50,400 bases of DNA from assembly GCA_017961295.1 (NCBI GenBank), contig JAGCXL010000027.1:1-50400 (forward strand), read 5' to 3'. The stretch is from Elusimicrobiaceae bacterium. GTDB lineage: Bacteria; Elusimicrobiota; Elusimicrobia; Elusimicrobiales; Elusimicrobiaceae. The position numbers and the translations under genes are program-made. This document shows, piece after piece, positions 1 to 50,400 of the stretch. The notes under the pieces were generated by a model that did not search any database, was not told where the DNA came from, and saw only the letters and a program-made list of their open reading frames with translations. Numbering within the stretch: the first letter of the stretch is position 1; every line of letters begins with the position of its first letter.

Positions 1-9
1 AAATTTATA

Positions 10-166
10 GGAGTATCGAGCGGCATAAACTGCTTTATGCCGCGTCGAGATTCGAAGCCCGGAGCGTTGTACGAGTTTTGCCGCAGGCAAAGGCGAGTAC
101 CGCGAGGGCGGTTCCGGGCGCAATTTCCGTCAGGAAATTGACGCAAGACGAACTCTCGTCGACTCC
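10..166. ncRNA. Highly structured intergenic element, possible ncRNA or repeat
   Basis: No ORF covers this stretch, but it folds into nested stems. An outer stem pairs GGAGT (10-14) with ACTCC (162-166) and CGAG (17-20) with CTCG (155-158). Inside are a perfect 9-bp hairpin (21-42), a 7-bp stem pairing 57-63 with 113-119 and enclosing a small hairpin (77-91), and a perfect 8-bp hairpin (121-140). The outer stem is followed by an AT-rich tail and then a terminator at 194-231. It matches no riboswitch or housekeeping RNA that I recognise. It could be a transcribed RNA, the 3' region of a transcript entering from the left, or an interspersed palindromic repeat. The strand cannot be decided from one copy. 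Confidence 0.45.
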
Positions 167-193
167 GTATTTTAGTTTTTGATTTATAGCATA

Positions 194-231
194 AATCCCC
201 GTTAGAGTTTAACTCCGACGGGGATTTTTTT
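194..231 (+). terminator. Rho-independent terminator
   Basis: A 9-bp stem pairs AATCCCCGT (194-202) with ACGGGGATT (218-226), with an inner GAGT/ACTC pairing, followed by a T run. It would end transcription coming from the structured element or from a gene left of the window. Confidence 0.75.
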
Positions 232-349
232 GTGCACCACTGATAGCATACGAATTTTGGAGAATTCAGGCAAGATTTCGCAGATTTTTTAGTTTTATGC
301 TAGAATAAAATCAAGGAAGTTGTCTTATACTAATACATGGGGATAAAAA

Positions 350-1477
350 ATGAATTTTTTTCTTGCTAAATTAATCGGAATAATTATCATTGGAGGAATT
401 TTATACATTCTTAAACAAAAAAGTTTAACGATAGCCGCCTATTTTGGCAATACAGAAGCCGTAGTGCGACTACTGCAAAAATGCACAAATGTGAATCAAA
501 GGGATTTACAACGTGCAACTGCTCTAATGTATGCAGCTCAAGAGGGACATGGACAAATTGTTCAAATACTACTTCAAGCTGGAGCTGATGTGTCTTTGCG
601 TTCCATCTACGGGTCCACGGCTTTATCCTTGGCTATTGATCGGGGTAGAGTAGGAATTACCAAATTATTATTGGATGCTGGTGCGCCTACCGAAGAATTA
701 TTGCGTAAACGTAAAGTTCCGCCCATGATATCGGCTATTATCCAAAATAATCCAGAACAGGTTTTCGCTATCTTGGAACAGGGAGTCAGCCCAGACAAGC
801 TTTATAAAGGTAAAGCAACTGCCCTTATGTATGCAACGGCCTTGGAACGGTTAGATATCGTTAAAATACTCTTAAACAAAGGAGCAAAAACCAACCAAAT
901 ACAAAAAGATGGAACTTATGCCTTATTCTTAGCGGCTTGGAGAGGCAATTTACCTATTTTTGAACTACTTTTTGCTTACGAATATCCCACTCCCCAAAAT
1001 ATGCCTAATATTTTTGAAGTCGCCTTACATAGTGGACATACTAACTTGGTAGATTTTCTCCTCAATCAAGGCAGAGATGTCAGCCACATAGATGAACATG
1101 GGGGCACTGCTCTCTTATATGCTATTCAGGATAACAATCCGGAAATGGTAGTCATGCTTTTAGAAAAAGGAGCTAACCCTAATTTAGCTTCCACCGTTAA
1201 AGAAAACGCAACTCCCCTAATGTTTGCAGTTCAAAATAATAATTTAACTATTTTGAAAAATTTATTAGAGAAAGGAGCTAACCCCAATATGGCCGATAAA
1301 GACGGACGTACCGCATTGATGGGTGCTTGTTTTTATGGTACTACCAAAGCTGTGGAAATATTATTGGCAGCAGGAGCAGACATCCATGCAAAAGATAACT
1401 TCGGCAATACAGCTCTTTCTTTGTCTCGTACCCAAGAAATTGCAGAACTATTAAAACAAGCCGGCGCAAAAGAGTAA
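350..1477 (+). CDS. Membrane-anchored ankyrin-repeat protein
   Basis: The 375-aa protein has one N-terminal hydrophobic segment (about residues 5-22) and then about ten ankyrin repeats running to the C terminus. Typical repeat phrases are visible, such as TALMYAAQEGHGQIV near residue 57 and LLEKGANPN near 270 and 306. Ankyrin arrays bind other proteins, and no catalytic domain is present. Its partner and the side of the membrane it faces are unknown. A weak GGGG lies about 8 nt upstream of the ATG. The coding DNA is clearly AT-richer than the housekeeping genes nearby (one 60-base line near 1201 is about 27% GC). Together with the flanking repeats and the tRNA-tail copy at 1690, this suggests acquired DNA. 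Family call is secure; function is not known. Confidence 0.85.
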   Translation: MNFFLAKLIGIIIIGGILYILKQKSLTIAAYFGNTEAVVRLLQKCTNVNQRDLQRATALMYAAQEGHGQIVQILLQAGADVSLRSIYGSTALSLAIDRGRVGITKLLLDAGAPTEELLRKRKVPPMISAIIQNNPEQVFAILEQGVSPDKLYKGKATALMYATALERLDIVKILLNKGAKTNQIQKDGTYALFLAAWRGNLPIFELLFAYEYPTPQNMPNIFEVALHSGHTNLVDFLLNQGRDVSHIDEHGGTALLYAIQDNNPEMVVMLLEKGANPNLASTVKENATPLMFAVQNNNLTILKNLLEKGANPNMADKDGRTALMGACFYGTTKAVEILLAAGADIHAKDNFGNTALSLSRTQEIAELLKQAGAKE

Positions 1478-1530
1478 GCACCTTGCTACCCAAACTACAC
1501 TCACCGCCAGTTTTCTTACTAAAACACACT

Positions 1531-1612
1531 ATTTCTTCGTTGCTCAAATGCTTGAATACCTCGGCGCTGCCGCGCCGCTTCGCACAGTATACTTCGCAAG
1601 TTCGCGCCTAGA
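1531..1612. repeat. Intergenic repeat, copy 1 (second copy at 19016-19124)
   Basis: This non-coding block shares long identical stretches, in the same order, with a block upstream of leuS. The shared pieces are GTTGCTCA, CTTGAATACCTCGGCGCT, CCGCGCC, ACAGTATACT and GCGCCTAGAA. It lies just after the ankyrin gene. The GC-rich middle is palindromic, and the conserved ACAGTATACT becomes a CAGTATACTG palindrome in copy 2. No ORF is conserved between the copies, so it behaves as an interspersed repeat rather than a gene. Confidence 0.7.
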
Positions 1613-1651
1613 ATTAGGGCTTTTTATTTTGAAAACTCCTGTGCTTTTATT

Positions 1652-1710
1652 GGGGACAAAACTGGGAACACTTGGTTGAAATATGCTTTCTCCCTCTCCG
1701 TATGAATTTA
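1652..1710 (+). repeat. Solo tRNA-Ser 3'-end copy with adjacent GGGGACA block (putative attachment-site scar)
   Basis: GGGGACAAAACTGGGAACA (1652-1670) is followed after 19 nt by CTCCCTCTCCGT (1690-1701) and TATGAATTTA. The second part matches the last bases of the tRNA-Ser at 31766-31850 and the bases just beyond it. The same two blocks, in the same order and 21 nt apart, recur on the minus strand at 31115-31064. The rest of a tRNA (acceptor 5' arm, D arm, anticodon arm) is missing, so this is not a tRNA gene. I read it as one end of an integrated element, or what is left of one, in a tRNA 3' end. That is an inference. Confidence 0.6.
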
Positions 1711-1713
1711 AAA

Positions 1714-1737
1714 AGCACCCGCAAGGGTGTTTTTTTA
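1714..1737 (+). terminator. Rho-independent terminator
   Basis: CACCC-GCAA-GGGTG followed by a run of T. It lies directly behind the solo tRNA-Ser tail, as a terminator does behind an intact tRNA gene. It partly precedes the start of the metal exporter gene. Confidence 0.75.
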
Positions 1738-1742
1738 TTTTG

Positions 1743-1748
1743 TAAAAT
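1743..1748 (+). promoter_or_regulatory. -10 box of a leaderless start
   Basis: TAAAAT ends 6 nt before the ATG at 1755 and there is no purine-rich Shine-Dalgarno at the right distance. Transcription would start at or next to the ATG. No clear -35 is seen. Confidence 0.45.
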
Positions 1749-1754
1749 ATAGGT

Positions 1755-2408
1755 ATGCACACGCACGCTCAAACGCACGAACGCAAAACGCTACTGGTTA
1801 TTATTTTAACATTGCTGACTATGGTGGCGGAAATTGTGTTTGGTTACCTTTCGCACTCCATGGCGCTACTGGCAGACGGTTACCACATGGGCACCCATGC
1901 GCTTGCGTTGGGGCTCACTTACATTGCCTATCTCTTTATCCGCAAATATAACGATTCCCCCCGCTTTCCGCGCGGAACAGAAAAAATCGGCACGTTAACC
2001 GCCTACACCAGTTCTCTCTGTTTGGGCTTAACCGGCCTTTGGATTATTTGGGAAGCCGCCGACCGGCTTTTACATCCCGTACACATCATATTTAACGAGG
2101 CCATTTTAGTAGCGTGTATTGGCCTAGCTGTTAATGCCGCTTGCGTAATCATTATGGAATCGGGCCATACGCACGAACCGCAAAAACATACCGATTATAA
2201 TTTTAAAGCCGCTTATTATCACATTTTGGCAGACGCCCTTACTTCCATTTTGGCCATTTTGGCTTTGATTATCGGCAAATATCTGGGATGGACGTGTTTG
2301 GATGCGCTCATTGGCCTCTTAGGCGGCATACTTATTGTAAGGTGGGCGGTAAAACTGCTCAAAGACACCGTGGCTGTGTTAATTGACATGCAACCGACCG
2401 CCCAATAA
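1755..2408 (+). CDS. Cation diffusion facilitator, DmeF-like, lacking the cytoplasmic C-terminal domain
   Basis: A proton-coupled efflux carrier for divalent metals in the inner membrane. The 217-aa protein has a His-rich start (MHTHAQTHE) and about six transmembrane segments. TM2 carries ADGYHMGTHA and TM5 carries HILADALTS, giving the Asp/His metal-site residues in the spacing I associate with the cobalt/nickel DmeF branch rather than ZitB/CzcD. A His-rich loop (GHTHEPQKH) lies between TM4 and TM5. It stops directly after TM6, about 80-100 residues short of usual family members, so the dimerising cytoplasmic domain is absent. The reading frame is clean, so this is a short form rather than an obvious frameshift. 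The start has no SD and appears leaderless. The metal is not provable from sequence. Confidence 0.85.
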   Translation: MHTHAQTHERKTLLVIILTLLTMVAEIVFGYLSHSMALLADGYHMGTHALALGLTYIAYLFIRKYNDSPRFPRGTEKIGTLTAYTSSLCLGLTGLWIIWEAADRLLHPVHIIFNEAILVACIGLAVNAACVIIMESGHTHEPQKHTDYNFKAAYYHILADALTSILAILALIIGKYLGWTCLDALIGLLGGILIVRWAVKLLKDTVAVLIDMQPTAQ

Positions 2409-2426
2409 TCTCTATAAATGCATTTT

Positions 2427-2453
2427 AGACCTAGGGAAAAACTGGGTCCAAAT
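2427..2453 (+). promoter_or_regulatory. Shared 27-bp upstream element, copy A (putative operator)
   Basis: Contains GACC (2428-2431), 13 nt, GGTC (2445-2448), then CAAAT. It sits 4 bp upstream of the TTGACA -35 box at 2458. It matches copy C (49911-49937) at about 22 of 27 positions and copy B (7299-7325) more loosely. The fixed distance to the -35 suggests a binding site for a regulator. Confidence 0.5.
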
Positions 2454-2457
2454 AATT

Positions 2458-2487
2458 TTGACAGCGTTTACCGACCTTGCATATAAT
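2458..2487 (+). promoter_or_regulatory. Sigma-70-type promoter
   Basis: TTGACA (2458-2463), 18-bp spacer, TATAAT (2482-2487), about 35 nt before the ATG of the secreted orphan gene. Near-consensus, so likely strong. Confidence 0.8.
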
Positions 2488-2522
2488 ATGAACAATTAGT
2501 ATATTTATTTAAAGGAGATACT

Positions 2523-2960
2523 ATGCGCCGACATATAGTTAGTTTGGTGTTAGTAAGTTTGTGCTCGTTGTCTTTTGCGCAAGCCTTACCGCAAACAAAT
2601 GTAGAAAACACCTTACAGGATAAATTGGATACGGCATTGGAACAAACTGCCCAAGTCTCTCCTGTATTTGGCTCTGTGGAAGCCTTATGGCAATACACAA
2701 GCAATCCGCCTCATAATCGCAGTTCTGTTCAACATAAAACGTTGCAAATCCGCACACATGCTACAGCTGTTATCAGCGGGGAGTTGGTTTTTATTCACTT
2801 AACTCCGGGATTTGCCCCGGGCGGTTTGTTTGTTAAGCAACCTACACTCTTGGAATTAACTTTTACCGCTTTAGACGGCACGAAGGTAAGTTTGCAACCT
2901 TCCTATCAGCCACTCAAGCGCCATTGGGTATTTTCGCACGTAAAAAATACTGCTGATTAA
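2523..2960 (+). CDS. Small secreted protein of unknown function
   Basis: A 145-aa protein with a signal peptide of about 20 residues ending SLSFAQA, so it should be exported. The mature part is about 125 residues, has no cysteines and shows alternating beta-type hydrophobics. I recognise no family. It has a good AAGGAG Shine-Dalgarno, its own near-consensus promoter and a strong terminator, so it is a single-gene transcription unit. The promoter carries the upstream element shared with the peptidase T gene and with the small gene at 49999, which hints at co-regulation with them. Confidence 0.75.
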   Translation: MRRHIVSLVLVSLCSLSFAQALPQTNVENTLQDKLDTALEQTAQVSPVFGSVEALWQYTSNPPHNRSSVQHKTLQIRTHATAVISGELVFIHLTPGFAPGGLFVKQPTLLELTFTALDGTKVSLQPSYQPLKRHWVFSHVKNTAD

Positions 2961-2980
2961 CTTATACCCCTAACTTAAAA

Positions 2981-3012
2981 AATCGGGCCACTTGCTGGCC
3001 CGATTCTCTTTT
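2981..3012 (+). terminator. Rho-independent terminator
   Basis: A 10-bp stem pairs AATCGGGCCA with TGGCCCGATT around loop CTTGC, followed by a T-rich tail. It closes the secreted orphan gene. Confidence 0.8.
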
Positions 3013-3040
3013 ACAAAATTTACCCCTAAAGTAGTAAAAT
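3010..3040 (+). promoter_or_regulatory. Probable valS promoter
   Basis: TTTACA (3010-3015) and TAAAAT (3035-3040), with a long 19-bp spacer. The leader then carries a small hairpin (GCGTGA/TCACGC, 3054-3072) and an AAGGAAG Shine-Dalgarno. No T-box features are present. Confidence 0.45.
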
Positions 3041-3097
3041 ATAGGTAGGTTACGCGTGAAGTCACATCACGCAATTTAAAAGACCGAAGGAAGAATC

Positions 3098-5809
3098 ATG
3101 TTACCCAAAGCGTATGAACCGCAAGAAGTAGAAAAAAAACTCGCGAACAAATGGCAAGATGCTCACTTGTTCGCCGCTAAAGCCGACCCCACTAAAAAAC
3201 CCTTTGTTATCGTTATTCCGCCGCCCAACATCACGGGCGCGTTGCACATGGGGCACGCCTCTACGAACACTTTACAGGACGTCTTAATCCGTGCCCACCG
3301 CATGTTCGGTGAAGATGCCTACTGGGTGCCCGGCACCGACCATGGCGGTATTGCCACGCAAAACGTTATTGAAAAGAAACTCGCCAAAGAGCAGCATAAA
3401 TCCCGCCATGATTTGGGCCGCGAAGAATTTGTCAAAGTAGTGTGGGATTGGTACAACGAATGCGGCAACGCCATTTACACGCAATTTCGCAAAATGGGTT
3501 GGGCGCTCGATTTAAGCGACATCCGTTTTACGATGGACGACAAACGCGCCCGCGCCGTCTACGAGTGTTTTAAACAATGGTGGGATAAAAAATATATTTA
3601 CCGCGGCAAACGCCTCATTAACTGGTGTGTGCGTTGTTCCACAGCGTTGTCGGACATTGAGGTAGAACACTTGCCCGAAAACGGCCACTTGTGGCACCTT
3701 CGCTACAAAGGCGAAGACGGTAGCGACGGCATTGTCATCGCCACCACCCGCCCCGAAACGATTTACGCCGATGCGGCTATCGCCGTCAACCCCAAAGACA
3801 AACGCTTTACCGCTATGGTAGGCAAAAAAGTGATTATTCCGCTTGCTAACCGTGCAATCCCCATTATTGCCGACGAGGCGGTGGAAATGGAATTTGGAAC
3901 CGGCGCTTTAAAAATCACTCCGGCTCACGACGCGACGGACTACGAAGTCGGCAAACGCCATAATTTGCCTATCATGACTGTTATTAATGACAAGGGCAAA
4001 ATGGTCAACTGCCCCGAAAAATACGTCGGTATGGACCGCGATACCTGCCGCAAACAAACCGTCAAAGATTTGGACGAAGCCGGTTTGCTTGTAAAAGAAG
4101 AAAAATACAATCACGCCGTTTCCAAATGTTACCGCTGCGGCAGCGCCATTGAGCCGTTTATGAGCGAACAATGGTTCGTAAAAATGGACGAAATTGCCGC
4201 CCCGGCCATTAAAGCCGCCGAAACCGGCGAGCTTGCCTTCCACCCGGCCAACTGGAAAAACCCCTTCTTAAATTGGCTCAAAAATATCCAAGATTGGTGC
4301 ATTTCACGCCAAATTTGGTGGGGCCACCGCATCCCCGTGTGGTACTGCCGCGCGTGCAGCCAAAACGGCCTTACCTTTGCCACCGATTTACAAGGCAAAG
4401 AACAACTTACCAAAGTTTCTTTTGAAGACGGCGCGCAACCGATTGTCAGCTTTGAAAAACCAGTCGAGTGTCCGCATTGCCATGGGCACGATTTAGTACA
4501 AGACCCGGACGTACTGGACACATGGTTTTCGTCCGCTTTATGGCCGATGTCCGTATTTGGCTGGCCGGAAAAAACACCCGAAATGGCACACTTTTACCCC
4601 ACTTCTGTTATGGTAACCGGGTACGAAATTTTGTACCTGTGGGTAGCGCGCATGGTGATGACCGGGCTTAACTTTACGGGCAAACTGCCGTTTAAAGATG
4701 TCTATTTGAACGGAATTATCCGCGATAAATCCGGCCAGAAAATGAGCAAATCCAAAGGCAACGTCATTGACCCCTTGGATATGACGGCCAAATACGGAAC
4801 CGACGCGGTACGTTTTTCGCTTCTTATGCAAGCGGTGCCCAGCAAAGATATTCCATATAGCGAAGAAAGCATCACAGGCGCGCGTAATTTCTGCAATAAA
4901 CTCTACAACGCCTCGCGCTTTATCTTAATGAATATGGAAGGTATCACGGGCCCCTTGGCTATGCCTACGGACGTAAAAGAGTTAGCCGACGTATGGATTT
5001 TGGACCGCTTTACCGCCGCTATGAAAACTGCCCGCGAAGGTATTGAAAAATACAACCTGGCTCTTTCTGCCAACGCTCTCTATCACTTTTTGTGGGATGA
5101 TTTTTGCGATTGGTACATTGAACTGGCCAAGCAACGCTTCCAAACACAGGAAAAAGAAAAAGTAATGGCTCTTTGCGTACATATCTTATACAACACGCTC
5201 AAAGCCCTGCACCCCTTTATTCCGTTTGTAACCGAAGAAATTGCCGCCAGTTTGCGCCCGTACGTAGGAGCCAAAGAGGAATTTTTGCTCAATGATTCTT
5301 ACCCCATCGCCAACGACGCATGGACCAGCCAAGAAGCACAACGCAAAATGCAAATTGTACAAGGCATTACCAAACAAATCCGCACGATTCGCAGCCAATT
5401 TAACGTACCCCCGGCCTTGAAAATTACCGCGGTCATATCAGCCAAGGACGAGAAGGAATTGGAAACAGTCCGCGCGTATGAAAACTACATTAAGTTAATG
5501 GCTAAAGTAGAAACGTTAACAATTGGTGTCAACCAGGCCAAGCCCAAACAGACGGCTACCGCCACGTTTGAAAACTTGACGATTTATGTACCGCTTACCG
5601 GGCTAATAGACTTTGAAAAAGAACGCAAACGCTTGGAAAAAGACTTGTCCCTTGCCAAGGCTAACATTACCTCGCGCGAGGCGCGTTTAAGCCAAGAGAA
5701 CTTCTTAAAACACGCACCGCAAGAGCAAATTGACAAAACCAAGGCCGAGTTAGCCGCCGCCAAGCTAACACTGGCACAGGTAACGGCCTCTTTGGCAGAT
5801 CTAGCGTAA
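3098..5809 (+). CDS. valS: Valyl-tRNA synthetase
   Basis: Charges tRNA-Val with valine in the cytoplasm. It is a full-length class I enzyme of 903 aa. The HIGH signature is HMGH at residues 50-53, within PPPNITGALHMGH. KMSKS is at 548-552. The editing (CP1) domain lies between them, with cysteine pairs typical of the family. The C-terminal end is a Lys/Glu-rich coiled coil (about residues 830-903), which is diagnostic for ValRS against IleRS and LeuRS. An AAGGAAG Shine-Dalgarno precedes the ATG. The gene is monocistronic, between terminators at 2981 and 5822. Confidence 0.98.
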   Translation: MLPKAYEPQEVEKKLANKWQDAHLFAAKADPTKKPFVIVIPPPNITGALHMGHASTNTLQDVLIRAHRMFGEDAYWVPGTDHGGIATQNVIEKKLAKEQHKSRHDLGREEFVKVVWDWYNECGNAIYTQFRKMGWALDLSDIRFTMDDKRARAVYECFKQWWDKKYIYRGKRLINWCVRCSTALSDIEVEHLPENGHLWHLRYKGEDGSDGIVIATTRPETIYADAAIAVNPKDKRFTAMVGKKVIIPLANRAIPIIADEAVEMEFGTGALKITPAHDATDYEVGKRHNLPIMTVINDKGKMVNCPEKYVGMDRDTCRKQTVKDLDEAGLLVKEEKYNHAVSKCYRCGSAIEPFMSEQWFVKMDEIAAPAIKAAETGELAFHPANWKNPFLNWLKNIQDWCISRQIWWGHRIPVWYCRACSQNGLTFATDLQGKEQLTKVSFEDGAQPIVSFEKPVECPHCHGHDLVQDPDVLDTWFSSALWPMSVFGWPEKTPEMAHFYPTSVMVTGYEILYLWVARMVMTGLNFTGKLPFKDVYLNGIIRDKSGQKMSKSKGNVIDPLDMTAKYGTDAVRFSLLMQAVPSKDIPYSEESITGARNFCNKLYNASRFILMNMEGITGPLAMPTDVKELADVWILDRFTAAMKTAREGIEKYNLALSANALYHFLWDDFCDWYIELAKQRFQTQEKEKVMALCVHILYNTLKALHPFIPFVTEEIAASLRPYVGAKEEFLLNDSYPIANDAWTSQEAQRKMQIVQGITKQIRTIRSQFNVPPALKITAVISAKDEKELETVRAYENYIKLMAKVETLTIGVNQAKPKQTATATFENLTIYVPLTGLIDFEKERKRLEKDLSLAKANITSREARLSQENFLKHAPQEQIDKTKAELAAAKLTLAQVTASLADLA

Positions 5810-5821
5810 AAAATAGTTGCA

Positions 5822-5853
5822 AAAACCCCCGCGCTAAGCGCGGGGGTTTTTTA
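5822..5853. terminator. Bidirectional terminator
   Basis: Long GC-rich stem AAAACCCCCGCGC / GCGCGGGGGTTTT around TAA, with T runs on both sides. It serves valS and the convergent pilin-like gene. Confidence 0.9.
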
Positions 5854-5865
5854 TAATGCATCTAC

Positions 5866-7200
5866 CTAATAACATTCCGGGAAACTGGTGGAAAGATTTC
5901 CGTATAAGTCATTATTCCCGTATTTCTTTCTGATTTCTTCGCAATACTCTTCTTTAGTGGCGGGGTAGTGGTTTTCCAGCTTTAAAAGTTCCTGGAGATA
6001 TTCTTCCCGTTCTTGCGGTGTCATTTTGAGTTGTTGCTGTTCCATGGTCCACGTAATATCAACCGACCGGTTACTCACGTCAAAAGATGAATCCGGGATT
6101 CTCCACAACAACTTGTCGGGAGGAAAAGCAAGTGTTTCGGTTTTCCCGTTAGCGCAGGTACATTCGCCGGTTTGCATATTGTATTTATAATCGTGGTTGA
6201 TCGCTCCGCAACGGCACTCACACAAAAAGCCGGTGTTCCCTATGCAATGAGGGGCATCATCTTGCCGCACCCAACCCTTTTCTTCATCACAACTTTCCCT
6301 TACGGTATAACCTAAGTACCCACCGTTACACAGAGATTCGTGTGTACAGCTGGCATATACGCGCGCACTACCCATTTGGCATCCTTGAAAAACGATGTTA
6401 TTTAAATCCAAAAACCAGGTCCCCTTTTCTTGATCACAACTATAAGTGTAAACATCCGGGCACCACATGTCTTTAAGGCAGTGTGTCGTTTGTGGAGGCT
6501 CCTCGTTGTTACAGGCAGAGGTATCCCATTCTTCCCAGGTCCACTTTGAATTGCTGCAAGTAACTTTGCGGGTCTTTTTACCACACTTACAGGGCTCCTC
6601 TGTGGCCGGTTTTTTGTCCGGGTCGCAATCAGTAATACATGTTTCACACTGATTATCTTCGTAGGTGGTCCAGTTTCCCCCTTTACATACATAACGCGTA
6701 TACTTGTATCCGCCACATTCACACGGGGTACTGCTTGCAATTTCCCCGTCGTTATGGTCCGGGCTGCAAGCAACCGGTTCCGGCGCACTACAAATAGCTT
6801 TTTCCAAGTCTAACTCATCGCACACAGGATAATCTTTATTTAACTTGTCACATCCGCTTGCACAACAAATACGCCCGTCCGTATAAGAAGGGATTTGAAG
6901 CACATACCCTCCCTTTAAGGATGTTGCCGTAATACCTTGTTTATCCAACGTATAGTCAAAGTGTTTGCTACCCCCGCTGGGTAACGAGGCCAATTTGCTC
7001 GCATCCCCGGTATAATCTTTCCCCAGGGTACACCGTGCTTCCTGCTCGTTACGCACGGCCGCCATTATATCTTCGGCCTCGGTTACCTTGCGTGTTTCCA
7101 ACGTTTTAGTAAACTTCGGCAACACAATTGACGATAATATACCGATAATCAGTACTACTACTAACAATTCCGTTAGTGTAAATGCTTTTTTCTTATCCAT
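5866..7200 (-). CDS. Large cysteine-rich prepilin-like protein
   Basis: A 444-aa protein. The first 30 residues are a type IV prepilin N-terminus: a short Lys-rich leader, then AFTLTELLVVVLIIG with Glu at +5 and a hydrophobic helix. The residue before the presumed cleavage site is Ala, not the usual Gly. After a pilin-like domain of about 110 residues comes an extracytoplasmic region with roughly 30 cysteines, including two tandem units that start PCECG and PCKCG and read C-x-CG, TR, C, W, C. This pattern recalls disulfide-rich adhesive modules, but I cannot assign a named domain. Typical pilins are 140-200 aa, so it is probably a tip or adhesive pilin. GGAG Shine-Dalgarno and its own TTGACA/TAGAAT promoter. 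Confidence 0.85.
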   Translation of the reverse strand: MDKKKAFTLTELLVVVLIIGILSSIVLPKFTKTLETRKVTEAEDIMAAVRNEQEARCTLGKDYTGDASKLASLPSGGSKHFDYTLDKQGITATSLKGGYVLQIPSYTDGRICCASGCDKLNKDYPVCDELDLEKAICSAPEPVACSPDHNDGEIASSTPCECGGYKYTRYVCKGGNWTTYEDNQCETCITDCDPDKKPATEEPCKCGKKTRKVTCSNSKWTWEEWDTSACNNEEPPQTTHCLKDMWCPDVYTYSCDQEKGTWFLDLNNIVFQGCQMGSARVYASCTHESLCNGGYLGYTVRESCDEEKGWVRQDDAPHCIGNTGFLCECRCGAINHDYKYNMQTGECTCANGKTETLAFPPDKLLWRIPDSSFDVSNRSVDITWTMEQQQLKMTPQEREEYLQELLKLENHYPATKEEYCEEIRKKYGNNDLYGNLSTSFPECY

Positions 7201-7235
7201 AGGTTCTCCAAAATCAACTAAATATACCTGCTGTT

Positions 7236-7264
7236 ATTCTATGAAAAGATAAAATCTCTGTCAA
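7236..7264 (-). promoter_or_regulatory. Sigma-70-type promoter of the Cys-rich pilin gene
   Basis: Read on the minus strand: TTGACA (7264-7259), 17-bp spacer, TAGAAT (7241-7236). Confidence 0.75.
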
Positions 7265-7298
7265 TTAAGGGGATCTTCTCTCCAAATTTCAACCAAAA

Positions 7299-7325
7299 GG
7301 GCCCACTGCAAAATTGGGTCTAAAT
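7299..7325 (+). promoter_or_regulatory. Shared 27-bp upstream element, copy B (putative operator)
   Basis: Ends in GGGTCTAAAT and has the same length and inverted-repeat layout as copies A (2427) and C (49911). Its left half is diverged, with GGCC in place of GACC. A TTGCGC -35 candidate follows 4 bp later at 7330, then TACAAT at 7354 after 18 bp. Confidence 0.45.
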
Positions 7326-7392
7326 ACCCTTGCGCTAAACAAAAAAATCTTATTACAATTAAAATATATTCATTGTATTTGGGAGCTTAACT

Positions 7393-8802
7393 ATGAAACA
7401 TTATAAGTTGTGGAGTGCTTTAATAGCCAGTATTGCTTTATTCCTTGCTCCGCTAGCACAAGCAAGCGGGGTTAAAAATCACCGTCCGGATAATCAAGCG
7501 TTGGCAGCCAAGTACCGCCCGGTACTTATGGAACGCTTTTTAAAATACACCACGCAGGATAGCCAAAGCGATAATGATCAAGACATTACCCCCGAACAAA
7601 TTGAAACGGCTAAAAAATTATTTGCAGAAATTCAAACCTTTGGTTTTGCTACCAAACTGACCGAGCACTATTATATTTATGTAGAAATTCCGTCCAATGT
7701 TACGCACCCCACCCCGGTATTAGGTTTTAGCTCCCACTATGATACCACGCCCGACATTGCCGGCAAAAACATCAAAGCCAACGTCATTAAAAAATACGAC
7801 GGACAACCGATTGTACTTAAAAACGGACACGTCCTTGATTTCAACACAGACCCCTACTTAAAACAAATGGTCGGTAAAACCATTGTTACTTCGGACGGTA
7901 CCACCATGTTGTCCGGCGATGATAAAGCCGGCGTTTCTATTATGGTTACGCTCTTGCAAACGCTCAAAGAAAACCCCAACATCAAACACGGCAAATTGCA
8001 AATTGTCATTACGCCTAATGAAGACGTGGGCCGCAGTGCCGATTATATTGAAGAAACACCTTACCGCCCGGATTTAGCTTTTGATTTTGACGGCAAAGTA
8101 AACGGGGAAGTAACCGTCGCTAACTTCAATGCCGAAAAAGTAATCTACCGTGTAAAGGGTGTCAACGGGCACCAATCCCACGCAGCCGAAAACGGTTACC
8201 GCAATGCGTGGAAACCAGCCTGTGAACTAGGTGCCATTTGCGCCAAAGAAGAGTGGTTACCCAACAACAGCACCGGCACCCAAGGATACGCCGAATTACA
8301 CCATATGAATATGGTGGACGGCAAAATGAGTGAGGCCGAATTAGACTTCCGCTTGCGTTCCTTTAAGCAAAGTGAAATTGATGCTTGGAAAGATTACGCC
8401 CAGCAAAAAGCGGATAGTATTGCAAAAAAATATGATGTTCAAATTGAACGCCAAGTTTTTAAACAATATCAAAATGTAGCGGAAAATATTCACCCCAAAG
8501 CGGGCGCTTTGGCCCAACGTGCCTGTGAACGCGCGGGCGTAACTCCTACTTTCAAAACCGAACGCGACGGCACAACGGCTAGTATGCTCATGTTAAAATT
8601 AGGAAGAGGCGCTTACACTATCTTCACAGGCCAGCAAAACGCGCATAACTTTACCGAGTGGCTCAGCGAAGAAGATATGTTCAAATCTTACTGGGTGGCT
8701 TTAAATATGATTGACGAAGCCGCTGCCATGCGCGAGCCGGATCAAGTAGCAACGCAAGCTCGTTCTCACGCGGAAGACTACATCCGCCCCGGGGCGCGTT
8801 AA
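7393..8802 (+). CDS. pepT: Peptidase T-like M20 metallopeptidase with a signal peptide
   Basis: A dinuclear zinc tripeptidase that removes N-terminal residues from tripeptides. The 469-aa protein shows the M20B ligand sites in order: SHYDTTPD (H115, D117), SGDDKAG, the TPNED catalytic Glu, FDFDGK and a C-terminal NAHNF histidine. ERDGTT is the usual GT segment. Unlike cytoplasmic PepT it begins with a clear signal peptide (Lys-containing start, hydrophobic core, cleavage near AQASG at about residue 25). It should therefore act in the periplasm or outside the cell, consistent with growth on peptides. GGGAG Shine-Dalgarno. It shares the upstream element with the secreted orphan at 2523. rdgB follows 3 nt after the stop. 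Confidence 0.9.
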   Translation: MKHYKLWSALIASIALFLAPLAQASGVKNHRPDNQALAAKYRPVLMERFLKYTTQDSQSDNDQDITPEQIETAKKLFAEIQTFGFATKLTEHYYIYVEIPSNVTHPTPVLGFSSHYDTTPDIAGKNIKANVIKKYDGQPIVLKNGHVLDFNTDPYLKQMVGKTIVTSDGTTMLSGDDKAGVSIMVTLLQTLKENPNIKHGKLQIVITPNEDVGRSADYIEETPYRPDLAFDFDGKVNGEVTVANFNAEKVIYRVKGVNGHQSHAAENGYRNAWKPACELGAICAKEEWLPNNSTGTQGYAELHHMNMVDGKMSEAELDFRLRSFKQSEIDAWKDYAQQKADSIAKKYDVQIERQVFKQYQNVAENIHPKAGALAQRACERAGVTPTFKTERDGTTASMLMLKLGRGAYTIFTGQQNAHNFTEWLSEEDMFKSYWVALNMIDEAAAMREPDQVATQARSHAEDYIRPGAR

Positions 8803-8805
8803 TCC

Positions 8806-9408
8806 ATGCAAGTTTTAATTGCAACGGGCAATAAGCACAAACTTAGTGAACTAAGCCGCTTATTGCCCGCCTTTTTACCTAGCGGCGAAAAAGTTGAGTA
8901 TAAAAGTTTAGCCGATTTTAATATTTCTTTGCCCGAAGAAACGGGCTCTACCCTGGAAGAAAACGCCCAATTAAAAGCCGTCTATGCGGCCAAACAAAGC
9001 GGACTTATGACTTTGTCGGACGATACCGGCTTGGAAGTAGATTTTTTACACGGTGCCCCAGGTGTACACACCGCACGTTATGCGGGGGACACTTGCGACC
9101 ATCAAGCGAACAATCAAAAACTTTTGCACGCTTTGCAAGGGGTACCTGTTCCAAAACGCACCGCCCGGTTTCGCACCGTAGCGTGTTTAGCCTGGCCCGA
9201 TGGGAAAACGCACCTTTTTGAAGGAATCTGTACCGGACATATTGCTACAGGTTACCACGGCCAAAACGGCTTTGGGTACGACCCGATTTTTGTAGTAGAT
9301 GAACTCCATAAATGTTTTGCTCAGCTCACTACAGATGAAAAAAACGCCGTTTCCCATCGGGGGCGTGCGTTTTTACAAGTAAAAGAATTTTTAGTTTGTT
9401 CGCTTTAA
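8806..9408 (+). CDS. rdgB: XTP/dITP diphosphatase (non-canonical purine NTPase)
   Basis: Hydrolyses dITP, XTP and ITP to monophosphates, cleaning the nucleotide pool. The 200-aa length is typical. Family motifs: TGNKHK at residues 7-12, SDDTGLEVD at 71-79, PGVHTARYAG near 85-94 and FGYDPIF near 157. It starts 3 nt after pepT and is probably co-transcribed with it. No good Shine-Dalgarno separates them, so translation may be coupled. Its last 18 bp overlap the end of the convergent Sel1-like gene. Confidence 0.95.
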   Translation: MQVLIATGNKHKLSELSRLLPAFLPSGEKVEYKSLADFNISLPEETGSTLEENAQLKAVYAAKQSGLMTLSDDTGLEVDFLHGAPGVHTARYAGDTCDHQANNQKLLHALQGVPVPKRTARFRTVACLAWPDGKTHLFEGICTGHIATGYHGQNGFGYDPIFVVDELHKCFAQLTTDEKNAVSHRGRAFLQVKEFLVCSL

Positions 9409-9906
9409 ATTGGATAATCGACGCAAAACTTCTTCGCGCCGTTTTTCCAAATCTCCCCTAAAACAAGTATCCGCTTGAAGAGCAGCTTCATAGTAACTGC
9501 CGGCTTTTTTTAAATCGGGGGTCCCCCCAAATCCTTCTTCGTACATCATTCCCACCCAATATAATTCTTCCAACATTGGCACTTCGTTGCGTTGCTCCAT
9601 AAGTTCTAATAAGCGTAGTGAAGATTGAAATACTTTGCGCGCTTTTTCAGGATGTTTTGAAAAATAGATCTTTTCAGTTCCTTCTTTGTACGATAGAAAA
9701 TCATCTGCTACCGCATAATATTCTTCATCTGTTGGATCTTTTGGTGTTAGATTTTTGGATTCTTTCCATTTATCAAATAAAATAATTAACAATAATAAAC
9801 AAGGCATCGTGGCTATCAACACCCACCCTAAAATTGGATGTTTAATTCTCACAAAAGCACCTGCAAGAGGAGACAATGCCGCTACTAATATCAAAAAATC
9901 TCGCAT
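9391..9906 (-). CDS. Membrane protein with Sel1/TPR-like C-terminus
   Basis: About 171 aa from the ATG at 9906, which lies 2 nt after the metG stop. The open frame extends upstream inside metG, but that part would be an overlap without membrane features. The N-terminus has two hydrophobic segments (about residues 3-18 and 25-43). The C-terminal part contains one clear Sel1-like unit, LYWVGMMYEEGFGG, followed by KKAGSYYEAALQ. This is a protein-interaction fold and the function is unknown. It is the last gene of the kdsC-tmk-holB-metG transcript and overlaps the 3' end of rdgB tail-to-tail. Confidence 0.7.
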   Translation of the reverse strand: MRDFLILVAALSPLAGAFVRIKHPILGWVLIATMPCLLLLIILFDKWKESKNLTPKDPTDEEYYAVADDFLSYKEGTEKIYFSKHPEKARKVFQSSLRLLELMEQRNEVPMLEELYWVGMMYEEGFGGTPDLKKAGSYYEAALQADTCFRGDLEKRREEVLRRLSNLKRTN

Positions 9907-9908
9907 AC

Positions 9909-11417
9909 TTATTTTTCTGCAATTCTTGGAAACAAGGGCGCGTACTTTTCTATCGGCCCCGCCGCTAAACGTTTGCCCATTTCCGCCCCTACCGTCGGCA
10001 TAAAAGGTGTAATCCATTTGGCCGTTTCACGTTGGCAAGCAATCAGTTCCAAGAGGATTTTTTTGGCACCCTCGGGGTCGGTTTTAGCCATTTCCCAAGG
10101 TTTGGTGTCAGCCACTTTTTTATTTAAATCAGCCGAGTAGCCATAAATCAGTTCCAGCACTTTATCAAAGGCCAAATCCTCATACGCACGGTCAATCGCC
10201 GTTTGCGTATCCGTAATTTTTTGCGCCGCGTCGGCAGACAACACAATTTCCGCCGGGATTTCCGGTTGTTGTTTGGCTAACATATTCAGCGTGCGCGAAA
10301 GCAAATTGCCGATATTATTGGCCAAGTCGGCGTTGTAACGGTTTTTAAAACTGGTCATGGAAAAATCGCCGTCTTGCCCGAAGGGAACTTCGCGGAACAG
10401 AAACGCGCGTACCGGGTCCACTCCATACTTGGCACCCAGTTCGGCAGGGTCAATCACATTTCCCAACGTTTTAGACATCTTTTCCCCTTCCACTGTCCAC
10501 CACCCGTGGGCAAACACTTTTTTAGGTAGCGGGAGTCCCAACGCCATTAACACCGCAGGCCAAATAACCGTATGGAAACGGAAAATCTCTTTGCCCACCA
10601 TGTGTAAATCGGCCGGCCATAAATCTTCAAATTTTTCGGCTTTAATTAACGCCAATTTTTCTTCGTGTTCGGCCTTATCTTCGTCGCACAAGAATATGCC
10701 AGCTCCGGCCGCGGAAATGTAATTAATCAGTGCATCAAACCATACATAAATGGTGTGAGCGGGGTTGCTTTTTACGGGCACGCCCCATTTTACTTTGGTG
10801 CGCGTAACGGACAAATCCCGAAGCCCGCCTTTTACAAAGTTGATGATTTCGTTGGCGCGATATTTGGGCGACAAAAACTCCGGGTGTTCTTCGTAATATT
10901 TTAAGAGGGGTTTTTCGTAGCGGGAAAGTTTAAAGAAATAGGTTTCTTCGTGCACCTCGGTCAACGGTTTTTTATGCACCGGGCAAATGCCACCTTCCAG
11001 CATTTCGCTCTCATCATAATATTGCTCGCACGAAACACAATACTTGCCGGAGTAAGAACCCAAATAAATATCGCCGCTTTTGAGCAATTTTTCAAAAATA
11101 GCTTGCACTACATGCTCGAGCGCGGGGTCGGTGGTGCGGATAAAAGCATCGTAAGAAATGTTAAGCGTTTTCCACAACGCGCGGTACTTGGCAGACACTT
11201 CATCCGTCCATGCTTTGGGGGTAACCCCTTTAGCGACGGCGGATTTTTCAATGTTAGCGCCGTGTTCATCCGTTCCGGTTAAAAAGCGCACGTCCACTCC
11301 TTTTTGGCGGTAATGCCGCGCCAACACATCACACGCAATAGTGGTATAAGCGTGCCCCAAGTGCGGTACCGAATTTACGTAATAAATAGGAGTGGTAATA
11401 TACTTTAGTTTGCTCAT
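9909..11417 (-). CDS. metG: Methionyl-tRNA synthetase, short form
   Basis: Charges initiator and elongator tRNA-Met. The 502-aa class I synthetase has HLGH at residues 19-22 and KMSKT at 313-317. A zinc knuckle with C127, C130, C145 and H148 (one His in place of the fourth Cys) lies in the connective peptide. The C-terminal tRNA-binding/dimerisation domain of the long (about 670 aa) bacterial enzymes is absent, as is normal for many species. GAGGG Shine-Dalgarno. It follows holB by 9 nt. Confidence 0.97.
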   Translation of the reverse strand: MSKLKYITTPIYYVNSVPHLGHAYTTIACDVLARHYRQKGVDVRFLTGTDEHGANIEKSAVAKGVTPKAWTDEVSAKYRALWKTLNISYDAFIRTTDPALEHVVQAIFEKLLKSGDIYLGSYSGKYCVSCEQYYDESEMLEGGICPVHKKPLTEVHEETYFFKLSRYEKPLLKYYEEHPEFLSPKYRANEIINFVKGGLRDLSVTRTKVKWGVPVKSNPAHTIYVWFDALINYISAAGAGIFLCDEDKAEHEEKLALIKAEKFEDLWPADLHMVGKEIFRFHTVIWPAVLMALGLPLPKKVFAHGWWTVEGEKMSKTLGNVIDPAELGAKYGVDPVRAFLFREVPFGQDGDFSMTSFKNRYNADLANNIGNLLSRTLNMLAKQQPEIPAEIVLSADAAQKITDTQTAIDRAYEDLAFDKVLELIYGYSADLNKKVADTKPWEMAKTDPEGAKKILLELIACQRETAKWITPFMPTVGAEMGKRLAAGPIEKYAPLFPRIAEK

Positions 11418-11426
11418 AATTCCCTC

Positions 11427-12410
11427 TTAAATTTTTAAATCTAAACCGTCTAACGACATAAGCGCCGTTTCTAACACCAGCGCAGGCGACACGTTACGCC
11501 CAATACTGCGTTTATAATCTTCAAATTTATGTAGCGTGTTTTGCAACGTAGTGCGCTCTTGTTCCGTGCATACACTCCATTTTTCGTGTAGTGCCTCCAC
11601 CAGCACATCTAGCACCGCTTGAGCTTCTTTACGCGCCGTAGCTGCGGTGCGGGATAACCCCGCTGCCACTTGGGCCGGCCCCGTAACTGTACCGAAATTG
11701 CCCTCTTCCAAAAGTTCCAACGCTTCCGCGGCGCGCAAAGCACCCGAAATACTTCCCCCGCCGTAACGGGCTGCCCGTTGCGGATCTGTCACGTCCGGGG
11801 CACAGGTTTGCAAAAGTTGCGCCACTTGGGTATGCGCTAACGGGGCAAATAACAGAGGTTGACAACGCGATAAAATCGTACCGAGCATGGCTGCCCGTTT
11901 ATTGGTAATTAAAATCCACACCGTTTTGGCTGGGGGTTCTTCAATAAATTTAAGTAGCGCGTTAGCGGCTTCACGCTGCATGGTTTGGGCTTGGTCTACT
12001 ATTAGCACCTTCCAACCGGAACCAACTGCTTTTTGTTGAGATTTAGCCGTTACCTCACGCACAGTATCCACACTTAAATGTTGTTGTTTGGCAACTTCTT
12101 TTTCCAGCTCTTCTTCGTCGGTATTATTTTTAAGATTTAGCCGTGCCTGGTATACAAAATCTACCAGCGTTACGTCCGGGTGAGTTCCCTTTTCAATAGC
12201 TTGGCAGCTAGCACAGCCCCCACACGCTTCCCCATTTTGACGAGCAAAAATATCTTCGCAATTTAGCGCTTTTGCAAATTCAAGTGCGGTTTTGCGCTTT
12301 CCTACTCCGTCCGGGCCGCAAAAGAGCAACGCCCCCGGCACGCGGTTTTGGCATACCAATTTTTTTAAATAATGAACGGCTTTTTCTTGCCCTAAAATAT
12401 CGCTAAACAT
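11427..12410 (-). CDS. holB: DNA polymerase III delta-prime subunit
   Basis: Clamp-loader subunit that helps load the sliding clamp during replication. The 327-aa protein begins MFSDILGQEKAV, a typical delta-prime/DnaX opening. The Walker A-like loop is GPDGVGKRK (32-40) and the zinc-binding cysteines are C51, C63, C66 and C69. An SRC motif follows the ATPase core (LSRCQPLLF). Its ATG overlaps the tmk stop by one base, which suggests translational coupling. The tmk-holB pairing is common in bacteria. Confidence 0.93.
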   Translation of the reverse strand: MFSDILGQEKAVHYLKKLVCQNRVPGALLFCGPDGVGKRKTALEFAKALNCEDIFARQNGEACGGCASCQAIEKGTHPDVTLVDFVYQARLNLKNNTDEEELEKEVAKQQHLSVDTVREVTAKSQQKAVGSGWKVLIVDQAQTMQREAANALLKFIEEPPAKTVWILITNKRAAMLGTILSRCQPLLFAPLAHTQVAQLLQTCAPDVTDPQRAARYGGGSISGALRAAEALELLEEGNFGTVTGPAQVAAGLSRTAATARKEAQAVLDVLVEALHEKWSVCTEQERTTLQNTLHKFEDYKRSIGRNVSPALVLETALMSLDGLDLKI

Positions 12411-13027
12411 CAGTCTATAATTTTGTGCTTATGTAGCAGCTCTACTACTTCGGCCTGAATAACATCTATATTTTTATCTGCGTCAATTAAATAGGCATTT
12501 TTTGTTTTTTTGGTAAGTTCCAAATATCCCTGACGCATTTTTTGACGGAACGAGATATCTTCTTTTTCCAACCGGTCCGAATACAAATATTCGCCGCGTT
12601 GCGTAAAATATTTGTCCGACATTAAAAACACCAGTGTTAAATCCGGCACTAACCCTAGCGTGGCAATTTTATTAAGGGTGTCAATCATTTTAAGGTCAAT
12701 ATTGCGCCCATAGCCTTGATACGCGCAAGTGGACATGGTGTAACGTTCACAAATTACAATTTTCCCGGATTCCAAAGCAGGCAAAATCTTTTCTTGCGTG
12801 TGTTGCGCGCGGGATGCCTCGTACAGAAAAAGCTCTGCCATCGGGCGCACATCCAGCCCCGGCTCCAGCACAATTTGACGAATTTTTTCTGCCGTTTCCG
12901 TACCACCGGGTTCACGTGTTAATAGCACATCTTTTCCGTGCTCTAAAAGCGTGTTTAACAACATTTTAGCTTGTGTGGATTTTCCGCAGCGGTCCGGCCC
13001 TTCTAAAACAATAAATTTTCCTTTCAT
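12410..13027 (-). CDS. tmk: Thymidylate kinase
   Basis: Phosphorylates dTMP to dTDP. Translation from the ATG at 13027 gives 205 aa and places the P-loop GPDRCGKST at residues 10-18, as in the family. The longer open frame reaches back into kdsC and is rejected. Further motifs are TREPGGTETAEKIR, the ERY (DRY-type) motif in ERYTMSTCAYQG, and a lid region. The start is 4 nt after the kdsC stop, with an AAGGA Shine-Dalgarno inside the kdsC end. Confidence 0.96.
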   Translation of the reverse strand: MKGKFIVLEGPDRCGKSTQAKMLLNTLLEHGKDVLLTREPGGTETAEKIRQIVLEPGLDVRPMAELFLYEASRAQHTQEKILPALESGKIVICERYTMSTCAYQGYGRNIDLKMIDTLNKIATLGLVPDLTLVFLMSDKYFTQRGEYLYSDRLEKEDISFRQKMRQGYLELTKKTKNAYLIDADKNIDVIQAEVVELLHKHKIID

Positions 13028-13031
13028 ACGT

Positions 13032-13631
13032 CTATTTAAGTCCTTCTTGAGAGGTGATAATTTCCATTTCCGGCTTATCCCCATGTACCCAGGCGCTGGC
13101 TTGCACTTGTTCTAAAATGGGGGCCAACTTGCCTTGGGCCTCTAAAATAAAATCAACAATTTCCCGAAACGCGCCATCCCCCCCCACGCGTTTGGTTACG
13201 TAGTGGCAATGGCCTTTTACCACATCTACCGCATTAGGAACGGTAGCCGCCAAACCCACTTCATTTAGTAAGGGCAAATCGGTAATATCGTCCCCGATGT
13301 AGCAAACTTCTTGGGCAGAAATTCCCTCTTTTTCCAGCACATCTTCCAACGGGCCGATTTTGGTTAAAAACCCTTGATACATATAGGTAAAGCCCAAATT
13401 TTTGGCACGTTCCACGGTGGTAGCATGGCGTCGGCCGGTAATAATCCCCAGTTTAATTCCCGCGCTATGGCATAGCATGGCGGCAATACCGTCTTGGGTA
13501 TTAAAAGATTTAATTTCCTCTATTTTACCGTCTTGGGTGAGGAAAAAATTAACTTTTCCGTCCGTTAAAATGCCGTCAACGTCGGTTAAAATAAGTTTAA
13601 TGTTACGGGCACGTTCTTGCGCTTGTTCCAT
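13032..13631 (-). CDS. kdsC: 3-deoxy-D-manno-octulosonate 8-phosphate phosphatase (KdsC family)
   Basis: Removes phosphate from KDO-8-P in LPS inner-core synthesis, so it indicates a Gram-negative envelope. The 199-aa HAD enzyme has motif I DVDGILTD (17-24), motif II around TGRR (65-68) and motif III GDDITDLP (113-120). It lacks a cap domain, as KdsC does. It runs about 25-30 residues past the usual end; the tail (QASAWVHGDKPEMEI) is of unknown role. First gene of the minus-strand operon, with a TTTGCTATAAT extended -10 about 15 nt upstream of the ATG. Confidence 0.92.
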   Translation of the reverse strand: MEQAQERARNIKLILTDVDGILTDGKVNFFLTQDGKIEEIKSFNTQDGIAAMLCHSAGIKLGIITGRRHATTVERAKNLGFTYMYQGFLTKIGPLEDVLEKEGISAQEVCYIGDDITDLPLLNEVGLAATVPNAVDVVKGHCHYVTKRVGGDGAFREIVDFILEAQGKLAPILEQVQASAWVHGDKPEMEIITSQEGLK

Positions 13632-13646
13632 AAAAACCTCTTTCTT

Positions 13647-13652
13647 ATTATA
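13647..13652 (-). promoter_or_regulatory. Extended -10 box of the kdsC operon
   Basis: On the minus strand TTTGCTATAAT, with TATAAT at 13652-13647. No good -35 is visible. The same TTGCTATAAT phrase recurs at 46284 and 50248. Confidence 0.5.
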
Positions 13653-13711
13653 GCAAATTAGACCTTAAACCGCCCCACCAAACACGCTGAGCAAGGGACA
13701 AGAATTTTTGA

Positions 13712-13717
13712 TATAAT
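13712..13717 (+). promoter_or_regulatory. -10 box of clpC
   Basis: TATAAT about 37 nt before the clpC ATG, with no convincing -35. I looked for CIRCE- or CtsR-type heat-shock operators in this intergenic region and saw none. Confidence 0.4.
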
Positions 13718-13754
13718 TAAGGTAATTCATTTTACACAGAGGTTTTCTTTTCTT

Positions 13755-16286
13755 ATGGCCAAACGATTTACCGAAAATGCGCAAAAAATTATCTTAATTG
13801 CGCAAGAAGAAGCCAAACGCTTAAATCACGATTATGTAGGCACCGAACACATTTTACTGGGGTTGTGCGCCCTAGAGGGCACTATGTCCAACAAAATTCT
13901 CACTACGCTGGGAGTTACGTTTCGCAAGGTGCGCTTAGAAATTGAAAAAATGGTTGGAATCGGCGACACTATTATGCTCTTGGGAGAAATTCCGTTTACT
14001 CCCCGTGCCAAAAAAGTATTGGAATTTTCCGTCGAAGAATCCCAACTGTTAAATTCCGAATATATCGGTACCGAACACATTTTGCTGGGCCTAATCCGCG
14101 AAGAAGAAGGCATGGCCGGCAAAATTTTATCTAACCTGGGGCTCAATTTACCTTTAGTGCGCGAAACCGTTGTCAATTTTGTAGGCGAAGGGAAAGCCAC
14201 CGACGAAGAAAAAACGCCGGATGTTTTCCGCCCCCAACCAAGTGACGAAGCGGAAACCCCCAGCCAACGCCCCGCACCGCGTGCTCAAAAGGAAACCAAA
14301 ACCCCTACCCTAGATGAATATACGCGCGATTTAACCGCACTGGCCGCCAAAGGCCAATTAGACCCGGTTATCGGGCGTGATAACGAAATTGAACGCATCG
14401 TACAAATTTTAGCCCGCCGCACCAAAAACAACCCTGTTTTAATCGGCGAGCCGGGCGTGGGTAAGACTTCTATCGTAGAAGGGCTAGCGCAAAAAATGGC
14501 AAAAGGCGAAATTAGCGACGTACTGGCCGAAAAGCGTCTTTTAGCTTTAGATTTGGCTTCTGTAGTTGCCGGTACAAAGTACCGCGGGGAATTTGAACAA
14601 CGTCTTAAAAATATCATTGACGAATTATCCGCCGCCCAAAACGCCATTGTCTTTATTGACGAACTACACACCATTATCGGGGCCGGGGCCGCAGAAGGGT
14701 CCATTGATGCTTCCAATATGTTAAAACCCGCTCTTGCGCGCGGAGAAGTACAATGCATCGGCGCCACCACCTTTGACGAATACCGCAAATATATTGAGGC
14801 CGATACTGCGTTGGAACGCCGCTTTCAACCCGTCGTGGCGGACCCGCCGGACGTGGACCAAACCATTACCATTTTACAAGGAATCCGTCCCAAATACGAA
14901 GAACACCACCACGTGTCCTACACGGACGGAGCCGTACGCGCCGCCGCCACCATTGCCGACCGCTATATTACCGACCGCGCCATGCCCGACAAAGCCCTAG
15001 ACCTGTTTGACGAAGCCGGGGCCCGCGCACGCCTTAAAAACGCCATTTTGCCGCCGGAAATCAAACAAAAACAAGCCGAACTGGCACAAGTAATTAGTGA
15101 AAAGGAAGAACTCCTTGCTAAAAAAGATTTTGTAAAAGCAGCTCAAATTAAAGAAGCCGAAGCGCGCCTGCGTGATTATATTGACCACCTTAAACAAAAA
15201 TGGCAAGCTTCACACGGCAAAAAGACCCCCAAAGTAACCGAAGAGGATATTGCTTTGGTGGCTTCTAAATGGACGGGGATTCCCGTTACGCGCCTAACCC
15301 AAAGCGAAACAGATAAAATTTTACACATGGAGGAACACCTCCACAAACGCATTATCGGCCAAGACGATGCCGTTAAAGCCGTCTCGCAAGCCATCCGGCG
15401 CAACCGTACCGGCCTGGGCAACCCGCACCGGCCGATTGGCGGATTCTTGTTCTTAGGCCCCACCGGGGTAGGAAAAACCGAGCTCGCCAAATGTTTGGCT
15501 TCCTTCCTTTTTGGGGACGAAGACGCCATGATCCGCTTGGATATGTCGGAATATATGGAAAAATTTGCGGTTTCCCGTTTAATCGGGGCGCCGCCCGGCT
15601 ATGTGGGATATGAAGAAGGCGGGCAATTAACCGAAGCCGTTCGCCGCCGCCCCTATAGTGTAGTGGTGCTAGATGAGTTGGAAAAAGCACACCCGGACAT
15701 TTACAACATTTTACTCCAAGTGCTTGACGAAGGCGCCCTTAGCGATAATTTGGGCCACAAAGTAAGCTTTAAAAACTGTGTGGTCATTATGACTTCTAAC
15801 GTCGGCGCTCGTGAGATTACCAACAAAGGCAATTCCCTCGGTTTTGCCGCTGAGCAAAGCGAAGAGCAAGAATATAAAGACATGCGCCAAAGCGTCATGG
15901 ACGAAGTCAAAAAGACGTTTAATCCCGAGTTTATCAACCGTATTGATGAAATTGTAGTCTTTCACTCGCTCTCGCGCGAAAATATCGGTGCCATTTTAGA
16001 CGTAGCCCTCAAAAAAGTGGACTATAAACTGGCCGATCGTCAACTGAGCTTAAAACTTACGGAAGCCGCCAAGGGCTTTTTGGCCGATAACGGCTTTGAC
16101 GCCAAATTTGGTGCGCGGCCTTTGCTGCGTACAATTCAGCGGGAATTAGAGGACCCGCTTGCTGAGTTTATTTTGGTCAACCGCCCCAAAGCAGGCAGCC
16201 ATATCAAAGTAGATTTGGATAAAGACACCCACAAACTTACGTTTGCCGTTGCGGCAGCAGGAAAAAAGAAAACGCTAACTACTTAG
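13755..16286 (+). CDS. clpC: ATP-dependent Clp protease ATPase subunit ClpC
   Basis: AAA+ unfoldase that feeds substrates to ClpP. 843 aa. The order is two N-terminal Clp_N repeats (about 1-145, each with a [11 protein letters not shown]-type phrase), NBD1 with Walker A GEPGVGKT at 231-238, and a central UVR-type coiled segment near residues 435-475 that separates ClpC from ClpA and ClpB. NBD2 follows with Walker A GPTGVGKT at 568-575, then the C-terminal D2-small domain. No clpP, mcsAB or ctsR lies nearby. It is followed after 14 nt by recA, an unusual partner, and probably shares its transcript. Confidence 0.96.
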
Positions 16287-16300
16287 GAGGAATTTTTTAT

Positions 16301-17350
16301 ATGGATGCAAACAAACAAAAAGCATTGGACCTGGCCTTAGGTCAAATTGAAAAAGCTTTTGGCAAAGAAGCCATTTGCAAATTAGGTGGCGGTAGCGTAA
16401 CCAAAGTAGAAGCCATCCCCACCGGTGCCTTGTCCTTAGATTTGGCCCTGGGCGTAGGCGGTTTGCCCCGCGGGCGCGTCATTGAAATTTACGGGCCCGA
16501 GGCCGGCGGTAAAACAACCCTGTCTTTACACGTAGCCGCTCAAACCCAAAAAATGGGCGGAACGGTGGCTTTTATTGATGCCGAGCACGCGTTGGACCCG
16601 GTATATGCCGAACATTTGGGCGTAAATGTGGACGAACTTTTAGTTTCGCAGCCCGATTCCGGCGAACAAGCCCTGGAAATTGCCGAGAAATTAGTCCGCT
16701 CCGGCGCGATTGATTTAATTATCATTGACTCCGTAGCCGCCCTGGTGCCGCAAGCGGAAATTGAAGGCGAAATGGGCGACTCGCACGTTGGTTTGCAAGC
16801 ACGCCTGATGAGCCAAGCCCTGCGCAAACTAACCAGCATTTTAAATAAAACAAAAACGAGCATTATTTTTATTAACCAGCTACGCCAAAAAATCGGCGTG
16901 ATGTTTGGCAACCCGGAAACAACCCCCGGCGGCTTGGCCTTAAAGTTTTACTCGTCAGTACGTATTGATGTGCGCCGCATTGAAAACCTCAAAAAAGGCG
17001 ACGAAGTCATCGGCACCCGCGTACGCGCCAAAGTAACCAAAAACAAAGTAGCCCCGCCCTACCGCCAGGCCGAATTTACCATGATTTTAGGCCAAGGTAT
17101 CAGCCGCGAAGCGTGCATTTTGGATAAAGGTGTAGAGGCCGGCTTACTGGAAAAAAGCGGCAGTTGGTTCCTGTACGGGGACGAAAAACTGGGCCAAGGT
17201 GCCGAGAATGCCCGCCAGTATTTAAAAGACAACCCGCAACTGGCCGATGAAATTGAAGACAAGTTGTACGTGAAATACTTAGGGATTCACTACAACGGCA
17301 AAAAAGCGGAAGAAGAAACTCCCGCTAAAAAAACCAAAGTAACTAAATAA
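16301..17350 (+). CDS. recA: Recombinase RecA
   Basis: Forms filaments on single-stranded DNA for homologous recombination and SOS induction. 349 aa. Walker A is GPEAGGKTT at 65-73. The usual downstream segments are seen: EHALDPVYA, the [12 protein letters not shown] Walker B, the L1/L2 loops ([21 protein letters not shown]), and a charged C-terminal tail. The AGGAGG Shine-Dalgarno is excellent. No LexA-type operator is evident in the short 14-nt gap behind clpC. Confidence 0.99.
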
Positions 17351-17365
17351 CACTTACCCACCTAA

Positions 17366-17397
17366 ACACCCCCGCTTAAAAGCGGGGGTGTTTTTTA
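17366..17397. terminator. Bidirectional terminator between recA and the pilin gene
   Basis: ACACCCCCGCT / AGCGGGGGTGT around TAAA, followed by a T run in the recA direction. Confidence 0.88.
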
Positions 17398-17411
17398 TTC
17401 CACAACCACCC

Positions 17412-17951
17412 TTATTTGTACTCTATAATCTGTACTTGAGTATTGCCAACAGTTGCATTAGGCCCCAGTAAATCTTTACATAAACTTTGCCAATTTTCGT
17501 ATGGTTTTTTTCCCGATCCCGTTAGCTTGCGGCATTGCCGTACTACTCGCCTGGGAGGCCCGCTATGATAAAAAGTAAGTAAGCTTATATCTTTGTAATC
17601 ACCTACGCCCTCTCTGCGAGCTATTTCAAAATAAGGGGTTCCCTTTTCCACGTGAAAACCACCAGTAAATTCACTATGAATTCTCTTGTATTGACCTTCT
17701 CGCGGATACTCCATAACCCCCAATTCGTCCCAGTTAGAAGCATATCTGTCATTACCCAAATAATACAGTTCTTGCGCACGAGAAACAGCACGTTCTATTT
17801 GCAACATCTCGGTCCACTGGCTTTTGAGTACTGCTTTTTTGTACTGCGGCACTGCCACCGCCGCCAGCACGCCAACAATTAATACCACCACCAATAATTC
17901 AATAAGGGTGAAACCCTTGATACAACGCATTTTAGGCTTGCTACTTTTCAT
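17412..17951 (-). CDS. Type IV pilin-like protein (PilE-like)
   Basis: A 179-aa prepilin with a 13-residue basic leader ending in Gly, then FTLIELLVVVLIVGVLAAVAVP with Glu at +5. It continues with the helix typical of PilE-type major pilins (YKKAVLKSQWTEM, then RAQELYYLGNDRYASNWDELGV). The C-terminal part has only two cysteines (near CRKLTGSG and SLCKDL), fitting a single pilin D-loop disulfide. A GGAG Shine-Dalgarno supports the ATG at 17951. It is a lone transcription unit with its own promoter (17982-18009), far from the pilus operon at 33-46 kb. Confidence 0.88.
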   Translation of the reverse strand: MKSSKPKMRCIKGFTLIELLVVVLIVGVLAAVAVPQYKKAVLKSQWTEMLQIERAVSRAQELYYLGNDRYASNWDELGVMEYPREGQYKRIHSEFTGGFHVEKGTPYFEIARREGVGDYKDISLLTFYHSGPPRRVVRQCRKLTGSGKKPYENWQSLCKDLLGPNATVGNTQVQIIEYK

Positions 17952-17981
17952 TTTATTTTCTCCGGGCTGGAATATGTGTTA

Positions 17982-18009
17982 ATCGTAGCAAAAAAAAAAA
18001 ACAAGTCAA
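17982..18009 (-). promoter_or_regulatory. Promoter of the lone pilin gene
   Basis: On the minus strand TTGACT (18009-18004), 16-bp spacer that is almost all T, TACGAT (17987-17982). The long T tract could make expression sensitive to slippage. Confidence 0.55.
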
Positions 18010-18108
18010 GTTTTGTAATAAGGTATATAAAGGGGAAACGACTTTTTCAATCAATAAACAACCCCCCGCAAAAAGTGTCTTTTTTGTTGGCGCCTGTTGT
18101 TTATGTTA

Positions 18109-18114
18109 TATAAT
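18109..18114 (+). promoter_or_regulatory. -10 box of a leaderless start (xer gene)
   Basis: TATAAT ends 6 nt before the ATG at 18121, leaving no room for a Shine-Dalgarno. A TTGGCG -35 candidate lies at 18087. This decides the start: the open frame extends upstream, but only across the promoter. Confidence 0.55.
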
Positions 18115-18120
18115 AGGTGT

Positions 18121-19008
18121 ATGGATTCTTACTTGTTAGATGACTTTAAAAGCCATATGTCCTTTGAGCGCCAACTCTCCCAAAATACCATTGACGCCTA
18201 CGGTAGCGACGTGGAAAGTTTTTTGGAATATTGCGAAGCCGCCGAAAAGGACCCGCTTAAAATCGGTCCGGAATTTTTAGACCAGTACCACACCCAACTG
18301 CGCGAAATTGAACACTTGGCCCCCGCCAGTGTATTTCGCAAATTAGAGGCCATAAAATGTTTTTACAAATTTTTGCTTATTGAAGACCACATCCAAGAGG
18401 ACCCCACCCGTTTTTTAAAGGCAGCCAAACGCACGCAAAAAATCCCGCAGCAACTCTCGCATGAGGAAATGGAACGTTTACTCTCTTACCCTGCTGAAAA
18501 ATTTGAAGACATCCGCACGCTTACTATGATTGACTTACTCTACGCCGCCGGGTTGCGCGTAAGTGAACTGATAAACCTGCGCCTGGAAAACGTGAACCTC
18601 CAAGAAGGTTGGGTCCTAGCATTTGGCAAAGGGAGCAAACAACGCTTTGTTCCCCTACATCACGAGGTATGCGCACGCATCAAAAATTATTTAGACGCGC
18701 GCGAGGTCCGCTTTGCCGGGCACGAGGTAGCCAGCGAACTCTTTTTAAATAACCGCGGTACTAAACTTAGCCGCGTAGCGGTATGGCAAGCGTTAGCGGC
18801 ATTGGGCCGCAAAGCCAATATATCCACCCCTTTGCACCCACATTTGTTCCGCCATACCTTTGCCAGCCACCTTTTGCAAGGCGGGGCTGATCTACGCAGT
18901 TTGCAAGAAATGCTGGGCCACGCGGACCTGGCCACTACGCAAATTTATACGCATTTAGACGTGCAAGACCTCAAAGAAAAGCACAAAAAATTCCACCCGC
19001 ACAGTTAA
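18121..19008 (+). CDS. Tyrosine recombinase, XerC/XerD type
   Basis: Resolves chromosome dimers at dif sites by site-specific recombination. 295 aa from the ATG at 18121. The N-terminal SAM-like DNA-binding domain (about 1-100) is followed by a catalytic domain with R146, K170/K173, H241, R244, H267 and nucleophile Y276, all present. Length and architecture match XerC/XerD, not a phage integrase. Whether it is XerC, XerD or a single XerH-like enzyme cannot be told from this window. It is followed by repeat copy 2, not by its own gene partner. Confidence 0.92.
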   Translation: MDSYLLDDFKSHMSFERQLSQNTIDAYGSDVESFLEYCEAAEKDPLKIGPEFLDQYHTQLREIEHLAPASVFRKLEAIKCFYKFLLIEDHIQEDPTRFLKAAKRTQKIPQQLSHEEMERLLSYPAEKFEDIRTLTMIDLLYAAGLRVSELINLRLENVNLQEGWVLAFGKGSKQRFVPLHHEVCARIKNYLDAREVRFAGHEVASELFLNNRGTKLSRVAVWQALAALGRKANISTPLHPHLFRHTFASHLLQGGADLRSLQEMLGHADLATTQIYTHLDVQDLKEKHKKFHPHS

Positions 19009-19015
19009 TTTCGTC

Positions 19016-19124
19016 CTAATTTGGCGCATTTCGTTGTTGCTCAGGGGCTTGAATACCTCGGCGCTACCGCGCCCGTCCCGACAGTATACTGCGCCCCTTT
19101 GCGCCTAGAACTTCGCCAAATTAG
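19016..19124. repeat. Intergenic repeat, copy 2 (first copy at 1531-1612)
   Basis: Bounded by a perfect 11-bp inverted repeat, CTAATTTGGCG (19016-19026) and CGCCAAATTAG (19114-19124). The interior shares GTTGCTCA, CTTGAATACCTCGGCGCT, ACAGTATACT and GCGCCTAGAA with copy 1. Here ACAGTATACTG holds a perfect 10-bp palindrome. AGGGGC and GCCCCT can also pair inside. It lies between the xer gene and leuS. The size and palindromes suggest a non-coding mobile repeat (MITE- or REP-like) or a structured RNA. Confidence 0.7.
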
Positions 19125-19185
19125 TTAGAAATTTCCGTTCTGTAAAAATATATATCCGCATTTTCCCCTCCCGCACCAAATTTTG

Positions 19186-19191
19186 TACAAT
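19186..19191 (+). promoter_or_regulatory. -10 box of leuS, nearly leaderless
   Basis: TACAAT ends 9 nt before the ATG at 19201, with no Shine-Dalgarno between them. The open frame upstream of 19201 depends on a TTG that lies within the promoter. Confidence 0.45.
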
Positions 19192-19200
19192 ACAAGTAAT

Positions 19201-21708
19201 ATGAAATCGTTTCCTGAAATTGACAAAAAACAACAAGCCCGCTGGGAAGAAGCCAACCTTTTTGCCAGCCCGCGTCTGCCCGGCGCAAAAAAATTCTATT
19301 GCTTAGATATGTTTCCCTACCCGTCGGGAGCCGGCTTGCACGTCGGCCACCCGGAAGGCTACACCGCTTCGGACATTTTAACCCGTTATAAACGTATGAA
19401 CGGGTATAGCGTATTGCACCCCATGGGGTGGGACGCTTTCGGCTTACCTGCCGAAAACTATGCCATTGCCACCGGCGTACATCCACGTATTACTACCCAA
19501 AAAAATATTGATAACTTCCGCCGCCAAATTAAATCTATCGGCATGGCGTACGACTGGTCGCGCGAGGTGGACACGACTGACCCCAACTATTACAAATGGA
19601 CCCAATGGATTTTTCTGCAACTGTTCAAAAAAGGGTTGGCTTATGAATCTACCGTACCGATAAACTGGTGCCCCTCTTGCAAAACCGGGCTTGCTAACGA
19701 AGAGGTTTTTAACGGCAAATGCGAACGCTGCGGGCACGAAATTGAACGTAAAGCACTACGCCAATGGATTTTAAAAATTACCGATTATGCCGAAAAATTG
19801 CTGGAAGGGCTAGATAAATTAGACTGGCCGGAAAGCACGCTCACCATGCAGCGCAACTGGATTGGCAAATCACAAGGGGCCAACGTCGTTTTTAAATTAG
19901 ACGGCTTTGACGACACCTTAACCGTCTTTACTACCCGGCCCGATACGCTTTTCGGAGCCACCTACATGGTGGTCTCGCCGGAACACCCTATTTTGGAAAA
20001 AATCGTCTCGGCCGAGCAAAAAGCCGCCGTCACCGCTTATCAAAAAGAAGCCGCCAAAAAGAGCGACTTAGAACGCGGCGAACTTAACAAAGAAAAAACC
20101 GGCGTATTTACCGGTTGTTATGCTATTAACCCGGTCAACGGAGCCAAAATCCCCGTCTGGACCAGCGACTACGTGCTTATGGGATACGGCACCGGCGCCA
20201 TTATGGCCGTCCCCGCGCACGACGAGCGCGACTACGCCTTTGCCAAAAAATTTGGTTTAAAAATCATTGAAGTTATCAAAAGTGAGCAAGGTGTAGAAAA
20301 AGAAGCGTTTACCGGCGACGGCGAACTGGTCAACTCCGGCTTTTTAAACGGTTTACACGTCAAAGAATCTAAAGCCGCCATGATTAAATGGCTCACCGAG
20401 CACCACTGTGGCAATGCCAAAACCACCTACAAACTGCGCGACTGGGTGTTTGCCCGCCAACGCTACTGGGGCGAACCGATCCCGATAGTCCATTGTGACA
20501 AATGCGGCGTCGTGCCGCTAGCGGAAAGTGCGCTTCCTTTGCGGCTGCCCGAAGTAGAAAAATTTGAGCCGTCCGGCACTGGAGAATCCCCCCTTGCCAC
20601 CGTTACGGACTGGGTAAACACCACTTGTCCCAAATGCGGCGGCCCGGCTAAACGCGAAACTAACACCATGCCCCAATGGGCCGGTTCGTGCTGGTACTAC
20701 CTGCGCTATATGGACCCGCATAACGACAAAGCCCTGGTGGACCCGGCTTTGGAAAAAGCTTGGGGCCCGGTGGATTGTTACATCGGCGGGGCCGAACACG
20801 CCGTTTTGCACTTACTCTATGCGCGTTTTTGGCACCATGTGCTTTATGACTTGGGCGTACTTTCCCACCCGGAACCGTTCCAAAAATTGCGCCACCAGGG
20901 CATGATTTTGGCATTTTCCTACCGGGATAAAATGGGTAACTACCACGGCTATGACGAAATTGATTTTAAAGACGGCAAAGCCTTCTTAAAAACTACCGGC
21001 GAGGAACTAACCTCTATGGTGGAAAAGATGAGCAAATCCAAAAAAAACGTCATCAACCCCGACGATATTTTAAATGAATACGGAGCCGATGCTTTCCGCA
21101 TGTACGAAATGTTTATGGGCCCGTTTGACGCCCAAAAACCTTGGGATATGAAAGGCATTGAAGGCATTAACCGCTTCTTAAAACGCATTTATGCGTGGAG
21201 CGAAACCGTACAATTTTCCACGCAAACAGAGCCCAAAAAGAGTGCTATTTTGCTCAATCAAACCATTGCCAAAGTAGGCGACGATATTGAAAACTTGCGC
21301 TTTAATACGGCTATTTCTGCGCTCATGGTATTGTTTAACGACTTAAGCAAATTGCCCACCGTAACCGAGGATACGTTTCAAAAATTTATCCAACTGTTAC
21401 ACCCCTTTGCCCCTCACCTTACCGAAGAAATTTGGCAAGAAAAAGGGTACGCGGATTTTGTACTCAACACCGCTTGGCCGCAAGCCAACACCGCACTGCT
21501 GCAGGATGACAGCGTAGATATGGGCGTGCAAATTAACGGCAAAGTGCGCGAACGGTTAGTCGTTTCCCGCAATGCCGCGCGCGAAGAAATTGAACAAAAA
21601 GCCCTTGCGCTTACCAAAGTACAAAGTTACTTAAAAGAACTGGAAATTAAAAAAGTAATCGTGGTGCCGGGCCGCATGGTCAGCATTGTGGCTGCGCCTA
21701 AAAAATAG
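19201..21708 (+). CDS. leuS: Leucyl-tRNA synthetase
   Basis: Charges tRNA-Leu. 835 aa from the ATG at 19201. The HIGH motif is HVGH at 47-50, within FPYPSGAGLHVGHPEGY, typical of LeuRS. KMSKS is at 609-613. The zinc-type cysteines CPSCKTG / CERCGHE near residue 160 and CDKCGV / CPKCGG further on are seen, as is the editing domain with its TTRPDTLFGATY phrase. Full bacterial length. The first gene of an operon with lptE, holA and a helicase; the next Shine-Dalgarno overlaps its stop. Confidence 0.98.
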   Translation: MKSFPEIDKKQQARWEEANLFASPRLPGAKKFYCLDMFPYPSGAGLHVGHPEGYTASDILTRYKRMNGYSVLHPMGWDAFGLPAENYAIATGVHPRITTQKNIDNFRRQIKSIGMAYDWSREVDTTDPNYYKWTQWIFLQLFKKGLAYESTVPINWCPSCKTGLANEEVFNGKCERCGHEIERKALRQWILKITDYAEKLLEGLDKLDWPESTLTMQRNWIGKSQGANVVFKLDGFDDTLTVFTTRPDTLFGATYMVVSPEHPILEKIVSAEQKAAVTAYQKEAAKKSDLERGELNKEKTGVFTGCYAINPVNGAKIPVWTSDYVLMGYGTGAIMAVPAHDERDYAFAKKFGLKIIEVIKSEQGVEKEAFTGDGELVNSGFLNGLHVKESKAAMIKWLTEHHCGNAKTTYKLRDWVFARQRYWGEPIPIVHCDKCGVVPLAESALPLRLPEVEKFEPSGTGESPLATVTDWVNTTCPKCGGPAKRETNTMPQWAGSCWYYLRYMDPHNDKALVDPALEKAWGPVDCYIGGAEHAVLHLLYARFWHHVLYDLGVLSHPEPFQKLRHQGMILAFSYRDKMGNYHGYDEIDFKDGKAFLKTTGEELTSMVEKMSKSKKNVINPDDILNEYGADAFRMYEMFMGPFDAQKPWDMKGIEGINRFLKRIYAWSETVQFSTQTEPKKSAILLNQTIAKVGDDIENLRFNTAISALMVLFNDLSKLPTVTEDTFQKFIQLLHPFAPHLTEEIWQEKGYADFVLNTAWPQANTALLQDDSVDMGVQINGKVRERLVVSRNAAREEIEQKALALTKVQSYLKELEIKKVIVVPGRMVSIVAAPKK

Positions 21709-21718
21709 GAGAAGCAAC

Positions 21719-22306
21719 ATGAAAAAACTCGGTCTTTTGCTAAGTGTTTGTTTGTGTTTAGCCGCCTGTGCCGGCGGAAATGCCGTTTATACGCCGCAAG
21801 CACAAATTATGCCCCAGCACATCAAAAAAATTGCGGTGCGCCCCATTTTAAACCGCACCGAAGTGTTTGCGCTAGAGGATAAATTCTATAACGAACTCTA
21901 TGATTCCTTCCTGCGTAACGGCATGTACCAAATTGTAGCCGAAAACGACGGCGCCCAAGGCGTGGTGGTTACCACCATTTCGCGCTACTTAAATATGCCG
22001 ATTCAGTACGACAGCCAACTCATCCCCACCGTATACAAAATGGAAATTTGGCTAGACGTAGTATTTATGGATGCCACCACCAACACTCCGGTATGGCGCG
22101 AACCTGCTTTCTTAGGAACGCAAGTATACGCCGCCAGCACATTGCCCGGCGGTATGACCGAACAACAAGCGCGCGACATTATTTTTGAAAAACTTTCCAA
22201 AGATATTGTTATACGCACGGTAGAAGGGTTTGGTTCCGTACGTAGTGAAAACAAGAAAAAAGTAATGAACAACCCGGAATATACCACCATTACCGAGCCG
22301 ATTTAA
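21719..22306 (+). CDS. lptE: LPS-assembly lipoprotein, LptE-like
   Basis: In the family, LptE plugs the LptD barrel that inserts LPS in the outer membrane. The 195-aa protein has a lipoprotein signal with lipobox LAAC near residue 18. The following PVRPILNRTEVFALEDKFYNEL-type pattern and VTTISRYLNMPIQYD match LptE/RlpB-like proteins in layout. AGGAG overlaps the leuS stop, so the ATG at 21719 is well supported; the longer frame inside leuS is rejected. The leuS-lptE-holA order is the same as in many Proteobacteria, which strengthens the call more than the weak sequence identity does. Confidence 0.82.
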   Translation: MKKLGLLLSVCLCLAACAGGNAVYTPQAQIMPQHIKKIAVRPILNRTEVFALEDKFYNELYDSFLRNGMYQIVAENDGAQGVVVTTISRYLNMPIQYDSQLIPTVYKMEIWLDVVFMDATTNTPVWREPAFLGTQVYAASTLPGGMTEQQARDIIFEKLSKDIVIRTVEGFGSVRSENKKKVMNNPEYTTITEPI

Positions 22307-23319
22307 TGCCCAAAATCAGCGCAGACAAATTAAATACCGAGCTTGCCAAAGGCACTACCGCCCCCGTCTATTTACTAACGGGGGAAGACCTTTACCGCAA
22401 AGCCCAGGTTATTAAGCAACTGCGCAACTTATTAAACCCGGACGATTTTAATTTTTTTAAGGCAGAGCCAACATCGCAAGATATAAGCGAGGCCCTGTCC
22501 CAGGCCAACACCGCCCCTGTATTTTCCAACGTGCGGCTCATTATTATTAACGGGGTGGACAAACTGCGTAAAGGTTCCAAAGAGCAGCTTGCCCTCATCA
22601 AATACGCGCAAAACCCACTCCCCACCACCACGCTGGTGCTTACGCATCATGATTCCAAAAAATTAAAAACCGATAAGACCCTGGCAGATGCGTGTAGCGA
22701 AACGGGCCGCGTAGTGAATTTTGATGAACTCAAAGCAGACGACCTAGCCACCTGGACACGCCAGTATATGTCCGCCCAAGGTTTAAAACCCAGTTTTGAG
22801 GCCGTTGATTTGCTTTGCGAGTCCGTCGGTAGTGATTTACAGGCCTTAGCAAACGAAGTAGAAAAACTTTCCTTATTCACCGCCAACCGCGAAGATAAAA
22901 CCATTACCGCACAAGACGTTTTAGCTTGCATCGGTTTTAAAAAAGACGAGAACCCCTTTGAGCTTTCCAACGCGCTTACCGCGTGTAGCAAAGGCCGTGC
23001 GCTGGCGCAAATTGACAAACTTATTGACGGTGGTGAAGAACCGGTTGCGGTACTTGCTAAAATGACTTACCCCATTTTAAAAATGGCCCGCATCAAACGC
23101 TTTAGTGAGGCCGGCATGGCACAGGCCGACATTTTGCACGCCGCGGGCCTTATGTTTTGGGAATCGCGCCTGGTACAAAATGCGCGCAATTTTCCTCCGT
23201 CCAAAAATTTTATGTTGGCACTTAACAAAATCATTGAAACGGACGCCGGCTTTAAATCCGGTGCCAGTTTAGACCCCAAAACTGCCCTAAAAGGCATTGT
23301 GCTCACGCTACTCAAATAG
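22306..23319 (+). CDS. holA: DNA polymerase III delta subunit
   Basis: Clamp-loader subunit that opens the sliding clamp ring. The 337-aa protein begins with the family phrase PVYLLTGEDLYRKAQVI and has the three-domain layout: degenerate AAA-like core, lid with NEVEKLSLF, and a C-terminal collar helix bundle. No Walker A, as expected for delta. Start and lptE stop overlap in TAATG, so translation is probably coupled. The delta-prime partner (holB) is also in this window at 11427. Confidence 0.92.
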   Translation: MPKISADKLNTELAKGTTAPVYLLTGEDLYRKAQVIKQLRNLLNPDDFNFFKAEPTSQDISEALSQANTAPVFSNVRLIIINGVDKLRKGSKEQLALIKYAQNPLPTTTLVLTHHDSKKLKTDKTLADACSETGRVVNFDELKADDLATWTRQYMSAQGLKPSFEAVDLLCESVGSDLQALANEVEKLSLFTANREDKTITAQDVLACIGFKKDENPFELSNALTACSKGRALAQIDKLIDGGEEPVAVLAKMTYPILKMARIKRFSEAGMAQADILHAAGLMFWESRLVQNARNFPPSKNFMLALNKIIETDAGFKSGASLDPKTALKGIVLTLLK

Positions 23320-23322
23320 TTT

Positions 23323-24615
23323 ATGTCTGCCGATATTATTTTAACGGACGAATTTAAAGATGCACTCCAGCTTTTGGAAAGCAAACCCTTTATAAAACCG
23401 CTCATTTTTATAACGGGCCGCGCCGGTACAGGCAAAACCACTTTGCTCAAATATTTTGCAAAGCACACCGCACAAAATGTGGTAGTCTTAGCCACCACAG
23501 GGTTAGCCGCCATTAACGTGCGTGGCCAAACGGTACATTCGTTTTTCCGTCTAAAACCGGGCAATTTGTTGGACCGTTCTGCACTACGCAAACTTCCGCG
23601 CAAACTGGTAGAAAGTTTTGATACGCTCATTGTGGACGAAGCTTCTATGCTCCGCGCGGACCTTTTAGATGCCATGGACCATATGTTGCGTATTTCCACC
23701 CGGTGCGAAGAACCCTTTGGGGGCAAGCAACTTATTTTATTTGGGGACTTGTACCAACTCCCCCCCGTAGAAGAAAACGAACAAAGCGGCCTTTTTAATT
23801 ATTTTAATGCGCGCTATAGCAGTCCGTATTTTTTTGAGGCCCACGTGCTTAAGGAACTGCCGCTTGAGGTATTTGAGTTAAAACGTATTTTCCGCCAAGG
23901 GGCCGACCGCGATTATGCCCACCTGCTTAATCTAATCCGCGAGGGAAACATCTCTCAACCTCAGTTAGATAGTGCCCTTAATCAGCACGTTTCGCAAGAA
24001 ACACCCGACGTGCTTGAGAACTCTATTTTGTTAGCCACTACTAACCAAAGTGCCCAATGGCGTAACCGCAGCCAACTTTCCAAACTATCCGGCACGGAAT
24101 ATATTTACCCGGCCACCGCCGACGAAACTTTTACCAAAACTCCGCCGGCCGACAAAGAACTACACCTTAAAAAAGGGGCCAAAATTATGATGTTGGTTAA
24201 TGACGATAACTGGGTGAACGGCGATATAGGAACGGTGCACGATTTAGGGCCGGACTTTATCCAAGTGGAACTCAAAGGTACAATTTACGACGTAAAACCT
24301 TACGTATGGGAAGAAGTGCGCTACGAACTCAACCCGCTTACCCAAAAGCTGACCCCACAAGTAAAGGGATTTTTCAAGCAGTATCCCCTCAAATTAGCGT
24401 GGGCCATTACCGTGCATAAATCGCAGGGGCTTACGTTTGATAACATTTACTTGGATATGGGCCGCGGTGCGTTTGCCACCGGGCAAACCTATGTGGCACT
24501 TAGCCGTTGCCGCACGTTGGCGGGCGTGCATTTAAAACGCCCGATTTTGACGAGTGACGTGCAGTGTGACACACGCGTACAACATTTTTTTGAACACGTA
24601 AAAGGGGCCCGGTAA
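23323..24615 (+). CDS. PIF1/RecD-like superfamily 1 helicase
   Basis: A 430-aa ATP-dependent DNA helicase. Motif I is GRAGTGKTT (32-40), followed by TTGLAAINVRGQTVHSFF (Ia), which is characteristic of PIF1-type helicases. Motif II is VDEASML (104-110), motif III LFGDLYQLPPV, and the C-terminal part has VHKSQGLTFD and YVALSRC (motifs V and VI). It is a compact form with no extra domains, resembling stand-alone bacterial Pif1 proteins rather than RecD. It starts 3 nt after holA and ends the operon. A role at replication forks is likely from context. Confidence 0.88.
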   Translation: MSADIILTDEFKDALQLLESKPFIKPLIFITGRAGTGKTTLLKYFAKHTAQNVVVLATTGLAAINVRGQTVHSFFRLKPGNLLDRSALRKLPRKLVESFDTLIVDEASMLRADLLDAMDHMLRISTRCEEPFGGKQLILFGDLYQLPPVEENEQSGLFNYFNARYSSPYFFEAHVLKELPLEVFELKRIFRQGADRDYAHLLNLIREGNISQPQLDSALNQHVSQETPDVLENSILLATTNQSAQWRNRSQLSKLSGTEYIYPATADETFTKTPPADKELHLKKGAKIMMLVNDDNWVNGDIGTVHDLGPDFIQVELKGTIYDVKPYVWEEVRYELNPLTQKLTPQVKGFFKQYPLKLAWAITVHKSQGLTFDNIYLDMGRGAFATGQTYVALSRCRTLAGVHLKRPILTSDVQCDTRVQHFFEHVKGAR

Positions 24616-24618
24616 AAA

Positions 24619-25032
24619 TTATGGGAGCTCGCCCATAAAAACTGCGATTCCTAGTACAATCATCAGTAAACCTACTAAGATAAATATCCAATAAAACAGT
24701 AGATTCGTTTTAGAATAAATACGCGCTTCGTTAATATCATTTGGGTTCACGCCAATTTGGCAAGGGCTACCGATTGTGGGTTTATAAGAAGATGAGTGCC
24801 GCATATCAACAACTTCCCGTTTTTGGCCGTCAAACTCAAAAGTAGCAATTTTAGTATACATTGTACAATCGCTATCACCTCCTCTAAAGTTTTCCCTATA
24901 TCCCGTAATAGTACCCGGAACAATGATAGCGTTTTTGAAAAATTTTCTATCCGACCAAAACCCCCACGCGCCCAGCGCAAACATTCCGGCTCCGCTTCCA
25001 ACTAAAACACAAACTAAAGACTTGTCAGCCAT
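24619..25032 (-). CDS. DUF3592-like membrane protein
   Basis: 137 aa from the ATG at 25032, supported by GGAAGAG upstream. Two transmembrane segments, one near each end (about residues 6-24 and 110-130), flank a small soluble beta domain. The segment GTITGYRENF, then YTKIATFEFDGQ, then GSPCQIGVNPNDINEARI follows the DUF3592 pattern (a turn of the type vxYdPxNPxxA). Function unknown. It is convergent with the helicase gene with only a 3-bp gap and has its own TATACT -10 near 25055. Confidence 0.7.
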   Translation of the reverse strand: MADKSLVCVLVGSGAGMFALGAWGFWSDRKFFKNAIIVPGTITGYRENFRGGDSDCTMYTKIATFEFDGQKREVVDMRHSSSYKPTIGSPCQIGVNPNDINEARIYSKTNLLFYWIFILVGLLMIVLGIAVFMGELP

Positions 25033-25129
25033 AATGATTTCTCTTCCCCCTACTATATGTCCAGTATAGCAAATAAACGCAAAAATTCCCAAAGAGTTTT
25101 ATCTCTTTGGGGATAAACTTCTTTACAAA

Positions 25130-26347
25130 CTATTTACTATACGACGTTAGTGATTCGGTATAAATAGCTCTCACCGTATCTTCATCCGCCTTCGTGGGTG
25201 CGATAGACAATAGCCCGCCCAACGACGGCGTATCAAATGCCAACTCTACCAATTTATCCACGTCCGCGGCGGTAAAACCCTCATCTTGCAGCTTGTGCGT
25301 GGCCCCCACGCTAAACAACCACTTCTCTATTCCGTGAGCCGCAAGGTCGGCCTCGTCCACATTGCCTTTTAAGCCGGGCACCATGGGCCTCAGCACACTG
25401 GCGAGCGTCTTAGGTTTGGCTCTGTAGATATTTTTGATAACCGCCGGAAGCAACATCGCTAAACCCAAGCCGTGCGTCAAGTTGGGGTTCACACCGGAAA
25501 GCGGGTGCTCCAGCGCGTGCGTATAGTGCAAGAGCCCATTATCAAAACTAAGCCCCGCAATTAAGGCCGCATACGCCAGGAAGTAGCGCGCTTCCAAGTT
25601 TTTGGGGTCCTTTAAAGCCAAGGGCAAGTATTTATAAACTAGCCACGTCACCGCGATTGCCAAATCTACCGCATAGGGCGAGGTAGTTTTGGTAGTAGCC
25701 GCCTCTACCACGTGGTTAACCGCATCAATGGACACGTAGCGTGTTTGGTCTTCGCTAAGCCCGGTCATAAGGGCCGGGTCATCAATGGCGTAGAGCGGAT
25801 AAATGCAAGGTAACGCAATCGCCGGTTTGTAGTTTTTTTCCTCAATAGAAACCACCGCGAACTGGTTCGCTTCCGAACCGGTCCCATGGGTAAGGTTAAT
25901 GGCAATAATGGGAGCGGCCTCACTCGGGATAAATTTAAACTCATAAATATCTTCGGCCGTTTTACCGGGATATTTCATGAGGATTGCCACACTTTTACCG
26001 GCGTCAATGGCAGAGCCGCCGCCGATAGCCAGCATAGCTTGCGCCCCAAATTCGCGGGCCATTTTGGCCGCTTCGTTGACGTGGTGCGTATTGGGGTTAG
26101 GGGTTACTTTATCGTAATGCACATAGCTCATCCCGTGTTTTTGGAAAGCCGCGGATACATAATCCCACGCCCCTGTTTTCTTGTAAGCGCCTTTGCCCGT
26201 TACAACAATTAGTTTGGTAAGACCTCTGGCTTTTAAATCGGCGCAAATATCGTCAATTTTTTTAATAGCCCCCACGCCGAAAAACACCGTCGTACGCGCG
26301 CGAATTTCGCGCACGGCATGAATATCAATTTCTTGTTCCCACATCAT
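25130..26347 (-). CDS. Iron-containing alcohol dehydrogenase
   Basis: NAD(P)-dependent reduction of aldehydes to alcohols, or the reverse. 405 aa. The nucleotide loop is GGGSAID at 109-115. Metal ligands expected from the family are D208, H212, H277 and H292, all present, plus H281. GTGSE at 156-160 is the usual substrate-side turn. Group III Fe-ADH (butanol dehydrogenase-like) is likely, with a fermentative role disposing of reducing equivalents. A strong GGAGGG lies 4 nt before the first ATG and 7 nt before a second in-frame ATG at 26344, so either could be used. Monocistronic. Confidence 0.92.
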   Translation of the reverse strand: MMWEQEIDIHAVREIRARTTVFFGVGAIKKIDDICADLKARGLTKLIVVTGKGAYKKTGAWDYVSAAFQKHGMSYVHYDKVTPNPNTHHVNEAAKMAREFGAQAMLAIGGGSAIDAGKSVAILMKYPGKTAEDIYEFKFIPSEAAPIIAINLTHGTGSEANQFAVVSIEEKNYKPAIALPCIYPLYAIDDPALMTGLSEDQTRYVSIDAVNHVVEAATTKTTSPYAVDLAIAVTWLVYKYLPLALKDPKNLEARYFLAYAALIAGLSFDNGLLHYTHALEHPLSGVNPNLTHGLGLAMLLPAVIKNIYRAKPKTLASVLRPMVPGLKGNVDEADLAAHGIEKWLFSVGATHKLQDEGFTAADVDKLVELAFDTPSLGGLLSIAPTKADEDTVRAIYTESLTSYSK

Positions 26348-26429
26348 AGTACCCTCCTTTTAGTTTGGTGTATTGTACTGTAGTTTTTTTACGTTTCCCC
26401 CGCAAGCTCAAAAATTAATTAGAACGCAA

Positions 26430-26455
26430 AACACCCCGCCTGGTAGCGGGGTGTT
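26430..26455 (-). terminator. Terminator of rpsT
   Basis: ACACCCCGC / GCGGGGTGT stem around a 6-nt loop, with a short T run on the minus strand. It sits 20 bp after the rpsT stop. Confidence 0.75.
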
Positions 26456-26473
26456 TCAGAACTGCAAAACTTT

Positions 26474-26752
26474 TTATTTAGCAGCTTTGTTGGCGGCTTT
26501 TGCCAAGCGAGATTTCTTGCGGGCAGCCGTTTTCCAGTGAATTACTTTTTTCTTGGCGGCTTTATCAATGCAAGCGTTCGCCTTTTTCAAATCCTCTTTC
26601 AAGGTTTTGGCTTTGGTAGCGGCCGAGGCCTTTACCGTTTTGGTAGCTACGCGGACTTTTTTAATTAAGCCTTTGTTAGCGGAGTTTCTTTTTTCAGCTT
26701 GGCGCTGAGCTTTAAGGGCGCTAGTGTGGCGACCCGTTTTCAATTTTGCCAT
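26474..26752 (-). CDS. rpsT: 30S ribosomal protein S20
   Basis: 92 aa, very Lys/Ala-rich, with the S20 layout: basic start (MAKLKTGRHTSALKAQRQAEKR), central helices, and the C-terminal phrase HWKTAARKKSRLAKAANK. Binds 16S rRNA. The start is preceded by a weak AGAGG and a TATAAT -10 at 26795-26790. Alone between the divergent uvrC-like gene and the Fe-ADH. Confidence 0.95.
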   Translation of the reverse strand: MAKLKTGRHTSALKAQRQAEKRNSANKGLIKKVRVATKTVKASAATKAKTLKEDLKKANACIDKAAKKKVIHWKTAARKKSRLAKAANKAAK

Positions 26753-26789
26753 GTTTTACTATACCTCTATCTAAAAATCGGTTACATAT

Positions 26790-26795
26790 ATTATA
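26790..26795 (-). promoter_or_regulatory. -10 box of rpsT
   Basis: On the minus strand TATAAT, about 37 nt before the ATG. The -35 is not convincing. Confidence 0.4.
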
Positions 26796-26842
26796 CTTTA
26801 TTGTAACGGCTTTGGGAAATTATTTTTAAGTGAAGGAAATGT

Positions 26843-26848
26843 TACAAT
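26843..26848 (+). promoter_or_regulatory. Extended -10 box of a leaderless start (uvrC)
   Basis: TGTTACAAT: TACAAT preceded by TGT, ending 6 nt before the ATG at 26855, with no Shine-Dalgarno. Confidence 0.5.
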
Positions 26849-26854
26849 ACTTAT

Positions 26855-28237
26855 ATGGATGCCCGTATTGATATTTTACCAAATTCGCCCGGCGTATACA
26901 TTATGCGCGCCAAAGATGGCACCATTCTGTATATTGGCAAAGCCAAAAAATTGGCGGACCGCGTAAAACAATATTTTCAAAAATCCAACCTCTATTCACG
27001 CGGATGGAAACTGCCCTCTTTGCTGCCGCTGATTGCTAAGATAGACTACGTTACCTGCGCCAGCGAGCGGGACGCTCTGGTCCTGGAAGACAAACTCATC
27101 AAGCAATACCAACCGTTTTTTAATTCGCTAGGTAAAGACGGTAAAACGTATCCGTACTTAAAACTCAGTTTAAGTGAAGATTTTCCCCGTCTGCAAATTG
27201 TGCGCAAAAGTGCCGCCGAAGCAGGCAAACGCAGCAAGGACGCCTACTACGGGCCGTATCCCAAATCCTACGTTATAAAAAACTTAATTCATTTTTTGTT
27301 TAAAAGCCAATACGCCCCGTTGCGGCCTTGCAAATGGAAATTTTCACGTCAAAAAAAACTAAAAGATATTAAAATTAACACCTGCATTTATTATCACACC
27401 GGTCAATGCCCAGCCCCGTGCGCAGGAAAAATTTCCTACGAAGATTACCGCGCTAACGCACAGCGTATGGCTGATTTTTTAGACGGCAACTTTGGCAATT
27501 TAACAGAATCACTTACCGCCCTTATGCAAGAGCATTCCCAAAAATTAGAGTACGAACAAGCCGCCGTTTACCGCAACTTTTTGCACGCGCTAGAACACAT
27601 GAAAGAGCGCGTGCTCGTCGGGCGGTTTAAAGACGATTACATTACCACCGCCATGGAAAACACAGACAAACTAAAACGCCTGGCACAAGTAATCGGCCTA
27701 AAAAAATTGCCGGCACACATTGAAGCGTTTGATAATTCGCATTTATTTGGGCGTGAAGCCGTGGGCTGTATGGTTTGCTACATTAACGGCGAGAAAAACC
27801 ACGAACACTACCGCCGGTTTAAAATCCGTTCCAAACTACCCGCGCGCGGCGGGAGCGATTTTGCCATGATGGAAGAAAGTGTTTACCGCCGCCTACGTCA
27901 AATCAAGCGCACCCACACCCCTCCCCCCGATTTAATTTTATTAGACGGCGGCAAAAGCCAAATCCACGCCGCACTTAATGCGTACGAACGGGCGGATATG
28001 TATATTCCGTTTATTGCGTTGGCCGAAACGCACGAGGGCATTTATATTCCGGGCGCCAAAGAAAGCATTAAACTTCCTATCGGGGACCCGGCCTTAAATT
28101 TGCTCATGGAAATACGCGACGAAGTACACCGCTACGCCATTACCTACCACCGCAAACTGCGGGGAAAAGCCGAGCTGCACGGGCACGAAAAGCAAGAAGG
28201 TTTAATTGACGGCAAAGACCCTGCCGGACGCGATTAA
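26855..28237 (+). CDS. uvrC: UvrC-like excinuclease subunit lacking the C-terminal HhH domain
   Basis: Makes the two incisions in nucleotide excision repair. The 460-aa protein has the GIY-YIG domain (about 12-90, with PGVYIM and ILYIGKAK), the Cys cluster CIYYHTGQCPAPC, and the UvrB-binding UVR segment (YEQAAVYRNFLHAL). The RNase H-like nuclease follows, with AFDNSH, LLDGGKSQ and DEVHRYAITYHR. All nuclease acidic/His motifs are present. It ends about 25 residues after ITYHRKL, where normal UvrC (about 600 aa) continues with two helix-hairpin-helix motifs that bind DNA. The stop is followed at once by a terminator, so the shortening is not a window or frame artefact. UvrC is favoured over a Cho-type homologue, which would lack the UVR segment. 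Confidence 0.88.
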   Translation: MDARIDILPNSPGVYIMRAKDGTILYIGKAKKLADRVKQYFQKSNLYSRGWKLPSLLPLIAKIDYVTCASERDALVLEDKLIKQYQPFFNSLGKDGKTYPYLKLSLSEDFPRLQIVRKSAAEAGKRSKDAYYGPYPKSYVIKNLIHFLFKSQYAPLRPCKWKFSRQKKLKDIKINTCIYYHTGQCPAPCAGKISYEDYRANAQRMADFLDGNFGNLTESLTALMQEHSQKLEYEQAAVYRNFLHALEHMKERVLVGRFKDDYITTAMENTDKLKRLAQVIGLKKLPAHIEAFDNSHLFGREAVGCMVCYINGEKNHEHYRRFKIRSKLPARGGSDFAMMEESVYRRLRQIKRTHTPPPDLILLDGGKSQIHAALNAYERADMYIPFIALAETHEGIYIPGAKESIKLPIGDPALNLLMEIRDEVHRYAITYHRKLRGKAELHGHEKQEGLIDGKDPAGRD

Positions 28238-28263
28238 AAAACCCCTCTACCGAGGGGTTTTTA
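28238..28263. terminator. Bidirectional terminator
   Basis: AAAACCCCTC / GAGGGGTTTT around TACC between the convergent uvrC and MFS genes. Confidence 0.85.
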
Positions 28264-28276
28264 ATTACAACCAAAC

Positions 28277-29605
28277 TTAATTTTGCGCTACGTGTTTGTA
28301 TTTAAACAACCACGCAAACAATATCGCCACCACCAGCGAGAACCCGGCAAATACAAACCAGCTCTCACTCCATCCGTTCATGATTAGTTGTGATAAATTG
28401 GCCGGATATACACCGTTAACCATTTTGGACGGGTCCAAATGTACGGTAACTAGGCAGTTAATCACTTTTTGGGCCGCCAGCGAACCGATGGCCGCACCAA
28501 ACCCGTTAGTCATCAACATAAATACACCCTGCGCCGAAGAACGGATAGACGGGTCGGTTTCCTGGTCTACATACAAAGAGCCGGAAATGTTAAAGAAATC
28601 AAATGCCACCCCGTAGATAATCATAGAGGCAATCAGCATTAAAATACCCAGCGCGGTAGACGGATTCCCTACGCCTAAAAGACCAAAGCGCAGCACCCAG
28701 GCCAGCATACTAATAAGCATCACTTTCTTAATTCCGTAACGTTTTAAGAAGAACGGAATTAAAAGGATACAAAGCGTTTCGGAAATTTGCGACAAGGAAA
28801 TAAGCGCCGTTGCGTTATTGGCCCCCCACGAGCCGGTATAGCCCGTTAACGAGTTAAACCCCGTAATAAACGGCCCGGCAAACCCGTTGGTAATTTGTAA
28901 AGACATACCCAAAAGCATGGAAAAGATAAAGAAAATCGCCATTTTCTTTTCTTTAAACAGCGCAAACGCTTTGAGGCCCAACGCTTCTGCCAAGGTACGC
29001 GCCTTGCCGGTACTGGTCGGGCAGTTTGGGAGCGTGAAACAGTAAAGCCCTAAAACAATTCCCAACACCGCCGAGAAGTACCATTGGTTAGAGGAAAAGG
29101 CAAAATGAGCAAAATTCGTCGTCCACATAGCAATAATAAAACCGACTGTACCAAACACACGAATCGGAGGGAAGCATTTAACGGTATCCAAATTTTGCTG
29201 ACGAAGTGCGGTATAAGCTACCGAGTTAGAAAGTGCCAAAGTGGGCATATAAAAAGCCACACTTAAGGTGTAACAGGCAAATAGAGCATTAAAATTGATG
29301 TGCGTTTGTGCCCCAAACCACGCGGCCCCCGCCATAAATAAAGCCGCCAATAAATGGCACAGACCCAGCATCTTTTGGGCCGGTACCCAGCGATCCGCTA
29401 CAATCCCGATTACCGCCGGCATAAATAAAGAAACAAAACCTTGCGTGGCATAAAACCAACCAATTTTGTTGGCAAATCCTACCCCTGCCAAAAAGATGCC
29501 CATGGACGTTAAATAAGCACCCCATACGGCAAACTGCAGGAAGTTCATCACGGTTAAACGAATTTTGATGTTCATAAGTAAGTATGCGGGTTTCCCCGCC
29601 AGCAC
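28277..29605 (-). CDS. MFS transporter, nucleoside:H+ symporter (NupG/XapB-like)
   Basis: About 442 aa with 12 hydrophobic segments. The segment IKIRLTVMNFLQFAVWGAYL near the N-terminus is the typical NupG/XapB opening. Likely imports nucleosides across the inner membrane. A homology-based start would be the ATG at 29575. However, the only Shine-Dalgarno (AAGGAGGGAG) lies about 10 nt before the GTG at 29605, which adds ten residues, so I keep 29605. A GCGGG-GAAA-CCCGC tetraloop hairpin falls within those first codons and could affect initiation. No neighbouring nucleoside genes. Confidence 0.82.
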   Translation of the reverse strand: MLAGKPAYLLMNIKIRLTVMNFLQFAVWGAYLTSMGIFLAGVGFANKIGWFYATQGFVSLFMPAVIGIVADRWVPAQKMLGLCHLLAALFMAGAAWFGAQTHINFNALFACYTLSVAFYMPTLALSNSVAYTALRQQNLDTVKCFPPIRVFGTVGFIIAMWTTNFAHFAFSSNQWYFSAVLGIVLGLYCFTLPNCPTSTGKARTLAEALGLKAFALFKEKKMAIFFIFSMLLGMSLQITNGFAGPFITGFNSLTGYTGSWGANNATALISLSQISETLCILLIPFFLKRYGIKKVMLISMLAWVLRFGLLGVGNPSTALGILMLIASMIIYGVAFDFFNISGSLYVDQETDPSIRSSAQGVFMLMTNGFGAAIGSLAAQKVINCLVTVHLDPSKMVNGVYPANLSQLIMNGWSESWFVFAGFSLVVAILFAWLFKYKHVAQN

Positions 29606-29673
29606 AATACGTACTCCCTCCTTGAGAATTGGGTGGGCATTGCGCCCGCCTTAATCTTATTGTACAAAAAAAG

Positions 29674-29679
29674 TATAAT
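29674..29679 (+). promoter_or_regulatory. -10 box of yajQ
   Basis: TATAAT 34 nt before the yajQ ATG; no clear -35. Confidence 0.35.
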
Positions 29680-29712
29680 AAGGGAAAATAAACTATTTGC
29701 AGGAGGAATCCT

Positions 29713-30207
29713 ATGGCCGATTATAGCTTTGACGTAGTTTCAAAAGTAGATTTAAATGTGATCAGCGAGGCCGTTTCTGCCGCCAACAAAGAAATCACCA
29801 ACCGTTATGATTTTAAGGGCACCAACTCATCTATTGAGCTCAACCAAAAAGATAATGAACTCAAACTGGCCAGCGCGGATGAATACAAAGTAAACACCTT
29901 GCGCGATATTATTTTTACCCGCATGGCCAAACGCGGAATTGCACTCAAAAATTTGCTCCCGCAAAAAATTGAAGCCGCGCTGGGCGGGAACGCCAAACAA
30001 ACCGTGAAAATCCAACAAGGAATCCCGGCCGACAAAGCCAAAGAAATCACTAAAACCATCAAAGATGCCAAGCTGAAAGTTTCGGCCGCTATTCAAGGGG
30101 ATCAACTGCGCGTTTCTTCTAAATCCAAGGACGAATTGCAAGCGGTAATTGCTCTTTTAAAGGGCAAAGATTTTGGCGTAGAACTGCAATTTACTAATTA
30201 CAGATAG
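29713..30207 (+). CDS. yajQ: YajQ family protein
   Basis: 164 aa, the full family length. It opens with YSFDVVSKVDLNVISEAV and has NRYDFKGTNSSIEL, both hallmarks of YajQ. Two RNP-like domains are expected. Family members bind nucleotides, and some bind cyclic di-GMP, but the role here is not shown by the sequence. CAGGAGGA Shine-Dalgarno. The alpha/beta hydrolase gene follows 27 nt later. Confidence 0.95.
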   Translation: MADYSFDVVSKVDLNVISEAVSAANKEITNRYDFKGTNSSIELNQKDNELKLASADEYKVNTLRDIIFTRMAKRGIALKNLLPQKIEAALGGNAKQTVKIQQGIPADKAKEITKTIKDAKLKVSAAIQGDQLRVSSKSKDELQAVIALLKGKDFGVELQFTNYR

Positions 30208-30234
30208 TTTTGCTCGCCGTTGATTTGAGATGAT

Positions 30235-31035
30235 ATGATTATTCTGGCTGTGTTGATTACCCTGGGAGTGTGGTTCTGTTTGGCCCGCTTGGGCGCACAT
30301 TTTGTCTTTAAACCCAAACGCAAGCGCTGGCCGCTACACTTGCCGTTTCAAAACGTGCAAGCCGGGCCGCTAAACGGGGTTTACCTGCCCGCCCAACCCC
30401 AAAAACCTACCCTCTTGTTTTTTCACGGGCGCGGAGGAAATATCTCGCATTTTGAAAATTTTGCCCAAGCTTACGCTCCGCTGGGCTACGGAATTTTAAT
30501 GTTTGATTATAGTGGGTTTGGGCTTTCGCGCGGCAAACCCAGCCAGAAAAATTTACAACAAGATGCGTTTACTGCCGTCAATTACGCGCTTAAAGAGTTA
30601 AAAATATCCCCTCGGCAACTGGTGCTTTATGGACACTCGCTAGGCAACGCACCAGCCTTGTTTGCCGCCCGGCATTTTGGCCATTTTCCGTTGCGCGCGC
30701 TCATTTTGCAAAGTCCGTTTTTAAGCACACCCGATATGGCCGCCAGTTGGGCGTTGCGCGCTTACGAACCCAACCGTTGGTTGTACCGCACGTTGCGCGC
30801 GGCCGTAACCCCATTTTTATGGTTCAACCGCTTTAATAATGCAAGCTTAACGCAAAACCTTTCATTACCTGTTTTGTTATGCACCAGCAAGGCAGACCTC
30901 ATTTTGCCTTGGCAACAAAGTGCCAAACTGGCTGATGAAATCCCGCATCTGCAGCGCTTTTTATCAACTACCGGCGGCCATGACGAATTTAATTGGGCCG
31001 TCCAAGCGGTGGACAAGTTTTTACAAAAAAATTAA
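30235..31035 (+). CDS. Alpha/beta hydrolase, membrane-anchored (ABHD13/17-like)
   Basis: 266-aa serine hydrolase with one N-terminal hydrophobic anchor (about 2-22). Catalytic features: oxyanion-side HGRGGN (64-69), nucleophile S135 in GHSLG, acid D221 in SKADL and H249 in GGHDEF. The set and spacing match the BEM46/ABHD13-type family of depalmitoylase- or esterase-like proteins. The substrate is unknown. The Shine-Dalgarno is weak (GAGATGAT), and it may be co-transcribed with yajQ. Confidence 0.85.
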   Translation: MIILAVLITLGVWFCLARLGAHFVFKPKRKRWPLHLPFQNVQAGPLNGVYLPAQPQKPTLLFFHGRGGNISHFENFAQAYAPLGYGILMFDYSGFGLSRGKPSQKNLQQDAFTAVNYALKELKISPRQLVLYGHSLGNAPALFAARHFGHFPLRALILQSPFLSTPDMAASWALRAYEPNRWLYRTLRAAVTPFLWFNRFNNASLTQNLSLPVLLCTSKADLILPWQQSAKLADEIPHLQRFLSTTGGHDEFNWAVQAVDKFLQKN

Positions 31036-31054
31036 GTCCCTAGTTGGGGAACTT
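31024..31054 (-). terminator. Minus-strand terminator next to a tRNA-tail copy
   Basis: On the minus strand AAGTTCCC / GGGACTT (one bulge) followed by AATTTTTTT. It lies just downstream, in minus-strand sense, of the tRNA-Ser tail copy at 31075-31064, in the position of a tRNA terminator, yet no tRNA gene precedes it now. Confidence 0.5.
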
Positions 31055-31198
31055 ATAAATTCAACGGAGAGGGAGCCCGTAACCTTACCGACGACGTGTC
31101 CCCAGTTTTGTCCCCGGTTTTTCATATTTCAAATTTCTATTTTTAAAGGAGTATGCGCATATTAAATATTGTAAAATAGAGTAAAAGGAGATTAAAAA

Positions 31199-31699
31199 AT
31201 GAAATTTATATTTTTGATTTTATTTGTGTCTTTTGCCGTGTGCTTTGCGATTTTTGTATTGAAAGTGATAAAAGCACAAATTGCCCGTGTATTTACGGAA
31301 AATTATGCCAAATTAAAACAAATATATCCTACTCCTCTACATACGTGGGGAGGATTGACGGGCTCTTTAAGTACTAAATGGATAACAAACTTACAATTTA
31401 GAGGAACATTGAAGATAGACGTATATGCTGATATGTTGATTGTGAGCGCAATGGGGCAAGGGTTATGCCTGCGCTATGACCAGTACGTATTTAAACAGAA
31501 ACAAGTATTATTTTTACATTATTTGGTTGTTGAAAATTTGCCCGTACAGGGAAAAAGCAGCACAGCGGCTTTTACTGGACCAATCGATTTTGGGCAATTA
31601 ACTACATTGCAAGTCCTTTTGTCAGTAAAAAAAATAGATACTATTATCAAATTGGCACAAGATAAATCGCTGCGCCTTTCAAATCCCGACGTGGCCTGA
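31199..31699 (+). CDS. Orphan membrane-anchored protein (cargo of the tRNA-Ser segment)
   Basis: 166 aa with one N-terminal transmembrane helix (about 2-22) and a soluble domain of about 140 residues without cysteine pairs or catalytic motifs that I recognise. The good AAAGGAG Shine-Dalgarno and intact frame suggest it is translated. The DNA is AT-rich compared with the hydrolase gene upstream and the peptidase gene downstream. It is the only gene between the two tRNA-Ser 3'-end repeats. Function unknown. Confidence 0.7.
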   Translation: MKFIFLILFVSFAVCFAIFVLKVIKAQIARVFTENYAKLKQIYPTPLHTWGGLTGSLSTKWITNLQFRGTLKIDVYADMLIVSAMGQGLCLRYDQYVFKQKQVLFLHYLVVENLPVQGKSSTAAFTGPIDFGQLTTLQVLLSVKKIDTIIKLAQDKSLRLSNPDVA

Positions 31700-31733
31700 A
31701 GCAGTTCAGGCCACTCCACTCTCCATAAATTTA

Positions 31734-31757
31734 AAACCCCGCCAAAAGCGGGGTTTA
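31734..31757. terminator. Terminator shared by the orphan gene and tRNA-Ser
   Basis: AAACCCCGC / GCGGGGTTT with T or A runs on both sides. It lies 9 nt beyond the tRNA 3' end on the minus strand and about 35 nt after the orphan gene on the plus strand. Confidence 0.8.
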
Positions 31758-31765
31758 AATTTATA

Positions 31766-31850
31766 CGGAGAGGGAGGGATTTGAACCCTCGAAACCTTGC
31801 GGTTTACAGGTTTTCGAGACCTGCTGTTTCAACCACTCACACACCTCTCC
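31766..31850 (-). tRNA. tRNA-Ser(CGA)
   Basis: On the minus strand the gene begins GGAGAGGTGTGTGAGTGG and ends CCTCCCTCTCCG. The acceptor arm pairs GGAGAGG with CCTCTCC. The anticodon loop CTCGAAA, closed by CAGGT/ACCTG, gives anticodon CGA, reading UCG. A long variable arm (ACCGCAAGGT) is class II, as expected for tRNA-Ser. The T arm is GAGGGTTCAAATCCCTC. The discriminator is G and CCA is not encoded. A terminator follows. Its 3' end is duplicated at 31064 and 1690. Confidence 0.96.
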
Positions 31851-31923
31851 AATTCTGTTTTTACCGAGTGGCAGGAGCAAACAGCTTTTTTTATTATACT
31901 AAACTTTCACGAAATTTGAAAAG

Positions 31924-31950
31924 AAAAGCCCCCAATTTGGGGGCTTTTTC
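31924..31950 (-). terminator. Terminator of the pilus operon
   Basis: AAAAGCCCCC / GGGGGCTTTT around AATTT. On the minus strand a TTTTCTTTT tail follows. It lies 18 bp after the last gene of the operon. Confidence 0.8.
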
Positions 31951-31967
31951 TCTTCGTAAAATCTATT

Positions 31968-33479
31968 TTATTTACTGAGCCATTTCCAAAAGTTATCTTC
32001 AAACACGGAAATATTATTGTAATAATAGGCTTTGCTAAGCGCCTTCTCTACCGAGTACGGCTCATACACTTGTTTGCCGCGGGCGTCTTTGACTAAAAAC
32101 CCCGTTGTTGGGTTGCGCACGGCTTCCCCGTCAGCAATCAAACGGGTAAATTGCTCAAACTGCATCCGGTTGGAAGGAGAAGTCCCCCCCGCCGGATTTA
32201 GCAAAAACCGCACCATTAAATATGCTTGCAGATACCAATTTTGTACCCGGCCTTTCCCCTCGGCAGTTTCTAAAGAGCCCTCTTGCATAAACTCTTCAAA
32301 CGGCTCTAACCGCACCGGCTTACCGCGCCGGGGACCCGGCTTTTGCCCGCGTTGGGAAACCGGCACAAACGGCTTAGGCGTAAACCCGCCAAACATCTTG
32401 TGAGAGCTAAAATCAGCCGGCAGGGTGCTGGGGTCGCGCTCAAAACGCAGCGTACGGTAATCGCGGTCCCACGGGCCGCCTTTGCCGCCAAACATTTGGT
32501 CTTCCACCAGTACGGCTAATCCTTCGTCCAACCACGTAGGTGTCATGATACGCCCGGTTTGGTGTTTATCAAAAAATTGTTGGGTAAAAATGTGCGTCAA
32601 TTCGTGCGCAAAAACTTCTTTAAGTTCTTGCGTTTTGCCCGGCTCGTCATACACCACAATCTCCCCGCGGGTGGGATAGGCAATGGCACGCGTCCAAGCT
32701 TTGGCTTCGGGCTCGTAGCGCAAATAGGAATTATGGTCCTGGTACACAAATACGCGCACCCGTCCGGACATCATCCACGGGATAAACCGTCTCAGCGTGT
32801 CGTAAGCGGTTTCAAACGTCATAGCCATGTTGGGGGAGCTAATCCCCCCTTCGGCTTTTTGGGTGTAAATATCAAAATGGTTGCTTTTGGAAGAAACCCA
32901 CGTTACCCCCGGACGGAAGGCATTGGGGTTAAACGCTTTGTTAGCCGAGGGGACTTTGCTGGGCTTATTTTTAGCAGCCGGAGGTGGAACGGCACGCCCG
33001 GCAGTAGCCTCCTGCTTGGATTTTTCCAACATTTTAACAGCATATTCCAGTTCCGCATCGGCGGCATCTTCTTCCTCGGTATTTTCAACCGGTTCGGCCA
33101 CCGGTTCCGGTGCCGGGGTAACCGTTGGTTCGGGTTCGGCTTTTTGACGCGGTTGAGCCGTTTTTTTAGGCACTGCCGGCGCTACCGCTGCTTGCACCGT
33201 AGTGGTAGACCCGTCAATGGTAAGCGGCATGTCCAAGGTAGCCCCTTTACTGGCTGCGGCCGGTTTGGCAGAAACAGCCGGTTTGGGCGGACGCGGCACT
33301 TTGGGTGGTTTTTTAGAAGCCGGGGCAGCAAACGGAGAATCTTGTTGAGTAGCTTGTTTAAGTAAATCTACGGAAGAAGAGGGCGCGGTAACCGCAGAAG
33401 GAACCTCAATTTCAGCCGCGGTAGTTTGCCCCCAACCAAACACTGGCACCAATAGTAACAAAGCGGCTAAATAGCGCAT
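31968..33479 (-). CDS. Secreted HExxH metallopeptidase (peptidase MA-like gluzincin)
   Basis: 503 aa. Signal peptide MRYLAALLLLVPVFGWGQ, then a Pro/Ala/Lys-rich low-complexity stretch to about residue 180, then a peptidase domain. The zinc site is HELTH at 292-296, with the third ligand Glu in TWLDEGLA (E319), 23 residues after the HELTH end; this is the gluzincin pattern of peptidase_MA_2-type proteins. It is the last gene of the pilus operon, 8 nt after the PilX-like gene. It could be a substrate of that machine or an envelope enzyme needed for it. The substrate is unknown. The long open frame on the opposite strand (32559-33365) is a codon-bias shadow. Confidence 0.85.
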   Translation of the reverse strand: MRYLAALLLLVPVFGWGQTTAAEIEVPSAVTAPSSSVDLLKQATQQDSPFAAPASKKPPKVPRPPKPAVSAKPAAASKGATLDMPLTIDGSTTTVQAAVAPAVPKKTAQPRQKAEPEPTVTPAPEPVAEPVENTEEEDAADAELEYAVKMLEKSKQEATAGRAVPPPAAKNKPSKVPSANKAFNPNAFRPGVTWVSSKSNHFDIYTQKAEGGISSPNMAMTFETAYDTLRRFIPWMMSGRVRVFVYQDHNSYLRYEPEAKAWTRAIAYPTRGEIVVYDEPGKTQELKEVFAHELTHIFTQQFFDKHQTGRIMTPTWLDEGLAVLVEDQMFGGKGGPWDRDYRTLRFERDPSTLPADFSSHKMFGGFTPKPFVPVSQRGQKPGPRRGKPVRLEPFEEFMQEGSLETAEGKGRVQNWYLQAYLMVRFLLNPAGGTSPSNRMQFEQFTRLIADGEAVRNPTTGFLVKDARGKQVYEPYSVEKALSKAYYYNNISVFEDNFWKWLSK

Positions 33480-33487
33480 AGCCCCCC

Positions 33488-33931
33488 TTATAAATCAGTT
33501 CCGCCGGGGATATACCAAGTAATCTTACACTTGGAATTGGCATCTCCCGAATCCATTACCGCATAAACAGCCGCATTGATATTTTCAAAGCTGCAAACGT
33601 GCACTTTGTTGGCGTCAACTTCCGGCCCTTTATCCGTCACCTTAACCTTCGGGGTAGCAACGCAACCGCCGGCCGTATCCTTCGTAGGATCACACATCTG
33701 ACAATTGGCTAAATCGTACGCATAGGCCTCGGGCGTTTTAGCGGCCCAAATTTCATTAACCTGCGCCATGCAAGATTCAATGGCCATTTGAACAGTCACC
33801 GTATGGCGGCTTTGGCGAGAAGCTACCGTGCGCGACAAAACAGCCCGTAAAATCATGGTAGCCATGCCGGCTAACACAGCCGATATAATGAGTACTTGCA
33901 GTAAAGCTGCTCCGCGTTTATTACGTATCAT
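33488..33931 (-). CDS. PilX-like minor pilin
   Basis: 147 aa from the ATG at 33931, supported by GAGGAAC upstream. The N-terminus reads MIRNKRG then AALLQVLIISAVLAGMA: a Gly cleavage site and hydrophobic helix, but no Phe at +1 and Gln instead of Glu at +5. These are features of PilX or GspK-type minor components that sit at the tip. The body has four or five cysteines, including CQMC. Starts 13 nt after the PilW-like gene. Confidence 0.75.
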   Translation of the reverse strand: MIRNKRGAALLQVLIISAVLAGMATMILRAVLSRTVASRQSRHTVTVQMAIESCMAQVNEIWAAKTPEAYAYDLANCQMCDPTKDTAGGCVATPKVKVTDKGPEVDANKVHVCSFENINAAVYAVMDSGDANSKCKITWYIPGGTDL

Positions 33932-33944
33932 ATCTGTTCCTCTG

Positions 33945-34475
33945 TCAATTATTTTGGATAGCAAAACCGTGCGGCAACACAAAAGTTTCATCTACCGCTT
34001 CTTTGACGATAACGCTCTTATTATCGTCCACACCTACAATTAAGTTCACCCGTAATACGGAATTGATTCCTTCACCGATATTATCCAGAAAAAAAGCCGG
34101 CGAATTAAAATCACCCACCGTTTCGGATAGTACATTATCCAACCAAACGGTTGTAGAACCGCCTTTGTTACGCATAATTTTACCACCGGCATATGTATAC
34201 GTCACCGTCTGCGGTTCATGCTCCGGACCGATTCTTTTGCTTTGAGATAAAGTTAAACCGATTCCCGTATTCAAAACTTCCGTAGACTCGTGTATATCCT
34301 GGCGCAGTTGGCGCATCGCAAGCGAAATTTGGTTGCGCAACATTAGCCGCGTGCGGCCGGTGCCGCTTTCCCGCACGGCAGCCGTAGTCAAAGCGGCCAA
34401 GGCAATCCCAATCACGCCTACAATCATGACCGCTAATAAAATTTCCGTTAACGTAAATCCGTTTTTATTGTTCAT
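33945..34475 (-). CDS. PilW-like minor pilin
   Basis: 176 aa. Prepilin leader MNNKNG, then FTLTEILLAVMIVGVIGIALAAL with Glu at +5. The helix continues into MRQLRQDIHESTEV and then a beta-rich domain, the PilW/GspJ style. No cysteines are evident. Start and previous stop overlap by 4 bp (ATGA), so it is translationally coupled to the PilV-like gene. Confidence 0.8.
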   Translation of the reverse strand: MNNKNGFTLTEILLAVMIVGVIGIALAALTTAAVRESGTGRTRLMLRNQISLAMRQLRQDIHESTEVLNTGIGLTLSQSKRIGPEHEPQTVTYTYAGGKIMRNKGGSTTVWLDNVLSETVGDFNSPAFFLDNIGEGINSVLRVNLIVGVDDNKSVIVKEAVDETFVLPHGFAIQNN

Positions 34476-35014
34476 AACTCATACCCATTGCAACGAATCT
34501 TGTAAGTAATTTGATAGCCCGAACCGACCGAACTCATGCTATATCCTTCCCCGTAAGCTTTTGTTCCGTACGTATTAGGGGTTCCTTCTTGCCTGGTGCT
34601 AACTACATTCCCCCTAGAAGGCCCATTGCCCGACACTATATAGAAAAAACTGGAGTTATTATTTTTGTCACAAATGGGCGGCAATAAACACCCAATATTA
34701 TGCCCGGAATCATTAACAGCAAGCGGATTATTGTCTATAATCCCGTCCGCATAGCACAGCCCTTGCTTTAAACTATTCGGTAAATAGTTGTAGCCCACAT
34801 CTCCGATTTGTGTAGCTTGCAGATAAACTTTTAGTTTATCGTTGGCTTTTTCCACCGCGTAAGACATTTCTTCCCGGATATCGGGCATAGAATCTTGCCG
34901 CGAAGCAGACAACAACACCCCAAAAGCCCCGGCAGCCACCAACGCCAATAACCCCAGAGCAATCACTCCTTCCAAGACAGTTACACCCGCTTTACTATGT
35001 AAAATATGTTTCAT
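34472..35014 (-). CDS. PilV-like minor pilin
   Basis: 180 aa. MKHILHSKAG then VTVLEGVIALGLLALVAAGAFG: cleavage after Gly, Val at +1, Glu at +5, and the LEGVIALGLLAL phrase that resembles PilV/GspI. Four to five cysteines lie in the C-terminal part. 15 nt after the preceding prepilin gene and overlapping the next by 4 bp. Confidence 0.8.
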   Translation of the reverse strand: MKHILHSKAGVTVLEGVIALGLLALVAAGAFGVLLSASRQDSMPDIREEMSYAVEKANDKLKVYLQATQIGDVGYNYLPNSLKQGLCYADGIIDNNPLAVNDSGHNIGCLLPPICDKNNNSSFFYIVSGNGPSRGNVVSTRQEGTPNTYGTKAYGEGYSMSSVGSGYQITYKIRCNGYEL

Positions 35015-35029
35015 AAATCAGCTTCCTTA

Positions 35030-35527
35030 CTAATCACTAAACGGCTCGGTAATGGCCATATTGCGTGCGATAATAAAAGTTTTTCCCTTATACCGCCCGG
35101 CTCTGTCACTATCTTGGCCGGTTCCCCGCACCAAAGCGCCGTTATAATCGCTTGCACTGCTCAGCCCGGACGAGAATTTGTACGGCAATCCTGCGAAATC
35201 TTTGGTAGATAAATAACCACAAGCAAATAGTTGCTCAATACTTACGGATGTTCCTTGTCCGGGAACTCCGGAAAGTTTACTTCTATCGCAGGTATACGTT
35301 TGGCCCGCCACCGTATCTCCGTTAATCTCTCCCGTTACCGGCAAAAAACCTTTGCTGTCCCGGTAGTAAGAACGGATTGCTTCCGCCAGTTTAATACCCG
35401 CCGTTTTAGCCCGGTGATAATACGCCTCCGAGCGTACAGAACGCAACGCCGGCAACGCAAACGAGGCGATCAGCGCAATCACCAACATAACTGCCAAAAT
35501 TTCCATTAATGTAAAACCTTTGCTCAT
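35030..35527 (-). CDS. Prepilin-like protein (GspH/FimU style)
   Basis: 165 aa. Very short leader MSKG, then FTLMEILAVMLVIALIASFALPALRSVRSEA. The globular part has two cysteines (YTCDRSKL and FACGYL), probably disulfide-linked. It overlaps the previous prepilin gene by 4 bp. The exact pilin class is not certain. Confidence 0.78.
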   Translation of the reverse strand: MSKGFTLMEILAVMLVIALIASFALPALRSVRSEAYYHRAKTAGIKLAEAIRSYYRDSKGFLPVTGEINGDTVAGQTYTCDRSKLSGVPGQGTSVSIEQLFACGYLSTKDFAGLPYKFSSGLSSASDYNGALVRGTGQDSDRAGRYKGKTFIIARNMAITEPFSD

Positions 35528-36003
35528 TGAAATGCCCCCGTACCCATATCTGTATCTCCGTTGGTGCAGAATTCGTCTCCCGCGCTTCCAAACACCTTAC
35601 TTCCTTCCGGGTTTATCTTCACACAAACCTGCCCCGCGCTATTAAATTTAAATTGGAAATTAGGATCCAAGTATTTACGATATTCCAAATAGCCGCAATC
35701 TACCAACGTCTGTAAATTTACGTTGATAAGGGAGCAAGTATTTCCCGCGGTGCCTTGTGTATTGCGCGGCGTTAAATTCTTATCCGATAACGGTACATTT
35801 ACTTCAAACGAGACCCCCGAATGATCCAGGCTCATACGGCGGGCCGCCATAGCAATCACCTTCGCCCGGCTTTTAGCATCCTGAACGCGTATATCCGAAG
35901 CCGACCGGCGAAATGTTTGCGTGGCAAACACAGCCAAAGCCCCTATGATAGCCGCGGCAATGAGCAGTTCCATTAAAGTAAATCCTTTACGTTTATCAAG
36001 CAT
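35524..36003 (-). CDS. Prepilin-like protein
   Basis: 159 aa from the ATG at 36003, chosen because GAGGGAG lies just upstream and the leader then has the usual length. MLDKRKG then FTLMELLIAAAIIGALAVFATQ. The body shares its layout with the 35030 gene: cysteines in NTCSLINVNLQTLVDCGYLEYRKY, close to the FACGYLSTKDF region of that neighbour, which suggests an old duplication. A CVKINPEG segment and one more Cys lie near the end. Confidence 0.78.
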   Translation of the reverse strand: MLDKRKGFTLMELLIAAAIIGALAVFATQTFRRSASDIRVQDAKSRAKVIAMAARRMSLDHSGVSFEVNVPLSDKNLTPRNTQGTAGNTCSLINVNLQTLVDCGYLEYRKYLDPNFQFKFNSAGQVCVKINPEGSKVFGSAGDEFCTNGDTDMGTGAFQ

Positions 36004-36026
36004 ATACTCCCTCGTTACATTTAAAC

Positions 36027-36587
36027 TTAATTGTGGCAATCGTTCCCACGCAAGGTTTGCAACCTTCCCCCTTGGTAGTACCGAGCCCCTTTAAAACAAT
36101 CATCTGTCGTCGAACTGGGTTTAAGCATACAAGCCACCACCGTAGTACCCAACAACGGATTTACCGTTGAATTTTGTGCGCAGTCCCCGCCGTTACCGAC
36201 GTAATAAACATAACCGCCCGGGTTGGAAAAAGAATCTAAATACTTAAAGGGCAGCAGCATGCCCAAAACAGCTGCATTTTTATCGGAAGCCGCATCATAA
36301 ATTTCCCGAATTGTTCCCCTTCCGTTATCCGGGTCAATGGTCACGTTCGAAACTGGATATTCAACCAAGCCGTTGGCTCCTACTGTTACATTGCGGCCTT
36401 GCATTTCCAAATCGCGTGTAATGGCTTCCACGGCATTTCCCAAATCCATCAACATGCCGGTAGCGGCTTGATGACGGGAACGATCCCGGGCTCTTTTATA
36501 AGAAGGCATTGCTAATGCCAAAATCCCCGCAGCAATAACCACTACAAATAACATTTCTGTTAACGTAAATCCCTTCTTACTAAACAT
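36027..36587 (-). CDS. Prepilin-like protein
   Basis: 186 aa. MFSKKG then FTLTEMLFVVVIAAGILALAMPSYKRARDRSRHQAATG. The globular part includes four cysteines, and a segment with GGYVYYVGNGG. The first of six prepilin genes in a row, 38 nt after pilC. Its helix (MPSYKRARD) is nearer to a major pilin or pseudopilin than to the PilV/W/X types, so it may be the main subunit of this machine. Confidence 0.78.
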   Translation of the reverse strand: MFSKKGFTLTEMLFVVVIAAGILALAMPSYKRARDRSRHQAATGMLMDLGNAVEAITRDLEMQGRNVTVGANGLVEYPVSNVTIDPDNGRGTIREIYDAASDKNAAVLGMLLPFKYLDSFSNPGGYVYYVGNGGDCAQNSTVNPLLGTTVVACMLKPSSTTDDCFKGARYYQGGRLQTLRGNDCHN

Positions 36588-36625
36588 AACTTTCTCCCAC
36601 AGTTTCTAATTCTGTAAAATCTTTC

Positions 36626-37846
36626 TTAACTGCCGATTTGGGACAGTTTGAAGATTGGCAAGAAAATAGAGGCCACAATAATACCAATCAAAACACCGAC
36701 CCCTACAATCAAAATCGGGTCAATCACCGCTGAGAAACGAGCAATAAACTGATCCACGTTATCGGCGTAGAATTTAGCCAATGTAGCAATAATACCCGGC
36801 AATTTACCGGATTCTTCACCCATCTTCATCATTTCTACCATCAGGCCCGAAAATACCCCCGTGGCAGCAAAAGCATCCGAAATAGATTTACCGGCAGCCA
36901 CGTCCGCACGCACTTGCCTTAATGCGTTTTGGATAATTACGTTTCCCTCAAAGGATTCTTCCAATACACCGATTGCATTTAAAATGGTTACACCGCTGCG
37001 TAGTAACGTAGAGAGCGTAGAAAGCAACCGGTTATAGTAAATGTTCTTTAAGAAGTTCCCAAAAAGGGGCATAGACAACAAGAACGTATGCCAACGCTTT
37101 TTACCGTTAGGTGTGCGAATATAAAACCGGAACGCAAACACCAAGATAATAAGGGTTAAAATTAAAGCGACCAGGTGGTTGGTAATGATACTGGAAACTT
37201 TAAGTACCATCAGCGTGAGGAGCGGCAAGGTCAAGTTGAAATCCGCAAAGATTTGTGCAAATGTAGGCACGATCCCCACGATAAAGTAAATAAGCACACC
37301 GATAGAGGCTACCGTCAAAATAGCCGGGTAAGTAATGGCTGTGATAATTTTACTTTTCATGCCTTCCTGCGTTTTGGTGTAAATGGAAAGCTGCATAAGC
37401 GTTTCGGCCAACTGACCGCCCATTTCACCGGCTTGCACCAAGGACAACCACACATGCGAGAACGTTTTGGGGTGATGCGCCATAGCCTCGTGAAGGGATT
37501 GCCCCCCGGCGATATCGTGCGCTACTTGCGTAAGCACCATCCCTAACGTCGGGTTGGAAGAATACTGCCCCAAGAGTGTAACGGCTCTAACAAGCGGCAC
37601 ACCCCCTGAAATCAAGGTGGACAGTTGCTCTGCAAAAAAGGCTAACATGTGGCCCGGCACTTTTCCGCCCCGACGGCCCGACCCCGTTTTAGATACGAAC
37701 AACCCTTGGGTTGCTTCCGTAATATCTAATACCAAGTATCCTCTATTTTGCAAAGCGGTACGAAGACGGTCCTTATTATCTGTAGTATAGGAACCCGTAA
37801 ACGTCTTACCGCGTTCATCTCTCACTCTATATGTATATTTCGGCAT
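36626..37846 (-). CDS. pilC: Type IV pilus/T2SS inner-membrane platform protein PilC (GspF)
   Basis: 406 aa from the ATG at 37846; the frame upstream of it would need a TTG start. AGGGG is about 9 nt upstream. Polytopic membrane protein that couples the assembly ATPase to pilin insertion. Two GspF domains are visible (about 70-190 and 270-395), each starting like FAEQLSTLISGGVPLVRAV and NRLLSTLSTLLRSGVTIL, with three transmembrane helices. The final helix is followed by IFLPIFKLSQ, a classic ending. Confidence 0.95.
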   Translation of the reverse strand: MPKYTYRVRDERGKTFTGSYTTDNKDRLRTALQNRGYLVLDITEATQGLFVSKTGSGRRGGKVPGHMLAFFAEQLSTLISGGVPLVRAVTLLGQYSSNPTLGMVLTQVAHDIAGGQSLHEAMAHHPKTFSHVWLSLVQAGEMGGQLAETLMQLSIYTKTQEGMKSKIITAITYPAILTVASIGVLIYFIVGIVPTFAQIFADFNLTLPLLTLMVLKVSSIITNHLVALILTLIILVFAFRFYIRTPNGKKRWHTFLLSMPLFGNFLKNIYYNRLLSTLSTLLRSGVTILNAIGVLEESFEGNVIIQNALRQVRADVAAGKSISDAFAATGVFSGLMVEMMKMGEESGKLPGIIATLAKFYADNVDQFIARFSAVIDPILIVGVGVLIGIIVASIFLPIFKLSQIGS

Positions 37847-37868
37847 ATGCAATAACCCCTACAAATAT

Positions 37869-39608
37869 TTATTCGTCCGACATTGTTACACCTAAAATCT
37901 CATCTACGGTCGTTAAACCGCGAATTACTTTGTGCCAACCATTGGCACGTAAATTGAGTGCGCCCGACGCATTGGCGGCCTTTCTAAGCGCAATCAAATC
38001 CTGCGATTTATAAATGATGTTGCGCATTTCTTCGGTGGTGCGGTATACTTCAAAAATAGCACGACGCCCGCTAAAACCCGTCCCAAAACATTTAGGGCAT
38101 CCCACCGATTTAAAGAACGTCCACGAAGAGCTATCGCGCGGATTTAAATGCCCTTCTTTAATAATACGATCCATGGTAACGGAATCCGGAATATGAGGCA
38201 CTTTGCAGTATGGGCACAAAATACGCACCAAACGCTGGGCCGCTACCAAGGCCAAAGAGCTAGCTAACAAAAATGGTTCCATGCCCATGTCAATTAAACG
38301 AGGTACGGCACCTAACGCATCGTTGGTGTGTAACGTAGAAAGCACTAAGTGCCCCGTAAGGGCCGCTTTTAAACAAGCTTCTGCCGTTTCATTATCGCGG
38401 ACCTCCCCCACTAGAATTACATCCGGGTCTTGACGCAAGAAGGAACGAAGCCCCGCGGCAAAAGTAAGCCCAATCGCCGGTTTCACCTGTACTTGGCTGA
38501 TACCGGCCAACTTGTATTCTACCGGGTCTTCCAACGTCATAAAATTGAGTTCGCTTGTACGAATGGTGGTCAGTACCGCACTAAGCGTTGTAGATTTACC
38601 GGACCCCGTCGGCCCCGTCAAGAAAATAAGTCCGTGCGGCAAATTAGCGGCTGCCAAAAAGGCTTTTTTCTGGTCCGGCTCAAAACCCAGTTTATCAATG
38701 CTCATTTCCCCTGTTCCTTTATCCAAGATACGAAGCACCAATTTTTCTCCAAATACTGCCGGGCACACAGACACACGAACTTCAATCGAACGGTTTTGAT
38801 AACGGATCGTAAAACTTCCGTCCTGCGGAAGACGTTTTTCCGCAATATCCAGTTTAGACAAAATTTTAATACGGGAAATAATGGCATTTACTGCTTCTTT
38901 GGCCGGGGCCGTACGTTCGTACAAAGAACCGTCAATACGGAAACGTAAACTCACACGTTCATCAAATAATTCCAAGTGAATATCACTGGCACGTTCCGCA
39001 ATGGCCTGACGCAAAATAGCGTTTACTTGCTTTACATATTGTGAAGAATTTGGATTCATACGGTCCAAATCCAACACTCCCGTTACCTCTACATCTTCTT
39101 CACTCACTTCTGCAGAGGCACCCTCAGCGGGCGCGGTCATAGCCTCATTTAACACTTCTTCCAACAAGTTCTTATTGGCATAGAACGCATCAATTACGCT
39201 AAGCAGCTGAGATTTAGTGGTGATGAACGGCTGAATTTGTTTGCCGGACATCATCCTTAAGTTTTCAATTAAAAATAAATTGGTAGGATCCAACAACGCA
39301 ACGGCTAACGAATCGTCCTCCATAAACAACGGAACGACCATGTTATCGCGCGCAAATTTTTCGGATACAATTTCTTGTAAATTTTGTTCCCGTTCCGGAA
39401 CTAAAATCCCGTTTTCTTTAGATGCATAAGGAATAGCAAAGTGTTTAGAAAGGGCAATGGTAACCTGTTCTTCATTGGCAAAGCCCAAACGCAAAACTGC
39501 CTCAGCAATAGAAATGTTATTTTGCTTGGCATACAGTTGGACTTGCTTGTCCTGCTCAGGGGTGATTCCGCCTTGAGCCACTAAAATTTCATTAATTTGT
39601 TCCGCCAT
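37869..39608 (-). CDS. pilB: Type IV pilus/T2SS assembly ATPase PilB (GspE)
   Basis: Hexameric cytoplasmic motor for pilus extension. 579 aa. An N-terminal MshEN-type domain (about 1-140) is followed by the core with Walker A GPTGSGKST at 332-340, Asp box TLEDPVEYK, Walker B DPDVILVGEVRD and His box LSTLHTNDA. The CPYC / CPKC zinc module near the C-terminus marks extension ATPases, not PilT retraction ATPases. No PilT is present in the window. It is followed 22 nt later by pilC. Confidence 0.96.
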   Translation of the reverse strand: MAEQINEILVAQGGITPEQDKQVQLYAKQNNISIAEAVLRLGFANEEQVTIALSKHFAIPYASKENGILVPEREQNLQEIVSEKFARDNMVVPLFMEDDSLAVALLDPTNLFLIENLRMMSGKQIQPFITTKSQLLSVIDAFYANKNLLEEVLNEAMTAPAEGASAEVSEEDVEVTGVLDLDRMNPNSSQYVKQVNAILRQAIAERASDIHLELFDERVSLRFRIDGSLYERTAPAKEAVNAIISRIKILSKLDIAEKRLPQDGSFTIRYQNRSIEVRVSVCPAVFGEKLVLRILDKGTGEMSIDKLGFEPDQKKAFLAAANLPHGLIFLTGPTGSGKSTTLSAVLTTIRTSELNFMTLEDPVEYKLAGISQVQVKPAIGLTFAAGLRSFLRQDPDVILVGEVRDNETAEACLKAALTGHLVLSTLHTNDALGAVPRLIDMGMEPFLLASSLALVAAQRLVRILCPYCKVPHIPDSVTMDRIIKEGHLNPRDSSSWTFFKSVGCPKCFGTGFSGRRAIFEVYRTTEEMRNIIYKSQDLIALRKAANASGALNLRANGWHKVIRGLTTVDEILGVTMSDE

Positions 39609-39642
39609 GCCTTTCCTCTGCTATTGTGAACTGGGTATGTAC

Positions 39643-39672
39643 TGCCTGTCCCTGCCTAAGCAGGGACAGGCA
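39643..39672 (-). repeat. Perfect intercistronic hairpin between the secretin and pilB genes
   Basis: TGCCTGTCCCTGC (39643-39655) pairs perfectly over 13 bp with GCAGGGACAGGCA (39660-39672) around CTAA. No T run follows in the direction of transcription, so it is not a classic terminator. It may be an attenuator or an mRNA processing or stabilising hairpin within the operon. Confidence 0.75.
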
Positions 39673-39684
39673 AAACGCTCACAC

Positions 39685-41319
39685 TTACTCCGCTAAAATG
39701 GTCGGAGTGATAAAGATAACTAAGTCCGTCGTACTTTTGGATTTGGAACGGCTTGTAAACAGCCAACCCAAAACCGGGATATCACCCAAGAGCGGTACTT
39801 TACGGGTTTGGTCGGTTTCGCGGGAGGTTAACAACCCACCGATTACTACCGTTTGTCCGTTCTTTACACGCACCAGCGTAGAAGCCGCACGCGTGATGGT
39901 ATCCAACGAGAAAGAAAAGCCGGAAGCCGTTACATCAGAGTACGTAGGTTGTACGTACAACGTGACGTAACCTTCCCGGTTTACTTGCGGGGTTACCTGC
40001 AATGTTAAACCCACCCGTTTACGTTCAGCTGAATTGGTGGACGTAGCGGTTGCAGTGGTACTGCCTGATTCCGTTACCGTACGGCCTACCGTAGCATCCA
40101 TCGTCGTAGTAATCGTAGCCGTCTTGTTGTTCAAGGTTACTACTTTGGGTTTACCTAAGTATTTGGCTTCCCCACGGGTTAACAAGGCTTTTAACACGAT
40201 GTTAAAGGCCGATAAGTTCAGCACACCCGCTTCTGAATTGGTGTTATCGGTACTTGTGGTAGTACTTGAAGAGCTGGAACCACTGGTACTGGTACCTGAC
40301 GTAGTACCCGATTCACCTTTTTGAGGAAGAATCCAGTCCCACCCGTGCAATTTATTGGGACCGCTGCGCAAAGAATCGGAATAGATTTCGCGGCTGGGGG
40401 CTTTAATAGAGGCCATGGTCCCGTCGGAACCGCCGTATTCAAAGCCTAAGCTAAGACCGCTGGTCTTGTTGACTTCCACGATTTGCGCTTCAATTAAAAT
40501 TTGCGGAGGTTTAATATCTAATTCAGCCAAAATATTTTCCACTTGCGGGAAAACTTCCGGCACGTCCGTAATGATGAGTTTGTTGGTGCGGGGATCTACC
40601 GCAATTTTACCCACCGGGGATAACATGCTTCCTATAATACCGGTAATGGTAGAACCCGTAGCATAGGAATCGCCTCCTCCCATACGCAGGTTATTGGTCA
40701 TACCGCTCATGTCATAACCGCCATAGGAGCCAATGCCGCCATAACTGCCCATACCGCCGCCGATTGAGGGGAAATTCATGGAATTACCGCCCGTGGTAAC
40801 ATCTTGCGGCATAATGCTGTTAAGCTCATTTTGAGAAGACCCTACCCCTTGCAAGGAAATATAGCTAAGGGTGTAAATCTTAGTAATGGTATCCGGCGCT
40901 TCATTGGAGCGTTTGGTTACCACATAGCTATCGCTCTTCCCAATACGTTGATAAGCAAGTCCATGAACCCGCAGCAAAGTATCCAAGGCTTCTCTTACCG
41001 TTACACGGGTCAAAGAAGCAGTCACTTTTTTATTCGCGAATTCTTCGCTCATAATAAAGTTAATCTTCGCTTGGGTAGTAATACTGTTTAAGAATGCCGA
41101 TATCGGCACATTCGCTACCCGAATGGACACTTTCCTGTCTAAGGGAGAAGAAACTTCCACCTCTTTGTACAGGTCCGTAGCGGGGGATTCTTCAGTTACA
41201 CTGACATCCTCCGTCAAGGAAACAGCCCGGGGAAGTACTTGGCGTTCCTGCTGTGCAAACGCAGTTCCAACTAATCCCAGGACAATCCCGGCCAACATTA
41301 CTGCTATACGTTTTATCAT
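39685..41319 (-). CDS. Secretin PilQ/GspD-like
   Basis: Outer-membrane ring for pilus or substrate passage. 544 aa with signal peptide to about residue 23 (GTAFAQQ). An STN-type domain (about 70-135: VPISAFLNSITTQAKINFIM, then VREALDTLL) is followed by a Gly/Tyr/Met-rich loop near 185-220, then one N1-like domain. The secretin core has a Ser/Thr-rich insert near 345-370, then ends VPLLGDIPVLGWLFTSRSK...TTDLVIFITP, the standard secretin finish. Shorter than most PilQ, with no AMIN domain. Start 44 nt after the PilP-like gene. Confidence 0.93.
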   Translation of the reverse strand: MIKRIAVMLAGIVLGLVGTAFAQQERQVLPRAVSLTEDVSVTEESPATDLYKEVEVSSPLDRKVSIRVANVPISAFLNSITTQAKINFIMSEEFANKKVTASLTRVTVREALDTLLRVHGLAYQRIGKSDSYVVTKRSNEAPDTITKIYTLSYISLQGVGSSQNELNSIMPQDVTTGGNSMNFPSIGGGMGSYGGIGSYGGYDMSGMTNNLRMGGGDSYATGSTITGIIGSMLSPVGKIAVDPRTNKLIITDVPEVFPQVENILAELDIKPPQILIEAQIVEVNKTSGLSLGFEYGGSDGTMASIKAPSREIYSDSLRSGPNKLHGWDWILPQKGESGTTSGTSTSGSSSSSTTTSTDNTNSEAGVLNLSAFNIVLKALLTRGEAKYLGKPKVVTLNNKTATITTTMDATVGRTVTESGSTTATATSTNSAERKRVGLTLQVTPQVNREGYVTLYVQPTYSDVTASGFSFSLDTITRAASTLVRVKNGQTVVIGGLLTSRETDQTRKVPLLGDIPVLGWLFTSRSKSKSTTDLVIFITPTILAE

Positions 41320-41363
41320 TTATCCTCCTGTGTGAGTGTACGTCAAATTAAACAAATTACAAC

Positions 41364-41888
41364 TTATAACTTAACCTTCTTTACAAATTTATGTCCTTTG
41401 TAGGAAAACGTAACCGAATCCGCCCCTACCTTCACAATCTTGGCACCTTTATAGGTGTTTCCGACGGTGTACAATTTCCCGCCGATAAGCACTTCTTTGT
41501 CAATAAGCCCGTCTATACGAATTTGGTTGCGCACCAAAACGGTGGGGTCTTTAATCAGCATCAGTTCCCACTGGCGCCGTTTTTCCTCTTCGGCTAGTCG
41601 TCTTTTTTCTTCTTCTTCACGACGGCGCCGATCGGCCTCCTCGGCTTGCATACGCACCTTTTCGCGGTGTTTTAAAAGCAATATATCATCCGGCGAAAGC
41701 ATCGGGTCCCGATTGCCCGGCAACGAAAACTTTACATTGGGCTTTACAATGCTTTTACGGCTGGAAGAAGAACTGCGCTCTTCCGCCTCTTGCCCTGCAT
41801 CATTCAAAGCTCCTTGCGCCACACTAACCGAAAATGCCCCCCATACCAAAGATCCTGCCAACAAGGCGCTCATCACACGATTTTTCAT
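41364..41888 (-). CDS. PilP-like periplasmic protein
   Basis: 174 aa with a signal peptide (MKNRVMSALLAGSLVWGAFSVS). GNRDPMLSPDD near residue 60 matches the RDPF/RDPM linker of PilP. A highly charged Arg/Glu coiled coil runs about 72-108, in place of the usual short linker. The C-terminal small beta domain (DGLIDKEVLIGGKLYTVG, then VTFSYKGHKFVKKVKL) resembles the homology region of PilP/GspC that contacts the secretin. Overlaps the PilO-like stop by 4 bp. No lipobox. Confidence 0.72.
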   Translation of the reverse strand: MKNRVMSALLAGSLVWGAFSVSVAQGALNDAGQEAEERSSSSSRKSIVKPNVKFSLPGNRDPMLSPDDILLLKHREKVRMQAEEADRRRREEEEKRRLAEEEKRRQWELMLIKDPTVLVRNQIRIDGLIDKEVLIGGKLYTVGNTYKGAKIVKVGADSVTFSYKGHKFVKKVKL

Positions 41889-42694
41889 TTTTTCCCTCCT
41901 CGTTTAGCAGCGACCGCCGATGTGGTCCTTTCCTGGATGGTCTTTCCCGGGGTGGTCTTTTCCTGGGCAGCTTTTATTTTTTTCATCTGCTCATTATAAT
42001 CTTTAAACAACTTAGGACCATACTTTTCCCGCGGAAAAATCGTATTAAATGTAGCGACCACTTCATTTTCACCCAAAGCATCCGGGCTATTCAATTTGGT
42101 AATTGAAATTTCCGAAATACGCAAAAAATTATCCCCGTTTTCAATATCCGCAATAAGTCTGCCGATACGCGAGAAAGTTTGCTGGAATTTCACCGGCTGG
42201 GAAACGGTTAAAAATTCTTTCCCCGCCGTTTCAACCACGTTGCCATCCACCGTAGGGGTCATTTTGTGCAAACCGAAAGACTCCACCAGTTGACGCAGTA
42301 ACCAATCGTTTTTCTTGGCCAAGTCCGGGAAAAGGGGTTCAAGCCGCAGCAAACGTTGCTTATTCGTTAAATATTCTTCTTTATTGTTACGCTGAATATT
42401 AATAGCTGCAATTTTGTCCTTAATGGCAGCCCGGCTCTGGGAAAACTTTCCGCACAAAAAACGGACCGCCAAAAACACCAGGATCAGCACCACAAACTGT
42501 TTGACAAACAGGCTATATTTCCCTTCTTGAAAGGTAACTTGCAAATCTTCCAGGTTGTGCTGTATTTTAGCGATTCTGGGATTGCTGGAAAAAGTTTTCT
42601 TTTTCGCAGCTTTTCCGGACGAACCTTTAGAGAACTTCTCTTTGATCGCCTCAATCGATAATTTCTTTTTGATTGCTTCAAAATCAAAAGCCAT
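41885..42694 (-). CDS. PilO-like inner-membrane protein
   Basis: 269 aa. A basic cytoplasmic N-terminus (about 1-65), one transmembrane helix (about 66-82, FVVLILVFLAVRFL), then a coiled coil and a periplasmic ferredoxin-like domain, the layout of PilO/GspM. The cytoplasmic part is longer than usual and the C-terminus has a basic/Thr tail. The assignment rests mostly on topology and position between PilMN and PilP. Starts 2 nt after the pilMN stop. Confidence 0.7.
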   Translation of the reverse strand: MAFDFEAIKKKLSIEAIKEKFSKGSSGKAAKKKTFSSNPRIAKIQHNLEDLQVTFQEGKYSLFVKQFVVLILVFLAVRFLCGKFSQSRAAIKDKIAAINIQRNNKEEYLTNKQRLLRLEPLFPDLAKKNDWLLRQLVESFGLHKMTPTVDGNVVETAGKEFLTVSQPVKFQQTFSRIGRLIADIENGDNFLRISEISITKLNSPDALGENEVVATFNTIFPREKYGPKLFKDYNEQMKKIKAAQEKTTPGKTIQERTTSAVAAKRGGKK

Positions 42695-42696
42695 AC

Positions 42697-44286
42697 TTAT
42701 CGTCCTCTCCCTCTGGTTTCGTTTTCACAAGACAACACAAACTCCGTTCCTTCTTTCTTTTTAGCATTTTTACCCGTACTAATAGAAGGAGTAGCATAAT
42801 TCATCTTTATGTTGCGGCACAGACGTTTCAAAGCAGGCTGTTTACCCACCGACTCTTTAAATTGTCCCCCTAACAGCAGGTCATCCGTGCTTTCCTTTCC
42901 CGAAGCCAATACCCCTTCCAAAACCAGTCTTCCTTCTCCCTGTCGTTTGGGTGGGAACGCGGTGGAAAAGTTCACCTTTGTTAACCACATCTTGGGCAGC
43001 ATAGCTTGTGCTACACTATTTAAAACGGGAGTAACCAACGAACTGTTTGAATACACCTCTGTCAAAACCTCATTTTGATTTCTAAGGGAATCCAAGTTCG
43101 TCTGCAATTGAGTGGCAGAAAGCCCTTTAAAATCTTCAATGATTTGTTCTTCGGCCGCTTTCTTCTGTTTGAACGAATAATTGGCTATTACAAGGTCCAC
43201 ATAACTCTTTCCGGTGTACAGAATCATCAGGGCCGCCAACACCAAAACAATTTTCCACGCAGTCCAGCTGGCAGTAAATTCATACGCACTTAAGCGCTTA
43301 CCTTTATTAAAGTCAATATCCGGCGAATTGGTATCAAAGAATTTTCCGCTTGCCCCGATAGCAGCCACTTCACCCGAGGACTTGGTTTCAATTCCAAACA
43401 CTTCACTCAAATCCCATTTACGCACAGGTTTATGGGCATCTGCTTCCAAAGCGGCAAGCCACTGCTCACTGTTATACCCAATCAAAACCGCTTCTTCAAA
43501 AGGATCTCTTTCCAATTGTTTAGCAATAAATTCCGCACTATTGGTAATTTCAAAACGACGGCGCTCGGCGGGAATAGAACCGGAAATTTCCACATCTCTT
43601 TCCAACATCGGCACCGTTCCGTTCATGAAAATAAAATTAGCCATTTCCTTACCGAAGAAGGAATAGATACGGCCCGAGCCCACCGCTTCCTTATCATTAT
43701 CCGAAAACGCACGTCCCAAAGAAATCGCAAAAGGTTCTACGGAAATAAGATCCAACCCCACGGCTTTAAGCCCTTTTTCCAAACGGGAAATAATAGTTTT
43801 AGAGGTCATGGCAAACACCACCCCTAACTTTTTTTGTTTGGTGGCAGCCGTTTCAAATTCGTAAGCGTAGTAGGAATAAACGGCTTTATCAAAGGGGAAA
43901 TGAATATATTTGCGTGCTTCGTTGGGAATCCCTTCCGCCCACTCTTGGCGTTTAAGAGGAATAGAAATCACAAAGTGACGCAATAAGCAAAATTCCGGAG
44001 CCAAGCTGACTACCACTTGAGTCGTATCCCACGACTTTTTAGAGGTCACTCTCGTCAAGGCATCTTGCCAATATTCCATCGTAAAAAACGATTCGTTCAG
44101 GTCCAAAGGTTTGAGCTGGGTCTTATCCAGCAAGTTCACGGGAACCCGGATGAGCGATTCCAACACCACCCCGCTATCGCGCCGAGCACTTTGGGCAACA
44201 TACAACTCATCGGTACCTATATAAATACCTAGGCAGTCCGGATGGGCTTTCATGTTCGGCCCGATCAAAACCTCTGATAAATTCAT
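42697..44286 (-). CDS. PilM-PilN fusion (GspL-like)
   Basis: 529 aa joining two usual pilus proteins. Residues about 15-270 are an actin-like PilM fold (CLGIYIGTDELYVAQSA, then VVFAMTSKTIISRLEKGLKAVGLDLISVEPFA). After a linker, a transmembrane helix (about 325-345, IVLVLAALMILYTG) leads into a coiled coil and a periplasmic PilN-type domain (SSLVTPVLNSVAQAMLPKMWLTKV). In T4P systems these are separate proteins that join by the PilN N-terminus; GspL of T2SS has the same fused order. It probably anchors PilB to the membrane platform. Confidence 0.82.
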   Translation of the reverse strand: MNLSEVLIGPNMKAHPDCLGIYIGTDELYVAQSARRDSGVVLESLIRVPVNLLDKTQLKPLDLNESFFTMEYWQDALTRVTSKKSWDTTQVVVSLAPEFCLLRHFVISIPLKRQEWAEGIPNEARKYIHFPFDKAVYSYYAYEFETAATKQKKLGVVFAMTSKTIISRLEKGLKAVGLDLISVEPFAISLGRAFSDNDKEAVGSGRIYSFFGKEMANFIFMNGTVPMLERDVEISGSIPAERRRFEITNSAEFIAKQLERDPFEEAVLIGYNSEQWLAALEADAHKPVRKWDLSEVFGIETKSSGEVAAIGASGKFFDTNSPDIDFNKGKRLSAYEFTASWTAWKIVLVLAALMILYTGKSYVDLVIANYSFKQKKAAEEQIIEDFKGLSATQLQTNLDSLRNQNEVLTEVYSNSSLVTPVLNSVAQAMLPKMWLTKVNFSTAFPPKRQGEGRLVLEGVLASGKESTDDLLLGGQFKESVGKQPALKRLCRNIKMNYATPSISTGKNAKKKEGTEFVLSCENETRGRGR

Positions 44287-44314
44287 ATGATCCCCTTTTC
44301 CCCCAAACTAATTA

Positions 44315-46228
44315 CTAATAAGAAATTTCTGTATATTCCTCTTCGTACGGAACACCATACGGATTGTCTACCGCGCTGGTAGAAGAAACACTGCTATACT
44401 CTTGCGCCGGAAGGTCCGCATACGTCTGTGAAGACGAAGAAGTCACGGTGCTATTTACCGTATTATCATCCGTCACAACATTACGAACGGTTTTTGTTAC
44501 CGTATAAGAACTGGTATCGGTGGAAGATGCCGCAGCCGCTTCTTGCGCATTTGCTTTAACTTGAACGTCCTGCTGCACTTGTACGACGGCTTCTTCCTGC
44601 TCGGCGGCCTGTGCCGCTTGCGCACATCCCAAGCAGTGCATCACACGCCCGGGCTTGTTCCACAAACGATCCGACTTATAATTTACAACGGTACTTTTTT
44701 GCTCGGTTACTTTCTTGGCCGGGCAAGTTCCCATTTGGCACGAAGCCATCGGATCCGGCGCGCAACGTACCACTAAACGGCGGCGCAACGTTTGTTTCTT
44801 CCCTTTCAAATCAACTGCGCTAAGTACCACTGTATATTTACCGCAGGGAAGTTCGGGCCCGATAATTCCTTTGCGCCCGTTCCACAAAATTTGGTGATAC
44901 ACCGGTGAAAAACCTTCCAACTGGCGCACGACATAATAGTTGCCGTCGCGCCCGTGCTGAATCACTTGTAACGTCCAATTGTCTAAGGTATCCACGGTTT
45001 CTAATACAGAAAAATCAATCGCATACGCTTCCCCTAAAGAGCGGTCAATCGCATGGCACGAAGGAACAATCGCCATACTCAGCAGCGGTCCTTTTTCTTT
45101 TTCTTCATTTTCCAGCAAACGGGTAGGCAAGCTGGCATCATAGTCAAACACAATGGAAAGACCTTTTAAATTAGAAAATTGCGCAGGTACTTCCTCATCT
45201 ACTAATCCCATATTATAGTACAACTTGCCTTGAGAAATACCCCGTTTAACTAAATAGGATTTAAGCGCCATCGCTTGGCGAATCCCGCCCAAGGTTACAT
45301 CATCGGTGTAAGATCCTGCCGGCAAAATGATATAGCGGGCGCCCTGGGTCAAAGCCAACAATTCAAAAATGTTATCCAAATCTTGTACGGCATCGGAACG
45401 AAATGAATTTTTGTAAAACAACGCATCATCATCAATGTCTAAAGCATCGGGTCTGCCGTCCGGACGCATATAAAGGTGCATTTTGTTGTTAGCGGAAATG
45501 CGGGCCACCGCGCTATCGGTCATGCTTTGCAATTTTTGTTGGGTGTATAAGTTGCGCGCTTCAATGGCTTGCGGGCTGGTTAAATCCGCAAAAGTGGAAG
45601 AAGAAGTAGGAACCAACGGTTCTTGCGCCGGGGAACCGGCCGCCAACATTTGGCCTTCTATCGGTTGTGCTGCTTGCAAAGATTGAGAAGAATTGGCTCG
45701 CGCGCTCGTTTGAGCGGGCAGCGGCGCACCGTTGGCAGCCACCGTTCCCTGTGTGGGATCTTCATCACTTTGGATATAATCGGATAATTGGCGTTCTTCA
45801 ATTTGCTCGGTCAAGGTTTTGGGAGTGCCCAAAATTTGTTGGGTTTGGCGTACTACTTCTTCGGATTCCGTGGCCAACGTATCCAATTTCTCGGTTCCGT
45901 AATTGGCCAAGTTTTCCGCCCGGTTTACCAACGTTTGTGTGGGCTGATCGGGGAAACGCACATCCACTTCCACCGGCGTTTTAATTCCGCCCATTTCGTT
46001 GTGGATAGCCCCAATATATTTGTTAGCGAGATTTACTTGTTCCGTATCTCCGTTCATAAGCACATCTACAAAGTAGTCCATTGCTTTGTCGTTATCTTTG
46101 TTTTGATATGCTTCTATTCCCTTCTGCAATTGTTTATCTGCAGACTCGGCCTTCACGGACGTTCCCGTTAAACACAAGCTGCATAGTAACGCTAAAACAC
46201 ACCAGCCATTTCTTTTTATTTTGCTCAT
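44315..46228 (-). CDS. Envelope protein with TPR, OmpA-like and FlgD-Ig-like regions, first gene of the pilus operon
   Basis: About 637 aa from the ATG at 46228, with AAGGAAC upstream. Signal peptide MSKIKRNGWCVLALLCSLCLTG, then a TPR-like unit (LQKGIEAYQNKDNDKAMDYF) near residue 35. A Gln/Ser-rich linker leads to an OmpA-like region (LPAGSYTDDVTLGGIRQAMA, then KSYLVKRGISQGKLYYNMG) that lacks the usual NRRV-type end. Then comes a domain with GDG-type WNGRKGIIGPELPCGKYTVVLSAVDLKG, resembling the FlgD Ig-like fold. The C-terminus is Thr/Ser/Val-rich with a short Cys motif (CLGC). I infer a role in holding the machine in the cell wall. Confidence 0.72.
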   Translation of the reverse strand: MSKIKRNGWCVLALLCSLCLTGTSVKAESADKQLQKGIEAYQNKDNDKAMDYFVDVLMNGDTEQVNLANKYIGAIHNEMGGIKTPVEVDVRFPDQPTQTLVNRAENLANYGTEKLDTLATESEEVVRQTQQILGTPKTLTEQIEERQLSDYIQSDEDPTQGTVAANGAPLPAQTSARANSSQSLQAAQPIEGQMLAAGSPAQEPLVPTSSSTFADLTSPQAIEARNLYTQQKLQSMTDSAVARISANNKMHLYMRPDGRPDALDIDDDALFYKNSFRSDAVQDLDNIFELLALTQGARYIILPAGSYTDDVTLGGIRQAMALKSYLVKRGISQGKLYYNMGLVDEEVPAQFSNLKGLSIVFDYDASLPTRLLENEEKEKGPLLSMAIVPSCHAIDRSLGEAYAIDFSVLETVDTLDNWTLQVIQHGRDGNYYVVRQLEGFSPVYHQILWNGRKGIIGPELPCGKYTVVLSAVDLKGKKQTLRRRLVVRCAPDPMASCQMGTCPAKKVTEQKSTVVNYKSDRLWNKPGRVMHCLGCAQAAQAAEQEEAVVQVQQDVQVKANAQEAAAASSTDTSSYTVTKTVRNVVTDDNTVNSTVTSSSSQTYADLPAQEYSSVSSTSAVDNPYGVPYEEEYTEISY

Positions 46229-46283
46229 GTAACACTTGTTCCTTGCGCTAGATTCAATTTTAAAACCAAACACCGATATAGGT

Positions 46284-46311
46284 ATTATAGCAATTTCGTA
46301 CGATTTGTAAA
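46284..46311 (-). promoter_or_regulatory. Promoter of the pilus operon
   Basis: On the minus strand TTTACA (46311-46306), 16-bp spacer, TATAAT (46289-46284) with an upstream TGC extension. It lies about 56 nt before the first ATG and is the only strong promoter I see for the 14 kb operon. Confidence 0.75.
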
Positions 46312-46367
46312 GATTTTTTTACAGTTTATTTTTTCACTTAAAATTGTAACAAAATTTTTGCCGCTTT

Positions 46368-48983
46368 TTATTTCATGTTATTCAACGTTTCAAGCCGCGT
46401 CATTGCCGTCGGTTGTTTGGGATAATAAAACAATGCATTTTCCAATGCCCGACGGGAATTGTCCCTGTTTTCTGCTTTGTAGTACAAAGAGGACAAAGCC
46501 AAGTTGGCCCACAAATTATCCGGCCGCTGAGCCAGCACGCGTTGCAAAATTTCTTCTGCTTTTAAATCATTACCGCTTAAAGAAAAAACACGCGCCAGTA
46601 AAATTTGTCCGTTCCAATCTTGCGGATATTGCTGCACATAGGCTTCAATATTTTCCCGCAATTTATGTTGATAGGGCGCGGACATCTTATTAAATTTTTC
46701 TGTTTTTTGTTGGTACGTTTGCAACAAACGGGCTTGCGCTAAAAGCGGGGGTTCTTCTTCCTGGGTATAAAATTTTTGGACACTTTTTAGCAAGTCCGCG
46801 TTAAGGGTATCCGCCATCAGGCCGCGCAGATAAATATTTTTTGCCTTTTCCGTTTCCCCTTGTTTTTGGTAGATATCCCCTACCTGTTGCCACAACCGTG
46901 TTTGATACGGAAATAAGGCAAGTCCCCGTTCCAACAAGTGGACTTCATCCGCGTTGGCATAAGTTATATTTTCACTTAACAACGAAGCCAACAACTCATA
47001 CGCTTCCAAATGATAAGGATGGATACGCAAGTGATCCACCAAATAGTGCAAAGCTTTAGGCGTGTCTTGCAGGGCTAAGGCAGACAGAGCCGCCTGATAA
47101 TATACTTCTTCATAATAAGAAGCAGCTGACATCGTCTTTTCCAACACCTTTAAACTCTGGTCGTATTTTTGCTGGTTAAAAAGCAATTGCCCCAGCAAAA
47201 ATCCCGCCTCGGTATTTGCCGGATACAGCGTTAAAGCCGCCGACAAATTACGCGCGGCACCCTCGTAATTTTTGGCTGCTATTTTTTTCTGCCCGACGAA
47301 AGATTCATACTCACTGGCAAACCAAAGCCCTTGCCACACACAAACACTTATGCAGGCCACCAACAACGTAAAAGCAACGGCTTTGGTTCCGGGGTTGGCG
47401 GTAACCGTAATTTTTCCTTCCTCTTTTCCCACGCCGCTTACTTCGGCCCCGACAAACCACCAGAAAATAAAAGCCGGCACCACCGCGTGCAGAGAAATGT
47501 TGAGCATATTATCCACCAGCATTCCCAAAATACCGCAGAAAATAGCTTGCAACAGTTGTTTTTTATCACCTTCTTTTTTATGAGCCGCAAAATCTTTTAC
47601 TTCTAAAAACAGCACCATAAACATAAATAAAAAGAGTCCCACTCCCACAATGCCGCCTTGCGCTAATTGAAATAAAATTTCGTTGTGAGGGGCATTGGTG
47701 GTGGTTTTTAAGGCACGCAGTTCGGGGTATGCCAGCAAGGTTTTGGGCTGATGCTGCGCAAAAGCCATTTGATAATTCCCTACGCCGCTACCCAACACCG
47801 GGCGCGCCAAAAAAATTTCTTTGGAAGTATCCCACATCAGTAAACGCTGATGTAACGACTCAAAAATGCGTTCTTTTTTGATATTTAACGAAAAATCATT
47901 TAACTCCAACGGGCGCATTTCAAGCACGCGGTTTTTTACCGGGCTAATGGCATCGCCCGGGCCGGGCATATAAACGGAACTGTACGCCACCCCTACCGCC
48001 AAGAGTGTTAGCAAAAATACGCGTCCTTTACGCTGCCAAATTAAACTGCGCAACGTGCCGAACATCCACATCATAAAGAGAGCACACAATGCCCCAATCC
48101 AGCACGAACGTGCCAACCCGAAAGACAAATACAAAACATATACTAATACCAAAAGCCCGTAAACTACAAAATCTTTTTTGCTGTCGGTACGCATAAAATA
48201 TACCAAAAGCGCCGGCAGCAACATAACCACTACAGAAGATAAAAAGTTTGGATTCCCGAAGGTAGAAAAGGCACGCGTAGCAAACTGGTTAATTTCAAAC
48301 GGCCACAAAAAGTCCAGTCCCAAGGCTTGCAGCACCCCATAACAACACGCTAAAAACACCGCCACAAAAATAAGTACAAAAATATTTTCTTGCGTTAATT
48401 TTTTAAGCACCCGTACGCCCAAAAAAATACCGATAATCCACAACACCACGCCATACCAATCCCACAACTGCGCCCAAAACGTTTCCGACGCTGCATGCGT
48501 TTTTAAAGCCGGGTAAAAATACCACAGTCCCCCCCACACAAAGAAAAGTAAAATATAATTGGTTTTGCTTTCAATCGTACCGGAGAACACCACATTTTTA
48601 CTAATGATATACGCTCCCACCGCCACAAATAATAAGAGGGAACCGTAGTTAAGCATATTAAACACAAGCGTCTGGCGCAACGCTTGCGGCGCGCTGGAAA
48701 AAGCAGACACCCACCCCATCGCACAGGCAATCACATAGATAAAAAATGCCAAGTCAAAAAATGTTTTGGTAAAATCAATCGTTTGCGTGCGCAGAAATTT
48801 CACAAACAGGGTTGCGTAGATAAGTGCAATAAGCAAATAAAGCAGTACGTTTTGCGCAAAGAACGGATTGGCAGTCAAATCCGTAAAAAAGATAAGCGGC
48901 ACGACGAGGAACGTGGCTGCCAAAAGCACCCGTACTACCTTCATGTAAATAGTTTCTTTTTGAGGTTTGGTTAAATTAAGCAT
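46368..48983 (-). CDS. Wzy/O-antigen-ligase family membrane protein with C-terminal TPRs
   Basis: About 871 aa. Residues about 15-545 hold 12-14 transmembrane helices. The Wzy_C signature lies near RPVLGSGVGNYQMAFAQH and NAPHNEILFQLAQGGIVG. The C-terminal 330 residues are TPRs (AARNLSAALTLYPANTEAGF, then ENRDNSRRALENALFYYPKQ). Family members polymerise or transfer glycans: O-antigen ligase, Wzy, or PglL/PilO-type pilin O-glycosyltransferases. Its place next to a pilus operon makes pilin glycosylation possible. No Shine-Dalgarno is seen. The ATG at 48983 and one at 48944 are both possible; the frame before 48983 needs TTG. Confidence 0.82.
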   Translation of the reverse strand: MLNLTKPQKETIYMKVVRVLLAATFLVVPLIFFTDLTANPFFAQNVLLYLLIALIYATLFVKFLRTQTIDFTKTFFDLAFFIYVIACAMGWVSAFSSAPQALRQTLVFNMLNYGSLLLFVAVGAYIISKNVVFSGTIESKTNYILLFFVWGGLWYFYPALKTHAASETFWAQLWDWYGVVLWIIGIFLGVRVLKKLTQENIFVLIFVAVFLACCYGVLQALGLDFLWPFEINQFATRAFSTFGNPNFLSSVVVMLLPALLVYFMRTDSKKDFVVYGLLVLVYVLYLSFGLARSCWIGALCALFMMWMFGTLRSLIWQRKGRVFLLTLLAVGVAYSSVYMPGPGDAISPVKNRVLEMRPLELNDFSLNIKKERIFESLHQRLLMWDTSKEIFLARPVLGSGVGNYQMAFAQHQPKTLLAYPELRALKTTTNAPHNEILFQLAQGGIVGVGLFLFMFMVLFLEVKDFAAHKKEGDKKQLLQAIFCGILGMLVDNMLNISLHAVVPAFIFWWFVGAEVSGVGKEEGKITVTANPGTKAVAFTLLVACISVCVWQGLWFASEYESFVGQKKIAAKNYEGAARNLSAALTLYPANTEAGFLLGQLLFNQQKYDQSLKVLEKTMSAASYYEEVYYQAALSALALQDTPKALHYLVDHLRIHPYHLEAYELLASLLSENITYANADEVHLLERGLALFPYQTRLWQQVGDIYQKQGETEKAKNIYLRGLMADTLNADLLKSVQKFYTQEEEPPLLAQARLLQTYQQKTEKFNKMSAPYQHKLRENIEAYVQQYPQDWNGQILLARVFSLSGNDLKAEEILQRVLAQRPDNLWANLALSSLYYKAENRDNSRRALENALFYYPKQPTAMTRLETLNNMK

Positions 48984-48989
48984 ACCGTT

Positions 48990-49024
48990 CAAAACAAATG
49001 CCCGGAACGTCCTTAGCTCCGGGC
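48990..49024 (-). terminator. Terminator of the Pal-like gene
   Basis: On the minus strand GCCCGGA / TCCGGGC around a 10-nt loop, followed by ATTTGTTTT. It falls right before the start of the Wzy-like gene, so it could also act as an attenuator. Confidence 0.6.
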
Positions 49025-49044
49025 GTTACAACCGATCAAACTGT

Positions 49045-49575
49045 TTAATAAACGGATTTCCAATCCCGTTTGGTAAGTTTCATATCTACCCGGCGATTTA
49101 CCAAACGTCCCTCACTGGAATTATCCAACGTAATGGGGCGCGTATTGCCATAGGCATGGATACGAATACGGTCCGCTTCAATCCCGCGGCTGACCAAATA
49201 CGATTTTATCACCGAAGCGCGCGCACCGGACAACCAGTAATTATATTCGTCCGAACCGAGCACGTCGGAATGTCCTTCCAAAATTAAGTGTACGTTTCCC
49301 TTTTCCTTTAGCAAGGTAGTCACCTTGTCCAAAATCGGGTAGGCATACTCCGGCGGGCGGATAGAGTCAAAATCATAATTGACAGACGGCAACTTCATGG
49401 AACGATACATCTGGGTAGGGGTTTGTTTGGCCAGTTTGTAGTTGGCTTCTTGCATGGCAAGCACATTGGGATCTTCGGCCGCTTTACGGGGGCGGTCATC
49501 TACCCCTTCCGGTTGGGTGGCACAGGCCCCCAGAACAAATGCCGTAGCTACTAAAAATAATTTGCGTAAATTCAT
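49045..49575 (-). CDS. pal: Peptidoglycan-associated lipoprotein (Pal/OmpA family)
   Basis: 176 aa from the ATG at 49575, with a strong AAAGGAGG Shine-Dalgarno; the open frame upstream covers the promoter and is rejected. Lipobox LGAC near residue 17. The OmpA domain (about 70-175) has the peptidoglycan-binding pattern LEGHSDVLGSDEYNYWLSGARA and ends NRRVDMKL. Anchors the outer membrane to the wall. No tolB or ybgF is next to it, so it may be a Pal-like paralogue rather than the Tol-Pal one. Confidence 0.88.
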   Translation of the reverse strand: MNLRKLFLVATAFVLGACATQPEGVDDRPRKAAEDPNVLAMQEANYKLAKQTPTQMYRSMKLPSVNYDFDSIRPPEYAYPILDKVTTLLKEKGNVHLILEGHSDVLGSDEYNYWLSGARASVIKSYLVSRGIEADRIRIHAYGNTRPITLDNSSEGRLVNRRVDMKLTKRDWKSVY

Positions 49576-49593
49576 AAATATCCTCCTTTGAGT

Positions 49594-49622
49594 ATTATAA
49601 AAAAATACAGTCACTTTGTAAA
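49594..49622 (-). promoter_or_regulatory. Promoter of the Pal-like gene
   Basis: On the minus strand TTTACA (49622-49617), 17-bp spacer, TATAAT (49599-49594). About 19 nt before the ATG. Confidence 0.78.
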
Positions 49623-49649
49623 CAGACTTATAAACAGCTGTGCGCAACC

Positions 49650-49850
49650 TGTGGACAACTACCTTTATATACGGAAATTTAAGGCTTTTTTTAATAGGCT
49701 AGTTAGTTTGGCAAGTAGTGTTATCACTACCCCCTGTGGAAAAGTTATTTTTTTTGTGGATAACTTGCCATTTTTAGATGGTTGCAGGAAATATACCGCC
49801 CAATGCCCGACGTAAAATAGTTTCCCTGTTAGTAAAACAAGTTTTCCACA
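49650..49850. promoter_or_regulatory. Cluster of DnaA-box-like sites in a 423-bp intergenic region
   Basis: The gap 49576-49998 contains TGTGGACAA (49650-49658, one mismatch), TGTGGAAAA (49735-49743, one mismatch), TGTGGATAA (49755-49763, exact DnaA box) and, on the other strand, TTTTCCACA (49842-49850, one mismatch). A weaker TGTTGACAA lies at 49865. An AT-rich tract lies among them. It could be a replication origin, a DnaA-titrating locus or a DnaA-regulated promoter region. dnaA, dnaN, gyrB and rpmH are not seen nearby. The gap also holds the promoters at 49594 and 49867 and the operator copy C. Confidence 0.5.
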
Positions 49851-49866
49851 ATTTCGTAAAAAGTTG

Positions 49867-49895
49867 TTGACAACTTGCAGATTTTGGTGTATATA
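49867..49895 (+). promoter_or_regulatory. Candidate promoter upstream of the 56-aa gene
   Basis: TTGACA (49867-49872), 17-bp spacer, TATATA (49890-49895). A second candidate lies downstream: TTGCGC (49943-49948), 17 bp, TTTAAT (49966-49971), preceded by operator copy C. Confidence 0.55.
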
Positions 49896-49910
49896 AAGGG
49901 CCTATTTAGG

Positions 49911-49937
49911 GGACCTAGGGCAAAAACAGGTCCAAAT
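49911..49937 (+). promoter_or_regulatory. Shared 27-bp upstream element, copy C (putative operator)
   Basis: GGACCT (49911-49916) and AGGTCC (49928-49933) form a perfect 6-bp inverted repeat, followed by AAAT. About 22 of 27 positions match copy A. It lies 5 bp upstream of the TTGCGC -35 candidate at 49943. Confidence 0.5.
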
Positions 49938-49998
49938 TTCGCTTGCGCCGCAGCCCCAAAACAGGTTTAATAAAGTATAGATTTTAAAGGAGTAACTT

Positions 49999-50169
49999 AT
50001 GAACACCAAAACCAATTTGCGCTTTTTATTATCGTTAGGATCTACCAAAGTTGTAGTATTGCAAGACGGAAACAGCCTGCACGCTTATACCAATCCGCTC
50101 AGCACGGCGGCCCGGCAAAAAGCAACCGTCGTGCCCGAACATGTAGCCGAAGCCCTGGTGGAACAATAA
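49999..50169 (+). CDS. Small protein of 56 aa, unknown function
   Basis: A short frame from ATG (49999) to TAA (50169), below the usual length cut-off. Support comes from a strong AAAGGAG Shine-Dalgarno 7 nt upstream, two upstream promoter candidates and a strong terminator 20 bp after the stop. The protein is soluble, opens MNTKTNLRFLLSLGSTKVVV and ends VPEHVAEALVEQ, with no cysteine. I recognise no family. It carries the same promoter element as the secreted orphan at 2523 and the pepT gene. Confidence 0.7.
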   Translation: MNTKTNLRFLLSLGSTKVVVLQDGNSLHAYTNPLSTAARQKATVVPEHVAEALVEQ

Positions 50170-50189
50170 CCCTTTATCCGTCCTTTCCA

Positions 50190-50222
50190 AACCGCACCCG
50201 CAACCCGGGTGCGGTTTTTTAT
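50190..50222 (+). terminator. Rho-independent terminator
   Basis: An 11-bp stem pairs AACCGCACCCG with CGGGTGCGGTT around CAACC, followed by a T run. Ends the 56-aa gene. Confidence 0.88.
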
Positions 50223-50247
50223 TGCAGCGCACCCAAGTAATAATTGC

Positions 50248-50253
50248 TATAAT
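50248..50253 (+). promoter_or_regulatory. Extended -10 box of a leaderless start
   Basis: TTGCTATAAT with TATAAT at 50248-50253, 7 nt before the ATG at 50261 and overlapping an earlier in-frame ATG at 50252. No Shine-Dalgarno. Confidence 0.5.
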
Positions 50254-50260
50254 GAAACGT

Positions 50261-50400
50261 ATGAAGAAAATAACTGTATCCGTGTTACTTTGTCTTTGTG
50301 CTTTGTCTTATGCACAAGCCCAAGATTTAAATACGTATTTGCCGCTCTTGCAGGCACAAACGCGCACCCCGCAACAAAACCAGCAAGTGTTTCACTTGTT
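50261..50400 (+). CDS. Start of a secreted protein, truncated by the window end
   Basis: Only the first 46 codons are visible. MKKITVSVLLCLCALSYAQAQ is a signal peptide with cleavage near AQA, then DLNTYLPLLQAQTRTPQQ. The rest is outside the window. A second in-frame ATG at 50252 overlaps the -10 box, so 50261 is preferred. Confidence 0.7.
   Translation, partial: MKKITVSVLLCLCALSYAQAQDLNTYLPLLQAQTRTPQQNQQVFHL

Follow-up and report, generated by a model that had tools for sequence, protein, structure and literature searches.

A two-layer insertion at a tRNA-Ser(CGA) gene and R1, a structured element found beside tRNA genes in two bacterial phyla

The insertion at tRNA-Ser(CGA)

tRNA genes are classic landing sites of bacterial mobile DNA, normally by way of integrases that each know one site. 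The locus described here raises the question of what has landed behind a tRNA gene when the inserted segment encodes no integrase. We analyzed a stretch of 50,400 nucleotides from an Elusimicrobiaceae bacterium (GenBank GCA_017961295.1, contig JAGCXL010000027.1; hereafter the window), in which a 12-bp sequence, ACGGAGAGGGAG, occurs as direct copies at 31064-31075 and 31765-31776, the latter being the 3' end of a tRNA-Ser(CGA) gene (31765..31851, minus strand; ARAGORN; Rfam tRNA, 56.9 bits). With one mismatch allowed, 3 such tails were found, compared with 0.02 per window in shuffled sequences, and with its similar flanks the repeat extends to 19 nt at 84%. The original prediction had taken the 0.7 kb between the copies for a miniature element that lacks an integrase, is mobilised in trans and carries a membrane protein.

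Insertion at the tRNA 3' end with duplication of the tail was confirmed by a related genome (G079, L020), which has the same pepMA - tRNA-Ser(CGA) - hydrolase locus, with the peptidase gene upstream, the hydrolase gene downstream and no insert. Its sequence after the tRNA tail aligns with the window flank beyond the solo tail, and segment 31064-31776 is inserted DNA, flanked on both sides by the tRNA-Ser(CGA) 3' end in direct orientation. The empty site further implies that the tRNA kept its end, that its old terminator (31033..31055, minus strand) was displaced, and that the insert brought a new one, a hairpin directly 3' of the tRNA (31728..31762, minus strand; inverted repeat 31728-31742/31748-31762); these are the two terminators that had been noticed behind the solo tail and the intact tRNA. 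In the window (31728-31773) and at many other R1 loci (e.g., L051, L109), the terminator behind the tRNA is often a longer palindrome reaching into the 3' end of the tRNA itself, which suggests palindrome correction or copying. The orientation of tRNA-Ser(CGA) relative to the neighbouring hydrolase gene is opposite across species of the genus (L020 and the window versus L066 and L102).

Read outward from the tRNA, on the minus strand unless stated, the locus consists of X1, the tRNA sequence from the T-loop to the discriminator (31765..31785), 12 bp of which are duplicated at 31064; the new terminator; X'a, GGAGAGTGGA (31715..31724), the complement of the tRNA acceptor 3' strand and the 5' strand of a helix P0, assigned from the sequence and from P0 statistics over 89 elements; a hairpin H1, GTGGCCTGAA CTGC TTCAGGCCAC (31691..31714), with a AACTGCTT loop region, assigned from its inverted repeat and the covariance-model (CM) alignment; X'b, GGGATTTGAAA (31677..31687; CM), the complement of the tRNA T-arm and the 5' strand of a helix P1; the first 11 nt of a core (31666..31676); an orphan ORF of 166 aa (31199..31699, plus strand); a block of two TGTCCCC repeats (31096..31115, plus strand); the outer solo tail X3 (31064..31075), which forms the distal boundary; and the old terminator. 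H1 and the inverted T-arm copy TTTCAAATCCC at 31677-31687 had been missed by the original prediction; X'a, H1, X'b and the core belong to a family of elements that we designate R1.

The same order is present in another relative (G083, L041), with an orphan 70-75% identical. Because R1 is intact there, the window copy has lost about 105 bp, comprising the rest of the core and the inner tail copy (CM score of the remnant, 33.7 bits), and is evidently a deletion derivative of the G083 arrangement. Comparison of this tRNA-Ser locus among relatives, as had been proposed, returned both an empty site and a filled one with intact R1. The 0.7 kb segment is a two-layer relic, in which an R1 remnant lies beside the tRNA, a prophage-type attachment end lies at the far side, and the orphan is trapped between them. 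Its history would have begun with R1 at the tRNA, followed by a prophage-type insertion at R1's own tail copy, and then by decay.

The claim that did not hold is that the segment forms a single self-contained miniature element, integrative and mobilised by a tRNA-Ser integrase acting in trans, a reading that we regard as highly improbable. Such an element would explain the tails at both ends and the arm-like repeats inside the solo copy; relatives do have a prophage integrase family for the same tRNA, and a similar unit of orphan, block and tail adjoins the same tRNA in G083. However, the tRNA-proximal side is derived from R1 and is devoid of arm repeats, dozens of tRNAs have R1 alone with no gene attached, the window copy derives by deletion from the L041 arrangement, and the orphan occurs in G004 with neither tRNA nor block.

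The orphan was correctly recognized as the one ORF between the tails, and it has no Pfam or PHROG match; its C-terminus is encoded by R1-derived sequence. As for its being a membrane protein, one N-terminal membrane helix is predicted for the family, while the rest of the protein has no assignment, and structure prediction was confident for the N-terminal helix only (pLDDT 44 overall). In G004 (L006), the homologue adjoins a nucleosidase-like gene.

The block, GGGGACAAAACTGGGGACA at 31097-31115 (minus sense), lies just inside the solo copy, as first described, and was found 2 times in the window compared with 0 expected. Relatives, too, have TGTCCCC repeats close to tRNA-Ser. Those of L063 separate tRNA-Ser(CGA) from a phage integrase gene (PHROG 1, E 5e-27) and a gene for a CI-like repressor; L101 (G007:C9) has a related block with prophage genes (endolysin, reverse transcriptase) on one side and a tRNA-Ser tail on the other. 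From these two contexts, we interpret block plus tail as an attachment end bearing arm-type sites, the block being a plausible integrase-arm motif because it recurs at the ends of integrase-carrying prophages. The outer tail and TGTCCCC repeats thus probably represent an attachment end belonging to a family of tyrosine-integrase prophages whose targets are tRNA-Ser tails, R1's end copy among them. Like tRNA-targeting tyrosine-integrase islands and prophages, the outer layer has a duplicated tRNA 3' end and leaves the tRNA intact. Arm-type repeats are present on the solo-tail side of the segment only. The same prophages separate tRNAs from their R1 in L101 and L062, and an island parts tRNA-Val from R1 in L152. 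The prophage end in L101 also carries, beside the attachment site, a reverse transcriptase (PHROG 1423), an endolysin and a small gene that by eye resembles the C-terminus of anaerobic ribonucleotide reductase; a similar small gene adjoins the block in L052 and L062.

Both components occur again at the start of the window. A complete R1 with a tRNA-Asp-type tail (12..168, plus strand; CM 124.3 bits, E 3e-33), absent from the original prediction, is followed by an ankyrin-repeat gene (350..1477, plus strand), a second copy of the block (1652..1671, minus strand) and a second, exact solo tRNA-Ser tail (1690..1701, minus strand), likewise overlooked, so that GGGGACAAAACTGGGGACA adjoins both solo tails (31097-31115 and 1652-1670). 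A continuation of window 1-168 into contig C14 was considered and dropped, the same R1 sequence also starting C13 and C28; its presence at the starts of all three contigs indicates that the assembly is broken there. Most of the genomes are draft metagenome assemblies, in which repeats break contigs; since assemblies break at R1 repeats, R1 is under-counted in draft genomes.

R1, a structured element downstream of tRNA genes

Genomes of the same genus contain many solo tails at a distance of about 200 bp from a tRNA-Ser gene, and the intervening DNA is one shared sequence. Ten such tRNA-Ser-to-tail spacers were aligned as a seed, yielding 50 consensus pairs, 29 of them with compensatory changes, and a covariance model was built. 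The model detected R1 in 60 of 61 same-genus genomes (up to 23 copies each) and in 56 of 150 genomes across the phylum Elusimicrobiota. A search across 85,000 genomes with an exact pattern, which covers one R1 subtype only, returned 73 stretches, from Elusimicrobiota, Patescibacteria (Parcubacteria, Kaiser-, Campbell-, Zambryski-, Wolfe- and Saccharibacteria) and a few unnamed bacteria, and including one match, in Enhygromyxa (L183), that was taken as chance because it had no model support. Nearly all of the 43 pattern loci tested were supported by the model. Both phyla contain many small and symbiotic genomes. A second R1 type was seen in Patescibacteria (L171, L197, L190, L194, L203), having a short X2 and a long, near-perfect H1 that starts at the tRNA's last bases, and an IMG/VR contig classed as viral (L244) has three copies of R1 close to one end of the sequence examined. 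Rfam has no R1 family and gave only tRNA and sub-threshold chance matches, and in open-licence papers we found no description of a structured RNA behind tRNAs in these phyla.

R1 is a structured element of about 165 nt with two stacked three-way junctions and strong covariation. Its anatomy is X1 - terminator - X'a - H1 - X'b - core - X2. The last of these, X2, repeats the tRNA 3' end in direct orientation, and X'a and X'b together are its complement, split by H1. The folding plan is alike in both phyla, with P0 (X'a:X2), H1, P1 (X'b:X2) and then arms P2 and P3. The core sequence is conserved, with strong conservation of its loops across the two phyla. Among 59 distinct sequences, 94.8% of the pair cells are paired and 38 of the 50 pairs show double changes. 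The covariation score was 0.39, compared with 0.13 for shuffled alignments and 0.06-0.073 for slid structures; the alignment was fitted to the model, which favours these figures, but the slid and shuffled controls remain far off. Folds of single sequences gave the same P0-H1-P1-core arrangement, with z of -4 to -7. In the helices, G.U outnumbers A.C by 150 to 12, partly due to two invariant U.G pairs, and this excess indicates that the tRNA-sense strand is probably the functional one, as RNA or as single-stranded DNA.

R1 lies 0-50 nt downstream of tRNAs of many identities. It was found on the same strand directly downstream of Ser, Tyr, Asp, Thr, Pro, Val, Met, Cys, Gln, Arg, Leu and Asn tRNAs, and in Patescibacteria also behind Ala, Phe, Ile, Lys, Glu and Gly tRNAs. 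In two genomes that were counted completely, 32 of 37 R1 copies are directly downstream of a same-strand tRNA, and 12 of 44 and 15 of 41 tRNAs, respectively, carry one. Each copy matches its own tRNA. The identity of X2 to the own tRNA 3' end has a median of 18 nt, versus 6 for other tRNA types; at least 10 nt are shared with the own tRNA in 44 of 54 cases versus 33 of 1746 for other types, and in a mostly Patescibacterial set in 17 of 30 versus 6 of 798. The T-arm part, X'b, matches the own tRNA in 47 of 54 cases (others, 232 of 1746), and the acceptor part, X'a/P0, at a strict cut, in 14 of 89 (others, 48 of 6282). Most copies in the same genus lie beyond a terminator hairpin, while in Patescibacteria and distant Elusimicrobiota the gap between tRNA and R1 is often just 0-20 nt and contains no terminator. 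What deserves explanation is that one conserved structure stands beside tRNAs of at least 16 amino-acid types, with matching copies of each, in two phyla. A cautionary point also follows for annotation, in that tail repeats near tRNAs are not necessarily marks of integrase islands.

Evidence for mobility and a proposed mechanism

Several observations bear on whether R1 moves. Cores that are 96-98% identical lie beside different tRNAs, for example Ser-TGA and Cys-GCA (G015), Val (G030) and Met (G028), and X' and X2 of such near-identical cores fit their own tRNA perfectly or with few changes. For 41 of 69 cores, the nearest core is in another genome beside another tRNA. At tRNA-Ser(GGA), an R1 unit of about 210 bp is present in G011 and absent in G032, with the flank near-identical from the first base after the tail. 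A second candidate empty-site pair, L109 versus L063, was dropped because L063 has a prophage end as its flank. R1 copies are frequently tandem or decayed, and in arrays the tRNA-proximal copy scores above the farthest in 18 of 22 (p 0.002), as though new units were added on the tRNA side. These data point to movement of R1, or at least of its core, although gene conversion among resident copies could also mix cores.

We propose a two-layer insertion in which the folded strand of R1 serves as the attachment site for a recombinase acting in trans, and give this reading a probability of about 0.5. The tRNA-sense strand would fold so that X'a and X'b pair with X2 (P0 and P1), rebuilding the tRNA 3'-end duplex, with H1 looped out of one of its strands. 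The folded single strand would then be joined to the real tRNA 3' end by a recombinase, predicted to be host Xer or phage-type, and joining at that position would place new units next to the tRNA and push older ones outward. Xer-like recombinases are present in 25 of 25 genomes; to our knowledge, Xer pairs are near-universal, which makes their presence weak evidence. No recombinase is linked to R1 by position, nor is there a recombinase family among its recurrent neighbours. The integrase near R1 in L152 is part of the ordinary tRNA-Val island that displaced R1, and that in L151 is on the other side of the tRNA. Further points weigh against a folded attachment site. It leaves the match of X' and X2 to each new tRNA unaccounted for; the conserved loops and frequent G.U pairs suit RNA at least as well as single-stranded DNA; and in distant families R1 hugs its tRNAs with no terminator, making a role in the tRNA transcript possible.

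A close known parallel is the attP of CTX phage, in which two inverted sites 90 nt apart lie within about 150 folded bases (PMC5357621). Like CTX-type IMEX, R1 has no integrase of its own, and a strand of about 150 nt, with inverted segments about 90-110 nt apart, rebuilds a target-like duplex, here indicated by structure prediction and covariation. CTX-type IMEX insert at dif through XerC/XerD, however, whereas R1 sits at tRNA 3' ends, has no phage genome, uses a conserved three-way-junction structure as its folded part and remains foldable when integrated. R1 also resembles integron cassettes in having folded sites, tandem units, apparent insertion by a fixed anchor and occasional single cassette-like genes. 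Integron attC sites show no sequence conservation outside the crossover triplet (PMC4792948), unlike the R1 core, which is strongly conserved in sequence; the anchor of R1 is any tRNA rather than attI, and no IntI was linked to it. Phage_integrase genes are present, yet beside R1 arrays only in ordinary islands. As its target is not dif, no IntI is linked and its core is conserved in sequence, we file R1 under neither system. It likewise differs from tRNA-targeting integrase islands in its lack of an integrase, its size of about 200 bp, its complementary tail copy and its covarying structure.

Alternative readings of R1

It is possible, though doubtful, that R1 represents a new class of integrase-less mobile element, in which each move rewrites X' and X2 from the new tRNA by way of a folded strand, DNA or RNA, that mimics the tRNA 3' duplex; such rewriting would let one conserved core colonise tRNAs of any identity. 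If R1 is mobile, it embodies a new principle of retargeting; if it is regulatory, it is a switch on tRNA maturation. The regulatory reading, in which R1 acts within the tRNA transcript as an RNA switch or processing element and a ligand or protein bound by the core decides maturation, arises because X' has two possible partners: pairing with X1 would disrupt the tRNA, and pairing with X2 would close R1 and leave the tRNA free. We consider it unlikely, although it is the main rival of the folded attachment site. These mutually exclusive pairings are available in most copies, the core loops are conserved over two phyla, the distant R1 often follow their tRNA by 0-20 nt without a terminator, and over a quarter of the tRNAs in the two fully counted genomes carry R1. 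On the other hand, copy number ranges from 0 to 23 inside one genus, tRNA transcription would end at a terminator hairpin ahead of most copies in that genus, tandem copies and decayed ones are frequent, cores do not track tRNA identity, and empty sites exist.

A guide role is less probable. R1 would here act like a bridge RNA for a nuclease or recombinase, and the tRNA 3' end would be located by a guide split into X'a and X'b on the two sides of H1. As with the bridge RNA (seekRNA) of IS110/IS1111, it would be a non-coding structured RNA with target-complementary segments; P0, H1 and P1 do suggest a split guide that flanks a hairpin and is complementary to a contiguous target, and the guide varies with the target at every locus. 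In IS110, though, the two target guides pair with opposite strands (PMC11208160), while both guide parts of R1 pair with the same strand; R1 also involves tail duplication, no partner protein adjoins it, and among 16 same-genus genomes none has the DEDD transposase of IS110 and one has a reverse transcriptase, leaving either partnership unsupported. TIGR-Tas systems were set aside because the passages found on them mention no relation to tRNA genes. We also think it improbable that R1 copies are ancient residents devoid of dedicated mobility now, with gene conversion homogenising the cores and template-switch correction keeping X' and H1 perfect. This would account for near-identical cores with locus-specific flanks and for hairpin arms that changed together, as in H1 of the window and L041, but the nearest core is mostly (41/69) in another genome beside another tRNA, precise presence and absence with tail duplication is found, and array order favours insertion next to the tRNA.

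Among the recurrent neighbours of R1, ankyrin genes occur in three loci. At 15 loci (e.g., L110, L112, L113, L116, L117, L120, L137, L151, L051, L098), a lone type IV pilin-like gene stands no more than a few hundred bases from R1, as though such genes travelled with R1 as cassettes. In G030 (L118, 3970-7440), R1 stands behind a tRNA-Val; beyond it come 3 kb holding two unknown genes and then a degenerate R1 that ends in a further exact tRNA-Val tail, possibly a larger element bounded by R1.
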